This document shows, piece by piece, positions 1-64,000 of a stretch of DNA of 64,000 nt. The DNA lies in the NCBI RefSeq assembly GCF_000633935.1, contig NZ_KK214998.1:743844-807843 (forward strand). Reading direction: 5' to 3'. Below the pieces are notes generated by a model, which saw only the letters and a program-made list of their open reading frames with translations, was not told the origin of the DNA and did no database searches. The stretch's first letter is position 1. Each line of letters begins with the position of its first letter. This stretch comes from Ectothiorhodospira haloalkaliphila ATCC 51935 (GTDB lineage: Bacteria; Pseudomonadota; Gammaproteobacteria; Ectothiorhodospirales; Ectothiorhodospiraceae). Made by a program: the position numbers and the translations under genes.

Positions 1-30
1 GCCGTCCATCACTGCCGTCAGGATACCCAT
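1..30 (-). CDS. start of an unidentified gene, cut by the window edge
   Basis: An ATG at 30-28 on the minus strand opens a frame that runs off the left edge after ten codons (MGILTAVMDG). It starts about 30 bases after the stop of the cytochrome b gene and has a G-rich stretch just upstream that could serve as a ribosome-binding site, so it may be a third gene of the octaheme cytochrome operon. Ten residues are too few to assign a family. Confidence 0.3.
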   Translation of the reverse strand, partial: MGILTAVMDG

Positions 31-60
31 GCCACAACCCCGCGGTCCACGGACCGGGGC

Positions 61-669
61 CTACTTGGCGCTTTCGTGTTCCTTCTCCCAGCCGGTGATC
101 ATGACCTTGATCTTTTCCAGCGGGGTGTGGCCCGTCGTGGTCAGGTAGACATGTACGATCACGAAGGCCAGCATGAGAAAGGCCCCCAGAGTGTGCGCCA
201 CAGCCACCTGCTGCAACCCAATGAACTCCGGCATGAAGCCCTTCAAGCTGCCCCAGAAAAGATAGATCAGTCCGGAGATCCAGATCAGGGGATTGATCAA
301 CAGCTTGACCCCCAGATAGGCAAGGCGCTGCAGGGGGTTGTGCTTGCGTTCCACCGTGATGTGGTAGGGATGGTTGGCGCCGATGAAGATACCGTAGGCG
401 TAATAGCGCACCATCCGGTCAATATTGCGCAGCGTCGGGATGTAGTGCTTCCATTGTCCGGTGGTGAAGTGCCAGAAGATGGCGAAGATCCATAGCCCGA
501 TCAGCAGCCAGGCGGCGATTTCGTGAACTTCCACCGCTGTCTGAAAATCCAGAAGGCTGTGGGTACCGTGGATGGCCAGCCCCGAAAACAGCAGCGTGAG
601 GATCAGGGCTGCCTGAGACCAGTGCCAAAAACGCTCAAAACGGGTGAACAGGTAGATTCGCTTACTCAT
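61..669 (-). CDS. cytochrome b561-type membrane subunit
   Basis: About 202 residues from the ATG at 669. It belongs to the di-heme b-type cytochrome family found in Ni/Fe hydrogenases, formate dehydrogenases and cytochrome b561. The N-terminus carries the typical FERFWHWSQA segment, with four predicted membrane helices and membrane-embedded histidines (for example HWSQ, VEVHE, FWHF and VAHTLG) that would bind two hemes. Its start overlaps the stop of the octaheme cytochrome gene by eight bases, implying translational coupling. The likely role is quinone-to-cytochrome electron transfer in the inner membrane for the octaheme partner. A longer frame to 726 exists but would overlap the upstream gene by 65 bases and lacks family-like sequence, so the ATG at 669 is preferred. 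Confidence 0.85.
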   Translation of the reverse strand: MSKRIYLFTRFERFWHWSQAALILTLLFSGLAIHGTHSLLDFQTAVEVHEIAAWLLIGLWIFAIFWHFTTGQWKHYIPTLRNIDRMVRYYAYGIFIGANHPYHITVERKHNPLQRLAYLGVKLLINPLIWISGLIYLFWGSLKGFMPEFIGLQQVAVAHTLGAFLMLAFVIVHVYLTTTGHTPLEKIKVMITGWEKEHESAK

Positions 670-2305
670 GGGGAGCGCCTCTCTTGCGCATGCGGCTGAC
701 CAGACGGGTACCACTATGGGCGGCAACCCCCAACAGCATCAGACCCGCCAAGCCGAATCCGATCCCATCCACCCAGGGATGACTGTCTCGGCCCGGTAGC
801 CAGATGCCGGGGACATCATCCAGACGCCCGCCCGGCCGGTGGCAGTCTGCACAGGCCAGGGCGTCTTCGGCGGGAGCCACCATGTGGGTAATGGGCCAGG
901 TCATGCGAGTGTCAACAAAATCGAATTCGCCGCTGAAGGGACGCCCCGTGGCAGCCATGCCGGCTTCGATGGCCTTGGTGAAGTCGAAATTGAACCAAAG
1001 GGAAGTGTCATTGGGGATGGCCACCTGCATGACTGTCAGCTGGCGGTGTTCCGTGTCATAGGGTTGGCGGCCGCTGAATTTTTTCACGGGCCAGATGCGA
1101 GCCTCCTCGGCACCGGGAGTGCCGCGGAAACGGTTGACGTGGAAAACCTGCCCCGGTTCCACCGGGGCGTCGGGCTGGATGTAGTCCACGCTGCCATCAA
1201 ACCACAGGTATTCAGGAACCACGTTTTCCTTGGGGACGAAGCTGCCCTTGCGGCTGTCGTAGACCAGGTGGCCCTGTTCGTTCCTCAGCATGAAGGGCTT
1301 GCCGTCCCCATCCATCCGCGTGGCCTCGGACCAGTCCCAGGCCATCCTCGTGGGAACACCGCCACGCGCATAGGTCGGGATATGGCAGGTCTGGCAGGCG
1401 AGGATGTGGGCGTGATTGTTCAGGCGCTCGGCGTGCAGAAGGTCGCCGCTGTGGGGTCGTTCCCCATGGCAGGCCTGGCATGAGGCTGGATTCCGATCGT
1501 CCTTGCGGCCTCGCATGATGGGCCCCTGGGCGTCACTGGCGGTCATGGACAAGCGACTGCCAGGTACCTTGTGGTCACGGGTTTCATGGCACTGGGCGCA
1601 ACTGAAGTTCAGCCCGTCGCTGGCCATGTGCACGTCCAGTTCCCGACCGGGGTCGACCAGGGAGGAATCCAGGTCGCCGTGTTTCACGCCATCGCCGCCC
1701 CCTCCATAAAAGTGGCAGCTGCCGCAAGCCTCCCGACTGCTGACCCCCACGCTTCGGGCAGCCGCCACCAGGTCCGTGGGTTCGTAAAACTTGCCCGAAT
1801 CGGGTGGATATTCCGTGCGTTCGTAGGCCGGGTGACCGGCCAGACCGAAGGGTTTGACGTACTCTTCTGCGGAATGGCAAACGAGGCAGTCAACGTTGCG
1901 CTCCGCCGTGAAGTCGAACTGATCGTCCTCCCAGCCATAGCCGGCATGGCAGGCTGCGCAAAAGGCTTCGTTGGATTGATGGCCGATGCAGAAGGCGTTG
2001 AGCATCGTCTTCTTGCCCAGCGGCTTGCCCTTGACCGGATCCTGGTATTCCCAGGTCCAGTGCGGGGACTGCATGAGTTGGGCCGCCGCCTCGGTGTGGC
2101 AGCCCAGACAGGCTTCGGTGACCTCCTGCCCCGTCGCGAACGGCCCTTCCAATTCCTTGAATTTGGTGTGATCGGCTGTGGAGGCCGCCAGAGGGCCGCT
2201 CACCAGCCATATGGTCAATAATAGTGCTGTGCCCAGCACCCACCATTGGGCTGTTGCCGGCCCATCAGCGGGTGACGCGGGCATGAACCTCGCCGCGTGT
2301 CTCAC
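662..2305 (-). CDS. octaheme c-type cytochrome, tetrathionate reductase family
   Basis: The protein has exactly eight CXXCH heme sites (Cys at about 66, 116, 140, 194, 236, 276, 304 and 485 of a 547-residue reading). It also has the segment before heme 2 (NAFCIGHQSNEAFCAACH) that resembles octaheme tetrathionate reductase (OTR) of Shewanella. An N-terminal hydrophobic stretch (about 21-40) would export it, and a second one near 512-530 probably anchors its C-terminus. OTR proteins reduce tetrathionate, and also nitrite and hydroxylamine in vitro; the physiological substrate here is unknown. The b-type cytochrome downstream overlaps it and would supply electrons. The start may be the GTG at 2305, preceded by GGAGATGGAGG, or the ATG at 2284. 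Confidence 0.88.
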   Translation of the reverse strand: MRHAARFMPASPADGPATAQWWVLGTALLLTIWLVSGPLAASTADHTKFKELEGPFATGQEVTEACLGCHTEAAAQLMQSPHWTWEYQDPVKGKPLGKKTMLNAFCIGHQSNEAFCAACHAGYGWEDDQFDFTAERNVDCLVCHSAEEYVKPFGLAGHPAYERTEYPPDSGKFYEPTDLVAAARSVGVSSREACGSCHFYGGGGDGVKHGDLDSSLVDPGRELDVHMASDGLNFSCAQCHETRDHKVPGSRLSMTASDAQGPIMRGRKDDRNPASCQACHGERPHSGDLLHAERLNNHAHILACQTCHIPTYARGGVPTRMAWDWSEATRMDGDGKPFMLRNEQGHLVYDSRKGSFVPKENVVPEYLWFDGSVDYIQPDAPVEPGQVFHVNRFRGTPGAEEARIWPVKKFSGRQPYDTEHRQLTVMQVAIPNDTSLWFNFDFTKAIEAGMAATGRPFSGEFDFVDTRMTWPITHMVAPAEDALACADCHRPGGRLDDVPGIWLPGRDSHPWVDGIGFGLAGLMLLGVAAHSGTRLVSRMRKRGAPHE

Positions 2306-2393
2306 CCTCCATCTCCCCGAATCTTTATTTAGTTATATTCGGAGATTATGGTGATATGACCAGAACCGATCAATGGCTTTTATCAATGCACAT

Positions 2394-2948
2394 TCACTCT
2401 CCCAGCAACGCCTCAATGGCACGCTGGAAACGCTGCGAGTCCGGCGAGACCATGCTGGAATAGGCGGCGACCACCTGGCCGTTCCGGTCCACCAGATACT
2501 TGTAGAAGTTCCAGCGGGGCGCACGGCTCTGTCGCGCCAGTTCCTGGAAGATGGGATGGGCGTCATCTCCCCGGACTCCAATGGGCGCGAACATGTCGAA
2601 GCTCACCCCGAAGTTGCGAAAGCACACCCGGGCCGTCTCTGCCTCGTCGCTGGCCTCCTGATTGAAGTCGTTGGAGGGAAATCCCATCACCTTGAGCCCC
2701 CGGTCGGCGTATTTCTCATGGATCGCTTCAAGGCCCGAGAACTGACCGGTAAAGCCGCAATGACTTGCGGTGTTGACGATCAGCAGCGGCTGGCCGGCGA
2801 ATCGCTCCCTCAGGTTCACCACCTCACTGGAATGCAGGCGCCGCATGTCGTGATCGAAAAGATCTGTATGGCCGGGCGGTTCCTGCACCGCAAAAGCCGG
2901 GGACGCAAGCAAGGGGATCAGCAGGCAGACGGACAGGAATCGGATCAT
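2394..2948 (-). CDS. periplasmic glutathione peroxidase (Cys type)
   Basis: A 184-residue thiol peroxidase of the glutathione peroxidase family, reducing hydroperoxides with thioredoxin or glutathione. The catalytic site is NTASHCGFTG, with cysteine in place of selenocysteine, and the family motif WNFYKYLVDRNG is present. A clean signal peptide (MIRFLSVCLLIPLLASPAFA) indicates export, which is less common than the cytoplasmic BtuE form. The ATG at 2948 has a GGAGG site seven bases upstream, so the longer frame to 3029 is unlikely. It lies in the same direction as the octaheme cytochrome, about 90 bases upstream of it, in a gap that is AT-rich and probably holds the cytochrome promoter. Confidence 0.9.
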   Translation of the reverse strand: MIRFLSVCLLIPLLASPAFAVQEPPGHTDLFDHDMRRLHSSEVVNLRERFAGQPLLIVNTASHCGFTGQFSGLEAIHEKYADRGLKVMGFPSNDFNQEASDEAETARVCFRNFGVSFDMFAPIGVRGDDAHPIFQELARQSRAPRWNFYKYLVDRNGQVVAAYSSMVSPDSQRFQRAIEALLGE

Positions 2949-3037
2949 GACGGGGCCTCCACGGATTGTCCCGTTTGAGACCATCCGGGAAAGCCTGAGT
3001 TCATAGGTGGGTCTTTTGTGTCCAGGCACCGTACGAC

Positions 3038-3475
3038 TCAGGCCTGGTCACCCTGGGGGCGCCTGGCATCGCGTTTCAGGATTTGCCCGGAGTAGGCCAG
3101 AAAATCATCCAGATGGTGCTTGATGATGCTGATGGTGATGGGTAGTTGCAGGCTCTGGTAATCGTGCACGGCAATATTTCGAAAACCCACCATGCGTCTC
3201 ATGACATCCGCCAGGTCCGGGCCGATCCAGCCGCCGCGATGCAGCAGCGTGAATACGTCCCGGGCGCTTTGGGGTACCCCAAGACGTTCGCGCCGGATCA
3301 GGTGCTGGCCCATGTCCAGTGCTGCTTCGCAGGCACGCTGGATATTGAGGATCGCTGCATCCTGGCGCGTGTAGTCCTGGGGGAACCCCTCGGGATTGGC
3401 TGCATATTCCTCTCGAGCCCGGGCCACGCAGCGCTCGATGGTGGCCGCCTTGTTGATCAGGACATCATCCGCCAT
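3038..3475 (-). CDS. hepT: HepT-like HEPN ribonuclease toxin
   Basis: A 145-residue all-helical protein of the HEPN/DUF86 family. It carries the RX4HXY signature as RNIAVHDY (Arg99, His104, Tyr106), the RNase active site of HepT toxins. In characterised HepT/MntA systems the partner MntA adds AMP groups to the tyrosine of this motif and thereby silences the RNase. Its start overlaps the mntA stop by eleven bases, as expected of a coupled antitoxin-toxin operon with the antitoxin first. Arg, His and Tyr are all present, so the toxin looks intact. Confidence 0.9.
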   Translation of the reverse strand: MADDVLINKAATIERCVARAREEYAANPEGFPQDYTRQDAAILNIQRACEAALDMGQHLIRRERLGVPQSARDVFTLLHRGGWIGPDLADVMRRMVGFRNIAVHDYQSLQLPITISIIKHHLDDFLAYSGQILKRDARRPQGDQA

Positions 3476-3860
3476 GGACTTGCCCCCGCTTGCCGATGTC
3501 CTCCAGCAGGCCCGCGCGGGCCATGTCGAGCTCGGTCTTTTCGCTGAGTATGGCGGCCTCGTAGAGTGTGGTGCGGGTATCCAGGGCCCACCAACGCTCC
3601 CCGCGGGTGATGATCTGATATTGCATCACCGTGGAGGCAGCCCGCAGGTCCACCAGGTCCACCGGGCAGCCCGCCACATCTGCCAGTTCGCCGGATACCT
3701 CCCAGAGCAGCAGCACATCGGCATATCCCGCCACCAGAACCGCCAGGTCCAGGTCACTCTCGGGCCCGGCCGTTCCGTGAATGCGGCTGCCGAAGGCATA
3801 AATGCCCATGAGCCCCGGCACCCGGTCTTGCAGTCGCTGAATGATCTCTGCCTGATTCAT
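3465..3860 (-). CDS. mntA: MntA-like nucleotidyltransferase antitoxin
   Basis: A 131-residue minimal nucleotidyltransferase with the GSX10DXD motif (Gly24-Ser25, Asp36 and Asp38, in FGSRIHGTAG...DLDLAV). Family members paired with HepT are AMP-transferring antitoxins that modify the toxin's HEPN active site. The ATG at 3860 has a GGAGG site upstream. The gene is divergent from asnO across about 150 bases. A third catalytic acidic residue is probably in the CPVDLVDLR segment, so the enzyme looks complete. Confidence 0.9.
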   Translation of the reverse strand: MNQAEIIQRLQDRVPGLMGIYAFGSRIHGTAGPESDLDLAVLVAGYADVLLLWEVSGELADVAGCPVDLVDLRAASTVMQYQIITRGERWWALDTRTTLYEAAILSEKTELDMARAGLLEDIGKRGQVHGG

Positions 3861-4007
3861 CGGTTTCCTCCCATTCCCTTGAGTCTATCGTGTTTGCCCT
3901 TGGGGGGCAGGGCGGACGCAACCGGGCCCCTGAGGTGACGACGCGGGCGGTGCCTGAAATAATGACTCCCTGAGCTCAGCCTGGAATCAAACAAGGAATC
4001 ACGCTTC

Positions 4008-5783
4008 ATGTGCGGCATCTGCGGCGAACTGCATTTCAAGGGCACGCGGCCCGACCTGGCCTCCATCCGGCGCATGCTGGATCGTCTGGAGCGGCGCGGG
4101 CCGGATCACGAGGGGAGTTACTCCGACGGCCCCCTGGCCTTCGGGCATCGACGCCTGTCCATCCTGGATCTGTCGGAGCGCTCCAATCAGCCCATGGTGG
4201 ACCCGGAGCTGGGTCTGGCGGTGGTCTTCAACGGCACCCTCTACAACTTCCGGGAACTGCGCGCGGAACTGGCCGGCCGGTATCGCTTTTTCTCCACCGG
4301 GGATACCGAGGTGATCCTCAAGGCCTACCATGCCTGGGGGGAAGACTGCGTCAAGCGTTTCCATGGCATGTTCGCCTTTGCCGTCTGGGATCTGCGTGAA
4401 CAGCGCCTGTTCCTGGGCCGCGACCGGATGGGCATCAAGCCCCTGTATTACAGCCTCACCGATCAGCGCCTGCGCTTTGCATCCAATATTCAGGCCCTGC
4501 TGGCGGCCGGCGATGTGGACACCGGCTTCGACCCGGTGGCCCTGCATCATCACTTCACCCTGCATGCGGTGGTGCCGGCGCCGCGCACCCTGTTCAAGGG
4601 CGTGCGCAAGCTGCGGCCCGGCCACACCCTCACGCTGGAGCATGATGGCCGTGTCCGGGAGCAGCGTTACTGGACCCTGGAGGCCGTGCGGCCCGATACC
4701 CCACTGTCGCCCGAGGATTGGACCCAGGCCATTCATGACAGCCTGCGCCAGGCTGTGAAAAAACGGCTGGAGGTGGCGGATGTGCCGGTAGGCGTGCTGC
4801 TCTCCGGTGGGCTGGATTCCAGCCTGCTGGTGGCCCTGCTGGCCGAGTCCGGCGTGCGCAACCTGCAGACCTTTACCGTGGGTTTTGAGGATCAACCCGA
4901 GGAGAAGGGCAGCGAGTTCGAGTTTTCCGATCCGGTGGCCGAACGCTACGCCACGGTGCACCATCGCTTTCACGTACCCAACGACCAGGTGCTTCAGCGC
5001 CTGCCCGAGGCCGTGGATCAAATGGCCGAGCCCATGGTGGGCCAGGATGCCGTGGCCTTTTACCTGCTCTCCGAACAGGTGTCCCAGCATGTGAAGGTGG
5101 TTCAATCGGGGCAGGGGGCGGATGAGGTCTTCGCTGGCTATTTCTGGTACCCGCGCATGGTGGCGGAAACGGAAGGCTCACGGGTGGAGCGTTTCGCACG
5201 GCATTACTTCGACCGGGATCACGACGAGTTCCTGCAGATGCTGGCCCCGGAGCTGGTGAGCGAGGATCACACCCGTGCCCTCATCGAGGCGGCCCTGAAC
5301 GAACCGGGGGCCGACACCCTGCTGGACGCGGTGCTGCGCCTGGATGTGACCACCCTGGTGGTGGATGACCCGGTGAAACGGGTGGACAACATGACCATGG
5401 CCTGGGGCCTGGAGGCCCGGGTGCCGTTCCTGGATCACGAACTGGTTGAACTGGCCGCACGCATGCCACCGGAACTCAAGCTGGCCGAGGGCGGCAAGGG
5501 AGTGCTCAAGCACATCTCCCGCGGGCTGCTGCCGGATTCGGTGATCGACCGCCCCAAGGGGTACTTCCCGCTGCCGGCGCTGAAATACGTGCGCGGCCCG
5601 TTCCTGGACTTCATGCGTGACATCCTGGATTCCCAGGCCTGTCGGGAGCGGGGGCTGTATCAGCGTGATTACGTGCAGCGCTTGCTGGCCGAGCCGGAGA
5701 AGCACCTCACCCGCATCCAGGGCAGCAAGCTGTGGCATCTGGCCCTGCTGGAGTTCTGGCTGCAGCGCCAGGGCGTTTCCTGA
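4008..5783 (+). CDS. asnO: class II glutamine amidotransferase, N-acetylglutaminylglutamine amide type
   Basis: A 591-residue protein with an N-terminal Ntn glutaminase domain (nucleophile Cys2, MCGICGELHF) and a C-terminal ATP-pyrophosphatase synthetase domain (SGGLDSS at 266-272). The overall layout is that of asparagine synthetase B. Segments such as VKVVQSGQGADEVFAGY, DPVKRVDNMTMAWGLEAR, DRPKGYFPLPALK and the C-terminal GSKLWHLALLEFWL match the branch that amidates N-acetylglutaminylglutamine (AsnO) to form the osmolyte NAGGN. The peptide synthetase (ngg) that normally sits beside it is absent here. That leaves either a remote ngg or another glutamine-amide osmolyte as the target. Plain asparagine synthesis cannot be excluded. 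Confidence 0.8.
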   Translation: MCGICGELHFKGTRPDLASIRRMLDRLERRGPDHEGSYSDGPLAFGHRRLSILDLSERSNQPMVDPELGLAVVFNGTLYNFRELRAELAGRYRFFSTGDTEVILKAYHAWGEDCVKRFHGMFAFAVWDLREQRLFLGRDRMGIKPLYYSLTDQRLRFASNIQALLAAGDVDTGFDPVALHHHFTLHAVVPAPRTLFKGVRKLRPGHTLTLEHDGRVREQRYWTLEAVRPDTPLSPEDWTQAIHDSLRQAVKKRLEVADVPVGVLLSGGLDSSLLVALLAESGVRNLQTFTVGFEDQPEEKGSEFEFSDPVAERYATVHHRFHVPNDQVLQRLPEAVDQMAEPMVGQDAVAFYLLSEQVSQHVKVVQSGQGADEVFAGYFWYPRMVAETEGSRVERFARHYFDRDHDEFLQMLAPELVSEDHTRALIEAALNEPGADTLLDAVLRLDVTTLVVDDPVKRVDNMTMAWGLEARVPFLDHELVELAARMPPELKLAEGGKGVLKHISRGLLPDSVIDRPKGYFPLPALKYVRGPFLDFMRDILDSQACRERGLYQRDYVQRLLAEPEKHLTRIQGSKLWHLALLEFWLQRQGVS

Positions 5784-5805
5784 ACCGTGTGGGGGCTGAT
5801 CTCCC

Positions 5806-5895
5806 TGTGGGAGCGGGCCTTGCCCGCGAAGGCGGTGGGCACATCAGCATGGTCAGGGCGCTGCGGCAGCAGCGGCCGGAGTGTGTGCCCACCGC
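5806..5895. repeat. REP-like palindromic repeat, copy A (rearranged)
   Basis: The element begins with the common head TGTGGGAGCGGGCCTTGCCC. Its second half is flipped relative to copies B, C, D and F: the GCGGTGGGCACA arm (about 5830) is answered by TGTGCCCACCGC near 5884-5895, giving a long hairpin. It lies between asnO and grxD and could act as a transcription boundary. Confidence 0.75.
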
Positions 5896-6029
5896 TTTTG
5901 GGGAGACCAACTTCCGCAGGGGGTGCGAGCCTCTGTTCCATGGTACCATACGGAATTAATCAGGTATGGTCAGGTCGCAGTGACAACGGCCCGGCCCGCC
6001 CCCTCATCAACACAAGACAACACGAGGTG

Positions 6030-6353
6030 ATGCCAGTGGACGCTCTTGACCGCATCCGTCAGCAGGTGGAAGAAAATCCTGTTGTCATTTACATGAAGGG
6101 CACGCCGCAGTTTCCCATGTGCGGTTTTTCCAATCGGGCGGTATCGGCCCTCAAGGAATGTGGCAAGCCCTTTGCCTACGTGAACGTGCTGGCCGACCAG
6201 GAAATCATGCAGAGTCTCCCCAGCTTTGCCAACTGGCCCACCTTCCCGCAGATCTACGTAAAAGGCGAACTCATCGGTGGGTGTGACATCACCCTGGAGA
6301 TGTTCGAGTCGGGCGAGTTGCAAACCATGGTGGCGGAAGCAGCGGGGGAGTAA
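6030..6353 (+). CDS. grxD: monothiol glutaredoxin Grx4
   Basis: About 107 residues with the monothiol CGFS active site (FPMCGFSNRAV), plus the WPTFPQIYVKGELIGGCDI segment that binds glutathione. Grx4 proteins carry glutathione-ligated [2Fe-2S] clusters and pass them to apoproteins in the cytoplasm. The start is uncertain: ATG at 6030 sits only two bases after GAGG, whereas the in-frame GTG at 6036 has better spacing and yields a length closer to that of E. coli GrxD. It converges on the GGDEF regulator gene, with seven bases between their ends. Confidence 0.93.
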   Translation: MPVDALDRIRQQVEENPVVIYMKGTPQFPMCGFSNRAVSALKECGKPFAYVNVLADQEIMQSLPSFANWPTFPQIYVKGELIGGCDITLEMFESGELQTMVAEAAGE

Positions 6354-6360
6354 GGCCTGC

Positions 6361-7323
6361 TTAGCTGACCACCACCTCATTACCCCCGGCCGCGCGGGCC
6401 GCTTCCAGATTGCTGCCAGCCTTTTTCATGAGTTCGCGGATGGTCATTAGCGGCTGCTGGTAGTCGTGGAAATGGGCGCCGATGGACACACGGATGGGCA
6501 CCTTGCCCTCCGACGTGGTGATGCCATCCTGGGAAAGACTTTGCAGAACGCGTCCCAGCAGTTCCCGGTTGAACTGCTGGGGAGAGTGCACATGCAGGAG
6601 CAGGGCGAATTCCTCACCGCCGATCCGTGCCACCAGGTCGGTGGGGCGTACTGATAGTCGCAGGCGTTTGGCAAACCCCAGCAATACCTCATCCCCAAGG
6701 TCGTGGCCCAGGTGCTGGGACACCTGATCCACATGATCCAGGTCCACCAGCGCCAGGCACAGACCGCCCCCGCGTGCCTGGGTTTCCAGCACCAACACCT
6801 CCAGTCTCTGGTTCAGGGCACGTTGATTGGCGAGGCCGGTGATGGGATCGGTAGTGGAGAGGTTTTCCATGTGCTGATTGGCGGCCTTCAGGGCCGCAGA
6901 CGTCTCCAGCAAGCGATTCTGCAGCGTCGCCATGCGCCCCGCCGCGAACACGCGGGCGGCGAGCTGCATGTTGTGGATCGGCTTGGTGAGATAGTCGTCC
7001 ACACCCTGATGGAAGGCCTCCAGCATGGCCTCATCCCCCTCCTTGGCGGTGAACAGGATGATGGCCGTGTAGCGCTCTTCCTCCTCGTCCCGCGTGCGGA
7101 TGGCCGCCGTCAACTCCAGACCGTTCATATCCGGCATCACCCAGTCTGCCAGCACCACGTCCGCTCGCCGCTCCACCAGCAGCGACAGAGCCTCGGGGGC
7201 CGAGGCGGCCAACCTGACGTCATCGTAGCCCACCCGTTCAAGGGTGTTCTTCAATACCGTCCGGCTGTATTGCATGTCATCGACGATGAGGATCGATAAC
7301 GCAGGCGGTGTGGACGAGGTCAT
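6361..7323 (-). CDS. response regulator with GGDEF domain
   Basis: A 320-residue protein with an N-terminal receiver domain (phospho-acceptor Asp60 in VVLADWVMPDMNG, Lys114 in YLTKP) and a C-terminal diguanylate cyclase domain. The GGEEF signature is at 235-239, with an RXXD inhibitory site (RPTD, 226-229) at the usual spacing. The segment DLDHVDQVSQHLGHDLGD departs from the usual DIDHFKxINDxxGHxxGD: Phe, Lys, Asn and Asp positions are changed. Nucleotide binding may therefore be weaker or altered. The expected role is phosphorylation-controlled c-di-GMP production, but no partner kinase is adjacent. Confidence 0.9.
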   Translation of the reverse strand: MTSSTPPALSILIVDDMQYSRTVLKNTLERVGYDDVRLAASAPEALSLLVERRADVVLADWVMPDMNGLELTAAIRTRDEEEERYTAIILFTAKEGDEAMLEAFHQGVDDYLTKPIHNMQLAARVFAAGRMATLQNRLLETSAALKAANQHMENLSTTDPITGLANQRALNQRLEVLVLETQARGGGLCLALVDLDHVDQVSQHLGHDLGDEVLLGFAKRLRLSVRPTDLVARIGGEEFALLLHVHSPQQFNRELLGRVLQSLSQDGITTSEGKVPIRVSIGAHFHDYQQPLMTIRELMKKAGSNLEAARAAGGNEVVVS

Positions 7324-7382
7324 TGGAGACGATCACCTACTGAAAAAAGTGTGACTTACGTCTCCCTCTTATAAGCAAGCCA

Positions 7383-8039
7383 TCAGGCCTTGTCCACGTT
7401 TTCCGTCACCAACGGTGTCACATGGCCGTTCCAGCGGTTCATCACATCACAAAAGATGTCGGCGGTCTTTTCGGCATCGTAGGTGGCCGAATGGGCCTCG
7501 GCGTTGTCCCAGGAAAGGCCTGCCTGCTGCGCGGCCCGGGCCAGGACGGTCTGACCATAGGCCATGGCCGAGAGGGTGACCGTGTCCAGGTTGCTGAAGG
7601 GATGGAAGGGGTTGCGCTTGAGCTTGGTGCGTTCGGCCGTGGCATTCACGAAGGCCAGGTCGAAGCCGGCGTTATGTCCCACCAGGATGGCCCGGGTACA
7701 GTGATTGAGCTTGACCTCCTGGCGCACCTCGCGAAAGACCTCCCGCAGTGCCTCGTCCTCCGGCGTGGCGATCCGCAGGGGGTGCCAGGGGTTGATGCCG
7801 GTGACCTCCAGGGACTTGGGGTCCATGTGTGCCCCTTCAAAGGGTTGCACATGATGGGACAGGGTGCGGTGGCGACGGATGTAGCCCTGCGCATCCATGC
7901 GCAGGATGACGGCAGCGATCTGCAGCAGCGCGTCGGTTTGCGGGTTGAAGCCCCCGGTTTCCACGTCCACCACCACGGGTAGAAAGCCACGGAAGCGGTT
8001 GCCCATGGGGCGAAAGTCAGCATCTTCGGTCATGGGCAT
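7383..8039 (-). CDS. rnt: ribonuclease T
   Basis: A 218-residue DEDDh exonuclease that trims the 3' ends of tRNAs and other stable RNAs. The catalytic set is visible: DVETGGFN (Asp25, Glu27), [11 protein letters not shown] and [12 protein letters not shown]. The length matches E. coli RNase T, and the family phrase [15 protein letters not shown] is conserved. The start could be the ATG at 8039 or the one two codons further in. It lies just downstream of pyrC in the same direction, the order seen in many gammaproteobacteria. Confidence 0.95.
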
Positions 8040-8074
8040 AGGGTATCAGTTCTCGAGGGGCTGGGGGCTTTACC

Positions 8075-9118
8075 TCAGTCCACCAGTCGCCAGCTCAACT
8101 GACCACCTGCCCGCAGGGGCACCACGCGCTCCTTGCCGAAGGGATAGGCCTCGGGCAGGGACAGAGGTTCGCGCCTGAGGGTGATGAAGTCCTCGTTGAC
8201 CGGCAGACCGTAAAAGGCCGGGCCGTTCAGGCTGGCAAAGGCTTCCAGCTTGTCCAGTGCGCCGGCCTGCTCGAAGGCCTCGGCATAGAACTCGATGGCC
8301 GCCGGGGCACTGAAGATGCCGGCACAGCCGCAGGCGCTTTCCTTGGCCCCCTGGGGGTGCGGCGCACTGTCGGTGCCCAGGAAGAAACGGGGATGCCCCT
8401 CTGCCAGGGCCTCCATGATGGCCACTCGGTGGGTTTCCCGCTTGAGTACGGGCAGACAGAAGTGATGGGGACGCATGCCGCCCTGGAACAGCGCATTGCG
8501 GTTCATGAGGATGTGCTGGGGCGTGACGGTGGCGCCCACCCGCTCCGGTGCCTCACGCACGAACTCCACCGCCTGGGCCGTGGTGATGTGCTCCAGCACG
8601 ATCTTGAGGCCCGGGAACTGCTCCACCAGCGGGATCAGGGTGTTGTCGATGAACACCTGCTCACGGTCGAAGATGTCCACCGAGGGGGCCGTGGCCTCCC
8701 CGTGCACCAGCAGTGGTAGCCCCAGATCCTGCATGGCCTGCAGGGTGGGGTAGGTATTGCGAATGTCCGTCACCCCCGCATCGGAATGGGTGGTGGCCCC
8801 GGCCGGATAAAGCTTCACACCCACGATCAGGCCACTGTCCACCGCCTTGCGAATCTCCTTGGGGGAGGTGCTGTCGGTGAGATAGATTGTCATCAATGGA
8901 TTGAAGTTCGAACCCTGCGGCAAGGCATCAAGAATGCGCTCACGATATTGCAGGGCCTGCTCCACACTCACCACCGGCGGTTTGAGATTCGGCATGATCA
9001 CCGCCCGTGCGAACTGTCGCGCCGAATGCGGCACTGCATCACCCAGAACGTCACCGTCCCTTACATGCAAATGCCAGTCATCAGGGCGCCGGATACGCAG
9101 TTCTTCGATTGTTGCCAT
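8075..9118 (-). CDS. pyrC: dihydroorotase
   Basis: A 347-residue type II dihydroorotase, which closes carbamoyl-aspartate to dihydroorotate in pyrimidine synthesis. The zinc ligands HLHVRDG, the carbamylated-lysine region [25 protein letters not shown] and the catalytic GTDSAPHP are all present. Length and ends match E. coli PyrC. It is transcribed away from aceE across about 245 bases and probably cotranscribed with rnt, 35 bases downstream. Confidence 0.96.
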
Positions 9119-9362
9119 TGTGTGATTTTCCTAGATTAAATCGGGACTTGGCGTGTTGCAGTGAAGCATTTTCAGCCTTGCCCGGTTTCTTGACCTGTTG
9201 CGTCAAAAGTTCGAACATAATGGCCAAGGCGGTACAGCCCAGCCTCATTAAAACGATAACAACAGTGTTTCAAAACCACCTCCCGCGCTTGTGATGAACC
9301 ACCCACTCGTGTGGGGCGATGACGAGTGTCCAAAGCCGGGCCTAACGGATGGAGAATGATTG
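9119..9362. promoter_or_regulatory. divergent pyrC / aceE control region
   Basis: This 244-base gap separates two oppositely transcribed operons and must hold both promoters. It is AT-richer than its flanks near 9180-9280, with TTGACC at about 9190 and CATAAT some 20 bases on. That spacing is too wide for a confident sigma-70 call. No PdhR-type operator was recognised. Confidence 0.4.
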
Positions 9363-12026
9363 ATGAACGCGCAGACAATGCCGCAGGATCTGGACGCGCA
9401 GGAAACGCAGGAATGGCTGGACGCCCTTGAAGCCGTCATCCAGGCCGATGGCCCGGAACGCGCTCACTACCTGCTGGAAAAGCTGGTGGATCAGGCGCGG
9501 CGTTCCGGTACCTTCCTGCCTTATTCCGCCAATACCGCCTACGTCAATACCATCCCCCCGCACCTGGAGCCGGAATACCCCGGCGACGCGGAGCTGGAAC
9601 ACCGCATCCGCTCTTACATCCGCTGGAACGCCCTGCTCATGGTGGTGAAGGCCAATCGTATCAGTTCGGAGCTGGGCGGGCATATCGCCAGCTTCGCCTC
9701 GGCGGCCACCTTGTACGACGTGGGCTTCAATCATTTCTGGCGCGCCCCCAGCCACGAGCATGGCGGCGACCTGGTCTTCATCCAGGGGCACTCCGCCCCC
9801 GGTGTCTATGCCCGATCCTTCCTGGAAGGGCGGTTGAGTGAACAACAGCTGGATGGTTTCCGTCAGGAAGTCCCGGGGAATGGATTGCCCTCCTATCCCC
9901 ACCCGTGGTTGATGCCGGATTACTGGCAGTTCCCCACGGTGAGCATGGGTCTGGGGCCCATCACCAGCATCATGCAGGCCCGCTTCATGAAGTACATGAA
10001 CGACCGGGGCCTGGCCAGCAGCCGGGATCGCAAGGTGTGGTCCTTCCTGGGGGATGGCGAGACCGACGAGCCGGAATCCCTCGGCGCCATCAGCCTGGCG
10101 GCCCGGGAAAAGCTGGACAACCTCATCTTCGTGGTCAACTGCAACCTGCAGCGCCTGGATGGCCCGGTGCGCGGCAACGGCAAGATTGTCCAGGAGCTGG
10201 AGGCGATGTTCCGTGGCGCCGGCTGGAACGTGATCAAGGTGCTGTGGGGCAGCTACTGGGACCCGCTGCTGGCCAAGGACACCAAGGGCCTGCTCAAGGA
10301 TCGCATGATGGAGGCCGTGGACGGCGACTATCAGAACTACAAGGCCAAGGACGGTGCTTACGTGCGCGAGCACTTCTTTGGCAAGTATCCCGAGCTCAAG
10401 GCCATGGTGGCCAACATGTCCGATCCGGATATCTGGCGCCTCAACCGCGGCGGTCATGACCCCTTCAAGGTGTACGCCGCTTACGAGGCGGCGGTGAACC
10501 ACACCGGACAGCCCACCGTGATCCTGGCGCAGACGGTGAAGGGTTACGGCATGGGTTCGGCGGGCGAGGGGCAGATGCGGGCCCACCAACAGAAGAAGAT
10601 GGGCATCGACGAGATCCGTGCCTTCCGGGATCGCTTCAGCATCCCGGCAACCGACGACGACGTGGAAAATCTGCGCTACCTCAAGCCCGAGGAGGACGCG
10701 CCGGAGATGAAATACATGCGCCAGCGGCGTGAGTCGCTGGGGGGCTACCTGCCGGTGCGCAAATCCATCGTGGCGCCGCTGGAGATCCCGGATCTTTCCC
10801 TGTTTGCTGGCTCGCTGGAGGATTCCGGTGACCGGGAGCTCTCCACCACCATGGCCCTAGTGCGCATGCTCACCCAGCTCACCCGCGACAAGAAGGTGGG
10901 CCATCATGTGGTGCCCATCGTGCCCGATGAGGCGCGTACCTTCGGCATGGAAGGGCTGTTCCGGCAGTTGGGCATCTATTCCTCCGTGGGTCAGCTCTAC
11001 GAGCCCCAGGACAAGGACGAGGTCATGTTCTACAAGGAGGCCAAGAAGGGGCAGATCCTGGAAGAAGGGATCAACGAGGCCGGTGCACTGTCCTCCTGGA
11101 TGGCTGCGGCCACCGCCTACAGCGTGCACGGCGTGAGCATGATTCCCTTCTACATCTTCTACTCCATGTTCGGCTTCCAGCGGGTGGGGGATCTGATCTA
11201 CGCCGCCGGGGACATGCAGGCCCGGGGTTTTCTCATCGGCGGCACGGCTGGGCGCACGACGCTCTCCGGGGAAGGGTTGCAGCACCAGGATGGCCACAGC
11301 CACATGATGGCTGCCAACGTGCCCAACTGCATCAGCTACGATCCCACGTTCGCCTACGAACTGGCTGTCATCCTGCATGACGGCATGCGCCGCATGTACT
11401 CGGAGCAGGAGAGCGTCTTCTACTACATCACCACCATGAACGAGAACTACCATCAGCCCGCCATGCCCGAGGGCGCCGAGGAAGGCATCCGCAAGGGCCT
11501 GTATCGACTGCAGGCGGGAGGGGAAGCCAAGGCCCGGGTGCAACTCATGGGTTCGGGCACCATCCTGCGGGAAGTGATCGCCGCGGCCGACCTGCTGCGG
11601 GATGATTTCGGCGTGGAGTCGGATATCTGGAGCGCCACCAGCTTCAACGAGCTGGCCCGGGAGGGTCGTGCCACCGACCGCTGGAACATGCTCAACCCCG
11701 AAAAATCCCCGCGCGAGTCCTGGGTATCCCGGTGTCTGGCGGATGCCCGGGGTCCGGTGGTGGCCTCCACGGATTACGTGAAGGGTTACGCCGATCAGAT
11801 CCGTGCCTGGGTGCCCGGACGCTACGTCACGCTGGGCACCGATGGGTTCGGTCGCAGCGACCTGCGCCAGCGGCTGCGACACCATTTTGAGGTGGACCGT
11901 TACTACGTTGCCGTGGCCGCCCTCAAGGCCCTCGCAGATGAGGGGGCGCTGCCGGTGGAAACGGTCATGGAGGCGATCCGCAAGTACGAGATCGACGTGG
12001 ACAAGGTCAATCCCCTGCACGCCTGA
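9363..12026 (+). CDS. aceE: pyruvate dehydrogenase E1 (homodimeric)
   Basis: An 887-residue homodimeric E1 that decarboxylates pyruvate with thiamine diphosphate and acetylates the lipoyl arm of E2. The ThDP motif GDGETDEPES through NCNLQRLDGPVRGNGK is intact, along with GHDPFKVY and the C-terminal GFGRSD segment. The ATG at 9363 follows a GGAGA site; an in-frame TTG one codon earlier is not needed. It heads the aceE-aceF-lpd operon, with short gaps of 45 and 15 bases. Its place between pyrC and motY splits a block that is contiguous in Pseudomonas. Confidence 0.97.
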   Translation: MNAQTMPQDLDAQETQEWLDALEAVIQADGPERAHYLLEKLVDQARRSGTFLPYSANTAYVNTIPPHLEPEYPGDAELEHRIRSYIRWNALLMVVKANRISSELGGHIASFASAATLYDVGFNHFWRAPSHEHGGDLVFIQGHSAPGVYARSFLEGRLSEQQLDGFRQEVPGNGLPSYPHPWLMPDYWQFPTVSMGLGPITSIMQARFMKYMNDRGLASSRDRKVWSFLGDGETDEPESLGAISLAAREKLDNLIFVVNCNLQRLDGPVRGNGKIVQELEAMFRGAGWNVIKVLWGSYWDPLLAKDTKGLLKDRMMEAVDGDYQNYKAKDGAYVREHFFGKYPELKAMVANMSDPDIWRLNRGGHDPFKVYAAYEAAVNHTGQPTVILAQTVKGYGMGSAGEGQMRAHQQKKMGIDEIRAFRDRFSIPATDDDVENLRYLKPEEDAPEMKYMRQRRESLGGYLPVRKSIVAPLEIPDLSLFAGSLEDSGDRELSTTMALVRMLTQLTRDKKVGHHVVPIVPDEARTFGMEGLFRQLGIYSSVGQLYEPQDKDEVMFYKEAKKGQILEEGINEAGALSSWMAAATAYSVHGVSMIPFYIFYSMFGFQRVGDLIYAAGDMQARGFLIGGTAGRTTLSGEGLQHQDGHSHMMAANVPNCISYDPTFAYELAVILHDGMRRMYSEQESVFYYITTMNENYHQPAMPEGAEEGIRKGLYRLQAGGEAKARVQLMGSGTILREVIAAADLLRDDFGVESDIWSATSFNELAREGRATDRWNMLNPEKSPRESWVSRCLADARGPVVASTDYVKGYADQIRAWVPGRYVTLGTDGFGRSDLRQRLRHHFEVDRYYVAVAALKALADEGALPVETVMEAIRKYEIDVDKVNPLHA

Positions 12027-12071
12027 TACCCCCGGCTGTGGTGAACCTCAATTTCAGACAGGAGTTGCGTG

Positions 12072-13430
12072 ATGGGCAACGTGGTTGAAGTGAAGGTCCC
12101 GGACATCGGGGACTTCAAGGATGTGGAAATCATCGAAGTGCTGGTGTCCGAGGGCGATCGGGTGGAACCGGAGGACTCCCTCATCACCCTGGAGTCGGAC
12201 AAGGCCTCCATGGACATCCCCTCGCCCCAGGGCGGTATTGTGAAGGGCGTGAAGCTCAAGGCCGGGGAACGCGTGTCGGAGGGTACCCCGATCCTGGACC
12301 TGGAGGTGGAAAATGCCTCAGGCGATGGAGATGCTGATTCCACCGCGAAGGAGGACACGGCGACAACCTCGGGCAAAGACGAACACAAGGAATCGGCCCA
12401 GGGGACCGGGAAGGAGGCTGGACCGGCCCGGTCGGATGACACTCAACGCGGCGCAGAACAGGCAAGCGGGTCATCGGCAGCCTCGACCGGACCGCGGCCA
12501 TCGCCCACTGCAGGTCTGGTGAATGAAGAGGGCTTTCGCAAGGCTCATGCCTCGCCCGCCGTGCGTCGCTTTGCCCGTGAACTGGGCGTGGACCTGGGGC
12601 GCCTGGAAGGCTCGGGTCGCAAGGGGCGCATCCTCAAGGAGGACGTGCAGGCCTTCGTCAAACGCTCCCTTTCACAGGGGGCCTCCAGCGGACTCGGTGT
12701 GCCACCAGCCCCGGAGATCGACTTCTCCCGCTTTGGCCAGGTGGAAACCCAGGCCCTCACCAAGATCAATCGCCTCACCGGCGAATACCTGCATCGCAAC
12801 TGGGTGACCATCCCCCATGTCACGCAGTTCGACGAGGCGGATATCACCGAACTGGACGGCTTTCGCCGCTCCCTGGTGGATGAGTACAAGGACAAGGGGG
12901 TGAAGATCACCTTCCTGGTGTTCCTGATGAAGGCGGTGGTCTCGGCCCTGAAGGAGTTCCCCCGCGTGAATTCCTCGCTGGATGCCGCTGGCGAGAACCT
13001 GATCGTGAAGAAGTACTATCACCTGGGTATTGCCGTGGACACCCCCGACGGCCTGGTGGTGCCGGTGGTCCGCGACGTGGATCGCAAGAGCCTGGTGGAG
13101 CTGGCCCGGGAGCTGGCCGAGATCTCCGAGAAGGCCCGCAAGCGACGCCTGAAGAGCAAGGACATGGAGGGCGGCTGCCTCACCATCACCAGCCTGGGCG
13201 GCATCGGCGGCACTCATTTCACCCCCATTGTGAACGCACCGGAAGTGGCCATCCTGGGGGTTTCCAAGGCCAGGATGCAGCCGGTGTGGGATGGCAAGGC
13301 GTTCAACCCCCGGCTGGTATTGCCCTTGTCGTTGTCCTACGATCACCGCGTTATCGACGGGGCCCTGGGGGCCCGGTTCACCAGTTACCTGAGCGGCCTG
13401 CTGTCCGACATGCGGCGGATGCTGCTGTAG
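12072..13430 (+). CDS. aceF: dihydrolipoamide acetyltransferase E2 (one lipoyl domain)
   Basis: A 452-residue E2 of the pyruvate dehydrogenase complex. From N to C it has one lipoyl domain (about 1-80, lipoylated Lys in ESDKASMD) and an acidic, Ala/Thr-rich linker (about 85-150). These are followed by a peripheral-subunit-binding domain (ASPAVRRFARELGVDL...GRKGRILKEDV) and the acetyltransferase core ending in the catalytic DHRVIDGA. E. coli AceF has three lipoyl domains; this form has one, and a further lipoyl domain sits on the E3 subunit downstream. The ATG at 12072 has GGAG ten bases upstream. Confidence 0.96.
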   Translation: MGNVVEVKVPDIGDFKDVEIIEVLVSEGDRVEPEDSLITLESDKASMDIPSPQGGIVKGVKLKAGERVSEGTPILDLEVENASGDGDADSTAKEDTATTSGKDEHKESAQGTGKEAGPARSDDTQRGAEQASGSSAASTGPRPSPTAGLVNEEGFRKAHASPAVRRFARELGVDLGRLEGSGRKGRILKEDVQAFVKRSLSQGASSGLGVPPAPEIDFSRFGQVETQALTKINRLTGEYLHRNWVTIPHVTQFDEADITELDGFRRSLVDEYKDKGVKITFLVFLMKAVVSALKEFPRVNSSLDAAGENLIVKKYYHLGIAVDTPDGLVVPVVRDVDRKSLVELARELAEISEKARKRRLKSKDMEGGCLTITSLGGIGGTHFTPIVNAPEVAILGVSKARMQPVWDGKAFNPRLVLPLSLSYDHRVIDGALGARFTSYLSGLLSDMRRMLL

Positions 13431-13445
13431 ACGAGGAAGAGATTC

Positions 13446-15224
13446 ATGGCAAAGGTGGTTACGATCCCGGTTCCTGACATCGGCGAATTCAAGGATGTGG
13501 AGGTCATCGAGGTCCTGGTTCAGCCAGGCGACAGCGTGGACGTGGAGGACTCCCTGATCACCCTGGAATCGGACAAGGCCTCAATGGACATCCCGTCTCC
13601 CCATGCGGGCACGGTGAAGAAGGTGCTGCTCAAGGCCGGTGACAAGGTTTCCAAGGGGGGCGACATCCTGGAATTGGAGATGGCGGACGAGGGCACCCAG
13701 GGTGACGCCTCCGGATCGTCATCATCGGATGACAAGAGCGATGCCCCGGAGGCTCAGTCCGGGGACACGAAGTCCGGAAAGTCTGCCCCGAAAGCCGCCA
13801 GCCACACGGGCGACGTGGACCAGCGCTGCCAGTTGCTGGTGCTGGGCTCCGGTCCCGGCGGCTACACCGCCGCCTTCCGGGCTGCCGACCTGGGCATGGA
13901 CGTGATCATGGTGGAGCGTTATCCGGTGATCGGTGGTGTCTGCCTGAACGTGGGCTGCATCCCCTCCAAGGCCCTGCTGCATTCCGCCCAGGTGATCGAG
14001 GAGGCCGAGGAATTCGAGCGTCATGGCATCCAGTTTGGCAAGCCCGAGATCGATTTGAAGAAACTGGCGGGTTACAAGGATGGCGTGGTGAAAAAGCTCA
14101 CCATGGGCCTCAAGCACCTGGCCAAGCAGCGCAAGGTCACCGTGGTCCAGGGGGTGGGCCGTTTCACCTCTCCCAACACCCTGGCCGTTTCCAGTGATGA
14201 GGGTGAACAGGTGATCGGGTTTGAGCAGGCCATCGTGGCCGTCGGCTCACGCCCCGTGCATCTGCCCAGCTTCCCCTGGGATGACGAGCGGGTGATGGAC
14301 TCCACCGGCGCCCTGGAGTTGCGCGACATCCCCGAGCGCCTGCTGGTGGTGGGTGGGGGCATCATCGGCCTGGAAATGGCCTGTGTGTACGATGCCCTGG
14401 GATCTGCCGTCACGGTGTGCGAACTGTCCAGTGATCTGATGCCCGGGGCTGACCGGGATCTGGTCAAGCCCCTGGAGAAGCGCATCAAGGGGCGTTACGA
14501 GAATATCTTCACCGGCACCAAGGTCACTGCGGCCGAGGCCACTGATGAGGGTATCCGTGTCTCCTTCGAAGGGGGCAAGGCCCCGGAGCAGGACACCTTC
14601 GACCGGGTGCTGGTGGCGGTGGGGCGCCTGCCCAATGGCGGCGGGATCGAGGCCGAGGCGGCGGGCCTGCAGGTGGACGAACACGGTTTCATCAAGGTGG
14701 ACAAGCAGATGCGTACCAATGTGTCGCATATCTTCGCCATCGGTGACGTGGTGGGCGGCCCCATGCTGGCCCACAAGGCCACCCACGAGGCCAAGGTGGC
14801 CGCCGAGGTGGCGGCGGGCCAGAAGTCCCACTTCGATGCCCGCGCCATTCCCAGCGTGGCCTACACCCACCCGGAGGTGGCCTGGATGGGCCTGACGGAA
14901 ACCGAGGCCAAGAAGCAGGGGATCGAATATACCAAGGGCGTGTTCCCCTGGGCGGCCAACGGTCGTGCCATCAGTGTGGGCGGCGAGAGCGGGGTGACCA
15001 AGCTGCTGCTGGATGAGCACAATCGTGTGATCGGCGCCGGCATCGTCGGTCCCAACGCCGGCGAGTTGATCGCCGAACCCACCCTGGCCCTGGAGATGGG
15101 TGCCGACGTGGAGGATCTGGGCCTGACGGTGCATCCGCATCCCACCCTGTCGGAAACGGTGTGCTTCGCAGCCGAGGTGGCTCACGGCTCCATCACGGAT
15201 ATCCTGCCACCCAGGAAGAAGTAG
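13446..15224 (+). CDS. lpdA: dihydrolipoamide dehydrogenase E3 with fused lipoyl domain
   Basis: A 592-residue fusion. Residues 1-80 form a lipoyl domain nearly identical in layout to that of AceF (ESDKASMDIPSP), followed by a Ser/Asp-rich linker. From about 128 there is a complete FAD-dependent E3: FAD fold LLVLGSGPGGYTAA, redox disulfide GGVCLNVGCIPSK, NAD fold VVGGGIIGLEMA and the C-terminal catalytic HPHPTLSE. It reoxidises dihydrolipoamide for the PDH complex. Lipoyl-E3 fusions are known in several beta- and gammaproteobacteria and in Neisseria. The ORF starts 15 bases after aceF stops. Confidence 0.96.
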   Translation: MAKVVTIPVPDIGEFKDVEVIEVLVQPGDSVDVEDSLITLESDKASMDIPSPHAGTVKKVLLKAGDKVSKGGDILELEMADEGTQGDASGSSSSDDKSDAPEAQSGDTKSGKSAPKAASHTGDVDQRCQLLVLGSGPGGYTAAFRAADLGMDVIMVERYPVIGGVCLNVGCIPSKALLHSAQVIEEAEEFERHGIQFGKPEIDLKKLAGYKDGVVKKLTMGLKHLAKQRKVTVVQGVGRFTSPNTLAVSSDEGEQVIGFEQAIVAVGSRPVHLPSFPWDDERVMDSTGALELRDIPERLLVVGGGIIGLEMACVYDALGSAVTVCELSSDLMPGADRDLVKPLEKRIKGRYENIFTGTKVTAAEATDEGIRVSFEGGKAPEQDTFDRVLVAVGRLPNGGGIEAEAAGLQVDEHGFIKVDKQMRTNVSHIFAIGDVVGGPMLAHKATHEAKVAAEVAAGQKSHFDARAIPSVAYTHPEVAWMGLTETEAKKQGIEYTKGVFPWAANGRAISVGGESGVTKLLLDEHNRVIGAGIVGPNAGELIAEPTLALEMGADVEDLGLTVHPHPTLSETVCFAAEVAHGSITDILPPRKK

Positions 15225-15323
15225 CCTTTCTCCTGCCTCCCTGGCAGCAAGCCCTTGTGGAACCAGGCCCTTCCCGGAAGCAAGGCCTTCTGCCAGCAAG
15301 ACCTTGTGGGGGGGGCGGGCCCT

Positions 15324-15411
15324 TGTGGGAGCGGGCCTCGCCCGCGAAAGCGGCGGCCCCAAACCTCCGGGCGCTGCTGCCGCAGCGCATCGCTGGCAGG
15401 CCAGCTCCCAC
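15324..15411 (+). repeat. REP-like palindromic repeat, copy B
   Basis: Full-length element running from TGTGGGAGCGGGCCTCGCCC to CTGGCAGGCCAGCTCCCACG, with the internal palindrome GCGCTGCTGCCGCAGCGC. The flanking 15240-15320 holds three degenerate AGCAAGnCCTTnTG units. It sits between lpdA and motY. Confidence 0.85.
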
Positions 15412-15488
15412 GGTGCCGGACCCAAGGTCACGGTGCTCGGCCTGGAGAAGTGTTCAATCTTTCCCGCCGCTGGCCGATAATCAAGGTC

Positions 15489-16337
15489 ATGAAGCCTCGC
15501 ACCCTTGCCCTGCTGCTGACCCTCGCCCCGGCCACCCTGGGCGCGGTGGAATACACCCCCCGCATGGCCGACGCCCGTTGGACGGTGACCACCGACGACA
15601 ACCTTTGCGAGCTGGCCCAGGACATCCCCCGCTACGGCACTGCCCGATTCCTGACTCGCCCGGGGCAGCCAGTTCAGTTCAATGTGGAAGTGCGCACCTC
15701 GCTCCCCGAGCCGGACGTGGGTCATCTGGCCCTCAGGCCGCCCCGGTGGCGCCACGATCTGCGCAACCGGGACCTGGAAGCCGTCCACCTCCACGCCGGG
15801 GACACCCTGCTGACACTCCGCCGGGACCGGGCGCTGGAGGTGTACTACGCCCTGGAAACCGGTCATGAAGTCATCCTCACCCATCCGGATGCCGGACGTG
15901 GCGCCGATGCAGTGCGAGTGGTCCTCTCCCCGGTTCGTTTTCGTGAGGTGCTGGCCGATTTCCGCGCCTGCCAGGGAGATCGCGTGTACCTGGATTTCGT
16001 CAGCCTGGAAGACTGGCGGGTGCATTTCGACTTCGACGAAAGCGAGATGCGTGATGAGGATGAATTCTCTCTGGGTCAGGTGGTCCGCCACCTGATGAAC
16101 CACCCTGATCGACGGGTGGTGCTGGGTGGCCACACGGACGAGCAGGGCAGCGTCCAGTACAACCAGGGCCTGTCCCTGCGCCGTGCCCAGGCTGTGCAGC
16201 GTTTGCTGCGCCAGGAAGGCATCGCCGCCGATCGCATCGAAACCCGTGCCTTCGGCGAGACATGGCCGCTGGACCCGGACTCCAACGAGGCGGCCTGGGC
16301 GCTGAATCGGCGGGTGGATATCTGGGTGACCCGGTAG
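15489..16337 (+). CDS. motY: sodium-type flagellar stator protein MotY
   Basis: A 282-residue periplasmic protein with a signal peptide (MKPRTLALLLTLAPATLGAV) and a MotY N-terminal domain (ADARWTVTTDDNLCELAQDI; PRYGTARFLTRPGQPVQF). A C-terminal OmpA-like peptidoglycan-binding domain carries GGHTDEQGSVQYNQGLSLRRA and ALNRRVDIWV. In Vibrio and Pseudomonas, MotY forms the T ring that anchors the stator. Its position directly before argG, and near pyrC and rnt, repeats the Pseudomonas motY neighbourhood and supports the call over a generic OmpA protein. The ATG at 15489 is chosen because it begins the signal peptide. Confidence 0.88.
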   Translation: MKPRTLALLLTLAPATLGAVEYTPRMADARWTVTTDDNLCELAQDIPRYGTARFLTRPGQPVQFNVEVRTSLPEPDVGHLALRPPRWRHDLRNRDLEAVHLHAGDTLLTLRRDRALEVYYALETGHEVILTHPDAGRGADAVRVVLSPVRFREVLADFRACQGDRVYLDFVSLEDWRVHFDFDESEMRDEDEFSLGQVVRHLMNHPDRRVVLGGHTDEQGSVQYNQGLSLRRAQAVQRLLRQEGIAADRIETRAFGETWPLDPDSNEAAWALNRRVDIWVTR

Positions 16338-16432
16338 CGCCTGCCTCCCTCAAGCCCGTGGCCACGGCATGCCCTCCCTTAGTATACTCAGCCGTTTGAT
16401 CCAATCGTCGTCTGTTGCAGGGGTTGCCATAC

Positions 16433-17647
16433 ATGGCCAGTGAAGTGAACAAGGTCGTACTCGCCTATTCCGGCGGGCTTGATACGTCGGTCATCCTCAA
16501 GTGGCTGGAGGATACCTATGGCTGCGAGGTGGTGACCTTCACCGCCGATATCGGCCAGGGCGAGGAAGTGGAGCCCGCCCGCACCAAGGCCCAGGCCCTG
16601 GGTGTGAAGGAGATCTATATCGAGGACCTGCGTGAGGAATTCGTGCGGGACTTCGTCTTCCCCATGTTCCGCGCCAACGCCGTGTACGAAGGCGAGTATC
16701 TGCTTGGCACCTCCATCGCCCGGCCCCTGATCGCCAAGCGCCTGGTGGAAATCGCCAACGAGACCGGCGCCGATGCGGTGTCCCACGGCGCCACCGGCAA
16801 GGGCAATGACCAGGTGCGCTTCGAGCTGGGCGCCTACGCCCTCAAGCCCGGCGTCCACGTGATCGCCCCCTGGCGGGAGTGGGATCTCACCTCCCGGGAA
16901 AAGCTCCTGGCCTACGCCGAGAAGCACAGCATCCCCGTGGAGATGAAACGTGGCAAGAAGTCCCCGTACTCCATGGACGCCAACCTGCTGCACATCTCCT
17001 ATGAGGGCAATCAACTGGAAGACCCCTGGTTCGAGGCCGAAGAGGACATGTGGCGCTGGTCGGTCTCCCCCGAGGCTGCCCCGGACAAGGCCGAATATGT
17101 GGAGATCACCTTCGAGCAGGGCGACCCGGTGGCCATCAATGGCGAACCCATGAGCCCGGCCACCCTGCTGGATCACCTGAACCGCCTGGGCGGCGCCCAT
17201 GGCGTGGGTCGCCTGGACCTGGTGGAAAATCGCTACGTGGGCATGAAGTCCCGGGGCTGCTATGAAACCCCCGGCGGGTCCATCCTGCTCAAGGCGCATC
17301 GCGCCATCGAATCCCTCACCCTGGACCGGGAAGCGGCCCACCTGAAGGACGAGCTCATGCCCCGCTATGCCAGCCTCATCTACAACGGCTACTGGTGGAG
17401 CCCCGAGCGGCGCATGATGCAGTCCCTCATCGATGCCTCGCAGACCCATGTGAACGGAATCGTCCGCATCAAGCTCTATAAGGGCAATGTCATCATCGCC
17501 GGGCGCCAATCCGCCACCGACAGTCTTTTCGATACCCATATCGCCACGTTTGAGGACGATGCCGGGGCCTACGACCAGAAGGATGCCGAGGGCTTCATCA
17601 AGCTCAATGCCCTGCGCATGCGCATCGCAGCCCAGCGAGGGCGTTGA
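16433..17647 (+). CDS. argG: argininosuccinate synthase
   Basis: A 404-residue enzyme joining citrulline and aspartate with ATP to give argininosuccinate. The nucleotide-binding P-loop [18 protein letters not shown] is at the N-terminus, and [14 protein letters not shown] and [16 protein letters not shown] are present. The ATG at 16433 matches the usual family start. An in-frame TTG 18 bases upstream would add residues absent from homologues. It is in the same direction as motY and mlaA. Confidence 0.97.
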
Positions 17648-17687
17648 ACGGCCGCGGCCAAAGACGCTTTCCCACAAGGACCCCCCA

Positions 17688-18509
17688 GTGCCTACACCGA
17701 ACACGCAAGCACATTCTCCCCGGAGACTGACGACCGGGCAAGCTCACGGTGTCGTTCGGCGTAGCCGCACAGGGGGTGTCCTGACGACGCTGCTTGCCTG
17801 CGCCTTACTGATGACCGGCTGTGCCACGGTGCCCCCGGAATCCAAGGATCCACGCGATCCCTGGGAGAGTTACAACCGGGCCATGTTCCAGTTCAACGAT
17901 GCGGTGGACCGGGCGGTGCTCAAGCCCGTGGCCGAGGGCTATGACCGGGTCACGCCGCAGCCCGTTCGCACCGGCATCGGCAATTTCTTTTCCAACCTGG
18001 GCGACGTGCACAACATGGCCAACAACGCCCTGCAGTTCAAGTTCCATGACGCCGCTTCGGATCTGACCCGGCTGATCATGAACACCAGCTTCGGGGTGTT
18101 CGGTCTGTTCGACGTGGCCACCCCCATGGGCCTGGAGAAGAGCAACGAGGACTTTGGCCAGACCCTGGGAAGCTGGGGCGTGCCCTCCGGGCCGTATTTC
18201 GTGGTGCCCTTCCGAGGGCCCAGCACCGTGCGGGACGCCCCGGCGGAGATCGTGGATGCCCGCATTCATCCGCTGTACTACCACGACGATGTGGCCCAGC
18301 GGAATGTCCTGGTGGGGGTGCGCCTGGTGGATATCCGTGCCGGCCTGCTGCCCACCGAGCGGGCCCTGGAAGGCATGGCCGTCGATCGTTACATGGCCAT
18401 CCGCAACGCCTATCTGGATCGTCGCGAGTACCTGGTGACCGATGGCGCCCCATCGGACGCCCAAAGAGACATGCTCAGGGAGCTGGAGGACTGGGACGAC
18501 GATTTCTGA
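17688..18509 (+). CDS. mlaA: MlaA/VacJ outer-membrane lipoprotein
   Basis: An approximately 273-residue lipoprotein of the MlaA family, which removes phospholipids from the outer leaflet and hands them to MlaC. The lipobox is LLMTGC, followed by DPWESYNRAMFQFND and IMNTSFGVFGLFDVA, both family hallmarks. The start is the GTG at 17688, seven bases after AAGGA; this gives a long signal peptide with an Arg-Arg pair (VVRRSRTGG) before the hydrophobic core. The rest of the Mla system is not in this window. Its last 35 bases overlap the end of the convergent PLD gene. Confidence 0.92.
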   Translation: MPTPNTQAHSPRRLTTGQAHGVVRRSRTGGVLTTLLACALLMTGCATVPPESKDPRDPWESYNRAMFQFNDAVDRAVLKPVAEGYDRVTPQPVRTGIGNFFSNLGDVHNMANNALQFKFHDAASDLTRLIMNTSFGVFGLFDVATPMGLEKSNEDFGQTLGSWGVPSGPYFVVPFRGPSTVRDAPAEIVDARIHPLYYHDDVAQRNVLVGVRLVDIRAGLLPTERALEGMAVDRYMAIRNAYLDRREYLVTDGAPSDAQRDMLRELEDWDDDF

Positions 18510-19695
18510 GCAGGGCCCGGTCCGCGTCCCGGAGGTCCCGCAGATAGCCCAGTTCCACCAGCCAGCCGTCCAGGGCACCGAACAGGCGCTCCATGAGTCG
18601 CGCCCACAGGCCTCGGGCCTGCCAGCGCTCCAGGGTCCACTCCTGGGACTGCAGCAGATCACGGGAGAAGCTGTCGGCCACCTGACCCACCAGGGTGGGG
18701 TCGGTCACCTCCTGATTGGCCTCCATGTTCCAGCGCAGCGTCCAGTGATCCAGATTGCTGGAGCCCACCGTCAACCAGTCATCACAGATCACGTATTTGG
18801 CGTGCAGGCAGCGGGGCTGGAACTCGAAGATGCGCACCCCGGACCGCAGCAGACGTCCATAGAAACGTCGTCCGGCATGCCACACACCAGGGTGGTCCGT
18901 CTTGGGGCCTGGCAGCAGCAGGCGGACGTCCATGCCCCGGCGGGCGGCCTTCGTGAGGATGCGGCGCAGGCGTCGGGTGGGCACGAAATAGCCGGTGGTC
19001 AGCCAGATGCGCCGGCGTGAGCGTTTCATGGTGGCGATCACGCTGCGCATGACCGCCTGGCCACCCACGTCGGTGTGACCCACCACGCGACCGTCCCGCG
19101 GGTCCGATGGCTGGGTCCCCTCGCAGGAAAGATCACCCAGGCCCGGCATGTCCTGGTGATGCCAGCGTTGCCATGCATCGGCAAACAGGGCCTCCCAGTC
19201 CTGCACGCAAGGGCCGCGGATTTCCAGCATGACGTCATGCCAGGCGTCGGTGCCGGTCACCCGGGGATCGAAGGCATCGGTGAGACCGGCACCGCCGACG
19301 AAGGCCACCTGGCCGTCCACCGCCAGCAGTTTGCGATGATCGCGAAACAGGGACAGGCGCAGGCGTTCCCAGCCCAGGGGGTTGAAGGTGCCCAAGTGAA
19401 CACCGGCCTCCAGCAGACGCTCCCGGTCCGCGTCGCTCACACCCAGGCCGCCAAAACCGTCCAGCAGCAGGTGGACCTGCACACCGCGGCGCGCGGCATC
19501 GCTCAGGGCCTCCGCGAAGCGACTGAAAAGCGGGCCGGATTCGGCCAGATACATCTCCAGGAGCACTCGATGCCGAGCGCGACCGATGGCCTGGAGCATG
19601 GCGGGAAAGAACGCGCCACCGTCCACCAGCCAGCGAAAGGCGTGAGGGCCTCGGGTGGGGTAGGGCTGTCGGCTGCGAAACAGTCGGCGGTTCAT
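18475..19695 (-). CDS. phospholipase D family protein, cardiolipin synthase B-like
   Basis: A 406-residue protein with two HKD motifs, His120/Lys122/Asp127 (DHRKLLAVD) and His298/Lys300/Asp305 (LHAKYVICDD), each followed by a G-G/S-S-N type turn (VGGAGLTD, VGSSNLD). That is the pattern of ClsB/YbhO enzymes that condense phospholipids to cardiolipin. There are no N-terminal membrane helices, as in ClsB and unlike ClsA. The ATG at 19695 follows AAGGA. Its tail overlaps the mlaA tail by 35 bases, placing two phospholipid-handling genes end to end. Confidence 0.87.
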   Translation of the reverse strand: MNRRLFRSRQPYPTRGPHAFRWLVDGGAFFPAMLQAIGRARHRVLLEMYLAESGPLFSRFAEALSDAARRGVQVHLLLDGFGGLGVSDADRERLLEAGVHLGTFNPLGWERLRLSLFRDHRKLLAVDGQVAFVGGAGLTDAFDPRVTGTDAWHDVMLEIRGPCVQDWEALFADAWQRWHHQDMPGLGDLSCEGTQPSDPRDGRVVGHTDVGGQAVMRSVIATMKRSRRRIWLTTGYFVPTRRLRRILTKAARRGMDVRLLLPGPKTDHPGVWHAGRRFYGRLLRSGVRIFEFQPRCLHAKYVICDDWLTVGSSNLDHWTLRWNMEANQEVTDPTLVGQVADSFSRDLLQSQEWTLERWQARGLWARLMERLFGALDGWLVELGYLRDLRDADRALLRNRRPSPPAP

Positions 19696-19787
19696 CGTTC
19701 GTGTCCTTGGGGAATGGTATCCTCGCACGAAACTCCTTGCATCGACACCGGATCAAAACCGGGGATCCTCTCCCAGAAGGGAATGGC

Positions 19788-20309
19788 ATGTACGCACTCA
19801 TCAAACCATTTCTGCAACTGACCTTCCTGCAAAAGGGGCCGGAGGATCTGCCGGCCTCGGCCTTCCTGTTGTGGCTATGTGCCGTGGTGTATCTCTTCGT
19901 GGGGCTGATTGTGGCCGTGCCCTTCTACCCCTTTCAGATCGCCATCCTGCAGGCGGGCATGGAACTGGGACTGCTGGCCGCCTTTACGGCCCTGCTGCTG
20001 CAAGGCAAGGGTGTGCCCGAGCGTTTCGTGCAGACCTTCACCGCCCTCCTGGGGGTGGGCATCGTCCTGGGTCTGATCATGCTGCCGTTGGTGTACAGCC
20101 TGCGCGGCGCCGAGGCTCCAGAGGAGATCCCGGTGGTGGTCACGGTGGGGTATCTGGTGCTGCTGGGCTGGTTGCTGACCGCTTATGGTCATGTGCTGCG
20201 CAGCGCCCTGGGGCTCAAGACCGCCGCCGGGGGCGTGGCTCTGGCTGTGGGCTACCTGATGCTGGCGGCCGTGGCCGGTGAGATCCTCTATTCGGTGGTG
20301 ATGCGGTGA
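19788..20309 (+). CDS. uncharacterised inner-membrane protein upstream of mpl
   Basis: A 173-residue protein with about five hydrophobic helices and few charged residues (MYALIKPFLQLTFLQKGPED at the N-terminus). The ATG at 19788 follows AGAAGGGAA. Its stop overlaps the GTG start of mpl (GTGA), so the two are translationally coupled. I do not recognise the family; the arrangement suggests a role near the cell envelope or in murein recycling. That is inference from position only. Confidence 0.75.
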   Translation: MYALIKPFLQLTFLQKGPEDLPASAFLLWLCAVVYLFVGLIVAVPFYPFQIAILQAGMELGLLAAFTALLLQGKGVPERFVQTFTALLGVGIVLGLIMLPLVYSLRGAEAPEEIPVVVTVGYLVLLGWLLTAYGHVLRSALGLKTAAGGVALAVGYLMLAAVAGEILYSVVMR

Positions 20310-21670
20310 GTCACGTTCACATCCTGGGGATCTGCGGCACCTTCATGGGTGGGGTGGCCCTGTTGGCGCGGGCCGCGGGCTATCGGGTGACCGGATCGGA
20401 CGAGCATGTTTACCCCCCCATGAGCACCTTGCTGGCGGAGCAGGGTATTGAGGTGTCCCAGGGCCATGATCCGGCCCATCTGGACCCGGCGCCGGATGGG
20501 GTGGTGATTGGCAACGTCATGACCCGGGGCAATCCAGCCGTGGAGCATGTGCTCAATCGCGGGCTGCCCTATACCTCTGGTCCCCAGTGGCTGGCCGAGC
20601 ACGTGCTGCGGGATCGCTGGGTGCTGGCAGTGGCCGGCACCCATGGAAAGACCACCACCGCCAGCCTGCTGGCGTGGATCCTGGAGGATGCGGGGCTGAA
20701 TCCGGGGTTTCTCATCGGTGGGGTGCCGGACAACTTCGGGGTGTCGGCCCGGCTGGGGACATCGCCCTTTTTCGTGGTGGAGGCGGACGAGTACGACACG
20801 GCATTCTTCGACAAGCGCTCGAAGTTCGTCCACTACCGCCCGCGCACCCTGATCCTCAACAACCTGGAGTTTGATCACGCGGATATCTTTCCTGACCTGG
20901 CAGCCATCCAGCGTCAGTTCCATCATCTGGTGCGCACGGTGCCGGGGGAAGGGCGCATCATCAGTCGGGTGGGCGATGCCGCCCTGGAGGCGGTGCTGGA
21001 GCAGGGCTGCTGGACGCCGGTGGAGCGTTTCGGGGTGGGCGAGCCAGCGCCATGGCGTGGAGAACCCATCACGCCCGATGCCACCCGGTTTGCCATCCAT
21101 GAAGGACACGAGCCCGTGGCCGAGGGGCAATGGAGGCTACCGGGCCGGCACAACCTCAGCAATGCCCTGGCAGCGCTCCTGGCCGCCCGGCATGCAGGTG
21201 TGCCACTGGTGGCGGGGGTGGAGGCCCTGGGGCGCTTTGCGGGGGTGAAACGCCGCCTGCAGGTGCGGGGTGAGGTGCGCGGTGTGACCGTCCTTGATGA
21301 TTTTGCCCACCATCCCACGGCCATCGCCGCCACCCTGGAGGCCCTGCGGGCCCGGGTGGGCACGGCGCGCATCCTGGCGGTGCTGGAGCCCCGTTCCAAT
21401 ACCATGCGCATGGGGGTGCATCGGGACACCCTGGCGGATTCGCTGCGACTGGCTGATGGGGTCTGGATGCATCAACCGGCCTCGCTGGCGTGGGATCTGG
21501 CGCCGGTGGTGGCCGCACTGGGCGACTCAGCGCACGCCCTGCAGGATCTGGATGCGCTGGCCCGTTCCGTAGCCGAGCAGGCCCGCCCCGGGGATCATGT
21601 GCTGATCATGAGCAACGGCGGCTTCGGCGGACTGCACGAACGTTTGCTCGAGCGTTTGGCGGGCGAGTGA
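20306..21670 (+). CDS. mpl: UDP-N-acetylmuramate:L-alanyl-gamma-D-glutamyl-meso-diaminopimelate ligase
   Basis: A 454-residue Mur-ligase family enzyme that attaches recycled murein tripeptide to UDP-MurNAc. The N-terminal HILGICGTFMGGVALLA motif distinguishes Mpl from MurC. The ATP-binding loop is GTHGKTTTAS, followed by VEADEYDTAFFDKRSKF and DDFAHHPTAI. It starts at a GTG that overlaps the upstream stop. The length matches E. coli Mpl (457 residues). Confidence 0.95.
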   Translation: MSHVHILGICGTFMGGVALLARAAGYRVTGSDEHVYPPMSTLLAEQGIEVSQGHDPAHLDPAPDGVVIGNVMTRGNPAVEHVLNRGLPYTSGPQWLAEHVLRDRWVLAVAGTHGKTTTASLLAWILEDAGLNPGFLIGGVPDNFGVSARLGTSPFFVVEADEYDTAFFDKRSKFVHYRPRTLILNNLEFDHADIFPDLAAIQRQFHHLVRTVPGEGRIISRVGDAALEAVLEQGCWTPVERFGVGEPAPWRGEPITPDATRFAIHEGHEPVAEGQWRLPGRHNLSNALAALLAARHAGVPLVAGVEALGRFAGVKRRLQVRGEVRGVTVLDDFAHHPTAIAATLEALRARVGTARILAVLEPRSNTMRMGVHRDTLADSLRLADGVWMHQPASLAWDLAPVVAALGDSAHALQDLDALARSVAEQARPGDHVLIMSNGGFGGLHERLLERLAGE

Positions 21671-21737
21671 ACCGCCGGTTCAAACCCCGGGCCCGGTGCT
21701 CTACAATCCACGGCTTTGCCCTTGCGGAACCCAGTTG

Positions 21738-22112
21738 ATGATTTCAAAAGAGGAATTCACCGCCCACCGGGAGCAGTTCGAGGCCTTCGTGGCCACGGTA
21801 CACCGCTTTGCGGCGCTGCTGTTCGGCATCACCTTCGTGGGCTATGGTGCGGCGGTCTGGGTGTGGTTCGAAGGGGCCACCTGGACCGCCCTGATCATCG
21901 CCACCCTGTCCTACCTGTTCTTCCGCCAGTTCCGGCGCCTGTCGGTGAATCTGGCGCGGGTGAAGTTCACGCCGCGTCCCGAGGCCCGGGAGATGCTGCT
22001 GCTGGTGGACAAGGCTCTGGATGATCACAAGCCCCATCAGGTGCTGGCCCACCTGGAAGGGCAGGTGGGGGCCGCGCGCAAGCAGGGTGAGGACGCCTCC
22101 TCTACAGACTGA
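21738..22112 (+). CDS. small membrane protein, uncharacterised
   Basis: A 124-residue protein with two central hydrophobic helices (about 24-42 and 46-62) between charged ends. The N-terminus is MISKEEFTAHREQFEAF, and the C-terminal third is helical and soluble. The ATG at 21738 is used because the longer frame adds a cysteine/proline-rich stretch without family character. Its last eleven bases overlap the end of convergent cyaY. No function can be assigned. Confidence 0.65.
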   Translation: MISKEEFTAHREQFEAFVATVHRFAALLFGITFVGYGAAVWVWFEGATWTALIIATLSYLFFRQFRRLSVNLARVKFTPRPEAREMLLLVDKALDDHKPHQVLAHLEGQVGAARKQGEDASSTD

Positions 22113-22425
22113 TGTCGGTGCCCACCTTGAGGCTCAGCACCCGATTGAGGGTGGCCACCAGTTCATGGCCTTCCTTGTCGTCCAGCCACTGGTCGGAATG
22201 GGCATCGTAGCCGAAATGGGCCGGGCCCTCGGGCGAGGCCAGCCAGATCTGCCGCAGCGGCTCCTGGCGATTTAGAATCAGCTTGCTGCGATCTTCGAAC
22301 TCGATGGTGAGCACGCCGTCGACGATGTCCATGTCCAGGTCGGTCAGTTCGTCCACGGCGCTCATGCGTTCCATGAGTTCCTCCAGGGTCTGCTCTGCCT
22401 GGACGCTGAAGGACACTTGATTCAT
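22102..22425 (-). CDS. cyaY: frataxin homologue CyaY
   Basis: A 107-residue frataxin. It modulates iron-sulfur cluster assembly on IscU/IscS and binds iron through an acidic first helix (EELMERMSAVDELTDLDMDI). The strand segments GVLTIEFEDRSKLILNRQ and RQIWLAS followed by GPAHF are diagnostic. It is transcribed away from yajQ. Expected partners such as isc genes are not in the window. Confidence 0.93.
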   Translation of the reverse strand: MNQVSFSVQAEQTLEELMERMSAVDELTDLDMDIVDGVLTIEFEDRSKLILNRQEPLRQIWLASPEGPAHFGYDAHSDQWLDDKEGHELVATLNRVLSLKVGTDISL

Positions 22426-22520
22426 GGGCGGGGATCCTCGTATTCGGGTGGGGTGGTGGGCCAGGCTTCACGTTATCATGTTTGAGTCGTGCACAATCAG
22501 GTATCCAGACGGAGAGATCA

Positions 22521-23003
22521 ATGCCTTCCTTTGATGTGGTGTCCGAAGTGGACATGCAGGAGTTGCGCAATGCCGTGGGCCAGACCCGGCGTGAAGTGGA
22601 GAACCGCTACGATTTCAAGGGTTCCGCGGCCAACGTAGAGCAAAGCGAGGCCGAGCTGACCCTGTTCGGGGATTCCGAATTCCAGGTGGATCAGGTCATG
22701 GACATCCTCACCCAGAAGATGGCCAAGCGGGGCATCGACGTGAGCTGCCTGGAGTCGGGCAAGCTGGAGGAGGGCGGCGGCAAGGCCCGCCGCACCGTCA
22801 CCATCCGCCAAGGCATCGACCAGGACATGGGCAAGAAGATCATCCGCCTGGTCAAGGACAGCAAGCTCAAGGTGCAGGCCTCGATCCAGGGCGAGAAGGT
22901 GCGTATTACCGGGAAGAAGCGCGATGACCTTCAGGATGTGATCGCCCTGCTGCGCAAGGCGGAACTTGACCTGCCGCTACAGTACGACAACTTCCGGGAT
23001 TGA
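22521..23003 (+). CDS. yajQ: YajQ family nucleotide-binding protein
   Basis: A 160-residue UPF0234 protein with the full family pattern: MPSFDVVSEVDMQELRNAV, NRYDFKGS, GKKIIRLVKDSKLKVQASIQ and the C-terminal LPLQYDNFRD. Some YajQ proteins bind c-di-GMP (shown in Xanthomonas and Pseudomonas); whether this one does is unknown. The ATG at 22521 follows GGAGAGATCA. Confidence 0.95.
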   Translation: MPSFDVVSEVDMQELRNAVGQTRREVENRYDFKGSAANVEQSEAELTLFGDSEFQVDQVMDILTQKMAKRGIDVSCLESGKLEEGGGKARRTVTIRQGIDQDMGKKIIRLVKDSKLKVQASIQGEKVRITGKKRDDLQDVIALLRKAELDLPLQYDNFRD

Positions 23004-23008
23004 GCTCA

Positions 23009-23326
23009 CTACATCTCGGCATCCGAGTCGCGGCCCGGCATCCAGCCCATGGACCGGGCCTTCTCGATGGCCTGGTCGTGGATGCGGGTGTGGCGCTCGC
23101 GGATCTCCGGGGGCAGGTTGCTCACCCGCAGACCGTATTGGTCCCAGGTGGCATTGACCTTGTCATGCAGCACCTGGATCTGCGCGGTGGTCCAGCCCTC
23201 ACAGGTCTCGGTCTCCGGGAGGAGCTCGAAGATCCAGGCATCCTTGATGATGCCGCCGATGGGAGTCATGCCGCCGTGCAGGTCGTTGTGGATGCCTACG
23301 TAGGTCTGTTGTGTTCTGGAATTCAT
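23009..23326 (-). CDS. conserved-looking small soluble protein, function unknown
   Basis: A 105-residue protein without membrane segments or a signal peptide. It begins MNSRTQQTYVGIHNDLHGGM and contains FELLPETETCEGW, with a single Cys. The ATG at 23326 has GAGGA at good spacing, and codon use is like that of neighbours, so the gene looks real. It is divergent from the Rieske-like gene, with only 35 bases between their starts, so their promoters must overlap and the two may be coregulated. Its stop is six bases beyond the convergent yajQ stop. Confidence 0.75.
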   Translation of the reverse strand: MNSRTQQTYVGIHNDLHGGMTPIGGIIKDAWIFELLPETETCEGWTTAQIQVLHDKVNATWDQYGLRVSNLPPEIRERHTRIHDQAIEKARSMGWMPGRDSDAEM

Positions 23327-23361
23327 CTTGGTTCCTCAATTGTGGTCCATAATCTTCGCCC

Positions 23362-23952
23362 ATGATGCCTGAATCCTTCAACGTACCGCCGGACCAGCGC
23401 CGAATTTATTATCGCGTGGCCCTCAAGATGCTGGCACTGCTGGGTGTGGCCATGCTGGCCTATGTGATGCTCAGCGGTGTGCTGGGAGACCCTGACGACG
23501 ACGGCGGCCAGAGCGGCGGCCGATCCGTGGATATTTCCGACCTGGCCCCGGGGGAGGTCAAGGCCATGACCTGGGAAGGTCGTCCCATCTGGATTGTCGG
23601 GCGCACCCCCGAGATGCTGGAGGCGGATGCGGCGTTCTCAGACCAGCTCTACGATGCCGATTCCCGTTTGAGTCGCCAGCCCCGGGATTACCGCAACTCG
23701 CACCGGTCCGCCTCTCCCGAGGTGCTGGTGGTGGTGGCCCTGGGCACCGATCTGGCTTGCGAACTCACCTGGGTGCCGCCCGAGGTTGCTTCGGAGGAGG
23801 GCTGGGGCGGCGGTTTCGTCGACCGATGCCGCGGCTCCCGCTACGACCTGTCCGGTCGTGTCTACCGCGATCAACACGCCCGCCGCAACCTGGAAGTGCC
23901 CAACTACCGATTGCTGCCCGACGACCGCCTCATCCTGGGGCAGACCCCATAG
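23362..23952 (+). CDS. membrane-anchored Rieske-fold protein lacking the cluster ligands
   Basis: A 196-residue protein with one N-terminal membrane anchor (about 18-41) and then a domain that follows the PetA Rieske plan. VDISDLAPGEVKAMTWEGRPIWIVGRTPE matches the region before the cluster, and GSRYDLSGRVYRDQHAR...NLEVPNYRLL matches the region after it. The cluster-binding loops are ruined: CTHLGC is replaced by CELTWV (Cys133 kept, His lost), and CPCHGS by DRCRGS (ligand Cys and His lost, Cys156 kept). A [2Fe-2S] centre of Rieske type therefore cannot form. It may have a structural or regulatory role toward a bc1-type complex or respiratory partner. The start is the ATG at 23362 or the next ATG at 23365. 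Confidence 0.8.
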   Translation: MMPESFNVPPDQRRIYYRVALKMLALLGVAMLAYVMLSGVLGDPDDDGGQSGGRSVDISDLAPGEVKAMTWEGRPIWIVGRTPEMLEADAAFSDQLYDADSRLSRQPRDYRNSHRSASPEVLVVVALGTDLACELTWVPPEVASEEGWGGGFVDRCRGSRYDLSGRVYRDQHARRNLEVPNYRLLPDDRLILGQTP

Positions 23953-24041
23953 AGGATCAGCCTGTCGTCCCGAAGGAGGCCTTTGCCGGGGGCGCGTCAG
24001 TCAGAGGGCCTTCAGCAGAGGGGGTAGTGAGCAAGTTTTTC

Positions 24042-24128
24042 GTGGGAGCGGGCCTCGCCCGCGAAAGCGGCGGGCACACACTCCGGGCGCTGCTGCCGCA
24101 GCGCATCGCTGGCAGGCCAGCTCCCACA
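24042..24128 (+). repeat. REP-like palindromic repeat, copy C
   Basis: Full-length copy with the head GTGGGAGCGGGCCTCGCCCG, internal palindrome GCGCTGCTGCCGCAGCGC and tail GGCAGGCCAGCTCCCACA. It lies between the convergent Rieske-like gene and rsmJ. Confidence 0.88.
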
Positions 24129-24142
24129 GTGTCTGTTGCCGT

Positions 24143-24928
24143 TCAAGGGCGGGTGAGGTAGACGTCGAAACGGGTACTGCTGCCGGGGATCTGGAAGTCC
24201 GGTGCCTGGCCTCCCAGGGGCTCGGCTCGCACGGGGCGCTTCACCACCACCCGCTCCCGCGCCGCCTGAAGAGACGCTTCCAGTACCTGGGCGGCATCCT
24301 CATCGTCGCCCACCACAGCCCGGAATGCCCGCATCTCCTTCTTCACCAGCGCGGATTTGTCCCGGTGCGGGTACATGGGATCCAGGGTGACCACGTCGCA
24401 GGGATGATCTGCCAGCCAATGGGCGGCATCGCCCCTGACAAGGTTCATGCGACCCGCGGCCTCAGCCAGCTCTGGTTCACGGGCGGCACGGTCCAGTCCA
24501 TCAGCCAGCAGCGCGGCAATCACCGGATGGCGCTCCAGCAGGGTGACCTTGCACCCCAGCAGGGCCAGTATGAACGCATCCCGGCCCAACCCGGCCGTGG
24601 CATCCACCACATGGGGGCGATGCCCCCCCTTGATGCCCACGGCCCGCGCCAAGGGCTCCTTGCGGGCGCTGACCCGTGGCCCCCGATACCCCAGCCGGCC
24701 GCCAGCCAGGTCCACGAACACCGGCCCCGGGGCCTTGGGCCCGCACTGGCGCAACTCCAGGCGCTCAGGGGTGACGGCCAGGTGCCAGGTGTCGGGGGCG
24801 GGATCCGTCTCGGCGAGTTCCAGGCCCAGGGCACGGGCCAGGGCCTCGGCACGAGGGCGATCGGCGGCGCTATCGCAGGCGATGGTCTTGATGAGGGCTG
24901 CCCCCTTTACAGCTTCTCGCTTTTTCAA
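24143..24928 (-). CDS. rsmJ: 16S rRNA (guanine1516-N2)-methyltransferase
   Basis: A 261-residue SAM-dependent methyltransferase of the RsmJ (YhiQ) family, which modifies G1516 in the small subunit. The motifs VVDATAGLGRDAFILA (SAM loop), LLERHPVIAALLADGL and the catalytic DPMYPHRDKSALVKKEMR are diagnostic. The start appears to be a TTG at 24928 that overlaps the slyX stop (TTGA). This points to translational coupling; no better in-frame ATG lies nearby. Confidence 0.92.
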   Translation of the reverse strand: MKKREAVKGAALIKTIACDSAADRPRAEALARALGLELAETDPAPDTWHLAVTPERLELRQCGPKAPGPVFVDLAGGRLGYRGPRVSARKEPLARAVGIKGGHRPHVVDATAGLGRDAFILALLGCKVTLLERHPVIAALLADGLDRAAREPELAEAAGRMNLVRGDAAHWLADHPCDVVTLDPMYPHRDKSALVKKEMRAFRAVVGDDEDAAQVLEASLQAARERVVVKRPVRAEPLGGQAPDFQIPGSSTRFDVYLTRP

Positions 24929-25146
24929 TAATGGGGCGGCGGAGGCTCGGGGCCTTCCTGACCGCCACCCTGGGTGGCCAGCACCTCGGCCAGACGCAGG
25001 CGCAGATCCTCCATCTGCCGCTGCATCTGAAACAACTCTTGTTGCTGGCGGGTGACCACCTCGTTGAGATCCTGCAGCTGGGCATCCTGATGGGCCAGAC
25101 GGATTTCAAGATCGATCACGCGATCGTTCATGGGCGTGGTGGACAT
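24925..25146 (-). CDS. slyX: SlyX family coiled-coil protein
   Basis: A 73-residue SlyX homologue: almost entirely a coiled coil (residues about 8-60, heptads rich in Leu and Gln) ending in the family's PPPHY tail. The role is unknown even in E. coli. The start is the ATG at 25146 or a second ATG five codons in. It overlaps rsmJ by four bases. Confidence 0.88.
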   Translation of the reverse strand: MSTTPMNDRVIDLEIRLAHQDAQLQDLNEVVTRQQQELFQMQRQMEDLRLRLAEVLATQGGGQEGPEPPPPHY

Positions 25147-25157
25147 GTGCCGGATAC

Positions 25158-26123
25158 CTATGGGCTGACCTGATTCGTGGGCTGGCCGGACTTGAAGGCC
25201 TGGATATTGGCTGCCAGGGCATCCACCATGCGCTGGCGGGCCTCGACGGCCGCCCAGGCGATATGGGGGGTGATGATCAGGTTGGGGATGTCCGCTGCCA
25301 GCAGGGGATGACCCGCCTCGGGCGGTTCCTTCTCCAGCACATCCACTCCAGCGCCACCGATCTCGCCGCGCCGCAAGGCCTCGGCCAGGGCCGCGTTATC
25401 CACGATGGCCCCCCGTGCCGTATTGATCAGCACCGCATCACTCTTCATCATGCGTAATCGGTGCTCATCAATCAGCTGGTGGGTTTCTGGCGTCAGTGGG
25501 CAGTGAAGGCTGAGCACGTCGCTGGTGCCGATCACTTCATCCAGCGCCAGGCGCCCCGGCTCCGGTCCCCGACCGGTCAGGCTTTGTGCCACTGCCACGT
25601 CCATGCCGAAGGCCTGCGCCGCCTGTGCCGTGGCCCGGCCCAGCACTCCGTAACCGATGATGCCCAGGCGCCGACCATCTAGCTCCCGGATGGGGTGATC
25701 CAGCAGGCAGAACTGCCGGCTGTCGTTCCAGGCGCCAGAGCGCACATCATCATGGTACCGGGACAGGCGTACGGTCAGAGAGAGCAGCATGGCAAACACA
25801 TGCTGCACCACGGAGGCCGTGGCATAGTCCCGCACGTTGCACACAGTGATACCCAGGCGCGATGCGGCCTCCAGATCCACATTGTTGGTCCCTGTGGCCG
25901 CCAGGCAGACCAGTTTCAGATCCGGGGCGGCCGCCAGGGCATCGGCATCCAGCACCACCTTGTTGGTGATCACCACCTGGGCACCCTGGATGCGCTCCAC
26001 CGTTTCCGGTGGTCGGGTGTAGTCATGAAAGGTCCAGCGGGTGAGGGAGTCGTGAAGGGGAGAGAGATCCAGATCCCCCCGATCCAGGGTTTCCAGATCG
26101 AGAAATACGCCCTGTTCGATCAT
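25158..26123 (-). CDS. D-isomer-specific 2-hydroxyacid dehydrogenase
   Basis: A 321-residue NAD(P)-dependent dehydrogenase of the glycerate/hydroxypyruvate reductase class. The nucleotide loop is GIIGYGVLGRATA. The catalytic Arg is in LINTARGAIVD, the Glu in VLEKEPPEAGHPLL and the His in IITPHIAWA. The most likely reaction is hydroxypyruvate or glyoxylate reduction, which would suit disposal of photorespiratory products in a RuBisCO-bearing cell. The substrate cannot be read from the sequence. It is upstream of slyX by eleven bases in the same direction. Confidence 0.9.
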   Translation of the reverse strand: MIEQGVFLDLETLDRGDLDLSPLHDSLTRWTFHDYTRPPETVERIQGAQVVITNKVVLDADALAAAPDLKLVCLAATGTNNVDLEAASRLGITVCNVRDYATASVVQHVFAMLLSLTVRLSRYHDDVRSGAWNDSRQFCLLDHPIRELDGRRLGIIGYGVLGRATAQAAQAFGMDVAVAQSLTGRGPEPGRLALDEVIGTSDVLSLHCPLTPETHQLIDEHRLRMMKSDAVLINTARGAIVDNAALAEALRRGEIGGAGVDVLEKEPPEAGHPLLAADIPNLIITPHIAWAAVEARQRMVDALAANIQAFKSGQPTNQVSP

Positions 26124-26149
26124 CGGTCGCGATTTCCTTGCCTCAGGAA

Positions 26150-26184
26150 AGTAAAGACCCCTCTCCCGGGAGGGTAGAGGGGTC
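26150..26184 (-). terminator. rho-independent-like terminator after the yccA-family gene
   Basis: A perfect nine-base stem GACCCCTCT/AGAGGGGTC (26156-26164 with 26176-26184) is followed on the minus strand by CTTTAC. It lies between the YccA-family gene and the dehydrogenase gene. The stem belongs to the CCCCTCTCC-type hairpin family also seen at 51240 and 58173. Confidence 0.65.
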
Positions 26185-26210
26185 GGGTGTGCTGCCGTTC
26201 AGTCAGGGGA

Positions 26211-26885
26211 TCAGTTATCGCCGCTGAGCATGGCAAACAGGTTCATCATGTGCAGGAACAGCACATAGATGTTGGCGAACAGGGAGACCGTCATCACCAC
26301 ATAGTTGGCCTCGCCGTCATGCACCATGCGGCTGGTATCCCACAGGATGGCGGCGGACACCAGCAGCACCACAGCCGAGGAGATGGCCAGGGACAGGGCC
26401 GGAATGGCCAGGAACAGGTTGGCGATGATGGCCGCCAGGATCACCAAGAAGCCCACGAACACGAAGCCGCCCAGGAAGCTGAAGTCCTTGCGCGTGACCA
26501 GGGCATAGGCCGACAGTCCCACGAACACCAGCGCCGTGGAGGCCAGGGCACCACCGACGATGGCCGGGCCGTTGGGCAGGCTCAGGTACAGGGAGACGAT
26601 GGGGCCCAGGATGAAGCCCATGATGCCGGTGAAGGCAAAGGTGAGCGGAATGCTCCAAACGCTGTTACGCAGGGCGTGGATGCCAAAGGGCATACCGATG
26701 AAGATGGCCAGCATCACGATCCAGTGCACCGGCGGCGCCCCCACCGCCATGGCCACGAAGGCCATGATGGCGCTGAACGCCAGGGTCATGGACAGCAGCA
26801 TGTAGGTGTTGCGGATAACCTTGTTGGTGGCCAGAGCCTGACTCTGGGCCTGCTGGGTTACGGTGCTCGCGCGCTCCGTCTGCAT
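26211..26885 (-). CDS. Bax inhibitor-1/YccA family membrane protein
   Basis: A 224-residue protein with about seven membrane helices and the BI-1 family pattern (NTYMLLSMTLAFSAIMAFVA; FTGIMGFILGPIVS; ILWDTSRMVHDGEANYV; LFLHMMNLFAMLSG). YccA of E. coli is a substrate and modulator of the FtsH protease; other relatives conduct calcium or protons. The acidic Asp in LWDTSRMVH matches the conserved pore-region residue. Its promoter lies in the 168-base gap shared with the divergent tRNA-Ser. Confidence 0.93.
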   Translation of the reverse strand: MQTERASTVTQQAQSQALATNKVIRNTYMLLSMTLAFSAIMAFVAMAVGAPPVHWIVMLAIFIGMPFGIHALRNSVWSIPLTFAFTGIMGFILGPIVSLYLSLPNGPAIVGGALASTALVFVGLSAYALVTRKDFSFLGGFVFVGFLVILAAIIANLFLAIPALSLAISSAVVLLVSAAILWDTSRMVHDGEANYVVMTVSLFANIYVLFLHMMNLFAMLSGDN

Positions 26886-26983
26886 GGGTGATCCTCCGGA
26901 AAAGTGGTTGGAAACGATCAGTGTACGATGACGGTAAGGTACTTGATTCCATGCGGTTGATCAAAGCATGCCATCGACATTTC

Positions 26984-27013
26984 TTGTGGCTTCATGACCA
27001 AGCCGGTTAAAAT
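26984..27013 (+). promoter_or_regulatory. predicted sigma-70 promoter of tRNA-Ser
   Basis: TTGTGG (26984-26989) and TAAAAT (27008-27013) are separated by 18 bases. A GC-rich discriminator (ACCCGCC) follows, as is usual for stringently controlled stable-RNA promoters. The predicted start is about 35 bases before the tRNA. Confidence 0.6.
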
Positions 27014-27053
27014 ACCCGCCTTCTATGACCTCGCAACGCTGATCAGCGTTCAC

Positions 27054-27141
27054 GGAAGGGTGGCAGAGCGGTTGAATGCACCGGTCTTGAAAACCGGCGA
27101 TGGGCGACCATCCGTGGGTTCGAATCCCACCCCTTCCGCCA
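27054..27141 (+). tRNA. tRNA-Ser (anticodon TGA)
   Basis: The acceptor arm GGAAGGG pairs with CCCTTCC, followed by G and an encoded CCA. The anticodon loop CTTGAAA holds TGA at 27088-27090, the long variable arm expected of class II tRNAs is present, and the T arm carries GGTTCGAATCC. An AT-rich, decayed segment begins directly after its 3' end, so this tRNA may have served as an integration site. Confidence 0.97.
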
Positions 27142-27328
27142 TATTTATAACGTAAATTTATGAATTTTATGGATTTGTCATTTTTTTACGTCACCTGGCC
27201 CACACTTTAACCCACACTTCGGTATTGGCCTTTGTGGTCTTCGACGGGACGCTGCAGGACGGTACCTGGGCACTGTATGCTGCTGATTATCGTGACGCCT
27301 CAAGATGCGGGTTTGCAGGTGGCGTTGA
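27142..27328. other. low-GC decayed segment after tRNA-Ser
   Basis: The first 55 bases are strongly AT-rich, unlike the rest of the window. The remainder contains short open frames, none with a recognisable domain or a good start site. There is a small direct repeat, CCCACACTTTAACCCACACTT, near 27200. No integrase or second copy of the tRNA 3' end was found. Confidence 0.5.
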
Positions 27329-27660
27329 TTCACCCCGCACCGGATCGTCACCGTCTATGACCCCACGGCAGGGACCGGGGGTTTTCTCTCAGAGAGTGAC
27401 GAATACATCCAGCAGGTCAGCCAGGACGTGACCGTGTCCCTTACTTTGAGCGGGAGGTGAAGCCCCACGTCCCCGATGCCTGGATCGACGAGAGCAAGCG
27501 CGACGAACTGGACGGGGAGATCGGCATTGTCGGCTTTGAAATCCCCTTCAACCGGCACTTCTACCAATTCATCCCGCCCCGCCCGCTGGAGGAGATCGAC
27601 GCGGATCTGAAGGCCTGCACGGATAGGATCAAGCGGATGATTGAGGAGTTGTCGGCGTGA
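27329..27660 (+). pseudogene. hsdM: remnants of a type I restriction methylase subunit (HsdM)
   Basis: Two pieces of HsdM lie side by side in different frames. Piece one (from 27329) reads FTPHRIVTVYDPTAGTGGFL then SESDEYI. It contains the SAM-binding motif I, with Ala where Cys is usual. Piece two (about 27430-27660) reads [19 protein letters not shown], then [13 protein letters not shown] and [12 protein letters not shown]. That is the typical C-terminus of HsdM, ending in a natural stop. Most of the methylase between and before them, including the catalytic NPPF region, is missing. No hsdS or hsdR is nearby, so this is a dead fragment left by deletion. Confidence 0.8.
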
Positions 27661-27806
27661 GGCGGTCGTAGAGAATCCTGGCTGCCGCTTGCTTGGCTGT
27701 TCCGGGGTCTGGGTGGCACGGGACGCCCGGATGCGGTGGCCCAAAGGCAGAGTTTATACTTCCTGCAAGCCATTATCCTGCCTGTTAAGGAATTCAGGAG
27801 TAATCC

Positions 27807-28016
27807 ATGCTGCACACCATTGAAGTGGAAATCGACAGCCAAGGCCACATCCAACCGCTGGAGCCGATGCCCCGACTTCCGGCGGGCAGGGGCCTGTTGA
27901 CACTGCTCACCCCGCCTGCCGATGAGGCGACCCTGCTGGCCGAAGCCGCCCTGGCCGAGGATTGGTCCAAAGCCGAAGAGGATGAGGCATGGGCACATTT
28001 GCAGCCGGGCAAGTAG
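27807..28016 (+). CDS. antitoxin-like protein paired with a MazF/PemK-type gene
   Basis: A 69-residue protein: an N-terminal beta-rich part (MLHTIEVEIDSQGHIQPLEP) and an acidic, Ala-rich helical tail (ATLLAEAALAEDW...EDEAWAHLQ). This matches the small antitoxins that precede PemK-like toxins. A good ribosome-binding site (CAGGAG) precedes the ATG, and its stop lies 28 bases inside the toxin frame, a normal overlap for such pairs. It appears intact although the toxin is not. Confidence 0.65.
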   Translation: MLHTIEVEIDSQGHIQPLEPMPRLPAGRGLLTLLTPPADEATLLAEAALAEDWSKAEEDEAWAHLQPGK

Positions 28017-28318
28017 TTGTCCTGCCATTCCCATTTTCCGACCTCAGCCGCAGCAAATATCGGCCTGCGCTGCTGATTGCCCATGCCGGGCGTGGCGACT
28101 GGATTGCCTGTCAGATCACCAGCAATCCCTATTCTGACCCTCACGCTGTCGAGATCGAGGACACCGATTTTGCATCCGGGGGATTGCAGCGCATCAGCTA
28201 TGCGCGACCGGGAAAGCTGTTCACGGCGAACTGGGCATCAAGGATTACCGTCAGACGGCATTCAAACCCTACCGGGCGGTCCATCGCGTCCTGGGCGACC
28301 GGGTCGTTAGTTACTTGA
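27989..28318 (+). pseudogene. MazF/PemK-type toxin with a foreign 3' end
   Basis: The first 80 or so residues follow the MazF/PemK endoribonuclease pattern: GQVVVLPFPFSDLSRSKYRP, ACQITSNPYSDPHAVEI, FASGGLQRISYARPGKLFTA. After KLFTA the expected final helix is missing. Instead the frame runs through DNA that encodes part of a different toxin in another frame, adding about 28 unrelated residues before the stop at 28318. The ribonuclease core strands are present, but loss of the C-terminal helix probably destroys folding or dimer contacts. Confidence 0.72.
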
Positions 28319-28377
28319 TCACCGATGGTCGCCGGGACATGCAGTCCGCGCTGGCGCGTCGACTTCTTGGTGCTTGA
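28228..28377 (+). pseudogene. C-terminal fragment of a RelE/ParE-family toxin
   Basis: In a frame shifted from the MazF-like gene, 49 codons read ELGIKDYRQTAFKPYRAVHR, then VVSYLITDGRRDMQSALARR and a stop at 28375. That is the usual C-terminal half of ParE/RelE toxins (YR..FKPYR..YRV and DGRRDMQ..L.RR). There is no start codon or N-terminal half, so it is a remnant joined to the truncated MazF-like gene at about 28228. Confidence 0.75.
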
Positions 28378-28523
28378 CCCGTGGCATCCCGCACGCCCCC
28401 GTACGTTCCCAATCTGTTTCTTTCCATCCATGTCAAAACAATGGGTGGAATACAGGTGCGGCCTGCTCGTGGGCGACTCCGGCGCTTGTTACACTGCCCT
28501 TCAATCCCTTGCACGGAGTTGTC

Positions 28524-30179
28524 ATGAGCGGCGACGCATCCCCGGAAGCCTCCATACCCGATCTGGATCTTCGCCTTGATGAGTCGGGTACCCGGGTGTA
28601 CTGCACCCCGGAACCGGGTCAGCACTGCCCTGATCTGGAAGCGGCATCCGTGGTGGTGGCCCTGCGCGAGGCGGGCTATGGCCACTGGGCCGTGGTGGAT
28701 GAGGGGGTGAAGGCGCTCACCCAGGCCCTGCGCCAACCGGCCCCTGCGGGCCATCAGGAGCCCTTCCTGCTGGCCGAGGCACTGGATGGCCGGTTTGTCC
28801 TGAAGGTGGATGCCAAGGGCCTGGAGGCGTCATTGCATGTTGAGGGTCCTCGCGGGGGAAGTCCCGCCACTGTGGAGCAGGTGCTGCAGGTCCTCGCCGA
28901 GCGGGGGGTGACCCATGGGGTTGACCAGGACGCCATCCTCGCCCTGCTCAGGCAACCGGAACTGGCCCCGGATGTTGCCGTGATCGCTCGAGCGACGGCG
29001 CCCGTGAACGGCACGGATACCGTGTTCGAATCCTTGGTCCCCGAGGCCCGCGAACGGATCCCCAGCATCGATGACCGAGGACGCGCCGATTATCGGGACC
29101 TGGGTGAACTGGTGCAGGTTTCCCCCGGTACGCCCCTCATGCGTCGCCATCATGCCACCCCTGGCACACCCGGACTGAACCTGTTCGGTGCTCCCATCCC
29201 GGCCCGGGATGGCCGGGAGCGATCGTTCGCCACCCGGCTGCGAAACGTGGAGCGTGACCCTGAAGACCCCGATCTGCTTCGGGCGGCCGCTGCCGGCATG
29301 CCTGTGGTGGTGCCCAACGGGGTCATGGTCGAGGAGTTGCTGGATGTAAAACAGGTGGATCTGTCCTCCGGGCACCTTAACTTCGAGGGCAGTGTGCGCA
29401 TCCGCAACGATGTGGCCGATGGCATGCGCGTGAGGTCCACCGGCGATATCGAGGTGGGCGGCATGGTGGAGGGCGCCACACTGGAGGCCGGCGGCGACGT
29501 GATCATCCGTCATGGTGTGGTGGGGCAGTTGCAACATGGGGAGGTCCACCAACCCACCGCGGTGATCAAGGCGGGGGGCACGGTCAGGGCCCGATTCATG
29601 GAAAACGCCCGCGTTGAGGCCGCCACGGTGGTGGCTCAGGAACAATTGGTGCATTGCCAGGTGAGTGCCCATCAGTCGGTGACGGTGGGGGCCACCGGGG
29701 CGCGCAAGGGACAGATCGTTGGAGGACAGGTCAGGGCCAGGGAACTCATCGAGTGCATGCTGCTGGGTTCGCCGACGTCCCCCCACACCGTGGTGATGGT
29801 CGGAGTCGATCCGGAAGGGCAGGACCATCTGGAACAGGTGGATGCGCGCCTGCTGGAGAAACAGAAATTGCTCGACGAGCTGGCCCGCACCCTGCATTTT
29901 GCCGGACAGCACCCGGAGCGGGTGGATGAAAACTTCGTGCAACGGGTGCAGAACACCCTGGTGAAGGCACGGGAGGAGATGGCCGAGCTCACCCTGGAAC
30001 GCGAGGCCCTGGTGCAGCGGATGGAACGCTCCCAGGATGCCTGCATCCTTGTGCGGGAGCGGCTCTACGGTGGTGTGGAGGTTCACGTGGGTGATCGGGT
30101 GCGGCGTGTCGATCAGGAGGTGGTGGGCGGTGCCTTTTTCCTGCGCGATGGGGAATTGGTGTTCGACCACGCCCCGTGA
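28524..30179 (+). CDS. FapA/DUF342 family protein
   Basis: A 551-residue protein of the FapA (flagellar assembly protein A, DUF342) family. An N-terminal domain is followed by a long right-handed beta-helix-like middle (about 290-430; many short GG/VR repeats such as GDIEVGGMVEGATLEAGGDV). A coiled coil of about 460-510 (LLEKQKLLDELARTL...EEMAELTLEREAL) comes next, and then a small C-terminal beta segment. The ATG at 28524 follows GGAG. The role is unproven; relatives are linked to flagella or surface polymers. It directly follows the decayed toxin segment. Confidence 0.85.
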   Translation: MSGDASPEASIPDLDLRLDESGTRVYCTPEPGQHCPDLEAASVVVALREAGYGHWAVVDEGVKALTQALRQPAPAGHQEPFLLAEALDGRFVLKVDAKGLEASLHVEGPRGGSPATVEQVLQVLAERGVTHGVDQDAILALLRQPELAPDVAVIARATAPVNGTDTVFESLVPEARERIPSIDDRGRADYRDLGELVQVSPGTPLMRRHHATPGTPGLNLFGAPIPARDGRERSFATRLRNVERDPEDPDLLRAAAAGMPVVVPNGVMVEELLDVKQVDLSSGHLNFEGSVRIRNDVADGMRVRSTGDIEVGGMVEGATLEAGGDVIIRHGVVGQLQHGEVHQPTAVIKAGGTVRARFMENARVEAATVVAQEQLVHCQVSAHQSVTVGATGARKGQIVGGQVRARELIECMLLGSPTSPHTVVMVGVDPEGQDHLEQVDARLLEKQKLLDELARTLHFAGQHPERVDENFVQRVQNTLVKAREEMAELTLEREALVQRMERSQDACILVRERLYGGVEVHVGDRVRRVDQEVVGGAFFLRDGELVFDHAP

Positions 30180-30236
30180 AAAGGGCATTATTAGGGATTG
30201 CTTAATTCATCCACTCAACAAGAAGGAAGCCTTACC

Positions 30237-30815
30237 GTGTTTGTGATGATCCTTGGTCTTGTGCTCTTCCTGGGCATGCACTCCACCCGCATCTTCGCGG
30301 ACGACTGGCGTCGTGCCCGGATCGATCAGTTTGGCGAGAAGGCCTGGACGGGGTTTGCATCCGTCGTTTCACTGATCGGCTTCATCCTGATCGTCTGGGG
30401 TTATGGCATGGCCCGGATGGACCCCACCTGGCTCTGGTTCCCGCCATTGTGGACCTTCCACGTCACCGCCCTGTTCAGTCTGGTGGCCTTCATCTTCCTG
30501 GCGGCCGCCTTTGTGCCCAACAACCGCATCAAGGCCCGGGTGGGGCACCCCATGGTCATTGCCGTCAAGGTGTGGGCCCTGGGCCACCTGTTCTCCAACG
30601 GCACGCTGGCGGATGTGATCCTCTTCGGTTCGTTGCTGGTCTGGGCCGTGTTGTCCTTCCGCGCCGCGCGCAAGAGAGATTCCGCTCAGGGAACGGCGCC
30701 TGCTGCCGCTAACCTGAAGGCGGACGCGATCACCGTGGTCGTGGGCCTTGTGGGCTACTTCGCCTTCTCGCTGTTCCTGCATGAACTGCTGATCGGCAAG
30801 CCGGTGATGGTCTGA
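30237..30815 (+). CDS. NnrU family membrane protein
   Basis: A 192-residue integral membrane protein with about five helices, matching the NnrU family first found in denitrifiers (LGLVLFLGMHSTRIFADDWR; FHVTALFSLVAFIFLAAAF; GHPMVIAVKVWALGHLFSNG). The start is the GTG at 30237, nine bases after AAGGA. No denitrification genes are in the window. In many bacteria NnrU relatives serve outside denitrification. Confidence 0.88.
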   Translation: MFVMILGLVLFLGMHSTRIFADDWRRARIDQFGEKAWTGFASVVSLIGFILIVWGYGMARMDPTWLWFPPLWTFHVTALFSLVAFIFLAAAFVPNNRIKARVGHPMVIAVKVWALGHLFSNGTLADVILFGSLLVWAVLSFRAARKRDSAQGTAPAAANLKADAITVVVGLVGYFAFSLFLHELLIGKPVMV

Positions 30816-30821
30816 ATACCG

Positions 30822-30853
30822 CCGGTGCTCCGCTCAGGGGGGCGGGGCACCGG
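30822..30853. terminator. strong hairpin after the nnrU-type gene, no U-tract
   Basis: CCGGTGCTCCGC (30822-30833) pairs with GCGGGGCACCGG (30842-30853) over twelve positions with one G-U pair and an eight-base loop. It begins seven bases after the stop. No run of T follows, so it may stabilise or punctuate the transcript instead of ending it by itself. Confidence 0.5.
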
Positions 30854-30929
30854 TGTTGGGCTAGATGCCGTGGGGACGGATGATTCATCGTCAGGGATGC
30901 GCGTTGCATAACCAGGGGTTGAATGATCC

Positions 30930-32510
30930 ATGAAGAAGAATCTGCCGGTCACCGGCCGGGAACAGGCGGTAGCGGATCACGCCAATATTCTGTCCACGAC
31001 GGACCTCAAGGGCGCCATTTCCTACGTCAACGACGACTTCATTCGCATCAGCGGGTTCGTCGAGGACGAGTTGCTCAGGCGCAATCACAACATCGTCCGC
31101 CATCCGGACATGCCTCCCGCAGCCTTCAAGGACCTCTGGGACAGCGTCAAGGCGGGCCGCGCCTGGATGGGGCTGGTCAAGAATCGTTGCAAGAACGGCG
31201 ACCACTACTGGGTGAGTGCCTATGTCATGCCCATCCGCAAGGACGGGCAGGTGGCTGAGTACCAGTCGGTGCGTACCCGTCCCGCACGGGACTGGGTGGA
31301 TCGAGCCAACGGTGTGTATGCCGGGCTCATGAACAATCGACTTCCCCTTGGCATGCGTTTGCCCATGCCGCCGGTCGCGGTGCGTCTGGTGGGAGGCATG
31401 GCCGCGTCGGCCATGCTGGCGCTTGGGGTTGGCGCGCTGTTGGGTACGCCAGCACTCACCGCGTTGGTGCCCGTATTGCTGGCCCTGGTGCTGGCCGGTG
31501 GCCTGGGGATGTGGCTCCTGCAACCCCTCGGTCAATTGCGTATTCAGGCGAGGGAGATCACCCATAACCCGGTGGAGCAGTACGTCTACACCGGGCGCGC
31601 GGACGAATTCGGGGAGATCGAGTTCGCCATGCGCATGTTGCGATCCGAGACCGGCGCCGCCGTGGGGCGGGTATCCGATGCCGCCAGCCAGTTGGCCGAC
31701 TATGCCGACGCCATGGTGGACTCGGTGCGCAAGACCCGGGACGAGATTCTGCGGCAGCAGGCGGAGACCGACCAGGTGGCCACGGCAGTCAACCAGATGA
31801 CGGCCAGTGTTCAGGAGGTGGCCCGCAACGCCCAGAATGCCGCAGAGGCGGCCACGGCGGCGGATGTCAGCGCCAGTCAGGGTCGTCAGGTGGTCAGCTC
31901 CACCGAGCAGGTGATCGGCCAACTGGCCGACGAGGTGGAGCGCGCGGCCAGGGTCATCCACGAGTTGGAAGAAAGTGCCGGATCCATCAGTGCGGTCCTG
32001 GAGGTGATCCGCGGCATCGCCGAGCAAACCAACATGCTGGCCCTCAATGCCGCCATTGAAGCGGCCCGGGCGGGCGAGCACGGGCGTGGCTTTTCTGTGG
32101 TGGCCGACGAGGTGCGCAGCCTGGCATCCCGCACTCATGAGTCCACCCAGGAAATCCAGAGCACCATCGAAAAGCTGCAGCGCGGTGCACACTCCTCGGT
32201 GGTGGTGATGCAGAACAGCCGCAAGCAGGCGGAGAAAAGCGTCCAGCAGGCGGGTCGGGCTGCCCAGTCACTGGAAGAGATTGCCAGTAGCGTTGCTGCC
32301 ATCACCGATATGAGTGCCCAGATCGCCACGGCGGTGGATCAGCAGGGATCGGTCAGCGAGGAGATCAACCAGAGCATCACCCGCATCCGTGGCTATGCCG
32401 ATGGCAACGCCGATTCCGGTCAGCAGATCGAGTCGGCGGCCAGCCAGGTGGCGGGACTCTCTGCTGAACTCAAACTGCTGTCCCGACAATTCTGGGAGCG
32501 CCGCAACTGA
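30930..32510 (+). CDS. PAS-domain methyl-accepting chemotaxis protein, tandem copy 1
   Basis: A 526-residue Aer-like chemoreceptor. The N-terminal PAS domain (about 10-120; [35 protein letters not shown]) is cytoplasmic. Two adjacent membrane helices follow (about 150-172 and 177-197) with almost no periplasmic loop, then a HAMP-like link. The signalling domain has the conserved tip [23 protein letters not shown]. Such receptors sense redox or energy state from inside the cell; FAD binding would be expected but is not proven. There is no C-terminal CheR/CheB pentapeptide. Copy 2 follows after 58 bases. Confidence 0.93.
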
Positions 32511-32568
32511 TGAGTCACGCGAGGCACACATTCCATCACCCGGCCCCCTCCCATGCCGGAGGCAAACC

Positions 32569-34149
32569 ATGAAAAAGAATCTGCCGGTTACCGGGCGGGA
32601 GAAGACCTTTTCCGCCAATACCAACATCCTGTCCACCACCGATGCCAAGGGCACGATCACCGATGTAAACGATGACTTCGTGGACATCAGCGGTTTCTCG
32701 GTGGACGAGTTGATGCGCCAGAACCATAACATCGTCCGTCACCCGGACATGCCGCCGGCAGCCTTCCAGAATCTCTGGGACACCATCAAGAGTGGGCAGT
32801 CCTGGATGGGGTTGGTGAAGAATCGCTGCAAGAACGGGGATCACTACTGGGTGAGTGCCTACGTCACTCCCATTCGCAACAATGGGCGGATCACCGAATA
32901 CCAGTCCGTGCGCACCCGCCCTCCCCGGGAGTGCGTGGAGCGCGCCGACAGGCTGTATGCCCAGGTCATGGCCGGCCGGCCCCCCCTGGCTTTGAGAGGG
33001 TCCTTGCCCGGTCTGCGCATGCGCCTGCTGGGTGCCGTGGGGCTGGCCGGCCTGTTGGGCTGGCTCGGTAGTGCCCTGATGGGGGCGCCCGCCGGCCAGA
33101 CCCTGGTACCCATCCTGCTGTTCGTGGCCCTGGCAGGCGGTTGGGCCTGGTGGGTCACCCGTCCCCTGGCCCGACTGCAGGCACAGGCTCGCGCGGTGGT
33201 GCACAATCCGTTGTGTCAGTACGTCTACACCGGTCGCGTGGACGAGGTGGGAGAGATCCAGTTTGCCATGCGCATGCTGGCCACCGAGACCGGTGCTGCC
33301 GTGGGTCGCGTGGCGGAGGCGGCGCGTCGGCTTTCCCGGCAGATCAAGGAAATGGCTGGCGTCATTGAGCAGACACGACAGGAGATCCTCCGCGAGCAGG
33401 CCGAGACCGACCAGGTGGCCACTGCCGTGAACGAGATGGCCGCCAGTGTGCAGGAGGTGGCCCGCAATGCCCAGCATACGGCCCGTTCAGCCGAACAGGC
33501 CGATGCCAGTGCCGATAGCGGACGCCGGGTGGTGGTGTCCACCGGCGAGGCCATCGGCAACCTGTCGGATGAGGTGGAACGGGCCACCCACGCGATCCAT
33601 GAGCTGGAGCAGCGCACCGAGGAGATCAGCACGGTGGTGGAAGTGATCCAGGGGATAGCCGAGCAGACGAACCTGCTGGCCCTGAATGCGGCCATTGAGG
33701 CGGCCCGTGCCGGCGAGGAAGGGCGGGGCTTTGCGGTGGTGGCCGATGAGGTGCGCAGCCTGGCAGCCCGCACCCAGAACGCCACCCAGGAGATCCAGGG
33801 CATGATCGAAAAGCTCCAGGCGGGCGCGCAGTCTTCGGTGCAGGTGATGGGCCAGAGTCAGGAGCAGGCCGAGCGCAGTGTCCGTCAGGCCGACGAGGCG
33901 GCACAGTCACTGGAGGAGATCGCTCGCAATGTCAGCTCCATCACCGAGATGAGCGTACAGATTGCCACGGCGGTGGATGAGCAGAGTGCCGTGAGCGAGG
34001 AGATCAACCGCAGCATCACCAATATCCGCCATTCAGCAGATGGCAACGCCGACGCCATCGTTCAGATCGAGCAGGCCGCCCAGGAACTCAACCGGTTGTC
34101 CGAGCACCTGGAAGTGCTGGCCGGGCAATTCTGGGATCGTATTCATTGA
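32569..34149 (+). CDS. PAS-domain methyl-accepting chemotaxis protein, tandem copy 2
   Basis: It has the same length (526 residues) and layout as copy 1, beginning with the same [11 protein letters not shown]. The PAS domain and the tip are nearly identical. The membrane segment and the region just after it differ more (for example [20 protein letters not shown] here). Divergence is therefore concentrated around the transmembrane and upper coiled-coil parts. The ATG at 32569 is chosen by match with copy 1; a much longer frame runs upstream through copy 1 and is not real. This is a local gene duplication. Confidence 0.93.
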
Positions 34150-34185
34150 AGAAAGGCAACAGATGCATGAGCGTTGATCACCTTT

Positions 34186-34225
34186 CTTAACCGAAGGCTT
34201 TCAGCCTTAACCGAAGGCCTTCAGC
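34186..34225. repeat. tandem 20-bp duplication at the 3' end of the RuBisCO-like gene
   Basis: Two abutting copies of CTTAACCGAAGGCnTTCAGC (34186-34205 and 34206-34225) differ at one base. The right-hand copy encodes the final codons and stop of the RuBisCO-like gene; the left-hand copy repeats them after the stop. On the minus strand the junction also forms a small AAGGCT/AGCCTT hairpin. Confidence 0.85.
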
Positions 34226-35499
34226 GCCGCTGCCAGTTCCGGGTGCTGCTCTGCGTGGGTGTGCACATCCACCCCGGCGCCGATGGCGTCCCAGGCCTGG
34301 CGGATGCTGGTGGCGCCGGCGCGCGGGCCCATGGGATGGCCGAAGACACCCCGGCCGGGCACGAAGCCGAAGTCCACGCTGCCCACCTTGTCGTACACCC
34401 GTTTGAGCGTGGCCGCCGAATCACTCCCACCAGGTACCGGCAGGCAGGGCTTGATCCGGCCCATGGGCTCCAGGCAGGCGCGGATGTTGTCCTGCACCTC
34501 CTGGTCGGTGGTCATCATGCGCGGGCCGAAGCCGGGCATGATGACCGTGTCGAAGCCCGCCAGGCGCTGCAGGCGGGTCATCACCCGGCTGTGCACGCCG
34601 TAATGGGGCAGGCGGCTGAAGGCGGCAATGAACGGGAAGTGGGCGATCAGCGGCACCTGGGTGTGCTTGCGCAGCATGCGCACGCCGGACAGACCCACGG
34701 GCAGGGCATTGATGAGCAGGGCATTGGCGCCTCGGGCCACCGCGGCATCGTGCAACTCCACCAGCCGATCCACCTCGTCGGTGATATTGGCCAGGTAGAT
34801 CTTGGGGGTGCCGGTGGCCTCTTCGGCTTCACGTCGCGCGCGCCCCAGATGTTCGCAGCGCTCGGTCAGGGGTGACCACTCCGGGTCGGCCAGCATTTCA
34901 TCGTCCTTGGCGATGTCCAGACCGCCCAGCCAGGCCTCGTGGCCAATGGCGGAGAAGGCATCCGGTGGGAGACCGATATTGGGTTTGATCACCCCGAAGA
35001 AGATGGGGCGGTCATGAGCATTGAGTTGATCCCTGAGCCCCTGCACCCCGAATTTCGGACCCTGGAAATGGGCCAGGAAGCTGTCCGGAAAGTGGATGTC
35101 CTGCAACTTGATCAACGGGATGCCGGGGGTGAAGAAAGGCCCTTCGCCCAGCACCGCCGAGATCAGATTGGGAATGCGCGGCCCGAAGTTCTCGTGGGGA
35201 TGGGCGATCTTTACACGGCAGGCGAAGATGTCTCCCTGGGCGGCGTGCTGCACGGGATAGCTCAGAGCCTGACGTTGCTCAATGACTTCCAGTTCCAGCA
35301 CCTTGGCGCCAAACCGCGGGCGCAGATCCTCATCCACGTCCACCCGTTTCCACTGGGCCGTGGATTGCTCGCTGCACAGATGGGCCGCTGCCGTGCGCGG
35401 GTCACCCACGCACTCCAGGGTGTAGTCCAGGATGAGGTGTTTTTCCAGATCGATCTGGTGGGGTTCGGCAAAGAAGCCGTCGATGTCGGAGGCCTGCAT
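34207..35499 (-). CDS. RuBisCO-like protein, form IV (Photo-type)
   Basis: A 430-residue RuBisCO-fold protein closely resembling the Chlorobium tepidum [85 protein letters not shown]. Metal-site residues of the KDDE motif (Lys198, Asp200, Glu201) and the first lysine (Lys172) remain. The second lysine is Asn174, loop 6 has no lysine (GFGPRM), and the phosphate/substrate Arg after His287 is Phe. It therefore cannot carboxylate ribulose bisphosphate. The Chlorobium relative affects sulfur-compound oxidation and stress; the reaction is unknown. It starts five bases after yjbQ ends, so the two form an operon. Confidence 0.93.
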
Positions 35500-35504
35500 G
35501 GGCG

Positions 35505-35933
35505 TTACTCGGTCCCCATGAAATGGACGGATAGACGGCGCTCCGGTCGGGGGCCGTCCAGTTCGATGAAAAAGATGGACTGCCAGCTTCCCAGACGCAG
35601 TTCGCCATCAACGATGGGGATGGTTTCCGAGGCGTTCATGAACAGCCCCATGAGATGGGAGTGGGCGTTGTCGCGGCCATCCACTGGATTCTCGTTATGC
35701 CGGTAATCCCCGTCGCGGGGCACCAGGCGCTTGAGGTGGGTGAGCATGTCCTGCTGGAGCATGGGCTCCTGCTCATTGAGATTCACGTAGGCGGTGGTGT
35801 GACGGGAGATCAGGGTGACGATGCCATTGCGGATGCCGCTGGTGGCGTGCAGGTCACGGACGGCATCGGTGACATCCAGGATCTGGATGGGGGCCTCGGT
35901 GACAAGGGGCAGTTCGTGATGGCTGATCTTCAT
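35505..35933 (-). CDS. yjbQ: YjbQ/UPF0047 family protein
   Basis: A 142-residue UPF0047 protein with the family core [20 protein letters not shown], a metal-site-like [19 protein letters not shown] and the C-terminal [20 protein letters not shown]. Members have weak thiamine-phosphate synthase activity that can replace ThiE, but the main reaction is uncertain. It is the first gene of the operon with the RuBisCO-like protein. Confidence 0.92.
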
Positions 35934-36054
35934 GACAGGCCCGGTGGCAGCAGGGGTGTGGCAAAGCTAGCCGGGGGGCGTTGGGCTGTCAAGCAGTGCC
36001 CAGTTGGTTGCCCTCCCCTGAAGGACCTTCTTGCTTGTGGGGTTGCCATGTTCC

Positions 36055-36147
36055 TGTGGGAGCGGGCCTTGCCCGCGAAGGCGGCGGGCAACAAACTCAT
36101 GCAAGGCGCTGCTGTCGCAGCGCATCGCCGGCAGCCCGACTCCCACA
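36055..36147 (+). repeat. REP-like palindromic repeat, copy D
   Basis: Full-length copy with head TGTGGGAGCGGGCCTTGCCC, internal GCGCTGCTGTCGCAGCGC and tail CCGGCAGCCCGACTCCCACA (some divergence). It lies between the end of the small membrane protein gene (36157) and the start of yjbQ (35933). Confidence 0.85.
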
Positions 36148-36156
36148 GGTAGGTGG

Positions 36157-36612
36157 TCAGCCCTGGGGTTGCTGGGAGGCTGTTGAAGGCTCAGCCTCCG
36201 CCCCCGTCTCCGTCTCCGGGGCCGGGGACTGCCGAGTGGCCTGGCTTTCAGGCTTGTGCTTCGGGCCGATGCCCAGCATGTGCAGCATCACCGGGAAGGC
36301 CAGGATGGCGAACAGCACACCAAAACCGACACTGGCGCCAATGAGCGAAAGGTAATCCACAGCCCCCGCCAGCATCTCCCAACTGGAACGGGTGATCCCC
36401 GGCAGTGTGATCAAGGCCATCACGAAGGTGAATACACCAAAGCCGATGGAGGCCTTGAAGGGCAGGGAAAATTTGCGACGGCGGCCGGAGGTGCGCTTGA
36501 AGAAGAGCCCCAGCAGCACAAGATCAAGCACGATCAGCGGGATCAGCAGCCAGAACCACCCACGGAAAAACTCCAGTACCACAGCCAGAATGCCTACGAA
36601 TGAAAAGGCCAT
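36157..36612 (-). CDS. small membrane protein downstream of sqr, unknown function
   Basis: A 151-residue protein with about four hydrophobic helices (roughly 5-35, 55-72, 80-95 and 95-112) and a polar, Pro/Glu/Ala-rich cytoplasmic-looking tail (about 115-151). The ATG at 36612 follows GGAG. It starts 27 bases after the sqr stop in the same direction, so it is probably cotranscribed and may help anchor or serve the sulfide oxidoreductase at the membrane. The family was not recognised. Confidence 0.75.
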   Translation of the reverse strand: MAFSFVGILAVVLEFFRGWFWLLIPLIVLDLVLLGLFFKRTSGRRRKFSLPFKASIGFGVFTFVMALITLPGITRSSWEMLAGAVDYLSLIGASVGFGVLFAILAFPVMLHMLGIGPKHKPESQATRQSPAPETETGAEAEPSTASQQPQG

Positions 36613-36639
36613 TGCTTGCTCCTAAGTTTGCAACGTGAA

Positions 36640-38001
36640 TCAGATACGGCCGCGCAGCATCGCGCGGTAGGCGGCCAGCAGGAGACGATCCTTCATGACC
36701 CACGGCACCCAGTGTTCCTCGTAGGGGCTGATGACGGGGAAAGATGGTTTCATTTTCAGGTCGTAATCGAATTCCACCAGGATGGCCTTGCCCAATTCGG
36801 TGATCAACGGGCAGGAGGTGTAGCCATCGTAGCTGGCTGAGTTCTCACGGCCCTGAATGGCCTGGATCATGTTCTCCACGGCCACCGGGACCTGCGACTT
36901 CACACTGGCCGCCGTCTTGCCGATGGGCACGCCGTTGATGTCCCCGGCGCCAAAGACATTGGCATAGCGGTTGTGCTGCAGGGTGTGGCGATCCACTTCC
37001 AGCCAGCCCTTGAACGGGGCCTCCTGAGCCGCCAGTTCACTCTCGCGCAGCGAATCCGGTGCGCTCATGGGCGGCACCACGTGGATGAAGTCGTAATCCA
37101 GGGTTTCATCGCCCAGGGGGGTGTCGAAGGTGGCGGTCTTGGCGTCCGGGTCGATGGCCGTGAGGGGATGGTCCCAGTGAATCTGGATGCCGCGTTCCGG
37201 GAAGTTCTTGCTCAGGAAATCGTCGGCGTCCGGTTGGGAGAACAGGCTGGCACCCGGTGGCAGGTAGTGCATCTCGGCCTTGTCCCGTGTGCCGCGTTCC
37301 TTCATGCGGCTCTCGGTGAGCATGGTGACCTTCAGCGGGGCGCCGGCACACTTGATGTCGCCCCGCGGGCGGGTGAACAGCCCCACGCCGCCGTTGTCGA
37401 CAAACTCGTCCACGGCCCGCCAGGTGCGCTCGGCCAGTTCAGGCTTGTCGTATACGCAGCCCACGCCACGCTGGCCGATCAACTCCTCCGACATGCCCTC
37501 CACCTGATCATAATTGACCTGCAGGCCCGTGGTGACCATGAGGTAATCGTATTCAACGGTGCGCCCGTCGTCGGTGATCACCCGGTTGTTGTCCGGGTCG
37601 TATTCGGCCACCATGTCATGAATCCAGTTCACGCCGGAGGGCACGTAGCGACGGTTGCTGTCGAGGGTTTTGGCCGTGTTCCACACCCCTGTGGCCACCA
37701 GAGTGAGGCCGGGCTGGTAGTAGTGGTCTTCGCGCCGATCGATCAGGGTGATCTGGGCGCCCTCCAGTTCGCGATTCAGGCGCGTGGCGCAGGACAGGCC
37801 GGCGGCACCGGCGCCGACAATGACAATGCGCGCGTTGGTGGATACGGCACGTGCCGTACCCGGGTAGAGCAGGCCGCTGGTGGCGGCGCCGGCCAGCAGG
37901 GCGCCGCCGCCGGAAAGGCGCAGGAAGTCGCGTCGGGAGAGGCCCTTGTCGCCCAGCGCGCGCTGGACCGCCGATTGGATCTGCTTATCTTTATGGTTCA
38001 T
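36640..38001 (-). CDS. sqr: sulfide:quinone oxidoreductase family flavoprotein, Tat-exported
   Basis: A 453-residue FAD enzyme oxidising sulfide and passing electrons to quinone. A twin-arginine signal (SRRDFLRLS at 22-30, then an Ala/Gly-rich stretch) directs folded export. The FAD fold is IVIVGAGAAGLSCATRLN. Segments IKCAGAPLK (Cys218), VVPPMSAPDSL, HTLQHNRYANVFGAGD and YTSCPLITE (Cys397) match the mitochondrial-type (type II) SQR, whose catalytic disulfide uses these two cysteines; Cys182 is an extra. Flavocytochrome c sulfide dehydrogenase is less likely. It is divergent from minC and followed by a membrane protein gene. Confidence 0.85.
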   Translation of the reverse strand: MNHKDKQIQSAVQRALGDKGLSRRDFLRLSGGGALLAGAATSGLLYPGTARAVSTNARIVIVGAGAAGLSCATRLNRELEGAQITLIDRREDHYYQPGLTLVATGVWNTAKTLDSNRRYVPSGVNWIHDMVAEYDPDNNRVITDDGRTVEYDYLMVTTGLQVNYDQVEGMSEELIGQRGVGCVYDKPELAERTWRAVDEFVDNGGVGLFTRPRGDIKCAGAPLKVTMLTESRMKERGTRDKAEMHYLPPGASLFSQPDADDFLSKNFPERGIQIHWDHPLTAIDPDAKTATFDTPLGDETLDYDFIHVVPPMSAPDSLRESELAAQEAPFKGWLEVDRHTLQHNRYANVFGAGDINGVPIGKTAASVKSQVPVAVENMIQAIQGRENSASYDGYTSCPLITELGKAILVEFDYDLKMKPSFPVISPYEEHWVPWVMKDRLLLAAYRAMLRGRI

Positions 38002-38230
38002 CGGTACTTCGCTCCATACCTCGGGGTGGTCAGCCGGGGTGGTCGAACGAACGCCCGGGGGGCGTGGTATAGACGCTCACCACTGCGGCTGAAATGTTCG
38101 CTTTATAGTATAAGCATATTAGCATGTTGTCGGCGCGAACAATCCAGCAAACCGTTACAATGCGCGCCTCGACAGACTCAACAAACCTACAAAGGCTGGC
38201 GACGCTGGCCGATCTGCCGGACCATTTCCC
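38002..38230. promoter_or_regulatory. divergent sqr / minC control region
   Basis: This 229-base gap carries promoters for two opposite genes. The stretch around 38098-38125 (TTTATAGTATAAGCATATTA) is the most AT-rich and contains imperfect dyads. An ArsR-type (SqrR/BigR-like) repressor site would be plausible for sqr, but no clear operator can be assigned by eye. Confidence 0.4.
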
Positions 38231-38986
38231 ATGAGTGCGAACCCCAGCCCTATCCAGCCCATCGAGTTCAAGGGCCGAATGATCCTGGTCTCCATCCTCA
38301 GGCTGCACCCGGCTGAGCCGGTGGCGCTGCAGGAGGCCCTGGAGGCGCGCATGCATGAGGCGCCGGACCTGATGCGCGACATGCCCGTGGTGGTGGATAT
38401 GGACGCCATGGCTGACACGCCGGCTCAGGACCTGCTTTCGGCGCTGGAGACGGTGCGCCAGCACGGATTGAAACTGATTGGATTGCTGTATAGCCAGGTC
38501 TCGGCGCCGCTGGCTGATCGCACCGGCCTGCCACTGATCGTGCTGGGCCCCCGTGCCGGTGGCGAGGTGCCACTGCGACCCGCACCCAAGCCCCCGATCG
38601 AGAGTGCCCCCCAAGAGACGTCGGAAGCTGCCCCGGTGCCCCCAGTACAGGCCGTTCATACACCCTCCCTGGTGGTCAACCAGCCCGTGCGCTCCGGGCA
38701 GCAGGTGTATGCACGCGGTGGAGACCTGATCATCACCGGTGCGGTGTCGGCGGGGGCAGAAGTGCTGGCCGATGGGCACATCCATGTGTATGGCCCGCTG
38801 CGGGGCAAGGCCCTTGCCGGCGTGCGCGGGCTGGATTCGGCACGAATCTTTTGTCGGCGTCTGGATGCAGAACTGGTATCCATTGCCGGACATTACCGTA
38901 TTGCAGAGGATATCCTGGACACCGAGCGGGGTGATAATCGCCTGATCACCCTGTCCGGTGAGACCATCAGGATTTTGGAAATCTAG
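38231..38986 (+). CDS. minC: septum site-determining protein MinC
   Basis: A 251-residue FtsZ polymerisation inhibitor. The N-terminal domain (about 1-105) is followed by a Pro/Ala-rich linker (about 110-145). The C-terminal beta-helix domain has the usual GQQVYARGGDLIITGAVSAGAEVLADGHIHVYGPLRGKALAG pattern (about 155-200) and ends near GETIRILEI. It heads the minCDE operon; minD begins 30 bases after it. Confidence 0.94.
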   Translation: MSANPSPIQPIEFKGRMILVSILRLHPAEPVALQEALEARMHEAPDLMRDMPVVVDMDAMADTPAQDLLSALETVRQHGLKLIGLLYSQVSAPLADRTGLPLIVLGPRAGGEVPLRPAPKPPIESAPQETSEAAPVPPVQAVHTPSLVVNQPVRSGQQVYARGGDLIITGAVSAGAEVLADGHIHVYGPLRGKALAGVRGLDSARIFCRRLDAELVSIAGHYRIAEDILDTERGDNRLITLSGETIRILEI

Positions 38987-39016
38987 CGCTGAACTTTTTT
39001 AGGAGATGCAGGCTTT

Positions 39017-39826
39017 ATGTCACGCATTGTAGTGATTACCTCGGGTAAGGGAGGGGTGGGCAAGACCACCACATCTGCCGCCATCGCCACGGGACTGGCC
39101 CAGGAGGGGCACAAGACCGCCGTTGTGGACTTCGACGTGGGTCTGCGCAACCTGGATCTGATCATGGGTTGCGAGCGACGGGTGGTGTATGACTTCGTCA
39201 ATGTGATCAACGGCGACGCCAACCTGCGTCAGGCCCTGATCAAGGACAAGCGCACCGAGAACCTCTACATCCTTCCGGCGTCCCAGACCCGGGACAAGGA
39301 AGCCCTCACCCAGGAGGGGGTGGAAAAGGTGCTGGAGGAGTTGTCCCAGGAATTTGAATACATCATCTGCGACAGCCCCGCCGGCATCGAGCGCGGTGCC
39401 CTGATGGCGGCCTATTTTGCCGATGAGGCCATCGTGGTCACCAACCCGGAGGTGTCCAGCGTGCGTGACTCGGACCGCATGCTGGGCATCCTCTCCAGCA
39501 AGACCCGTCGTGCCGAGCAGGGCGAGGATCCGTTGCCCGCCCATCTGCTGATCACCCGTTATTCGGCAGATCGGGTGGAGAAGGGCGAGATGCTCAGCGT
39601 GGAGGATGTGCAGGAGATCCTGTCCATCGGCATGCTGGGGGTGATTCCCGAGTCCCAGGCGGTGCTCAACGCCTCCAACGCCGGCATGCCGGTGGTGCTG
39701 GACACGGAATCCGACGCGGGACAGGCCTACCGGGATGCCGTGGCCCGGTTCCTGGGCGAAGATCGCCCACACCGTTTCATCACCACGCAGAAAAAGGGCA
39801 TCTTCGGACGCCTGTTCAGAGGTTGA
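39017..39826 (+). CDS. minD: septum site-determining ATPase MinD
   Basis: A 269-residue membrane-associated ATPase. The deviant Walker A is [12 protein letters not shown], the Walker [13 protein letters not shown] is present, and the C-terminal amphipathic membrane-targeting helix is [11 protein letters not shown]. It recruits MinC and oscillates with MinE to keep the Z ring at mid-cell. The ATG follows GGAG. Confidence 0.97.
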
Positions 39827-39831
39827 TCGTC

Positions 39832-40089
39832 ATGAAGGGTATCTTCGATTATTTCCGGAGCCCACGACAGACCAGCGCCAAGGTGGCCAAGGAGCGCCTG
39901 CAGGTCATCGTGGCCCGGGAGCGCAGTAGCCGCTCGGGACCGGACTACCTCCCGGCGCTGCACAAGGAGTTGCTGGAGGTGATCCGCAAGTATGTCCAGG
40001 TGGGTGACGATGCGGTACAGATGAACCTGGAAAGCGAGGGAGACTGCGAGATCCTGGAGGTGAACATCACCCTGGGGGACAAGCAGTAG
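39832..40089 (+). CDS. minE: cell division topological specificity factor MinE
   Basis: An 85-residue MinE beginning [10 protein letters not shown]; the anti-MinCD helix region ([15 protein letters not shown]) and the dimerisation domain are both present. It stimulates MinD ATPase. The ATG at 39832 has GAGG eight bases upstream, placed within the minD stop region. A TTG three codons earlier is not needed. Confidence 0.95.
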
Positions 40090-40101
40090 GGAGCGGGGTG
40101 G

Positions 40102-40827
40102 TCAAATCCCCGGTTCCACCTCCCAGGGGCCTGGGCGTCCCGGCACGGAGCACAGCTGATCCAGCCGGGCGCTGAACCGTGCCCGGGAGATGGATTCCGC
40201 GCCCATGCGTGTCATGTGGTCGGAGGGGGTCTGGCAATCCAGTAGCGGATAGCCCCAGTGCTGCAGGTGTCGGCACAGCACCACCAAGGCCACCTTGGAG
40301 GCGTCGGTGGCGTGGCTGAACATGGACTCTCCGAAGAATACCCGGCCCACGGTCACCCCATACAGGCCGCCCACCAGTTCCCCTTCCCGCCACACTTCCA
40401 CCGAGTGGGCATAGCCGGTGCGATGCATCTGCGTGAAGGCCTGCTGCATGCCGTAGGTGATCCAGGTGCCGTCCACGCCACGCCTGGGGCCGGCGCACCC
40501 TTTGATCACTTCGTTGAATGCCTGGTCGAAGGTGACGGTGAACTCGCCGCGACGCAGGGTCTTTCCGAGGCTGCGGCTGACGCGCACATTCTCGGGGTAG
40601 ATCACGGTGCGTGGGTCCGGCGACCACCAGAGGATGGGCTGGCCGGCCTCGTACCAGGGGAAGATTCCGTGCCGGTAGGCATTGAGCAGCCGCGGCAGGC
40701 TCAGGTCCCCGCCTGCGGCCAGCAGACCGTTGGGTTCGCGCAGGGCCCGGTCCACCGGCGGAAAGGGTTCGTCTGTTTGGCCTGGACGCAGCCAGGTGAG
40801 GGATTGCACTTGGTTGTTGCCAGACAT
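40102..40827 (-). CDS. aat: leucyl/phenylalanyl-tRNA-protein transferase
   Basis: A 241-residue N-end-rule enzyme that adds Leu or Phe to proteins with N-terminal Arg or Lys, marking them for ClpAP. The motifs [43 protein letters not shown] and [15 protein letters not shown] are conserved. The ATG at 40827 follows GGAG. The longer frame runs into the REP repeat upstream and is rejected. It converges on minE. Confidence 0.95.
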
Positions 40828-40934
40828 GGCGTCTCCATTCTCTTGAGTCTGCAACGTCAGTTCCTCAGTATCGCCGCAGGCGTTCCTGTAGGGAAGACTT
40901 CCTGTGGAAGCCGGTTGTCTTTGGGGCTGCTGTT

Positions 40935-41016
40935 TGTAGGAGCGGGCCTTGCCCGCGAATGAGAGGGCAACCAAACTCCCTGCCACACCATTCGCGGCCG
41001 AGGGCCGCTCCCACAA
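40935..41016 (+). repeat. REP-like palindromic repeat, copy E (divergent)
   Basis: It starts TGTAGGAGCGGGCCTTGCCC like the others. It lacks the GCGCTGCTGCCGCAGCGC middle and ends CATTCGCGGCCGAGGGCCGC then TCCCACA. The ends still pair (GTAGGAGCGG with CCGCTCCCAC). This form is closer to the Pseudomonas REP style than copies B, C, D and F. Confidence 0.75.
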
Positions 41017-41028
41017 GGGATGCGGCCA

Positions 41029-42189
41029 TCATGTTTGCCGGAAAGGCGACAGACTCATCAACTGCTCGCACTGCTCCCGCATGGCCGCCTCTTCGCGACG
41101 ACAGAAATCTGCCACGGGGCCGCGCAGGCCGGCGTTGTCCACCCAGTGGGCCGACCAGGTGCGGGTGGGCAGGAAACCCCGGCTGATCTTGTGCTCCCCC
41201 TGGGCGCCCGGCTCGAACCGGTCCAGACCGTGGCGAATGCAGTAGTCGATGCCCTGATAATAACAGGCCTCGAAATGCAGCCCGTCATAGTCCCGCTCGC
41301 ACCCCCAGTAACGGCCATAGAGCGTATCGCGGCTCCGATAACACAGGGCCGCCGCCACCGGCCGATCATCTTCCTCGGCCAGCACCATGATCACCTGTCG
41401 GCCCAGGGTGCGGGCGGTTTCCCGAAAGAAGTCCAGGGTGAGGGTGGGGATGCCGAACTTGCGCTCGAAGGTGGCCAGATAAAAACGGTGGAACACCGCC
41501 CAAAGTGCATCATCCACCTCATCCCCATGCAGGATGCGCACATCCAGCCCCTGTTCCTGCACACGGCGACGTTCCCGTTTCACGTTCTTGCGCTTCTTGG
41601 AACTGAAGCAGTCCAGGAAGTCATCGAAATCCCGGTAACCGTCGTTGCGCCAGTGATACTGACAGCCCAGGCGCAGGGCCAGCCCCATCTCCCTGAGGGC
41701 CTGGGTGTCCCCGGTATCCGTGAACAGAAAGTGCGTGGTGGACAATCCCTGGCTGCCGGTGAACTCCATGGCCTGCTGGATCAGGGTCTGGCGCAGTGTC
41801 CCGGCATCGCGCTGCGGGTGGACCAGCAGCCGCGGGCCGGTGGCCGGGGTGTAGGGGATGGAGGACACCAGTTTGGGGTAGTAACGCAGCCCTGAGCGCT
41901 GCCAGGCCTGTTCCCAGGCCCAGTCGAACACGAACTCGCCGTAGTTGTTGGTCTTGGCGTAGAGGGGCAGGGCGGCCACCAGCGTACCGTCCGACTCCCG
42001 CAGGATCATGTGGCGGGGATACCAGCCGAACTTCGAGCCCAGGCAGTCGTGCCTCTCCAGGGCGGAGAGGAAGGCATGGCTGAGGAAGGGGTGGTCACCG
42101 CCACCCAACAGATCCCATTCCTGCGGCTGGATATGATCCAGGGCATCGATGATGCGAAGTTCCAGCGCAGCGTGGGAGGCGTCAGCCAT
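41029..42189 (-). CDS. FemAB-like GNAT acyltransferase
   Basis: A 386-residue protein of the FemAB-like/DUF482 branch of the GNAT superfamily (WDLLGGGDHPFLSHAFLSAL; PLYAKTNNYGEFVFDWAW; FSSKKRKNVKRERRRV; YYQGIDYCIRHGL, then EPGAQGEHKISRGFLPT). Members transfer acyl or aminoacyl groups; the substrate is unknown. The gene stops just past a REP repeat. It is in the same direction as aat, upstream of it, and downstream of trxB. Confidence 0.88.
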   Translation of the reverse strand: MADASHAALELRIIDALDHIQPQEWDLLGGGDHPFLSHAFLSALERHDCLGSKFGWYPRHMILRESDGTLVAALPLYAKTNNYGEFVFDWAWEQAWQRSGLRYYPKLVSSIPYTPATGPRLLVHPQRDAGTLRQTLIQQAMEFTGSQGLSTTHFLFTDTGDTQALREMGLALRLGCQYHWRNDGYRDFDDFLDCFSSKKRKNVKRERRRVQEQGLDVRILHGDEVDDALWAVFHRFYLATFERKFGIPTLTLDFFRETARTLGRQVIMVLAEEDDRPVAAALCYRSRDTLYGRYWGCERDYDGLHFEACYYQGIDYCIRHGLDRFEPGAQGEHKISRGFLPTRTWSAHWVDNAGLRGPVADFCRREEAAMREQCEQLMSLSPFRQT

Positions 42190-42286
42190 GTCGGAGCCTT
42201 GATGTGGGCACCCTGATTAGGACCGGGTGGGGCGGCCGGTGTTCCTTGGTCAACCTGTCATGGGCGCCCCACCCCCGGCGCCTTTC

Positions 42287-43252
<966 letters not shown>

Positions 43253-43376
43253 TCAAAGTATGGCCAATCTACTTAAAGCGACCGCGAGCGTAAAGGCGCC
43301 GGCGGTGATGGTGGGTGTGCGCCCGCTGGCGCTCCTACGGTACACTAGGCGGCTAGCCTTCAACCCAGACTCCAAA

Positions 43377-45809
43377 TTGGCTCAGGCACGGCAAAAGAAA
43401 AAGGCGGAGAAGACCGTACGCGGCAAGCAGCCGACGCCCCGACGCCCCATGAGCGCACATGTGCGCCGGGGCCTGCGCGAGGGTGCGCTGCTGGTGCTCA
43501 CGGCGGCCGCGGCCTATCTGTTCATTGCCCTGGCAAGCTACAACCCCGCCGACCCCGGCTGGTCCCAGACCGGCACCGGAATGCAGGTGAGCAACCTGGG
43601 CGGGCGTGTGGGCGCGTGGTTCGCGGATGTCTTCTTTTATCTGTTCGGCTATCTGGCCTATCTGGCGCCGGTGATGGTGGGGTATAGCGGCTGGTTGGTC
43701 TTCCGGGGGCGCAAGGATACCGGTGAACTGGATCTGCATACCCTGGGGGTGCGCTGGTTTGGCTTCGTGATCACCCTGGCCGCCGGCTGTGGTCTGGCCA
43801 CCCTGCATTTTCTGCCCGGCATGCTGCCGCTCAATGCCGGCGGCATCCTCGGCGAAGTGATCGGCGAGGGGCTGGTGCCCATGCTGGACCTGGTGGGCGT
43901 GACCCTGTTCCTGCTGGCCCTGTTCCTCACTGGCGTGACCCTGTTCACCGGGCTGTCCTGGCTGGCCCTGATGGATGCCGTGGGCAGGGGCGTGCTGTGG
44001 CTGGTGGCCCGTGGCCGGGAGAAACTGGCCGTCATCATGGAACGCCGCGCCCTCAGGCGTGCCGAGAAGGCCCGCGAGGCCGAGGTGAAAAAGGAGGAAA
44101 AACGCAAGCAGGCCGAGGCCCGCAAGGAGGAAAAGCGCCAGCAGGCAGAGAAACAGGCTGCCGAGAAGGCCTCCCGCAAGACCCGCAAGAACGACAAGCC
44201 AAGGATCGAGCCGGTGCTGGAACCGATGGTGTCCGAACCCCAGCCCGCGGTTCCCAAGGCCAGGAAACCCAAAATGCAGTTGTCGCTGTTTGGCGATGAC
44301 AGCATCGATCCCAACGCCGCGCCGCCGCTGAAATTGCTGGACGAGCCCAAGGCCCAGGAGGGCGGCTTCACCGAGGAATACCTGGAACAACTCTCCCGTC
44401 TGGTGGAGGAAAAACTACAGGACTTCGGTGTGCAGGTGGAGGTGGTCGAGGTCCACCCCGGACCGGTGATCACCCGCTTCGAGCTTCAACCCGCGGCCGG
44501 CGTGAAGGTGAGCCGTATCTCCGGCCTGTCCAAGGACCTGGCCCGGGCCCTGTCGGTGATCAGCGTGCGCATCGTCGAGGTAATCCCCGGAAAGTCCACC
44601 GTGGGCCTGGAGATCCCCAACCAGAAGCGGGAACTGGTCAGTCTCTCGGAGATCATCCGCGCACCGGTCTTCGATGGTGCCGGATCGGCGCTCACCCTGG
44701 CCCTGGGCAAGGACATCGGCGGTTCCCCCGTGGTGGCCGACCTGGCCAAGATGCCCCACCTGCTTGTAGCAGGCACCACCGGCTCGGGTAAATCCGTGGC
44801 CATCAATGCCATGCTGCTCTCCTTGCTGTTCAAGGCCCGCCCGGAAGAGGTGCGCCTGATCCTCATCGACCCGAAGATGCTGGAGTTGTCCATCTACGGG
44901 GACATCCCGCATCTGCTGGCCCCGGTGGTCACCGACATGAAAGAGGCCTCCAACGCCCTGCGCTGGGGCGTGGCGGAGATGGAGCGCCGCTACAAGCTCA
45001 TGTCCCACCTGGGGGTGCGCAACATCGCCGGCTACAACCGCAAGCTCAAGGAGGCGTCGGCCAAGGGCGAACCCATCCGCGATCCCTTCTACAACCCCCA
45101 GGCGGCCCTGGACCCGGATGAACCGGCCCCCGAGCTGCAGCCGCTGCCCTTCATCGTCATCGTCGTGGACGAGTTTGCCGACATGATGATGGTGGTGGGC
45201 AAGAAGGTGGAGGAGCTGATCGCCCGCCTGGCCCAGAAGGCCCGGGCCGCAGGCATTCACCTGATCCTGGCCACCCAGCGCCCCTCGGTGGACGTGATCA
45301 CCGGCCTGATCAAGGCCAACATCCCCACCCGCATTGCCTTCCAGGTCTCCTCCCGGGTGGACTCGCGCACCATCCTGGACCAGATGGGGGCGGAGCAGTT
45401 GCTCGGTCACGGGGATATGCTCTACCTGCCGCCGGGCAGCGGCCACCCCGTACGTCTGCACGGAGCCTTCGTGGCAGACCATGAAGTGCACGAGGTGGTC
45501 AACTTCCTCAAGGCTCAGGGCGAGCCCGAGTATGTGGACGCGGTCCTGGAGGAACCCGAGTCCGGTTCGGCGGTCGTACCAGGACTGGAGCCGGTGGACA
45601 GTGGCGAGGAGTCCGACCCCTTGTACGATCAGGCCGTGGCCATCGTCCTGGAGTCGCGCAAGGCGTCCATCTCCTATGTGCAGCGGCGCCTGAAGATCGG
45701 CTACAACCGCGCCGCCCGCATGATCGAGGACATGGAGAACGCCGGCGTGGTCAGCCCCCTGCAATCCAACGGTAATCGGGAAGTACTGGCGCCCGCGCCA
45801 CAGGAGTAG
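43377..45809 (+). CDS. ftsK: DNA translocase FtsK
   Basis: An approximately 810-residue divisome DNA pump. Four N-terminal membrane helices (from [20 protein letters not shown]) lead to a short, highly charged Lys/Glu/Ala linker. The RecA-like motor has Walker [13 protein letters not shown] and Walker [18 protein letters not shown]-terminal gamma winged helix ([24 protein letters not shown]) reads KOPS and activates XerCD. The linker is much shorter than in E. coli. The start is uncertain: the TTG at 43377 gives a family-like N-terminus, with ATG 43260 and ATG 43449 as alternatives; a TACACT -10-like box at 43341 would favour starts after it. Confidence 0.9.
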
Positions 45810-45815
45810 TGCATC

Positions 45816-46433
45816 ATGCGCAGATTTTTGATCCTCTTGGCCCTGCTGGGGCTGATGACCGCCCCTGCCCAGGCCGACAATGCCCGCGAGCGCCTCAACC
45901 ACTTCTTTCAGGAGATGGAGAGCTTCCAGGCCGATTTCGAGCAGGTGGTGCTCACGGAACAGGACGAGGTCATGCAGGCCACCGAGGGGCGGGTGTATCT
46001 CAAGCGACCCGGTCAGTTCCGCTGGGACTACGAAAAGCCCTATACCCAGCAGATCATCGCCGATGGCCAGTTCCTGTGGACCTACGATGAAGACCTGGCC
46101 CAGGCCACGGTGCAGGAGATGGATGAAGTGCTGGGCCGCACCCCGGTCATGCTGCTCTCCCAGCCTCGACCCCTGGAAGAGGATTTCCACGTGGAAGAGC
46201 AGGGCGAGATCGAAGGCCTGAGCTGGCTGGCCCTGACCCCGCGGGAAGCAGGCTCGGATTTCGAACAACTACTCATTGGCATGGACGGGCGTCAGGTGCG
46301 CATGATGGTGCTGTATGACCAGTTCGGTCAGCAGACCCGCATCCGTTTTGGCGACATGGATATCAATCCCGACATTCCCGCCTCCCGGTTTCGCTTCGAG
46401 CCCCCGCCGGGTGTGGACGTGATGCACAACTAA
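45816..46433 (+). CDS. lolA: outer-membrane lipoprotein carrier protein LolA
   Basis: A 205-residue periplasmic chaperone that takes lipoproteins from LolCDE to LolB. The signal peptide MRRFLILLALLGLMTAPAQA is followed by FQEMESFQADFEQVV and GRVYLKRPGQFRWDYEKPYTQ, both LolA hallmarks. The ATG is six bases after the ftsK stop; a CAGGAG site lies inside the end of ftsK. The order ftsK-lolA-rarA is conserved in gammaproteobacteria. Confidence 0.95.
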   Translation: MRRFLILLALLGLMTAPAQADNARERLNHFFQEMESFQADFEQVVLTEQDEVMQATEGRVYLKRPGQFRWDYEKPYTQQIIADGQFLWTYDEDLAQATVQEMDEVLGRTPVMLLSQPRPLEEDFHVEEQGEIEGLSWLALTPREAGSDFEQLLIGMDGRQVRMMVLYDQFGQQTRIRFGDMDINPDIPASRFRFEPPPGVDVMHN

Positions 46434-46434
46434 G

Positions 46435-47790
46435 GTGCCCAGGGCGCCTGATCCATCCTCTGACGCCATGGCCGTATCCGATTCCATCAACCCCGCCCGC
46501 CCGCTGGCAGACCGGATGCGGCCGACTCATCTGGAGGAGTATGCCGGCCAGCAGCACCTGCTTGCCCCCGGCAAGCCCCTGCGCCGGTCCATCGAGGAGG
46601 ATCACCTGCACTCCATGGTCTTCTGGGGGCCGCCGGGCACCGGCAAGACCACCCTGGCCAGACTGATCGCCCACTACTGCGGCGCCCGCTTCATCACCCT
46701 CTCCGCCGTGCTCAGCGGCGTGAAGGACATCCGCGCCGCCGTGGAACAGGCACGGCAGACCCAGCAGGAGGAACACCGGCCCACCCTGCTGTTCGTGGAT
46801 GAGGTGCACCGTTTCAACAAGTCCCAGCAGGATGCCTTTCTGCCCCATGTGGAGGACGGTACCCTGGCCTTCATCGGGGCCACCACGGAAAACCCCTCGT
46901 TCGAGTTGAACAACGCGCTGCTCTCACGGGTGCGCACCTATGTGCTCAAGAACCTGGAGCCGACGGATCTTCGTGCCATCATCGACCGGGCCCTGGACGA
47001 TGCCCAGCGGGGCCTGGGCGACCGTCACCTGCACATGGCCCCGGAGTTGCGGGACCTGTTGGCGCAGATGGCCGACGGCGACGCCCGTCGTGCCCTGAAC
47101 CTACTGGAGATTGCCGCCGACCTGGCCAGGGATGAAGGGCAGGGGCCCGTGATCGACCAGGGCATCCTGGAGGAGGTCACCAGCCAGGGCCTGCGCCGTT
47201 TCGACAAGGGGGGCGAGCTGTTCTACGACCAGATCTCCGCCCTGCACAAGTCCGTGCGCGGCAGTGACCCGGACGCGGCCCTGTACTGGTTCTGTCGCAT
47301 GATCGACGGCGGCTGCGACCCGAGCTATCTGGCCCGACGCATCGTGCGCATGGCCAGCGAGGACATCGGCAATGCCGACCCCCGGGCGCTCACCCTGGCC
47401 CTGCAGGCCTGGGACACCTACGATCGTCTGGGCAGCCCGGAGGGGGAACTCACCCTGGCCCAGGCGGTGATCTATCTGGCCTGCGCGGCCAAGAGCAATG
47501 CGGTGTATGTGGCCTACAACACCGCCCTTGAGGATGCCCGCAAGCGCGGCACCCAGGAGGTGCCCATGCACCTGCGCAATGCCCCCACGCGGCTGATGGA
47601 GCAGCTGGATTACGGCAAGGGGTACCGCTATGCCCACGACGAGGTGGATGGTTTTGCGGCGGGGGCCTGCTATTTCCCGGAGGGGATGGGGGAGCCCCGG
47701 TATTACGAGCCGGTGGAGCGGGGGCTGGAGATCCGCATCCGGGAGAAGCTGCTGGATCTGCGGCGGCGGAATCGGGAGAGTCGGTCGTAG
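46435..47790 (+). CDS. rarA: replication-associated recombination protein A (RarA/MgsA)
   Basis: A 440-451 residue clamp-loader-like AAA+ ATPase acting at stalled forks. Motifs: Walker A GPPGTGKTTLARLIA, Walker B LLFVDEVHRFNKSQQD, sensor GATTENPSF, and the C-terminal tetramerisation part with ALYWFCRMIDGGCDPSYLAR. The start is either the GTG at 46435, one base after the lolA stop, or the ATG at 46468, which gives a length closer to other family members. Its stop codon lies in a hairpin shared with cbbO. Confidence 0.94.
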   Translation: MPRAPDPSSDAMAVSDSINPARPLADRMRPTHLEEYAGQQHLLAPGKPLRRSIEEDHLHSMVFWGPPGTGKTTLARLIAHYCGARFITLSAVLSGVKDIRAAVEQARQTQQEEHRPTLLFVDEVHRFNKSQQDAFLPHVEDGTLAFIGATTENPSFELNNALLSRVRTYVLKNLEPTDLRAIIDRALDDAQRGLGDRHLHMAPELRDLLAQMADGDARRALNLLEIAADLARDEGQGPVIDQGILEEVTSQGLRRFDKGGELFYDQISALHKSVRGSDPDAALYWFCRMIDGGCDPSYLARRIVRMASEDIGNADPRALTLALQAWDTYDRLGSPEGELTLAQAVIYLACAAKSNAVYVAYNTALEDARKRGTQEVPMHLRNAPTRLMEQLDYGKGYRYAHDEVDGFAAGACYFPEGMGEPRYYEPVERGLEIRIREKLLDLRRRNRESRS

Positions 47791-47808
47791 GGGGAGATTA
47801 CCCCCTAC
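47787..47808. terminator. hairpin containing both the rarA and cbbO stop codons
   Basis: GTAGGGGG (47787-47794) pairs perfectly with CCCCCTAC (47801-47808) around a six-base loop. The left arm includes the rarA TAG (47788-47790) and the right arm the minus-strand TAG of cbbO (47807-47805). Being symmetric, it would fold in both transcripts. No T-tract follows on either side. Confidence 0.65.
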
Positions 47809-50123
47809 CGCGTCAACCCCGCATATAGCGTCGGCAACGTCTCCGGCAGCCGGGCCACATGGTCCACCACCATATACCGCTTGGCCCCGAAGATCCGCTC
47901 CACATAGTCATCCGCATGAGGATCCAGGCTCATGCAAAAGGCATCCACGCCGTGCTTGGCCACCTCTTCCACCGCATGACGCGCATCCTGGCGCAGGTAC
48001 TGGGGATCGCGCACATCCGTATCTGAAGGCTCCCCGTCGGTGATGATGAGCATCAGCTTCTTGCGCGTGGGCTGACGCCGCAGCACCTCCCCGGCATGAC
48101 GGATGGCCGTGCCCATGCGGGTGGACAACTGCCCCTTCATGCCGGCCAGGCGACCCTTCACCTTATCGTCGTAGGCATCCTCAAAATCCTTGAAGCGGAA
48201 ATACTCCACATCGTGGCGCCCATCGGAATCAAAGCCGTGGATGGCAAAGGGATCACCGATGCGATCCATGGCGCCGGCCAGCAGGGCGGTGGCCTCCCGG
48301 GCCAGTTCCAGGATGGTGCTGTCGGTGCCGCGCACCTGATCATTGGTGGACTCGGACAGATCGATGAGCACCAGAACGGACAGATCCCGCACCTTGCGCT
48401 CATGGCGGATGTGCACCCGAGGGTCTGGCTGGCGCCCCATGCGCAGGTCCACCATGGACTCCACCAGGGCGTTCAGGTCCAGATCATCCCCCTCGGGCTG
48501 GCGGCGATGGCGCACCATGCCCTGGGGCTGCAGGGCCTCGATGAGGTACTTCAGGCGACTGATCAGCGGCTTGTGCTTGTCGGCCACCGCGTCGATCACG
48601 GCCGGGTCGCCCATCAGCGGGCGGCGCTCCAGCAGCGTGCACCAGTGGGGCCGCTCCAGCTGCATCTGGTAGTCCCACTCCTGATAGTGATAAGGGAGGG
48701 AGACGGGCGGCTTGCCCTCCTGCTCATTGAGGCTCACGTCCTCCGAGTCCCGGAAGAACTCGGAGCTCAGGATCAGGATCTGCTGGGCATCGTCGCCGGC
48801 AAAGGGCACGTCCAGCTCGTTGATCATCTCCATCAATGAGACGTGGACACGCTCCTGCTGGGGTTGCCCGAGGCGGATGGTGTCGAAGTCCTCCTCGGAG
48901 CCCAGGGCCCAGATGTCGCGGTTGTCATCCCGGTACAGCACAGGGATGTGGTCGTGCACCGCGTGAAAGCGGGCGGAGCCGGGGAAATGAGGGGCCAGTT
49001 CGAAGGCCAGTTCCCAGGCCAGGCCATGGCGTTCCAGGTTGTCCCCCTGGGCGGCGAAGGCCTCGCGGGCGCGGATCACGAAGGGGTGGTCGTCCTGGTA
49101 GTCGGGATCCAGGAGGGCCCGGGCGGTGCGGCCCAGCAGCGGGGTGACCCGGTCGCCATCTTCCGGGGTGGTCACGTGCAGGGGCGCCCAGATCTGGCGC
49201 AGACCGGGGAAGGCGTTCAAAGCCAGGGTTTCCACCCGGGCGTCCTCGATCAGACCCACCAGCATCCCGGTGATACCGCCCGGGTTATCGGCGGGCATGC
49301 GGGCACGGCTGTACACCACATGGGCGGCCGCATGGGCGGCGGTGGCCCGATAGATCTGCAGGCCACTGAGGCCATGCTCGTCGTCGTAGGCATCGGGGAC
49401 GTGGACGGTGAATCCCTCGATATAGGGGCGTACCCCTTCCTTGGACTCGAAGTCGCCACTGGTGGGACGCAGGAAGAAGTCCCGGGCCCACAATGCCCGC
49501 AGGTACATGTTGATGCGTCGATGTACATCCACGAACAGGGTGCCGCGACGCTCCTTCTGGAACACGGACTGGGATTCGGGGGTTTCCAGGGCGAAGTAGG
49601 CCACCTGGGCCTTGAAATCGCGCCCATGAACCTTGGCCCCCCACAGGGCCCAGCGGCGCAGTCCGCCCAGGGTGAGATGGGTGAGCAGCACGTCCAGGTG
49701 TTCCAGCATGGGACGGATGCCCCGGGGGGCCTGGGCCACCAGGTTTTCCAGCAGCCCCAGGTAGCGCAGGAACAGATCCGGGTCGCCCAGGCGACGGGCG
49801 GCGATGGGGCTGGTGGCGATCACCAGGCCCACCACAGCGCCGCTGGTCTTGGAGGAGAGCCGGGCGGCGGCTTCCAGCAGGTGGCGCACCGCCTCCTCGC
49901 CCAGTTCCCGGGCCACACTGGGGGCCTCCTGGATGAAGTCGATCACGGGCTCGCTGCCCCGGCCCAGGCTCTTCAGGGCCTCGGCGCCATCCAGGTAGTA
50001 ATGCTTGAGGCCAAAGGGACTGAAGGTGCGCACCGCTTCCTGCCAGGCGGCCCCCATCACCTCTTCGGCATGACCTCCCAGGTCATCCAGCAGATCCCGA
50101 TAATCTTCCAGATCGATGCTCAT
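47805..50123 (-). CDS. cbbO: RuBisCO activase subunit CbbO
   Basis: A 772-residue CbbO. The N-terminal part is a large helical domain, and the C-terminal von Willebrand A domain has the metal-ion site DLSES (in LSVLVLIDLSESTNDQV), with later T and D residues (STRMGTAIRHAGEVL; LMLIITDGEPSDTD). With the CbbQ hexamer, CbbO docks on form I RuBisCO and removes inhibitory sugar phosphates. It is the last gene of cbbLSQO, separated from cbbQ by a 295-base gap holding REP copy F, so its expression may be lower or independent. Confidence 0.94.
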   Translation of the reverse strand: MSIDLEDYRDLLDDLGGHAEEVMGAAWQEAVRTFSPFGLKHYYLDGAEALKSLGRGSEPVIDFIQEAPSVARELGEEAVRHLLEAAARLSSKTSGAVVGLVIATSPIAARRLGDPDLFLRYLGLLENLVAQAPRGIRPMLEHLDVLLTHLTLGGLRRWALWGAKVHGRDFKAQVAYFALETPESQSVFQKERRGTLFVDVHRRINMYLRALWARDFFLRPTSGDFESKEGVRPYIEGFTVHVPDAYDDEHGLSGLQIYRATAAHAAAHVVYSRARMPADNPGGITGMLVGLIEDARVETLALNAFPGLRQIWAPLHVTTPEDGDRVTPLLGRTARALLDPDYQDDHPFVIRAREAFAAQGDNLERHGLAWELAFELAPHFPGSARFHAVHDHIPVLYRDDNRDIWALGSEEDFDTIRLGQPQQERVHVSLMEMINELDVPFAGDDAQQILILSSEFFRDSEDVSLNEQEGKPPVSLPYHYQEWDYQMQLERPHWCTLLERRPLMGDPAVIDAVADKHKPLISRLKYLIEALQPQGMVRHRRQPEGDDLDLNALVESMVDLRMGRQPDPRVHIRHERKVRDLSVLVLIDLSESTNDQVRGTDSTILELAREATALLAGAMDRIGDPFAIHGFDSDGRHDVEYFRFKDFEDAYDDKVKGRLAGMKGQLSTRMGTAIRHAGEVLRRQPTRKKLMLIITDGEPSDTDVRDPQYLRQDARHAVEEVAKHGVDAFCMSLDPHADDYVERIFGAKRYMVVDHVARLPETLPTLYAGLTR

Positions 50124-50228
50124 GGCAGTCCCCTCTGATGGGTCTGATGATCATTCTTGTTTCATTGGCCGGTTTGTTTCGGAGCCGGCCCCCTGTGTAA
50201 CCAGCCCCTTGTGCTGGGGGCAGGCCTT

Positions 50229-50319
50229 TGTGGGAGCGGGCCTCGCCCGCGAAGGCGGTGGGCAGCTACTCCTCCAGGCGCTGCTGCCGCAGCGCATCGC
50301 TGGCAGGCCAGCTCCCACA
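50229..50319 (+). repeat. REP-like palindromic repeat, copy F
   Basis: Full-length copy: head TGTGGGAGCGGGCCTCGCCC, middle GCGCTGCTGCCGCAGCGC, tail TGGCAGGCCAGCTCCCACA. It is followed by a partial tandem echo (GGGGCCGAGTTCCTACC, then GGGGCCGAGCTCCCACA up to about 50354). It splits cbbQ from cbbO. Confidence 0.88.
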
Positions 50320-50418
50320 GGGGCCGAGTTCCTACCGGGGCCGAGCTCCCACAGGGGGATACCAGGCTTCACAGGGAAGCTGAGTTCTAAAGGGCGCTGA
50401 TCCTGCTTCCACGGGCAC

Positions 50419-51222
50419 TCAGAAAAATGTAGTCACCGCCGCATCCAGCGCGTCGCGCATGTCCGGGTCGTCGGTCAGGGGGCGCACCAGGGCCATGCGG
50501 CAGGCGGCCAGGGGAGCCACATCCCGGGCGATCAGGGAGCCGGCATGGACCAGCATGCGGGTGGAGATGCCCTCATCCAGGCCGTGACCCTTCAGGTTGC
50601 GGGCCCGCTCGGCCACGCCCACCAGTTTGCCGGCCACATCAGCAGATACGCCGGTCTCGTGGGAGACGATCTCCTTCTCCACATCGGCCTCCGGATAAGC
50701 GAAATCCAGCGCGCCGAAACGTTGTTTGGTGGATTGCTTCAAATCCTTCATCAGACTCTGGTAACCCGGGTTGTACGAGATCACCAGCTGAAAATCCTCA
50801 TGGGCCTCCACCAGCTCCCCTTTCTTTTCCAGGGGCAGCACGCGGCGATTGTCGGTGAGGGGGTGGATCACCACCACGGTGTCCTGCCGGGCCTCCACGA
50901 CTTCGTCCAGATAGCAGATGGCGCCATGACGGGCGGCCAGGGTCAGCGGGCCGTCCTGCCAGCGGGTGCCGTTGGCATCCAGCAGGTAACGCCCCACCAG
51001 ATCGGAGGCGGTCATGTCCTCGTTACAGGCCACCGTGATCAGGGGCTTGCCCAGCTTCCAGGCCATGTATTCCACGAAGCGGGTCTTGCCGCAGCCGGTG
51101 GGACCCTTGAGCATCATGGGCATGCGCACGGCATAGGCGGCTTCGTAGAGATCCACCTCGTCACCCACGGCGCGGTAGTAGGGCTCCTGGGTGACCTGAT
51201 AATCGCGAACTTGTTCGTGCAT
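50419..51222 (-). CDS. cbbQ: RuBisCO activase AAA+ subunit CbbQ
   Basis: A 267-residue MoxR-type AAA+ ATPase that forms the motor of the CbbQO RuBisCO activase. Walker A is [17 protein letters not shown], Walker B is [12 protein letters not shown], and the sensor region is [23 protein letters not shown]. The ATG at 51222 follows AGGAG; the frame upstream of it reads through cbbS in another frame and is not coding. It follows cbbS after 74 bases that contain a perfect hairpin. Confidence 0.95.
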
Positions 51223-51239
51223 GGGTGTCTCCTGGTAAG

Positions 51240-51265
51240 CCCCTCTCCCGCTGGCGGGAGAGGGG
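51240..51265. other. perfect hairpin between cbbS and cbbQ
   Basis: CCCCTCTCCCG (51240-51250) and CGGGAGAGGGG (51255-51265) pair over eleven bases with a four-base loop. On the minus strand it ends 17 bases before the cbbQ start and is not followed by T residues. It is likely to protect the 3' end of cbbLS mRNA or damp read-through into cbbQO, helping to keep RuBisCO far above its activase. Confidence 0.6.
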
Positions 51266-51296
51266 TTGGGGTGAGGGCAGGGCGGTTGCCCCGGGC

Positions 51297-51626
51297 TCAG
51301 CCCTTGTGCACCAGCATGGAGGTGCCCTGGCACTGGGCGTAGTTGTCGTAGCCGATCAACCGCACCAGGTGACCCGGGTTCTCCTTCTTGCAGGCCTCCA
51401 CTTCGGCCAGCACGGTGTCCACCGACTGCTCGCCGAACATGGGCAGCTTCCACATGTACCAGTAGGAACCGAAGGCGTTCTCGGGCTCGCTGTGCTCGAT
51501 GGCCGGGTTCCAGCCCTGATCGATCAGATACTGGATCTGCTGGCGGATCTGCTCGTCGGTCATCTGCGGCAGGTAGGAGAAGGTTTCGTACTTCTGTTCA
51601 GCCTTGAAGCTCTGAATATCGGACAT
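51297..51626 (-). CDS. cbbS: RuBisCO small subunit (form IA)
   Basis: A 109-residue small subunit with the form IA pattern [21 protein letters not shown] and [11 protein letters not shown], and the C-terminal [20 protein letters not shown]. It caps the L8S8 holoenzyme. It starts 75 bases after cbbL ends and precedes cbbQ. Confidence 0.97.
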
Positions 51627-51700
51627 GGTGTCATCCTCTCTTGATCAGGTGGTGCGAGCGACCAGGCGCCGCCCGCGCAGGGTTCAATGAACGGGTTCGA

Positions 51701-53122
51701 TCAGCGGTGCTGCACGTCCAGCTTGTCCACGGTGTCGAACTCGAACTTGATCTCCTTCCACGTTTCCATGGCGACCTTGAGTTCGGGGCTGTGCCCGGCT
51801 GCGGCGGTGAGGATGTCCTTGCCTTCCTTCTCCAGCTCGCGACCTTCGTTGCGGGCCTGCACGCAGGCCTCCAGGGCCACACGGTTGGCGGTGGCGCCGG
51901 CCGCGTTGCCCCAGGGGTGGCCCAGGGTGCCGCCGCCGAACTGGAACACGGCGTCGTCACCGAAGATGGAGACCAGAGCCGGCATGTGCCACACGTGGAT
52001 GCCACCGGAGGCCACGGCGAAGACGCCGGGCATGGAGCCCCAGTCCTGATCGAAGAAGATGCCGCGGGAACGGTCTTCCTTGACATAGTCCTCGCGCAGC
52101 AGATCGATCCAGCCGAGGGTGGCGTCACGGTCGCCTTCCAGCTTGCCCACCACGGTGCCGGTGTGCAGGTGGTCACCGCCCGACAGACGCAGGATCTTGG
52201 CCAGCACCCGGAAGTGGATGCCGTGGCGCGGATGACGGTCCATGACCGCGTGCATGGCGCGGTGGATGTGCAGCAGCATGCCGTTCTCGCGGCACCAGTT
52301 GGCCAGGCCGGTGTTGGCGCAGAAACCACCGGTGATGTAGTCGTGCATGATGATCGGGGCGCCGATCTCCTTGGCGTACTCGGCACGCTTGTACATCTCT
52401 TCCGGGGTGGGCGCGGTCACGTTCAGGTAGTGGCCCTTGCGCTCGCCGGTTTCCTGCTCCGCCTTGTCGATGGCCTCCATGACGAAGTCGAACCGCTGAC
52501 GCCAGCGCATGAACGGCTGGGAGTTCACGTTCTCATCGTCCTTGGTGAAGTCCAGGCCACCGCGCAGGCATTCATAAACGGCGCGGCCGTAGTTCTTGGC
52601 GGACAGGCCCAGCTTGGGCTTGATGGTGCAGCCCAGCAGGCCGCGGCCATACTTGTTCATGATGTCGCGTTCCACCTGGATGCCGTGCGGGGGGCCACCG
52701 CAGGTCTTCACATAGGCAATGGGGAAGCGAACGTCTTCCAGACGCAGGGTACGCACGGCCTTGAAGCCGAACACGTTGCCCACCAGGGAGGTGAACACGT
52801 TGACCACCGAACCTTCCTCAAACAGGTCGATGGGGTAGGCGATGAAGGCATAGAAGCACTCATCGTCACCAGGGACGTCTTCGATCTGGTAGGCACGGCC
52901 CTTGTAGTAGTCCATGTCGGTCAGCAGGTCGGTCCACACCGTGGTCCAGGTGCCCGTGGAGGACTCGGCGGCCACGGCGGCGGCAGCCTCTTCGCGATCC
53001 ACACCCGGCTGCGGGGTGATCTTGAACACCGCCAGGATGTCGGTATCGCGGGGGGTGTATTCCGGGGTCCAGTACGTCTGGCGGTAATCTTTTACACCAG
53101 CACTGTAGGTCTTGACTGCCAT
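51701..53122 (-). CDS. cbbL: RuBisCO large subunit (form IA)
   Basis: A 473-residue form I large subunit, the CO2-fixing enzyme of the Calvin cycle. Active-site residues are complete: TIKPKLGL (Lys168, Lys170), the carbamylated Lys194 in [10 protein letters not shown], the His in HRAMHAV, loop 6 lysine Lys327 in [11 protein letters not shown], and [11 protein letters not shown]. The sequence is of the IA type, and coupling to cbbQ and cbbO, with no carboxysome genes, marks it as the non-carboxysomal IAq group. A GGAG site precedes the ATG. The 246-base upstream region has a palindrome likely used by a LysR regulator; no cbbR lies in the window. Confidence 0.98.
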
Positions 53123-53265
53123 CGTCGACTCCTTTGGATTTTATGGTTCTGGCGCGCCCCTTGCCGGCAGAGCCGGTGTCGGGAGCTCAACAACATTTGC
53201 TTCGACGTGAGAAAGACTACAATAAGTGCGGGTATAATTAATAATCAATTGTTGTGATTGTTTGG

Positions 53266-53281
53266 ATAACCTAAGGGTTAT
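53266..53281. promoter_or_regulatory. palindrome upstream of cbbL, candidate CbbR site
   Basis: ATAACC-TAAG-GGTTAT is a perfect six-base dyad (53266-53271 with 53276-53281) about 150 bases before the cbbL start, inside the AT-rich part of the gap. LysR-type CbbR sites have T-N11-A cores of this size. On the minus strand a weak promoter (TTGATT, 18 bases, TATTGT) lies downstream of it, nearer to cbbL, which fits activation from an upstream operator. Confidence 0.5.
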
Positions 53282-53368
53282 ACCTTGAAAATGCAGAGGG
53301 GCGAGTGTCTGGCTCGCCCCTCGCGTCCCCAGGGTAGTCCCCGTGTGTGAACCGCCCCGCCTCAGGGC

Positions 53369-53725
53369 TTAGTTCACCCCATACTCCACCAGCAAATCCT
53401 CATCCCGCACGATCATCTGGCAGGCCAGGCGCCACTGGGGCGGGAAATCGTCCACGGACATCTGCTCGATCTCTTCGGCGGTGAGCTTGCCCAACTCCTG
53501 GAGCACGGTCTGTTCCTTCACGGTGAGGGGGCCGCCCTTGGGCTTGGTCTTGCCCAGGTGGGTGACGCGCACCAGGCAGGTGCCGCATTCGCCGTCCTGG
53601 CAGTCGAACTGAATGGGCAGCTTGTTCTCCCGGGCGATCTTGAGGATCGTTTCCGTGTGGCTGCCGGCCACGGCGTAAACGGTCTTGTCTTTGTAGTCAG
53701 GATGCGAAAAAGTGATGTTTGGCAT
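53369..53725 (-). CDS. [2Fe-2S] plant-type ferredoxin 1
   Basis: A 118-residue soluble ferredoxin. The cluster cysteines are Cys42, Cys47, Cys50 and Cys102 (CQDGECGTC and RLACQMIV), the CX4CX2C...C plant-type pattern. An extended acidic insert (about 75-95, KLTAEEIEQMSVDDFPPQW) separates the last cysteine, longer than in photosynthetic ferredoxins. It follows ferredoxin 2 by 27 bases in the same direction and lies upstream of cbbL. It could deliver electrons in photosynthetic or sulfur metabolism; the partner is unknown. Confidence 0.9.
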   Translation of the reverse strand: MPNITFSHPDYKDKTVYAVAGSHTETILKIARENKLPIQFDCQDGECGTCLVRVTHLGKTKPKGGPLTVKEQTVLQELGKLTAEEIEQMSVDDFPPQWRLACQMIVRDEDLLVEYGVN

Positions 53726-53752
53726 GATAGTGGTCTCCGGAATAGGGCAGGA

Positions 53753-54037
53753 TCAGGCGGGACGAACGGTCACGTCGCCGAGGATCTGGGCCTGGCAGGC
53801 CAGGCGCTGGTGGCGGCCTGCGTTGTTCTCCTTGAGGGCCTTATGCTCCACCACCGAGGGTTCGGTCAGATTGTTCCAGCCTTCCTCCACCTGCATCATG
53901 CAGGTGCCGCAGTCCCCTTCGCGGCAGCCGTAGATGATGCCTGTGCCCACCTTTTCGGAGATGTCGATGACGCGGGCGCCCACGGGGGCGTTCACGGTGA
54001 GATTGATGTCTTTAAAGGTCAGTTTGGCTCTTGCCAC
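53753..54037 (-). CDS. [2Fe-2S] plant-type ferredoxin 2
   Basis: A 94-residue ferredoxin from a GTG start at 54037, which has GGAG upstream. The cluster cysteines are Cys38, Cys43, Cys46 and Cys81 (CREGDCGTC and RLACQAQI). The longer frame to 54100 adds a basic tail without ribosome-binding site support. It is the first gene of a two-ferredoxin operon, divergent from the NERD-like gene. Confidence 0.88.
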   Translation of the reverse strand: MARAKLTFKDINLTVNAPVGARVIDISEKVGTGIIYGCREGDCGTCMMQVEEGWNNLTEPSVVEHKALKENNAGRHQRLACQAQILGDVTVRPA

Positions 54038-54216
54038 GGCGTGCTCTCCTCGAGTCTTGGTTGGTTTGTGTGTCGCGCGGGCCTTTGTTGCAAGAGGCAT
54101 GCCGAAAATGAAATTGATAAGTGATTGATTAGGTGCGGAAATTATTTTAATGTCCTGTGATAAATCCGACCCTTTGTGGGGTTTCGGACACCGCGACGTG
54201 GGTTAAGGAGTCTTGC

Positions 54217-55803
54217 ATGTTGATGAAGCAACCGGATGATCGATCCCCTCATCTGTTCGAGCTGGAACAGTTGAAGGAGGCCTACCCGGAGCATGCGGGG
54301 GAGATCGACCCGCTGATCCTGCGACTCTATTTGTTGGACGCCCAACGCATGTTTGCGGAAACCGTGAACCTGCACCTGGCGGAGCCTTTGGAGGATGTGG
54401 TGGTCCTGCATGACCTGCGTCTGCCGCTGGGTGACGAGGTGGTGGAGATTGATCATCTGCTCATCAACCGCAGCCTGCAGATCACCCTGGTGGACTCCGG
54501 CTTCATGGGGGCCGAGTCGGTCAAGGTGAACCGGCTGGGCGAGGCGTTCATTCGTTCCCCGGAGAGCGACGAGTGGGTGGGTGTGCGCGCCGCCTTTCAG
54601 GAGCTTTTCGACAAGGCCGCCAAGCTGGAGCGGATACTGGATCGCGAGCGCTGGCCCAAGCGGCTGGGCATGCGCCTGGCCCACCCGGTGGAGGTGTGCG
54701 TGGTGCTGTCGGACGAGGATGAGGTGATCATCGAGAACCCCACCCGCTGGGAAGACCGGGTGATGAAGATCACCGACTTCATCCGTCATTACGAGAAGAC
54801 GAAGATGAAGTTCACCCTCACTTACGGTCCGCTCAACGTGATCCAGACGGGGCTGAACCGCGTGAGCAAGGCCACTATGGAGAAGGCCGCCAAATTGATC
54901 CTGGATCTGCATGAGTTCGAGCCGGCCAACTACTCCGAACGTCTGGGGCTGGAACTGGACTTGTCCGGGTCCGACATGGATCAAAATCGCATCCTCAAAC
55001 GCCATGGTCTGCCCGATGCGCTGGATGAGTTCATGCCACTGGATGAACTGCCGCGCAGCCTGGATGAGATGGCCCCCGAGGGGGAGGCGGCCTGGGAGGG
55101 GCAGACTCCGGAGAGTGAACCGGAATGGGCACCTGAGCCCGAGCCTGCTGCGCAGACGCCACCGGCGCCCGTACCCGCGACGGACGTCCAGCCCCAGGAT
55201 GGGGACAGTGAAATCTCTCCCGCCGAGGAGGCTCCGGCACCCGCAAGGAAGGGCAAGGGGCGAGGTAGCCGATCCACAACGGGCAAGGCCGCCGGGGGCA
55301 AGGGCACCAAAGGGTCCAGGGCCACACAAAGCAAGACACCCCGGAAGAAGACTGCCAAGGACAAGGCCGCGACCACTGCCAAAGCGGCCTCCAGGTCGGC
55401 ATCCGGGGCAACATCCGGTGATGACTCCGCGAAGGCTCAGGATGCGGATGCCACTCAGGCCAAGCCTGCGCCGACGGAGACTCCAGGGGAGATCGCCGGG
55501 GTGGCTGATCCAAAAGAATCCGCGGCCAGGGAGGGTGCGAAGGCTGCCGCGGCCAAACCCACTGACAAGGGCACTGATCAGAGCCCCCATGAATCCTTGC
55601 CATCTTCCCGTATTGCCGCCTCATTGAAGATGAAGACGCCGCAGTTCCTGGAAATGATGGAAGAGCGGGGTTATCTGGCGCGGTCCGCGGAGGGCGGGCT
55701 GGAGTTGACCGAGAAGGGTAGGGAGCTTGGGGGGCAGGCCAAGGGCAAGGGAGGGAATCGCTCCTTCTCCTGGCCCAAGGGAATCAGGGACACGCTGAAG
55801 TAG
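54217..55803 (+). CDS. NERD-like domain protein with long disordered linker
   Basis: A 528-residue protein. Residues 55-150 resemble the nuclease-related NERD domain (LHDLRLPLGDEVVEIDHLLINRSLQI). The acidic Asp of EIDH is kept, but the usual E-x-K that follows reads VDSG, so nuclease activity is doubtful. From about 290 to 480 the chain is Pro/Glu-rich, then Lys/Ala/Ser/Thr-rich (histone-like basic stretches such as KGKGRGSR), and likely disordered. The C-terminal 50 residues (SLKMKTPQFLEMMEERGYLA...GLELTEKGRELG) look like a winged-helix DNA-binding domain. AAGGAG precedes the ATG at 54217. The function is unknown. Confidence 0.72.
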   Translation: MLMKQPDDRSPHLFELEQLKEAYPEHAGEIDPLILRLYLLDAQRMFAETVNLHLAEPLEDVVVLHDLRLPLGDEVVEIDHLLINRSLQITLVDSGFMGAESVKVNRLGEAFIRSPESDEWVGVRAAFQELFDKAAKLERILDRERWPKRLGMRLAHPVEVCVVLSDEDEVIIENPTRWEDRVMKITDFIRHYEKTKMKFTLTYGPLNVIQTGLNRVSKATMEKAAKLILDLHEFEPANYSERLGLELDLSGSDMDQNRILKRHGLPDALDEFMPLDELPRSLDEMAPEGEAAWEGQTPESEPEWAPEPEPAAQTPPAPVPATDVQPQDGDSEISPAEEAPAPARKGKGRGSRSTTGKAAGGKGTKGSRATQSKTPRKKTAKDKAATTAKAASRSASGATSGDDSAKAQDADATQAKPAPTETPGEIAGVADPKESAAREGAKAAAAKPTDKGTDQSPHESLPSSRIAASLKMKTPQFLEMMEERGYLARSAEGGLELTEKGRELGGQAKGKGGNRSFSWPKGIRDTLK

Positions 55804-55840
55804 ATAGCTAAAAACTATCAATAGAATCAAAACAAGCGAT
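55804..55840 (+). promoter_or_regulatory. OxyR-type operator before ahpC
   Basis: ATAGCTAAAAACTAT (55804-55818) matches the OxyR half-site ATAGnTnnnAnCTAT at every fixed position. It begins one base after the stop of the preceding gene. Seven bases further, 55826-55840 preserves only part of a second half-site. This suits peroxide-induced control of ahpC, about 100 bases upstream of its start. The oxyR gene is not in the window. Confidence 0.7.
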
Positions 55841-55895
55841 TGCACTCCGCTGCACTGCGATATTAGAATGCGTCTAACTCGAAATCGCAGTGCAA
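55840..55895. promoter_or_regulatory. long dyad in the ahpC leader
   Basis: TGCACTGCGAT (55851-55861) and ATCGCAGTGCA (55884-55894) form a perfect eleven-base inverted repeat with a 22-base spacer. An extra TTGCACT at 55840-55846 can also pair with AGTGCAA (55889-55895), so two mutually exclusive pairings are possible. It ends 26 bases before the ahpC ATG. It could be an operator or a switchable leader hairpin. Confidence 0.6.
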
Positions 55896-55921
55896 CCCTA
55901 AGCAACCAAGGAGCTAAGTCC

Positions 55922-56485
55922 ATGTCCCTGATCAACACCGAAGTCAAGCCGTTCAATGCCACCGCTTACCACAATGGCGAGTTCGTGCAGGTGAGCGAGG
56001 AAAGCCTCAAGGGTCAGTGGTCGGTGTTCTTCTTCTACCCCGCCGACTTCACCTTCGTGTGCCCCACCGAACTGGGTGATCTGGCCGATAACTATGAAGA
56101 GTTCAAGAAGCTGGGCGTGGAGATCTACAGCGTTTCCACCGATACTCACTTCACCCACAAGGCCTGGCATGACAGCTCCGAGACCATCAACAAGCTGCAG
56201 TACCCCATGCTGGCCGACCCGACCCTGACCATCTCCCGCAACTTCGAAGTGCTGATCGAAGACGCCGGTCTGGCCGAACGTGGCACCTTCGTGATCGATC
56301 CCGAAGGTCGCATCCAGATCATGGAGATCAACGCCGGCAACATCGGCCGCAACGCCGAAGAGCTGCTGCGCAAGGTCAAGGCTGCCCAGTACGTGGCTGC
56401 GCACCCCAACGAAGTGTGCCCGGCCAAGTGGAAGGAAGGTGAGCAGACCCTGGCTCCGTCCCTGGATCTGGTGGGCAAGATCTAA
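55922..56485 (+). CDS. ahpC: alkyl hydroperoxide reductase C (peroxiredoxin)
   Basis: A 187-residue 2-Cys peroxiredoxin that reduces hydrogen peroxide and organic peroxides. The peroxidatic Cys lies in [15 protein letters not shown] and the resolving Cys in [10 protein letters not shown]. The ATG at 55922 follows CAAGGAG. An OxyR-type site and a long dyad lie upstream, a strong terminator lies downstream, and ahpF follows. Confidence 0.97.
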
Positions 56486-56517
56486 CTCACGCCCCCACTG
56501 CAGATTGCAGGATCCGG

Positions 56518-56550
56518 CGCCCGGGTGATCACTCGCCCGGGCGTTTTTGT
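56518..56550 (+). terminator. rho-independent terminator between ahpC and ahpF
   Basis: CGCCCGGG (56518-56525) pairs with CCCGGGCG (56536-56543), followed at once by TTTTTGTTT. It would end most transcripts after ahpC and let only part reach ahpF, consistent with the known excess of AhpC over AhpF. Confidence 0.85.
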
Positions 56551-56579
56551 TTGGACACCATTACTGAGGTATCACCGGC

Positions 56580-58136
56580 ATGCTGGACGCAAATCTCAAG
56601 ACACAACTGAAAGCCTACCTGGAAAAGGTGAGTCAGCCCCTGGAGATCGTTGCCACCCTGAATGATGGCGACAAGTCACGGGAACTGAAGGGGTTGCTGG
56701 AGGACGTGACCAGTCTCACCGACAAGATCACCCTGCGCACCGATGGCCAGGATGGTCGCGCCCCCTCCTTTGCCATCAATCGACCGGGCGAGGACACCGG
56801 CATCGTCTTCGCCGGCATCCCCATGGGCCATGAGTTCACCTCCCTGGTGCTGGCCCTTTTGCAAGTGGGTGGCCACCCGCCCAAGGCCAGTGAAGAGGTG
56901 GTGGGGCAGATCCGTGCCCTGGAAGGTGAGTTGCACTTCGAGACCTACTACTCCCTGTCCTGCCAGAACTGCCCGGACGTGGTGCAGTCCCTGAACGTGA
57001 TGGCCCTGCTCAACCCGAACATTCGTCACGTGGCCATCGACGGTGCCTTGTTCCAGGATGAGGTGGAAGCGCGGGAGATCATGTCCGTGCCCAGCGTCTA
57101 CCTCAATGGGCAGCCCTTTGATCAGGGCCGCATGACCCTGGAGCAGATCCTGGCCAAGGTGGATACCAACGCCTCCGCCCGCGATGCCGAGAAGCTCAAT
57201 GCCATGTCCGCCTTCGACGTGCTGGTGGTGGGCGGTGGCCCCGCCGGGGCCTCATCGGCCATCTATGCGGCACGCAAGGGCATCCGCACCGGTGTGGCGG
57301 CGGAGCGCTTCGGTGGGCAGGTGCTGGACACCATGTCCATCGAGAACTTCATCTCCGTGCCGCACACCGAGGGCCCCAAGCTGGCCGCGGCCCTGGAAGA
57401 ACACGTGAAGGAATACGACGTGGACATCATGAACCTGCAGCGGGCCGTGAAGCTGGTGCCTGCCAAGAGTGAGAATGGGCTGCACGAGGTGGAGTTCGAG
57501 TCCGGCGCCCGCCTCAAGAGCAAGACCGTGGTCCTGGCCACCGGCGCCCGCTGGCGGGAGATGAACGTGCCCGGCGAGCAGGAATATCGCAACAAGGGTG
57601 TGGCCTATTGCCCCCACTGTGATGGCCCCCTGTACAAGGGCAAGCGCGTGGCGGTGATCGGCGGCGGCAACTCCGGTGTGGAGGCGGCCATCGATCTGGC
57701 CGGCGTGGTGGCCCATGTCACCCTGGTGGAGTTCATGACGGAACTTCGGGCCGATGCGGTGCTGCAGAAGAAGCTGCGCAGTCTGCCCAATGTGGACATC
57801 ATCACCCACGCCCAGACCACCGAGGTGAACGGGGACGGCAACAAGGTGAATGGCCTGACCTACAAGGATCGGGACACCGACGAGACCAAGCGCATTGATC
57901 TGGAAGGGATCTTCGTGCAGATCGGCCTGGTGCCCAACGCCGAGTGGCTGCGTGAGTCGGGTCTGGAGCTCAGTGGTCGCGGCGAGATTGTCACCGATGC
58001 CCATGGCATGACATCGATCTCTGGCGTGTTTGCTGCGGGTGATGTGACCACGGTGCCCTACAAGCAGATCGTGATCGCGGTGGGCGAGGGCGCCCGGGCG
58101 GCGCTGGGGGCCTTTGATCATTTGATTCGGCACTGA
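56580..58136 (+). CDS. ahpF: alkyl hydroperoxide reductase F
   Basis: A 518-residue NADH flavoenzyme that recycles AhpC. The N-terminal double thioredoxin fold carries CQNC ([11 protein letters not shown]). The FAD/NAD thioredoxin-reductase part follows, with [19 protein letters not shown], the active disulfide CPHC in [11 protein letters not shown], and [16 protein letters not shown]. It starts about 30 bases after the ahpC terminator. Confidence 0.97.
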
Positions 58137-58172
58137 TGTGAAGGAGGGGAGAGGCCTCTCCCCTCACCCCAA

Positions 58173-58209
58173 CCCCTCTCCCCAAGGGGGAGAGGGGCTA
58201 TGTTTTTCA
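58173..58209. terminator. bidirectional-type terminator after ahpF
   Basis: CCCCTCTCCCC (58173-58183) pairs with GGGGAGAGGGG (58187-58197) over eleven bases with a tight loop. TATGTTTTTC follows on the plus strand. It separates ahpF from the convergent transporter gene, and is the third member of the CCCCTCTCC hairpin family in the window. Confidence 0.75.
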
Positions 58210-58223
58210 ATACGACTTGGGGG

Positions 58224-59213
58224 TTAATCAGGCACAAAGAGTTTCCCGGTCACCAGGGCCGTCGTCGTCCTCGCGAGCACCGCCAGGATCACAAAGGTGG
58301 TCAGGGTGAGCACGGCCCCGGCCACCAGGGTGAGGCCGATGCCTCGCATCGCGTCCAGATACTCCAGGGTGGCGATGGACATGGCCGCCAGCGGGAAGGT
58401 GTAGGCCCACCACGAGACAAAGAAGGGCACCTTAAGGAACTGCGGTGTCAGGCTGACATTCAGCACCGTGATGAACAGGCCCACATACACCAGCATGCGT
58501 ACCAGCATGTCCACCTCGTGCCCCATCAGCCCCATGTAACCGATCATGCCCACGGCGGGTGGTGCGATGAGGATGAACAGGGTGGGCAGGAACTTGGCCG
58601 GCAGCGGATTGTGGAAGACGATGCGGTAGAAAACGATGGTGAACAGGATGATCCAGAAGATCATGCCGATGGAGAAGAAGAACCAGGAGGTCTCCACGAA
58701 CCCCAGTTGTACGCCACCTACCGGCACCAGCAGGTTGCCCACCACCGGGATGAACCAGGCCGGGTTGATCATGTTGATTTCGTGGGACTGATTGATCCAG
58801 CGCCCGATCAGATACACCGTGGCCATGAAATGCAGGGTGGTGCCCACGGCCCAGAGCACCAGTGCCAGCGCTGGCCAGTGATCCAGCGCCGCCATACTCA
58901 GCAGCAGCAGGGAAATGCTGAAGGTGGGGAAGAAGTTCACACGGATGGGGTGCCTGAACTCCGCCACCACCTCGTCGAAGTGCCGCATGGCCTTGGCGAG
59001 ATAGAGCAGGGTGATGCTCACGAAGATGGCCGCCCCCAGGATGAGCAGCGCCTCGCCGATGACGGCCGGCAGTCCCAGCACGTCGTGGGCCTTGCGCCAG
59101 GCCAGCCCCAGTCCGGTGATGCCCATCACCATGGCGAACAGGGGGATGGGCACATGCATCAGCCAGTGGCTGGGGCCGGGTGCTTCACTGGTTTGGCTGG
59201 AAGGGGATTCCAT
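58224..59213 (-). CDS. SLAC1/TDT (TehA-like) anion channel family protein
   Basis: A 329-residue membrane protein with about ten helices of the tellurite-resistance/dicarboxylate transporter fold (PIPLFAMVMGITGLGLAWRK; INPAWFIPVVGNLLVP; WWAYTFPLAAMSIATLEYL). TehA and SLAC1 are anion channels gated by a central Phe; substrates include malate, sulfite and nitrate in different members. Sulfite export would fit a sulfur oxidiser, but that is a guess. It is transcribed from the 95-base gap shared with the GntP gene's 3' side. Confidence 0.87.
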   Translation of the reverse strand: MESPSSQTSEAPGPSHWLMHVPIPLFAMVMGITGLGLAWRKAHDVLGLPAVIGEALLILGAAIFVSITLLYLAKAMRHFDEVVAEFRHPIRVNFFPTFSISLLLLSMAALDHWPALALVLWAVGTTLHFMATVYLIGRWINQSHEINMINPAWFIPVVGNLLVPVGGVQLGFVETSWFFFSIGMIFWIILFTIVFYRIVFHNPLPAKFLPTLFILIAPPAVGMIGYMGLMGHEVDMLVRMLVYVGLFITVLNVSLTPQFLKVPFFVSWWAYTFPLAAMSIATLEYLDAMRGIGLTLVAGAVLTLTTFVILAVLARTTTALVTGKLFVPD

Positions 59214-59308
59214 GGTGCGGGACTCCTGGTGGCATCGGTGGGTCGAGAGGGTGGCCTCGGGTCCATATTTCCTTGCGCACTATAAATAAGAAAACACTGA
59301 TATACAAA

Positions 59309-60754
59309 TCAGAAACTGCCGAATACCGTTCCCAGGGTGATGAGGACAATCAGTGACAGGAAGGGTGCCAGCATGGCCACCATGGCCAGGTCGAAATAGG
59401 CCTGGCGGTGGGTGAGGCCGCAGATGGCCAGCAGGGTGATCACCGCGCCGTTATGGGGTAGGGTGTCCAGTCCACCGGTGGCCACGGCGGTCACCCGGTG
59501 CAGCAGTTCGGGGTCGATGCCCTGGGCCCGAGCCATCTCCATGTAGGTCTCGCCCAGCGTGGACAGGGCGATGCTCATGCCCCCCGAGGCGGAGCCGGTC
59601 ATACCGGCCAGGATGTTCACCGCAATGGCCAGAGAGATCAGGGGGTTGTCACCACCCAGCCCCACCACCGTATCGCGGATCAACATGAAGGCGCCCAGCG
59701 AGGCGATCACGGCGCCAAATCCCACCAGACTGGCGGTGTTGAAGATGGGCAACAGCGAGGCATTGGCGCCGTTGTCCACCGATTGCTTGAGCTTGGGCAG
59801 GCGTTTCCAGTTGAAGGCGATCACCACCATCAGTGACAACACGAGCGCGGCGATCACCGACCAGATCCCCCGAACCTGCTCAATGCTGGTCTCGCCGTAT
59901 ATCGGCAGGGCGAGGAAGTCGGTGTCCATGCGCGGGATGATCAGGAAGGTGAACAGCAGGTTGATGGCGATCACCAGCACCAGGGGCAGCATGGCCAGGA
60001 AGACCGACGGTGGCGCGACCGGACGCTGTTCAACCGGCAGTTCCATCAGGTCAAAGCCCTCGCCGGCCGAGCGTTCACGCAGTTCCTTGTCCGGCGTGAA
60101 CTCGGCGTCCGGGTGATCCCCATAGCCCTCGTGGGCCAGTTTGCGGGCCCGATAACCGAGCCAGAGCATGCCCAGGCCGAACATGACCAGGGCCGTGATC
60201 ACACCGAGCCCGGGTGCGGCAAACGGCGAGGTGCCGAAATAGGGCATGGGGATGGCGTTCTGAATGGCGGGTGTGCCCGGCAGGGCGGTCATGGTGAAGG
60301 TGAAGGCCCCCAGGGCGATGGTGGCCGGGATCAAACGCTTGGGGATGTCCGCCTGACGGAACAGGGCGGCGGCGATGGGGTAGACGGCAAAGGCCACCAC
60401 GAACAGGGAAACCCCGCCATAGGTCATGAGTGCGCAGGAGAGCACCACGGCCAGCATGGCTCGCTTGCTGCCCAGCCAGCGAATGATGGCGCGGGCCAGC
60501 ACATCGGCGCTGCCTGAGTCCTCCATGAGCTTGCCGAAGATGGCCCCCAGCAGGAACACGGGGAAATACAGGGTGATGAAGTCGCCCGTCGCCCCCATGA
60601 AGATCTGGGTATAGCTGCCCAGTACCGGGCCGTCCTGGGTGGCCAGCACCGCAAAGGTGGCCAGCGCCGGGGCCAGTATCAACAGACTGATGCCCCGGTA
60701 GGCCAGGTACATGAGCAGGCCCAGGGCAATCAGGATGACCAGGATGTCCATCAT
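59309..60754 (-). CDS. GntP family permease
   Basis: A 481-residue secondary transporter with about twelve membrane helices of the gluconate/3-hydroxybutyrate permease family (LLGAIFGKLMEDSGSADVLARAI; MTYGGVSLFVVAFAVYPI; GMTGSASGGMSIAL; GGLDTLPHNGAVITLL). The DTLPHNGAV segment is a family signature. Its ATG overlaps the patatin gene stop (ATGA), so the two are coupled. Such pairs often accompany 3-hydroxybutyrate dehydrogenase, suggesting hydroxybutyrate transport; gluconate is an alternative. Confidence 0.88.
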   Translation of the reverse strand: MMDILVILIALGLLMYLAYRGISLLILAPALATFAVLATQDGPVLGSYTQIFMGATGDFITLYFPVFLLGAIFGKLMEDSGSADVLARAIIRWLGSKRAMLAVVLSCALMTYGGVSLFVVAFAVYPIAAALFRQADIPKRLIPATIALGAFTFTMTALPGTPAIQNAIPMPYFGTSPFAAPGLGVITALVMFGLGMLWLGYRARKLAHEGYGDHPDAEFTPDKELRERSAGEGFDLMELPVEQRPVAPPSVFLAMLPLVLVIAINLLFTFLIIPRMDTDFLALPIYGETSIEQVRGIWSVIAALVLSLMVVIAFNWKRLPKLKQSVDNGANASLLPIFNTASLVGFGAVIASLGAFMLIRDTVVGLGGDNPLISLAIAVNILAGMTGSASGGMSIALSTLGETYMEMARAQGIDPELLHRVTAVATGGLDTLPHNGAVITLLAICGLTHRQAYFDLAMVAMLAPFLSLIVLITLGTVFGSF

Positions 60755-61842
60755 GAGCGTGGTTCCCCTGAGGTGTCTTTGTTGCCCCCCTGATCCAGGT
60801 CCGGTGGGGCGAAGGTGTCGGTGAACAGGCCCCTGAGGTCAAAGCTGGAGCGTTGGCCCAGGTCGTCGAAGTGTTCATTCAGGAAGGCGTCGGCCCAGTT
60901 GCGGCCGCGGTCCCTCAAGTAGGTGAGGTATTCCCATTCGGCGTTGAGCTTGCTGGAGGCATCCAGGTCCTTGAGTTCCTCGTGGGCGTGGATCAGGTGC
61001 ACGAAGATGTCTCGATAGCGCTCTGATTCCAGTTTTTCGGCCTCGATCAGTTGATGCAACAGCTCGATGGCGCGCAGTTCCTTGATCAGGCTGGCGTTGA
61101 AGGTGATCTCGTTGAGTCGATTGATGATGTCCCGACCGGTGCGGGGCAGTTCTTCCCGAACCATCGGGTTGATCTGCACGATGACCAGATCACGGGTGGT
61201 GGTGTCCTCCACCAGCGGGTAGAGGGCCGGATTGCCGATATAGCCGCCGTCCCAGTAAGCCTCGCCGTTGATCTCCACGGCCTGGAACATGAAGGGCAGG
61301 CAAGCGGATGCCATCACGGTGTCGACGGTGAGCTCTGGCTGGGTGAAGATACGCCCCCGACCCGTGCGCACATTGGTGGCGGTGACGAACACCTTGAGTT
61401 CGCTGCAGTGATTGACCCGCTCGAAGTCAATCTGGGCGGCCACCAGATCCCGCAGGGGGTTGATGTTCAGCGGGTTGAGTTCGTAAGGGGAAAACTGCCG
61501 GGTGAGCTGTTCGAAGAACAGATACCCCGGGGAGTGGTCCATGCTGAAGCGGCCGCTGAGGCGATCCCAGATCGTGCGCTGGATGGGGGAGAGCCTGGCC
61601 CCATCGCTCACGGCCTTCCAGAAGGCGGTGAGCGCATCGCGAGCCCCTTCGCGGCCGGCCCGATCCAGCCCGTCGGCCATGACCACGGCGTTCATGGCCC
61701 CGGCGCTGGTGCCGCTGACGCTGCTGATGTGGATACGGGGATCCTCCAGCAGGCGATCCAGAACCCCCCAGGTGAGCGCACCATGGGCGCCGCCCCCCTG
61801 CAGGGCAAGGTCGATGGTCTTGGAAGGGGCGCTGTTGCTCAT
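60751..61842 (-). CDS. patatin-like phospholipase
   Basis: A 363-residue patatin-fold hydrolase with an oxyanion loop GGGAHG, a nucleophile elbow GTSAG (SSVSGTSAGAMNAV) and a catalytic Asp in YWDGGY. The start is the ATG at 61842; the nine residues before it in the longer frame are not family-like. No signal peptide is seen, so it acts in the cytoplasm or on the inner membrane. Relatives next to 3-hydroxybutyrate dehydrogenase (PatD of Legionella) affect membrane lipid turnover. The dehydrogenase is not in this window. Confidence 0.9.
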   Translation of the reverse strand: MSNSAPSKTIDLALQGGGAHGALTWGVLDRLLEDPRIHISSVSGTSAGAMNAVVMADGLDRAGREGARDALTAFWKAVSDGARLSPIQRTIWDRLSGRFSMDHSPGYLFFEQLTRQFSPYELNPLNINPLRDLVAAQIDFERVNHCSELKVFVTATNVRTGRGRIFTQPELTVDTVMASACLPFMFQAVEINGEAYWDGGYIGNPALYPLVEDTTTRDLVIVQINPMVREELPRTGRDIINRLNEITFNASLIKELRAIELLHQLIEAEKLESERYRDIFVHLIHAHEELKDLDASSKLNAEWEYLTYLRDRGRNWADAFLNEHFDDLGQRSSFDLRGLFTDTFAPPDLDQGGNKDTSGEPRS

Positions 61843-61905
61843 GTCACTGGTTCCTGTGTGATCGGGCAATCATCATGGTCGGTTTGTGGCAGGCGCCAAG
61901 GGGTT

Positions 61906-62286
61906 CTAAAGTTCCCCCTGACCGGAATGCCTCAGCCCTAACGCGTTGGCCAGGGTGGGCCGGATGACGATGACCGCGAAGGAGGCAATGAACGCCGCGA
62001 TGGGCCCGTGGGCAGCCCACCAGAGGAAGAAGGCCAGTGCCAGCATGGCCACTTCCACTCCCGGCATGCGGTACACCAGGCGTTCGAGTCGGTCTTCCGG
62101 GAACCGGCGCACGCTCCACAGTGGCGACTGCTTGCGTTCCTCGTCACTCAGGGGTATCTCCCCGCGCTCATGGCTTTCGAGATCGGCGTGCAGCTTGGCG
62201 CTGATCAGGCCGATCCCGATGCAGAGGACGGACGCGCCACCCGCAGTGAGAATCATTGGTGTATTCAAGGAGGTGTTTCCTGCCAT
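61906..62286 (-). CDS. small membrane protein, uncharacterised
   Basis: A 126-residue protein with an N-terminal hydrophobic helix (about 9-29) and a polar middle (LESHERGEIPLSDEERKQ). One or two further helices lie at about 77-112 (VEVAMLALAFFLWWAAHGPI). The start is tentative: ATG 62286 has a poor ribosome-binding site, and Met11 is an alternative. It lies between the NAD(P)-binding protein gene and patatin, in the same direction. No function can be assigned. Confidence 0.6.
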   Translation of the reverse strand: MAGNTSLNTPMILTAGGASVLCIGIGLISAKLHADLESHERGEIPLSDEERKQSPLWSVRRFPEDRLERLVYRMPGVEVAMLALAFFLWWAAHGPIAAFIASFAVIVIRPTLANALGLRHSGQGEL

Positions 62287-62321
62287 GGATGAATGATTGC
62301 CGGTTCCCGTCGGGTGAGGGT

Positions 62322-62936
62322 TCAGGTCACGTGCGGGGCCTGCCGCAGATAGGTCTCATCGTCCAGCTGAATGAGTACGAAGGAGGCCACATCGGCCCGT
62401 GAAATCCGGGCTGCTATGGTATCGACATCCACACCAGCCTGATAATTCCCGGTGGGGGGGCCATCGAACAGTCCACCGGGGCGCACTATGGTCCAGTCCA
62501 GGGGGCTCTCCTTGAGTATTTTTTCCTGCGCCTCCTTGTCCTTCATCACGCCGCGCAGGAAGATGGCGCTGACGATCTTGAAGAACAAGGGGACCTGCTG
62601 AGCGCTTTCTCCCACGCCCATGGAACTGACCGCCACCACCCGCTGGATACCGTGGCGTTGCATGGCCTCAATGATCAGTCGGGTGCCTTCGCTACAGACG
62701 GTGGGCGGACTCTTTCGGGTGGGCCCGAGGCTGATCACCACGGCCTCGCAGCCCTCGAGCACGCGTGACACAGCGTCCGGGTCCAGTACATCCCCCTTGA
62801 TGGCCACCACCTCGGGCAGATCCGGTACAGACTCTGGATTGCGCGCCAGCACCCGGCAGGAATGGCCACGCTTGACTGCCTGTTCTACCACCTGGGCACC
62901 CACACCGCGGGTACCACCAAACACTGCAATCTTCAT
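62322..62936 (-). CDS. NAD(P)-binding protein of the atypical SDR / NmrA type
   Basis: A 204-residue Rossmann-fold protein with GGTRGVGAQVVEQAVKRGH (cofactor loop), VAIKGDVLDPDAV, VAVSSMGVGESAQQ and WTIVRPGGLFDG. These are features of the YwnB/NmrA-like branch that binds NAD(P)H but often lacks a catalytic Tyr-Lys pair. The substrate is unknown. The ATG at 62936 follows GGAG. Confidence 0.88.
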   Translation of the reverse strand: MKIAVFGGTRGVGAQVVEQAVKRGHSCRVLARNPESVPDLPEVVAIKGDVLDPDAVSRVLEGCEAVVISLGPTRKSPPTVCSEGTRLIIEAMQRHGIQRVVAVSSMGVGESAQQVPLFFKIVSAIFLRGVMKDKEAQEKILKESPLDWTIVRPGGLFDGPPTGNYQAGVDVDTIAARISRADVASFVLIQLDDETYLRQAPHVT

Positions 62937-63223
62937 GGCGGGCTCTCCTGGATTCCAATCCTGGTCATCGTAGCGCTTGCCAGGCCGGGACAGAAGGGGG
63001 TCACGGACCCTGGCGACGCATCGGACACGGGAGAATCGTGGGATGGGCGGCGCCTGCGGAATTTGGATGCCTGGTCATCAGGCGGGGCGTATCGAAGGGT
63101 GTTGCAGTCTGAAACACGATGCCGATCTGTGCGCCGTCTGCTCGTCGCGGGTGGCAAAAGACTTGATCTCCAGCTTTGACAAGCGTGGGGGGGGGAAGTG
63201 GGGGTAATTCTTGAATTTCGGCC
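62937..63223. other. intergenic stretch without a supported gene
   Basis: Between the NAD(P)-binding protein start and the tRNA-Arg terminator lie about 290 bases. Several short frames exist on both strands, but none has a good ribosome-binding site, a recognisable domain or neighbour-like codon use. The right part carries a run of ten G residues near 63187. Confidence 0.5.
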
Positions 63224-63265
63224 AAAAACGAAAAAGGCCTAGCACCTCGTCGATGCTAAGCCTTT
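63224..63265 (-). terminator. rho-independent terminator of tRNA-Arg
   Basis: On the minus strand AAAGGCTTAGCA pairs with TGCTAGGCCTTT (63265-63254 with 63244-63233, one mismatch), followed by TTCGTTTTTGG. It starts nine bases after the tRNA 3' end. Confidence 0.85.
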
Positions 63266-63273
63266 GATTTATA

Positions 63274-63350
63274 TGGCGCGCCCGGAAGGATTCGAACCTC
63301 CGACCACCTGGTTCGTAGCCAGGTACTCTATCCAGCTGAGCTACGGGCGC
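63274..63350 (-). tRNA. tRNA-Arg (anticodon ACG)
   Basis: A 77-base gene including an encoded CCA. The acceptor arm is GCGCCCG/CGGGCGC with discriminator G, the D arm is AGCTCAGCTGGATAGAG, the anticodon loop CTACGAA has ACG at 63316-63314, and the T arm carries GGTTCGAATCC. The ACG anticodon is read as inosine after TadA editing and decodes CGU/CGC/CGA. Confidence 0.97.
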
Positions 63351-63507
63351 GCTGAATTGGAAGCGCGCATTATGTTCATCCTGGCCCCCCGCGTCAAGCC
63401 CAGGAGGGGAGAAATTTTCGGGTGGTTCCTTGATTTCCGCGTGTTGACCGTTTGCAGCGTGGGGGCAATACTGCCGGAAAACCACGCAAACCCTGGCGAG
63501 GAGCCAC

Positions 63508-64000
63508 ATGCCCGACCTTCCCGAGACACCGTCCACCGCCGCGCGGCCGGATCTGGACTGGAGCCAGGTCCGCGAGACCGTGATGATGCTGCAACTGGCG
63601 GTGGCGCAGATCGAGCGGACAATGCGCGATGGTAACGACTCCGTCGAAACCCTGACTGCGTCGTTCACCCATATGGTGGGGAATACCCAGGTGATTCACG
63701 CGGCCGCCGATAGCCTGGAAGATAGCCAGGAGAAACAAAGTATCCTGGAGAACTGCAGCGCCGTGGAGTCCAGCATGTCCGACGCCATCGTGGCGTTCCA
63801 GTTTTACGACCGACTGTCCCAGCGCCTCACTCACATCGGTAACAGCCTTGAGGGGCTGGCAGAACTGGTGTCCGACTCAAGGCGGCTGTACAACCCCTAT
63901 GAATGGAGTGGGCTGCAAAGCGCCATCCGTGCCAAGTACACCAACGAGGCGGATCGGGCCATGTTTGACGCCATGCTGGCCGGTGCCAGTATCGAAGAGG
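63508..64000 (+). CDS. CheZ-like or chemotaxis-associated helical protein, cut by the window edge
   Basis: An open frame starts at ATG 63508 with GGAG upstream and runs to the right edge without a stop (about 164 residues). It begins MPDLPETPSTAARPDLDWSQ and is nearly all helical. The segment DAIVAFQFYDRLSQRLTHIG resembles the Q-F-x-D-R-x-S-Q motif of CheZ phosphatases and of related receptor-associated helical proteins. A later segment reads RLYNPYEWSGLQSAIRAKYT. True CheZ is not certain because the catalytic segment usually reads QDLTGQ. Coding character is clear from codon use. Confidence 0.65.
   Translation, partial: MPDLPETPSTAARPDLDWSQVRETVMMLQLAVAQIERTMRDGNDSVETLTASFTHMVGNTQVIHAAADSLEDSQEKQSILENCSAVESSMSDAIVAFQFYDRLSQRLTHIGNSLEGLAELVSDSRRLYNPYEWSGLQSAIRAKYTNEADRAMFDAMLAGASIEE

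Follow-up and report, generated by a model that had tools for sequence, protein, structure and literature searches.

Photo-type (form IV) RuBisCO-like proteins (RLPs) were reportedly first described in Chlorobium in 2001, and their function is said to have stayed open for the more than 20 years since. A 2018 report still called it unresolved (PMC5893883), as did one from 2024 for Thiocapsa (PMC10892978). Photo RLPs are reported to group phototrophs in a IV-Photo cluster, and the same RLP type has been described in G. phototrophica, in a paper on aerobic phototrophs (PMC7844134). RLP2 of R. palustris, a member of this type, is reported to isomerise 5-methylthioribulose-1-P slightly and slowly. 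According to the same source, it is not active in MTA salvage, and its deletion gave no phenotype in MTA metabolism (PMC5893883). The DeepYkr MTRu-1P isomerase is the RLP type for which a part in MTA salvage would be expected.

The latter type of RLP belongs to the MTA-isoprenoid shunt, in which the gene of an R. rubrum-type (DeepYkr) RLP is paired with that of a small second enzyme, the cupin MTXu-5P methylsulfurylase (RPA2169/RPA2170, R. palustris locus tags). There, RLP1 is reported to isomerise 5-methylthioribulose-1-P, and the cupin leads on to 1-deoxyxylulose-5-phosphate (DXP) (PMC5893883; PMC10663253). The gene pair described below resembles this shunt in its arrangement, in the 1,3-isomerase chemistry that we propose for it, and in having DXP and isoprenoids as the shown or proposed end. 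It differs in its RLP clade and in having YjbQ in place of the cupin. An RLP of the 'type IV deep' clade, again other than the Photo type, is reported to lie among the bacteriochlorophyll genes of the photosynthesis gene cluster of Vulcanimicrobium alpinus (PMC9758169).

The gene pair and its active site

The window, meaning the whole stretch of 64,000 nucleotides that was analyzed, comes from Ectothiorhodospira haloalkaliphila ATCC 51935 (contig NZ_KK214998.1, positions 743,844 to 807,843). On its minus strand, a yjbQ (UPF0047) gene (35505..35933, 142 amino acids) lies upstream of a Photo-type RLP gene (34207..35499, 430 amino acids), which is the second of the pair. The spacer from the yjbQ stop to the rlp start measures 5 bases (35500..35504, minus strand), as claimed in an earlier, sequence-only reading of this DNA. 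The YjbQ protein scored 132 bits against PF01894 (cut-off 27) and 112.9 against TIGR00149 (cut-off 67.75), which places it in the YjbQ/UPF0047 family. By its position in a tree, it belongs to a subfamily of RLP partners that we name YjbQ-R.

The RLP was identified by family search, structure search and alignment. It matched RuBisCO_large of Pfam at 167.6 bits. Its closest solved relatives are R. palustris RLP2 (2QYG, 706 bits) and the Chlorobium RLP (1TEL/1YKW, 698/696 bits), and all other solved proteins of the RuBisCO superfamily scored at most 199 bits. These scores bear out the Photo-type identity and the nearness to the Chlorobium protein that had been read from the sequence. The window RLP fell below the curated cut-offs for RuBisCO (rubisco_III, 214.6 versus 497 bits; PRK04208, 200.8 versus 438) and for the OiaX decarboxylase (227.5 versus 700). 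It was also below that for MtnW (TIGR03332, 154.6 versus 513.6), the 2,3-diketo-5-methylthiopentyl-1-P enolases, which are RLPs of the same superfamily by sequence.

We aligned the window RLP with the genome's own RuBisCOs and with six other Photo RLPs. The RuBisCO motif KPK reads KPN, so that the first lysine is kept and the second lost; the KDDE metal site is retained; and GKLEG of loop 6 aligns with MPGFG, which lacks the lysine. The two lysine losses and the retained KDDE site are as the sequence-only reading had listed them. Three other changes were absent from it: HRAMH has become HFPFI, with His retained and Arg lost; a five-residue HLHTG stretch ahead of loop 6 is missing; and ASGG has become PGGS. 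The six other Photo RLPs carry the same active-site changes. We found no protein-level difference from the Chlorobium RLP and R. palustris RLP2, and their reported tie to phototrophs is the same (PMC7844134); what is added here is the YjbQ partner and the gene contexts. Judged by its residues, the window RLP is not a carboxylase. Our best guess for its reaction is an enolase- or isomerase-type step on a phosphorylated metabolite.

The genome also holds two true RuBisCOs, one outside the window and one ∼16 kb from the RLP, confirming the coexistence noted earlier. The nearer large-subunit gene, which lies outside the module, was located at 51758..52684 on the minus strand (extent of the Pfam match only, with coordinates converted from the genome). 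MtnB is present in the genome. So is a type-II reaction centre, with two PF00124 matches, and its genes sit on a contig other than that of the pair. A scan of 34100–38100 gave no promoter-like or terminator-like sites; as shuffled sequence gave 0.7 and 2.4, this absence carries little weight.

Conservation of the pair and of its YjbQ subfamily

We scanned one genome per species, covering 84,980 species, and obtained 218 RLP relatives, of which the best 80 were examined as named loci. The sequence-only reading had named recurrence of the pairing in related genomes as its test, and the pairing does recur: yjbQ lies upstream of rlp, on the same strand, in 55 of the 80 loci. Each of the other 25 belongs, by its title, to a green sulfur bacterium (Chlorobiaceae, Chlorobium, Chlorobaculum, Pelodictyon and, once, 'Chlorobiales bacterium'). 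With start codons chosen by script, the median gap over the 55 paired loci is 5 bp. It measures ≤30 bp in 41 of them and ≤200 bp in 53, the two widest gaps being 278 and 1250 bp; five loci show a 4-bp overlap. In the window's order, 11 of 47 genomes have the RLP, and all 11 have the pair. The RLPs of the named R. palustris loci are 72–73% identical to that of the window.

By eye, the flanks vary by lineage (Ectothiorhodospira, Chromatiaceae, Rhodopseudomonas, Rhodomicrobium, Rhodopila, Rhodoblastus and a Gemmatimonas MAG). Because the flanks differ while the pair is constant, the two genes appear to have been held together as their surroundings were rearranged. We regard it as practically certain that they form a real conserved module of phototrophs. 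An RLP-YjbQ fusion, suspected at two loci (L046 and L053) from the ORF table, was rejected, as the coordinates put the two proteins in different frames. Plasmid-borne RLPs comprised one Photo-type match (Ca. Thiodictyon) and three distant ones at 32–34% identity.

At least one YjbQ was found in each of the 30 RLP genomes tested. We placed 98 YjbQs in an unrooted tree from a short alignment (142 columns): 58 that are RLP-linked, one from each of 11 Chlorobi genomes, and 29 others from the 30 RLP genomes. A branch (98/97) separates the RLP-linked and Chlorobi proteins from the 29 others. Eleven of the 25 Chlorobi loci were traced to their genomes, and in all 11 genomes tested YjbQ-R is still present elsewhere, although the pair is unlinked. 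Fourteen positions are conserved in both groups (≥95% of 77 YjbQ-R rows, ≥85% of 30 rows from other YjbQs). YjbQ-R proteins pass the family model (TIGR00149) and retain family-wide positions such as H45, D62, H79, H93, W117 and E124. Yet they form a separate subfamily linked to RLP, with near-invariant residues of their own, e.g. D85, R87, H91, L97, L125 and P128.

In a Chloroherpetonaceae MAG (L025), yjbQ and rlp are still together. Its RLP stands beside those of Chlorobi (84/81), whereas its YjbQ stands by Ectothiorhodospira (86/87); as the two trees disagree, joint transfer of the pair into this MAG is undecided. Given the place of this paired RLP, the pair probably goes far back, and a share of common inheritance is certain. 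Descent could then account for the adjacency by itself, the two genes having in common a promoter and a phototrophic host while serving separate pathways. Such an explanation sits poorly with a pair whose gap stays within 200 bp, amid scrambled flanks, in 53 of 55 loci, and with the retention of YjbQ-R in 11 of 11 Chlorobi genomes in which the pair is split. We consider it unlikely.

Phototrophic hosts and neighbouring genes

We counted the RLP at E ≤1e-100, which excludes RuBisCOs, and the type-II reaction centre as PF00124 over its curated cut-off. Across 583 genomes, which share phylogeny and are not independent events, 111 had both, 2 only the RLP, 14 only the reaction centre and 456 neither. 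The corresponding numbers were 11, 0, 0 and 36 for the window's order (n = 47), and 73, 2, 2 and 118 for the order Chromatiales (n = 195). The two Chromatiales genomes with only a reaction centre are G166 and G201; those with only the RLP are G261 and G262, the latter having a reaction-centre match below the cut-off. In the Rhodopseudomonas family (n = 341), the counts were 27, 0, 12 and 302, so that 12 of its 39 sampled phototrophs are without the RLP. Within the three type-II groups sampled, the RLP is thus near-exclusive to genomes with a reaction centre. PF00124 detects reaction centres of type II, and green sulfur bacteria were classed as phototrophs by taxonomy only. The presence of this RLP in G. 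phototrophica, among aerobic phototrophs, argues somewhat against a strict link to an anaerobic cyclase such as the radical-SAM enzyme BchE.

Photosynthesis genes adjoin the pair in part of this range. Among the best 80 of the 218 relatives, 11 loci show the gene order pufL, pufM, pufC, yjbQ, rlp, idi, followed in eight by lipA. Plasmid pTs485 of Ca. Thiodictyon syntrophicum carries pufLMC, pufBA, idi, yjbQ and rlp, then crtB and crtI on the opposite strand; one base separates idi from yjbQ, and yjbQ and rlp overlap by four. In Chromatiales, 47 of 75 RLPs lie ≤5 kb (at most 3.2 kb) from a PufL/M match on the same contig, 25 lie away from one (21 on another contig, four far off on the same contig) and three were unplaced. 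We probed the fetched DNA for 14 photosynthesis or isoprenoid genes. Outside Chlorobi, only 14 of 55 loci had at least one (15 when dxs is counted), and in three of those 14 it is a distant idi match alone (42–46% identity). At one Rhodomicrobium locus (L046), dxs ends ∼0.8 kb ahead of yjbQ and an antisense gene lies in the interval; a second (L029) has no dxs at that place. Proximity to photosynthesis genes could mean no more than shared regulation.

In all 11 Chlorobi genomes followed, the gene immediately downstream of that for YjbQ-R, in the same orientation, belongs to a single conserved ORF cluster. Two of these genes were tested, and both proved to be dxs, which encodes DXP synthase (TIGR00204, 794 and 776 bits versus a cut-off of 466). 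Since Chlorobi keep dxs, the module is no simple substitute for Dxs. The RLP, for its part, is preceded by lsrF in 25 of 25 Chlorobi loci (LsrF model for one representative, 510 bits versus a cut-off of 297). It has a bifunctional class II aldolase/SDR (dehydrogenase) gene beside it in 22, the other three loci ending early upstream. In L045, L092 and L094, fewer than 700 bases are available upstream of the RLP, and lsrF occupies them. Further upstream, bchF is found in 19 of the 25 and is absent at two with enough DNA (L056, L077). The context of the Chlorobi RLP is therefore one of phosphosugar enzymes beside a bacteriochlorophyll gene.

Neighbours of this kind would suit a salvage route of the P-DPD/LsrF type or deoxysugar breakdown, in which the RLP would be an isomerase and the end products DHAP and acetyl-CoA, not isoprenoids. 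But the DNA fetched for the 55 loci outside Chlorobi yielded neither lsrF nor the aldolase/SDR gene. Furthermore, a class II aldolase-family (MtnB/DrdA-type) match, present in 19 of 30 module genomes, is absent in the remaining 11, all outside Chlorobi. Salvage to these products is quite unlikely as the function of the module. Outside Ectothiorhodospira, such neighbours as do recur are pigment, isoprenoid or phosphosugar genes.

A possible role at the DXP branch

We propose that the RLP and YjbQ-R make up a two-protein module of anoxygenic phototrophs at the DXP/isoprenoid branch, where it would supply the isoprenoid tails of bacteriochlorophyll and carotenoids. The RLP would act as the R. rubrum-type RLP does, by 1,3-isomerisation or enolisation, on a ribulose-1-phosphate that is 5-deoxy or 5-substituted. 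YjbQ-R would process its product or a side product, much as the cupin does beside the other RLP type. The slight, slow turnover of 5-methylthioribulose-1-P by RLP2 is what would be expected of an enzyme whose true substrate is a related compound. In E. coli, yjbQ overexpression is reported to relieve a pdxB mutant, and a feed into the DXP-dependent B6 route has been suggested (PMC7954711); from this effect, YjbQ may handle small phosphorylated metabolites. We give a role in isoprenoid and pigment supply at the DXP node slightly less than an even chance, the two catalytic steps being predicted by analogy. We rate it no higher because only two of the 11 dxs neighbours were identified by model and because pigment neighbours occur at a quarter of the non-Chlorobi loci.

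A more specific version of this proposal, unlikely in our estimate, is that the Photo RLP isomerises 5-deoxyribulose-1-P directly to DXP. Anoxygenic phototrophs would then have a SAM-to-isoprenoid shunt of their own, the second of its kind. With the methylthio group replaced by H, the product of the RLP isomerisation would be DXP itself, and YjbQ-R would handle that product or its stereoisomer. The substrate could come, via MtnA, from 5'-deoxyadenosine, the radical-SAM waste of bacteriochlorophyll and cofactor enzymes. If so, the pigment pathway would feed the waste of its own radical-SAM enzymes back into its isoprenoid tails. All 30 module genomes have MtnA, which would make substrates of the ribulose-1-phosphate type, yet 8 of 14 controls have it over the cut-off as well. 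A class II aldolase-family enzyme could put the MtnA product to another use; matches occur in 12 of the 14 controls, against the 19 of 30 module genomes given above, which include the MtnB of the window's genome. The distribution of MtnA and the aldolase is fitting but not specific.

The sequence-only reading had considered a sulfur-containing metabolite, among others, and a deletion test on thiosulfate or sulfide oxidation. In a sulfur-metabolism module, the RLP and YjbQ would act in sulfide or thiosulfate oxidation or in the handling of oxidative stress. Both sulfur oxidation and the response to stress are reported to be affected when C. tepidum loses its RLP (as related in PMC5893883). Upstream of the window's pair, on the same strand, lies a gene for a flavoprotein like sulfide:quinone oxidoreductase (SQR) (36640..38001, minus strand), whose closest solved relative is mitochondrial SQR. 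Between them is a gene for a small protein, by eye a membrane protein, of 151 amino acids and no family match (36157..36612, minus strand). Both genes precede the pair in all seven named loci of Ectothiorhodospira; among the 73 others, a single locus has an SQR match, at 26% identity. This synteny, which is context outside the general module, is therefore restricted to one genus among the 80 loci, and we disfavour a general sulfur-oxidation operon that includes the SQR-like gene. An R. palustris strain deleted for RLP2 reportedly shows none of the sulfur phenotypes seen in the C. tepidum mutant (PMC5893883), and the neighbours that recur elsewhere also speak against a sulfur module, making it decidedly improbable. 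Of the earlier interpretation, the Photo-type RLP, its non-carboxylase residues, the tie to YjbQ and the coexistence with RuBisCO hold, whereas the sulfur-oxidation role is weak.

The position of YjbQ-R beside dxs in Chlorobi allows another function to be considered, namely thiamine or B6 supply. Dxs is a thiamine-dependent enzyme, and thiamine-phosphate synthase activity gives the YjbQ family its name (TIGR00149). YjbQ-R would make or repair thiamine phosphate, as a source of the Dxs cofactor, and the RLP would supply or spare DXP; the suggested feed of YjbQ into the B6 route (PMC7954711) points the same way. Yet every one of the 30 module genomes has a ThiE match (over the curated cut-off in 29). 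The cells therefore need no other thiamine-phosphate synthase, and YjbQ is unlikely to fill that role. Nor does thiamine or B6 supply explain a phototroph-bound distribution, and we hold it very improbable. RuBisCO-linked housekeeping, such as removal of RuBisCO inhibitors, is disfavoured because the RLP is common to green sulfur bacteria, which fix CO2 without RuBisCO.

That Photo RLPs occur in phototrophs is already known; the conserved YjbQ partner and the gene contexts are what this analysis adds. We found no report of this partner in the titles, abstracts and passages of the open-licence literature, and an earlier mention outside it is possible. In a paper on plant salinity (PMC10149814), YjbQ and RuBisCO appear once each.

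The gene context points to the isoprenoid tails of pigments rather than to sulfur oxidation, with the activity of the module predicted from sequence. With a partner retained across Proteobacteria, in a Gemmatimonas MAG and, unlinked, in green sulfur bacteria, and with dxs, idi and puf as linked genes, Photo-type RLPs now have a concrete pathway to test. This also offers a handle on the physiological role of the YjbQ family, which is otherwise known by its side activities.

Genes and repeats flanking yjbQ-rlp

Upstream of yjbQ (35505-35933, minus strand) and rlp, which encodes the Photo-type form IV RuBisCO-like protein (RLP; 34207-35499, minus strand), lies a block (36157-38001) comprising an SQR-like flavoprotein gene, similar to mitochondrial SQR, followed by a gene for a small protein without an assigned family. 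Among the named RLP loci, this block is kept in Ectothiorhodospira only. Downstream of rlp are two chemoreceptor-like genes in tandem (30930-34149). The second is a PAS-HAMP-MCP gene by Pfam; by eye, the N-terminus of the first closely resembles that of the second. All seven named Ectothiorhodospira loci have a pair of such ORFs downstream of rlp, on the opposite strand.

The spacer between yjbQ and the ORF of the small putative membrane protein holds one copy (36056-36078) of a 23-base palindromic REP-like element, GTGGGAGCGGGCCTTGCCCGCGA. Allowing up to 3 mismatches, the window contains seven matches (the others at 5807, 15325, 24042, 40936, 40992 and 50230), versus none in 100 shuffles.

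YjbQ and RLP elsewhere

Besides the RLP-linked YjbQ, the window's genome encodes two generic YjbQ copies, outside the RLP-linked subfamily and identical in protein sequence, on separate contigs (C1:226875-227225 and C2:35583-35933). In Ca. Thiodictyon syntrophicum, the 485-kb plasmid pTs485 (L186) carries idi-yjbQ-rlp as well as reaction-centre, bacteriochlorophyll and carotenoid genes.

In G006 (L013), a small-genome relative, both YjbQ and RLP form long branches in their respective trees, and the RLP match ends at residue 407 of 430. Function is possibly altered here.
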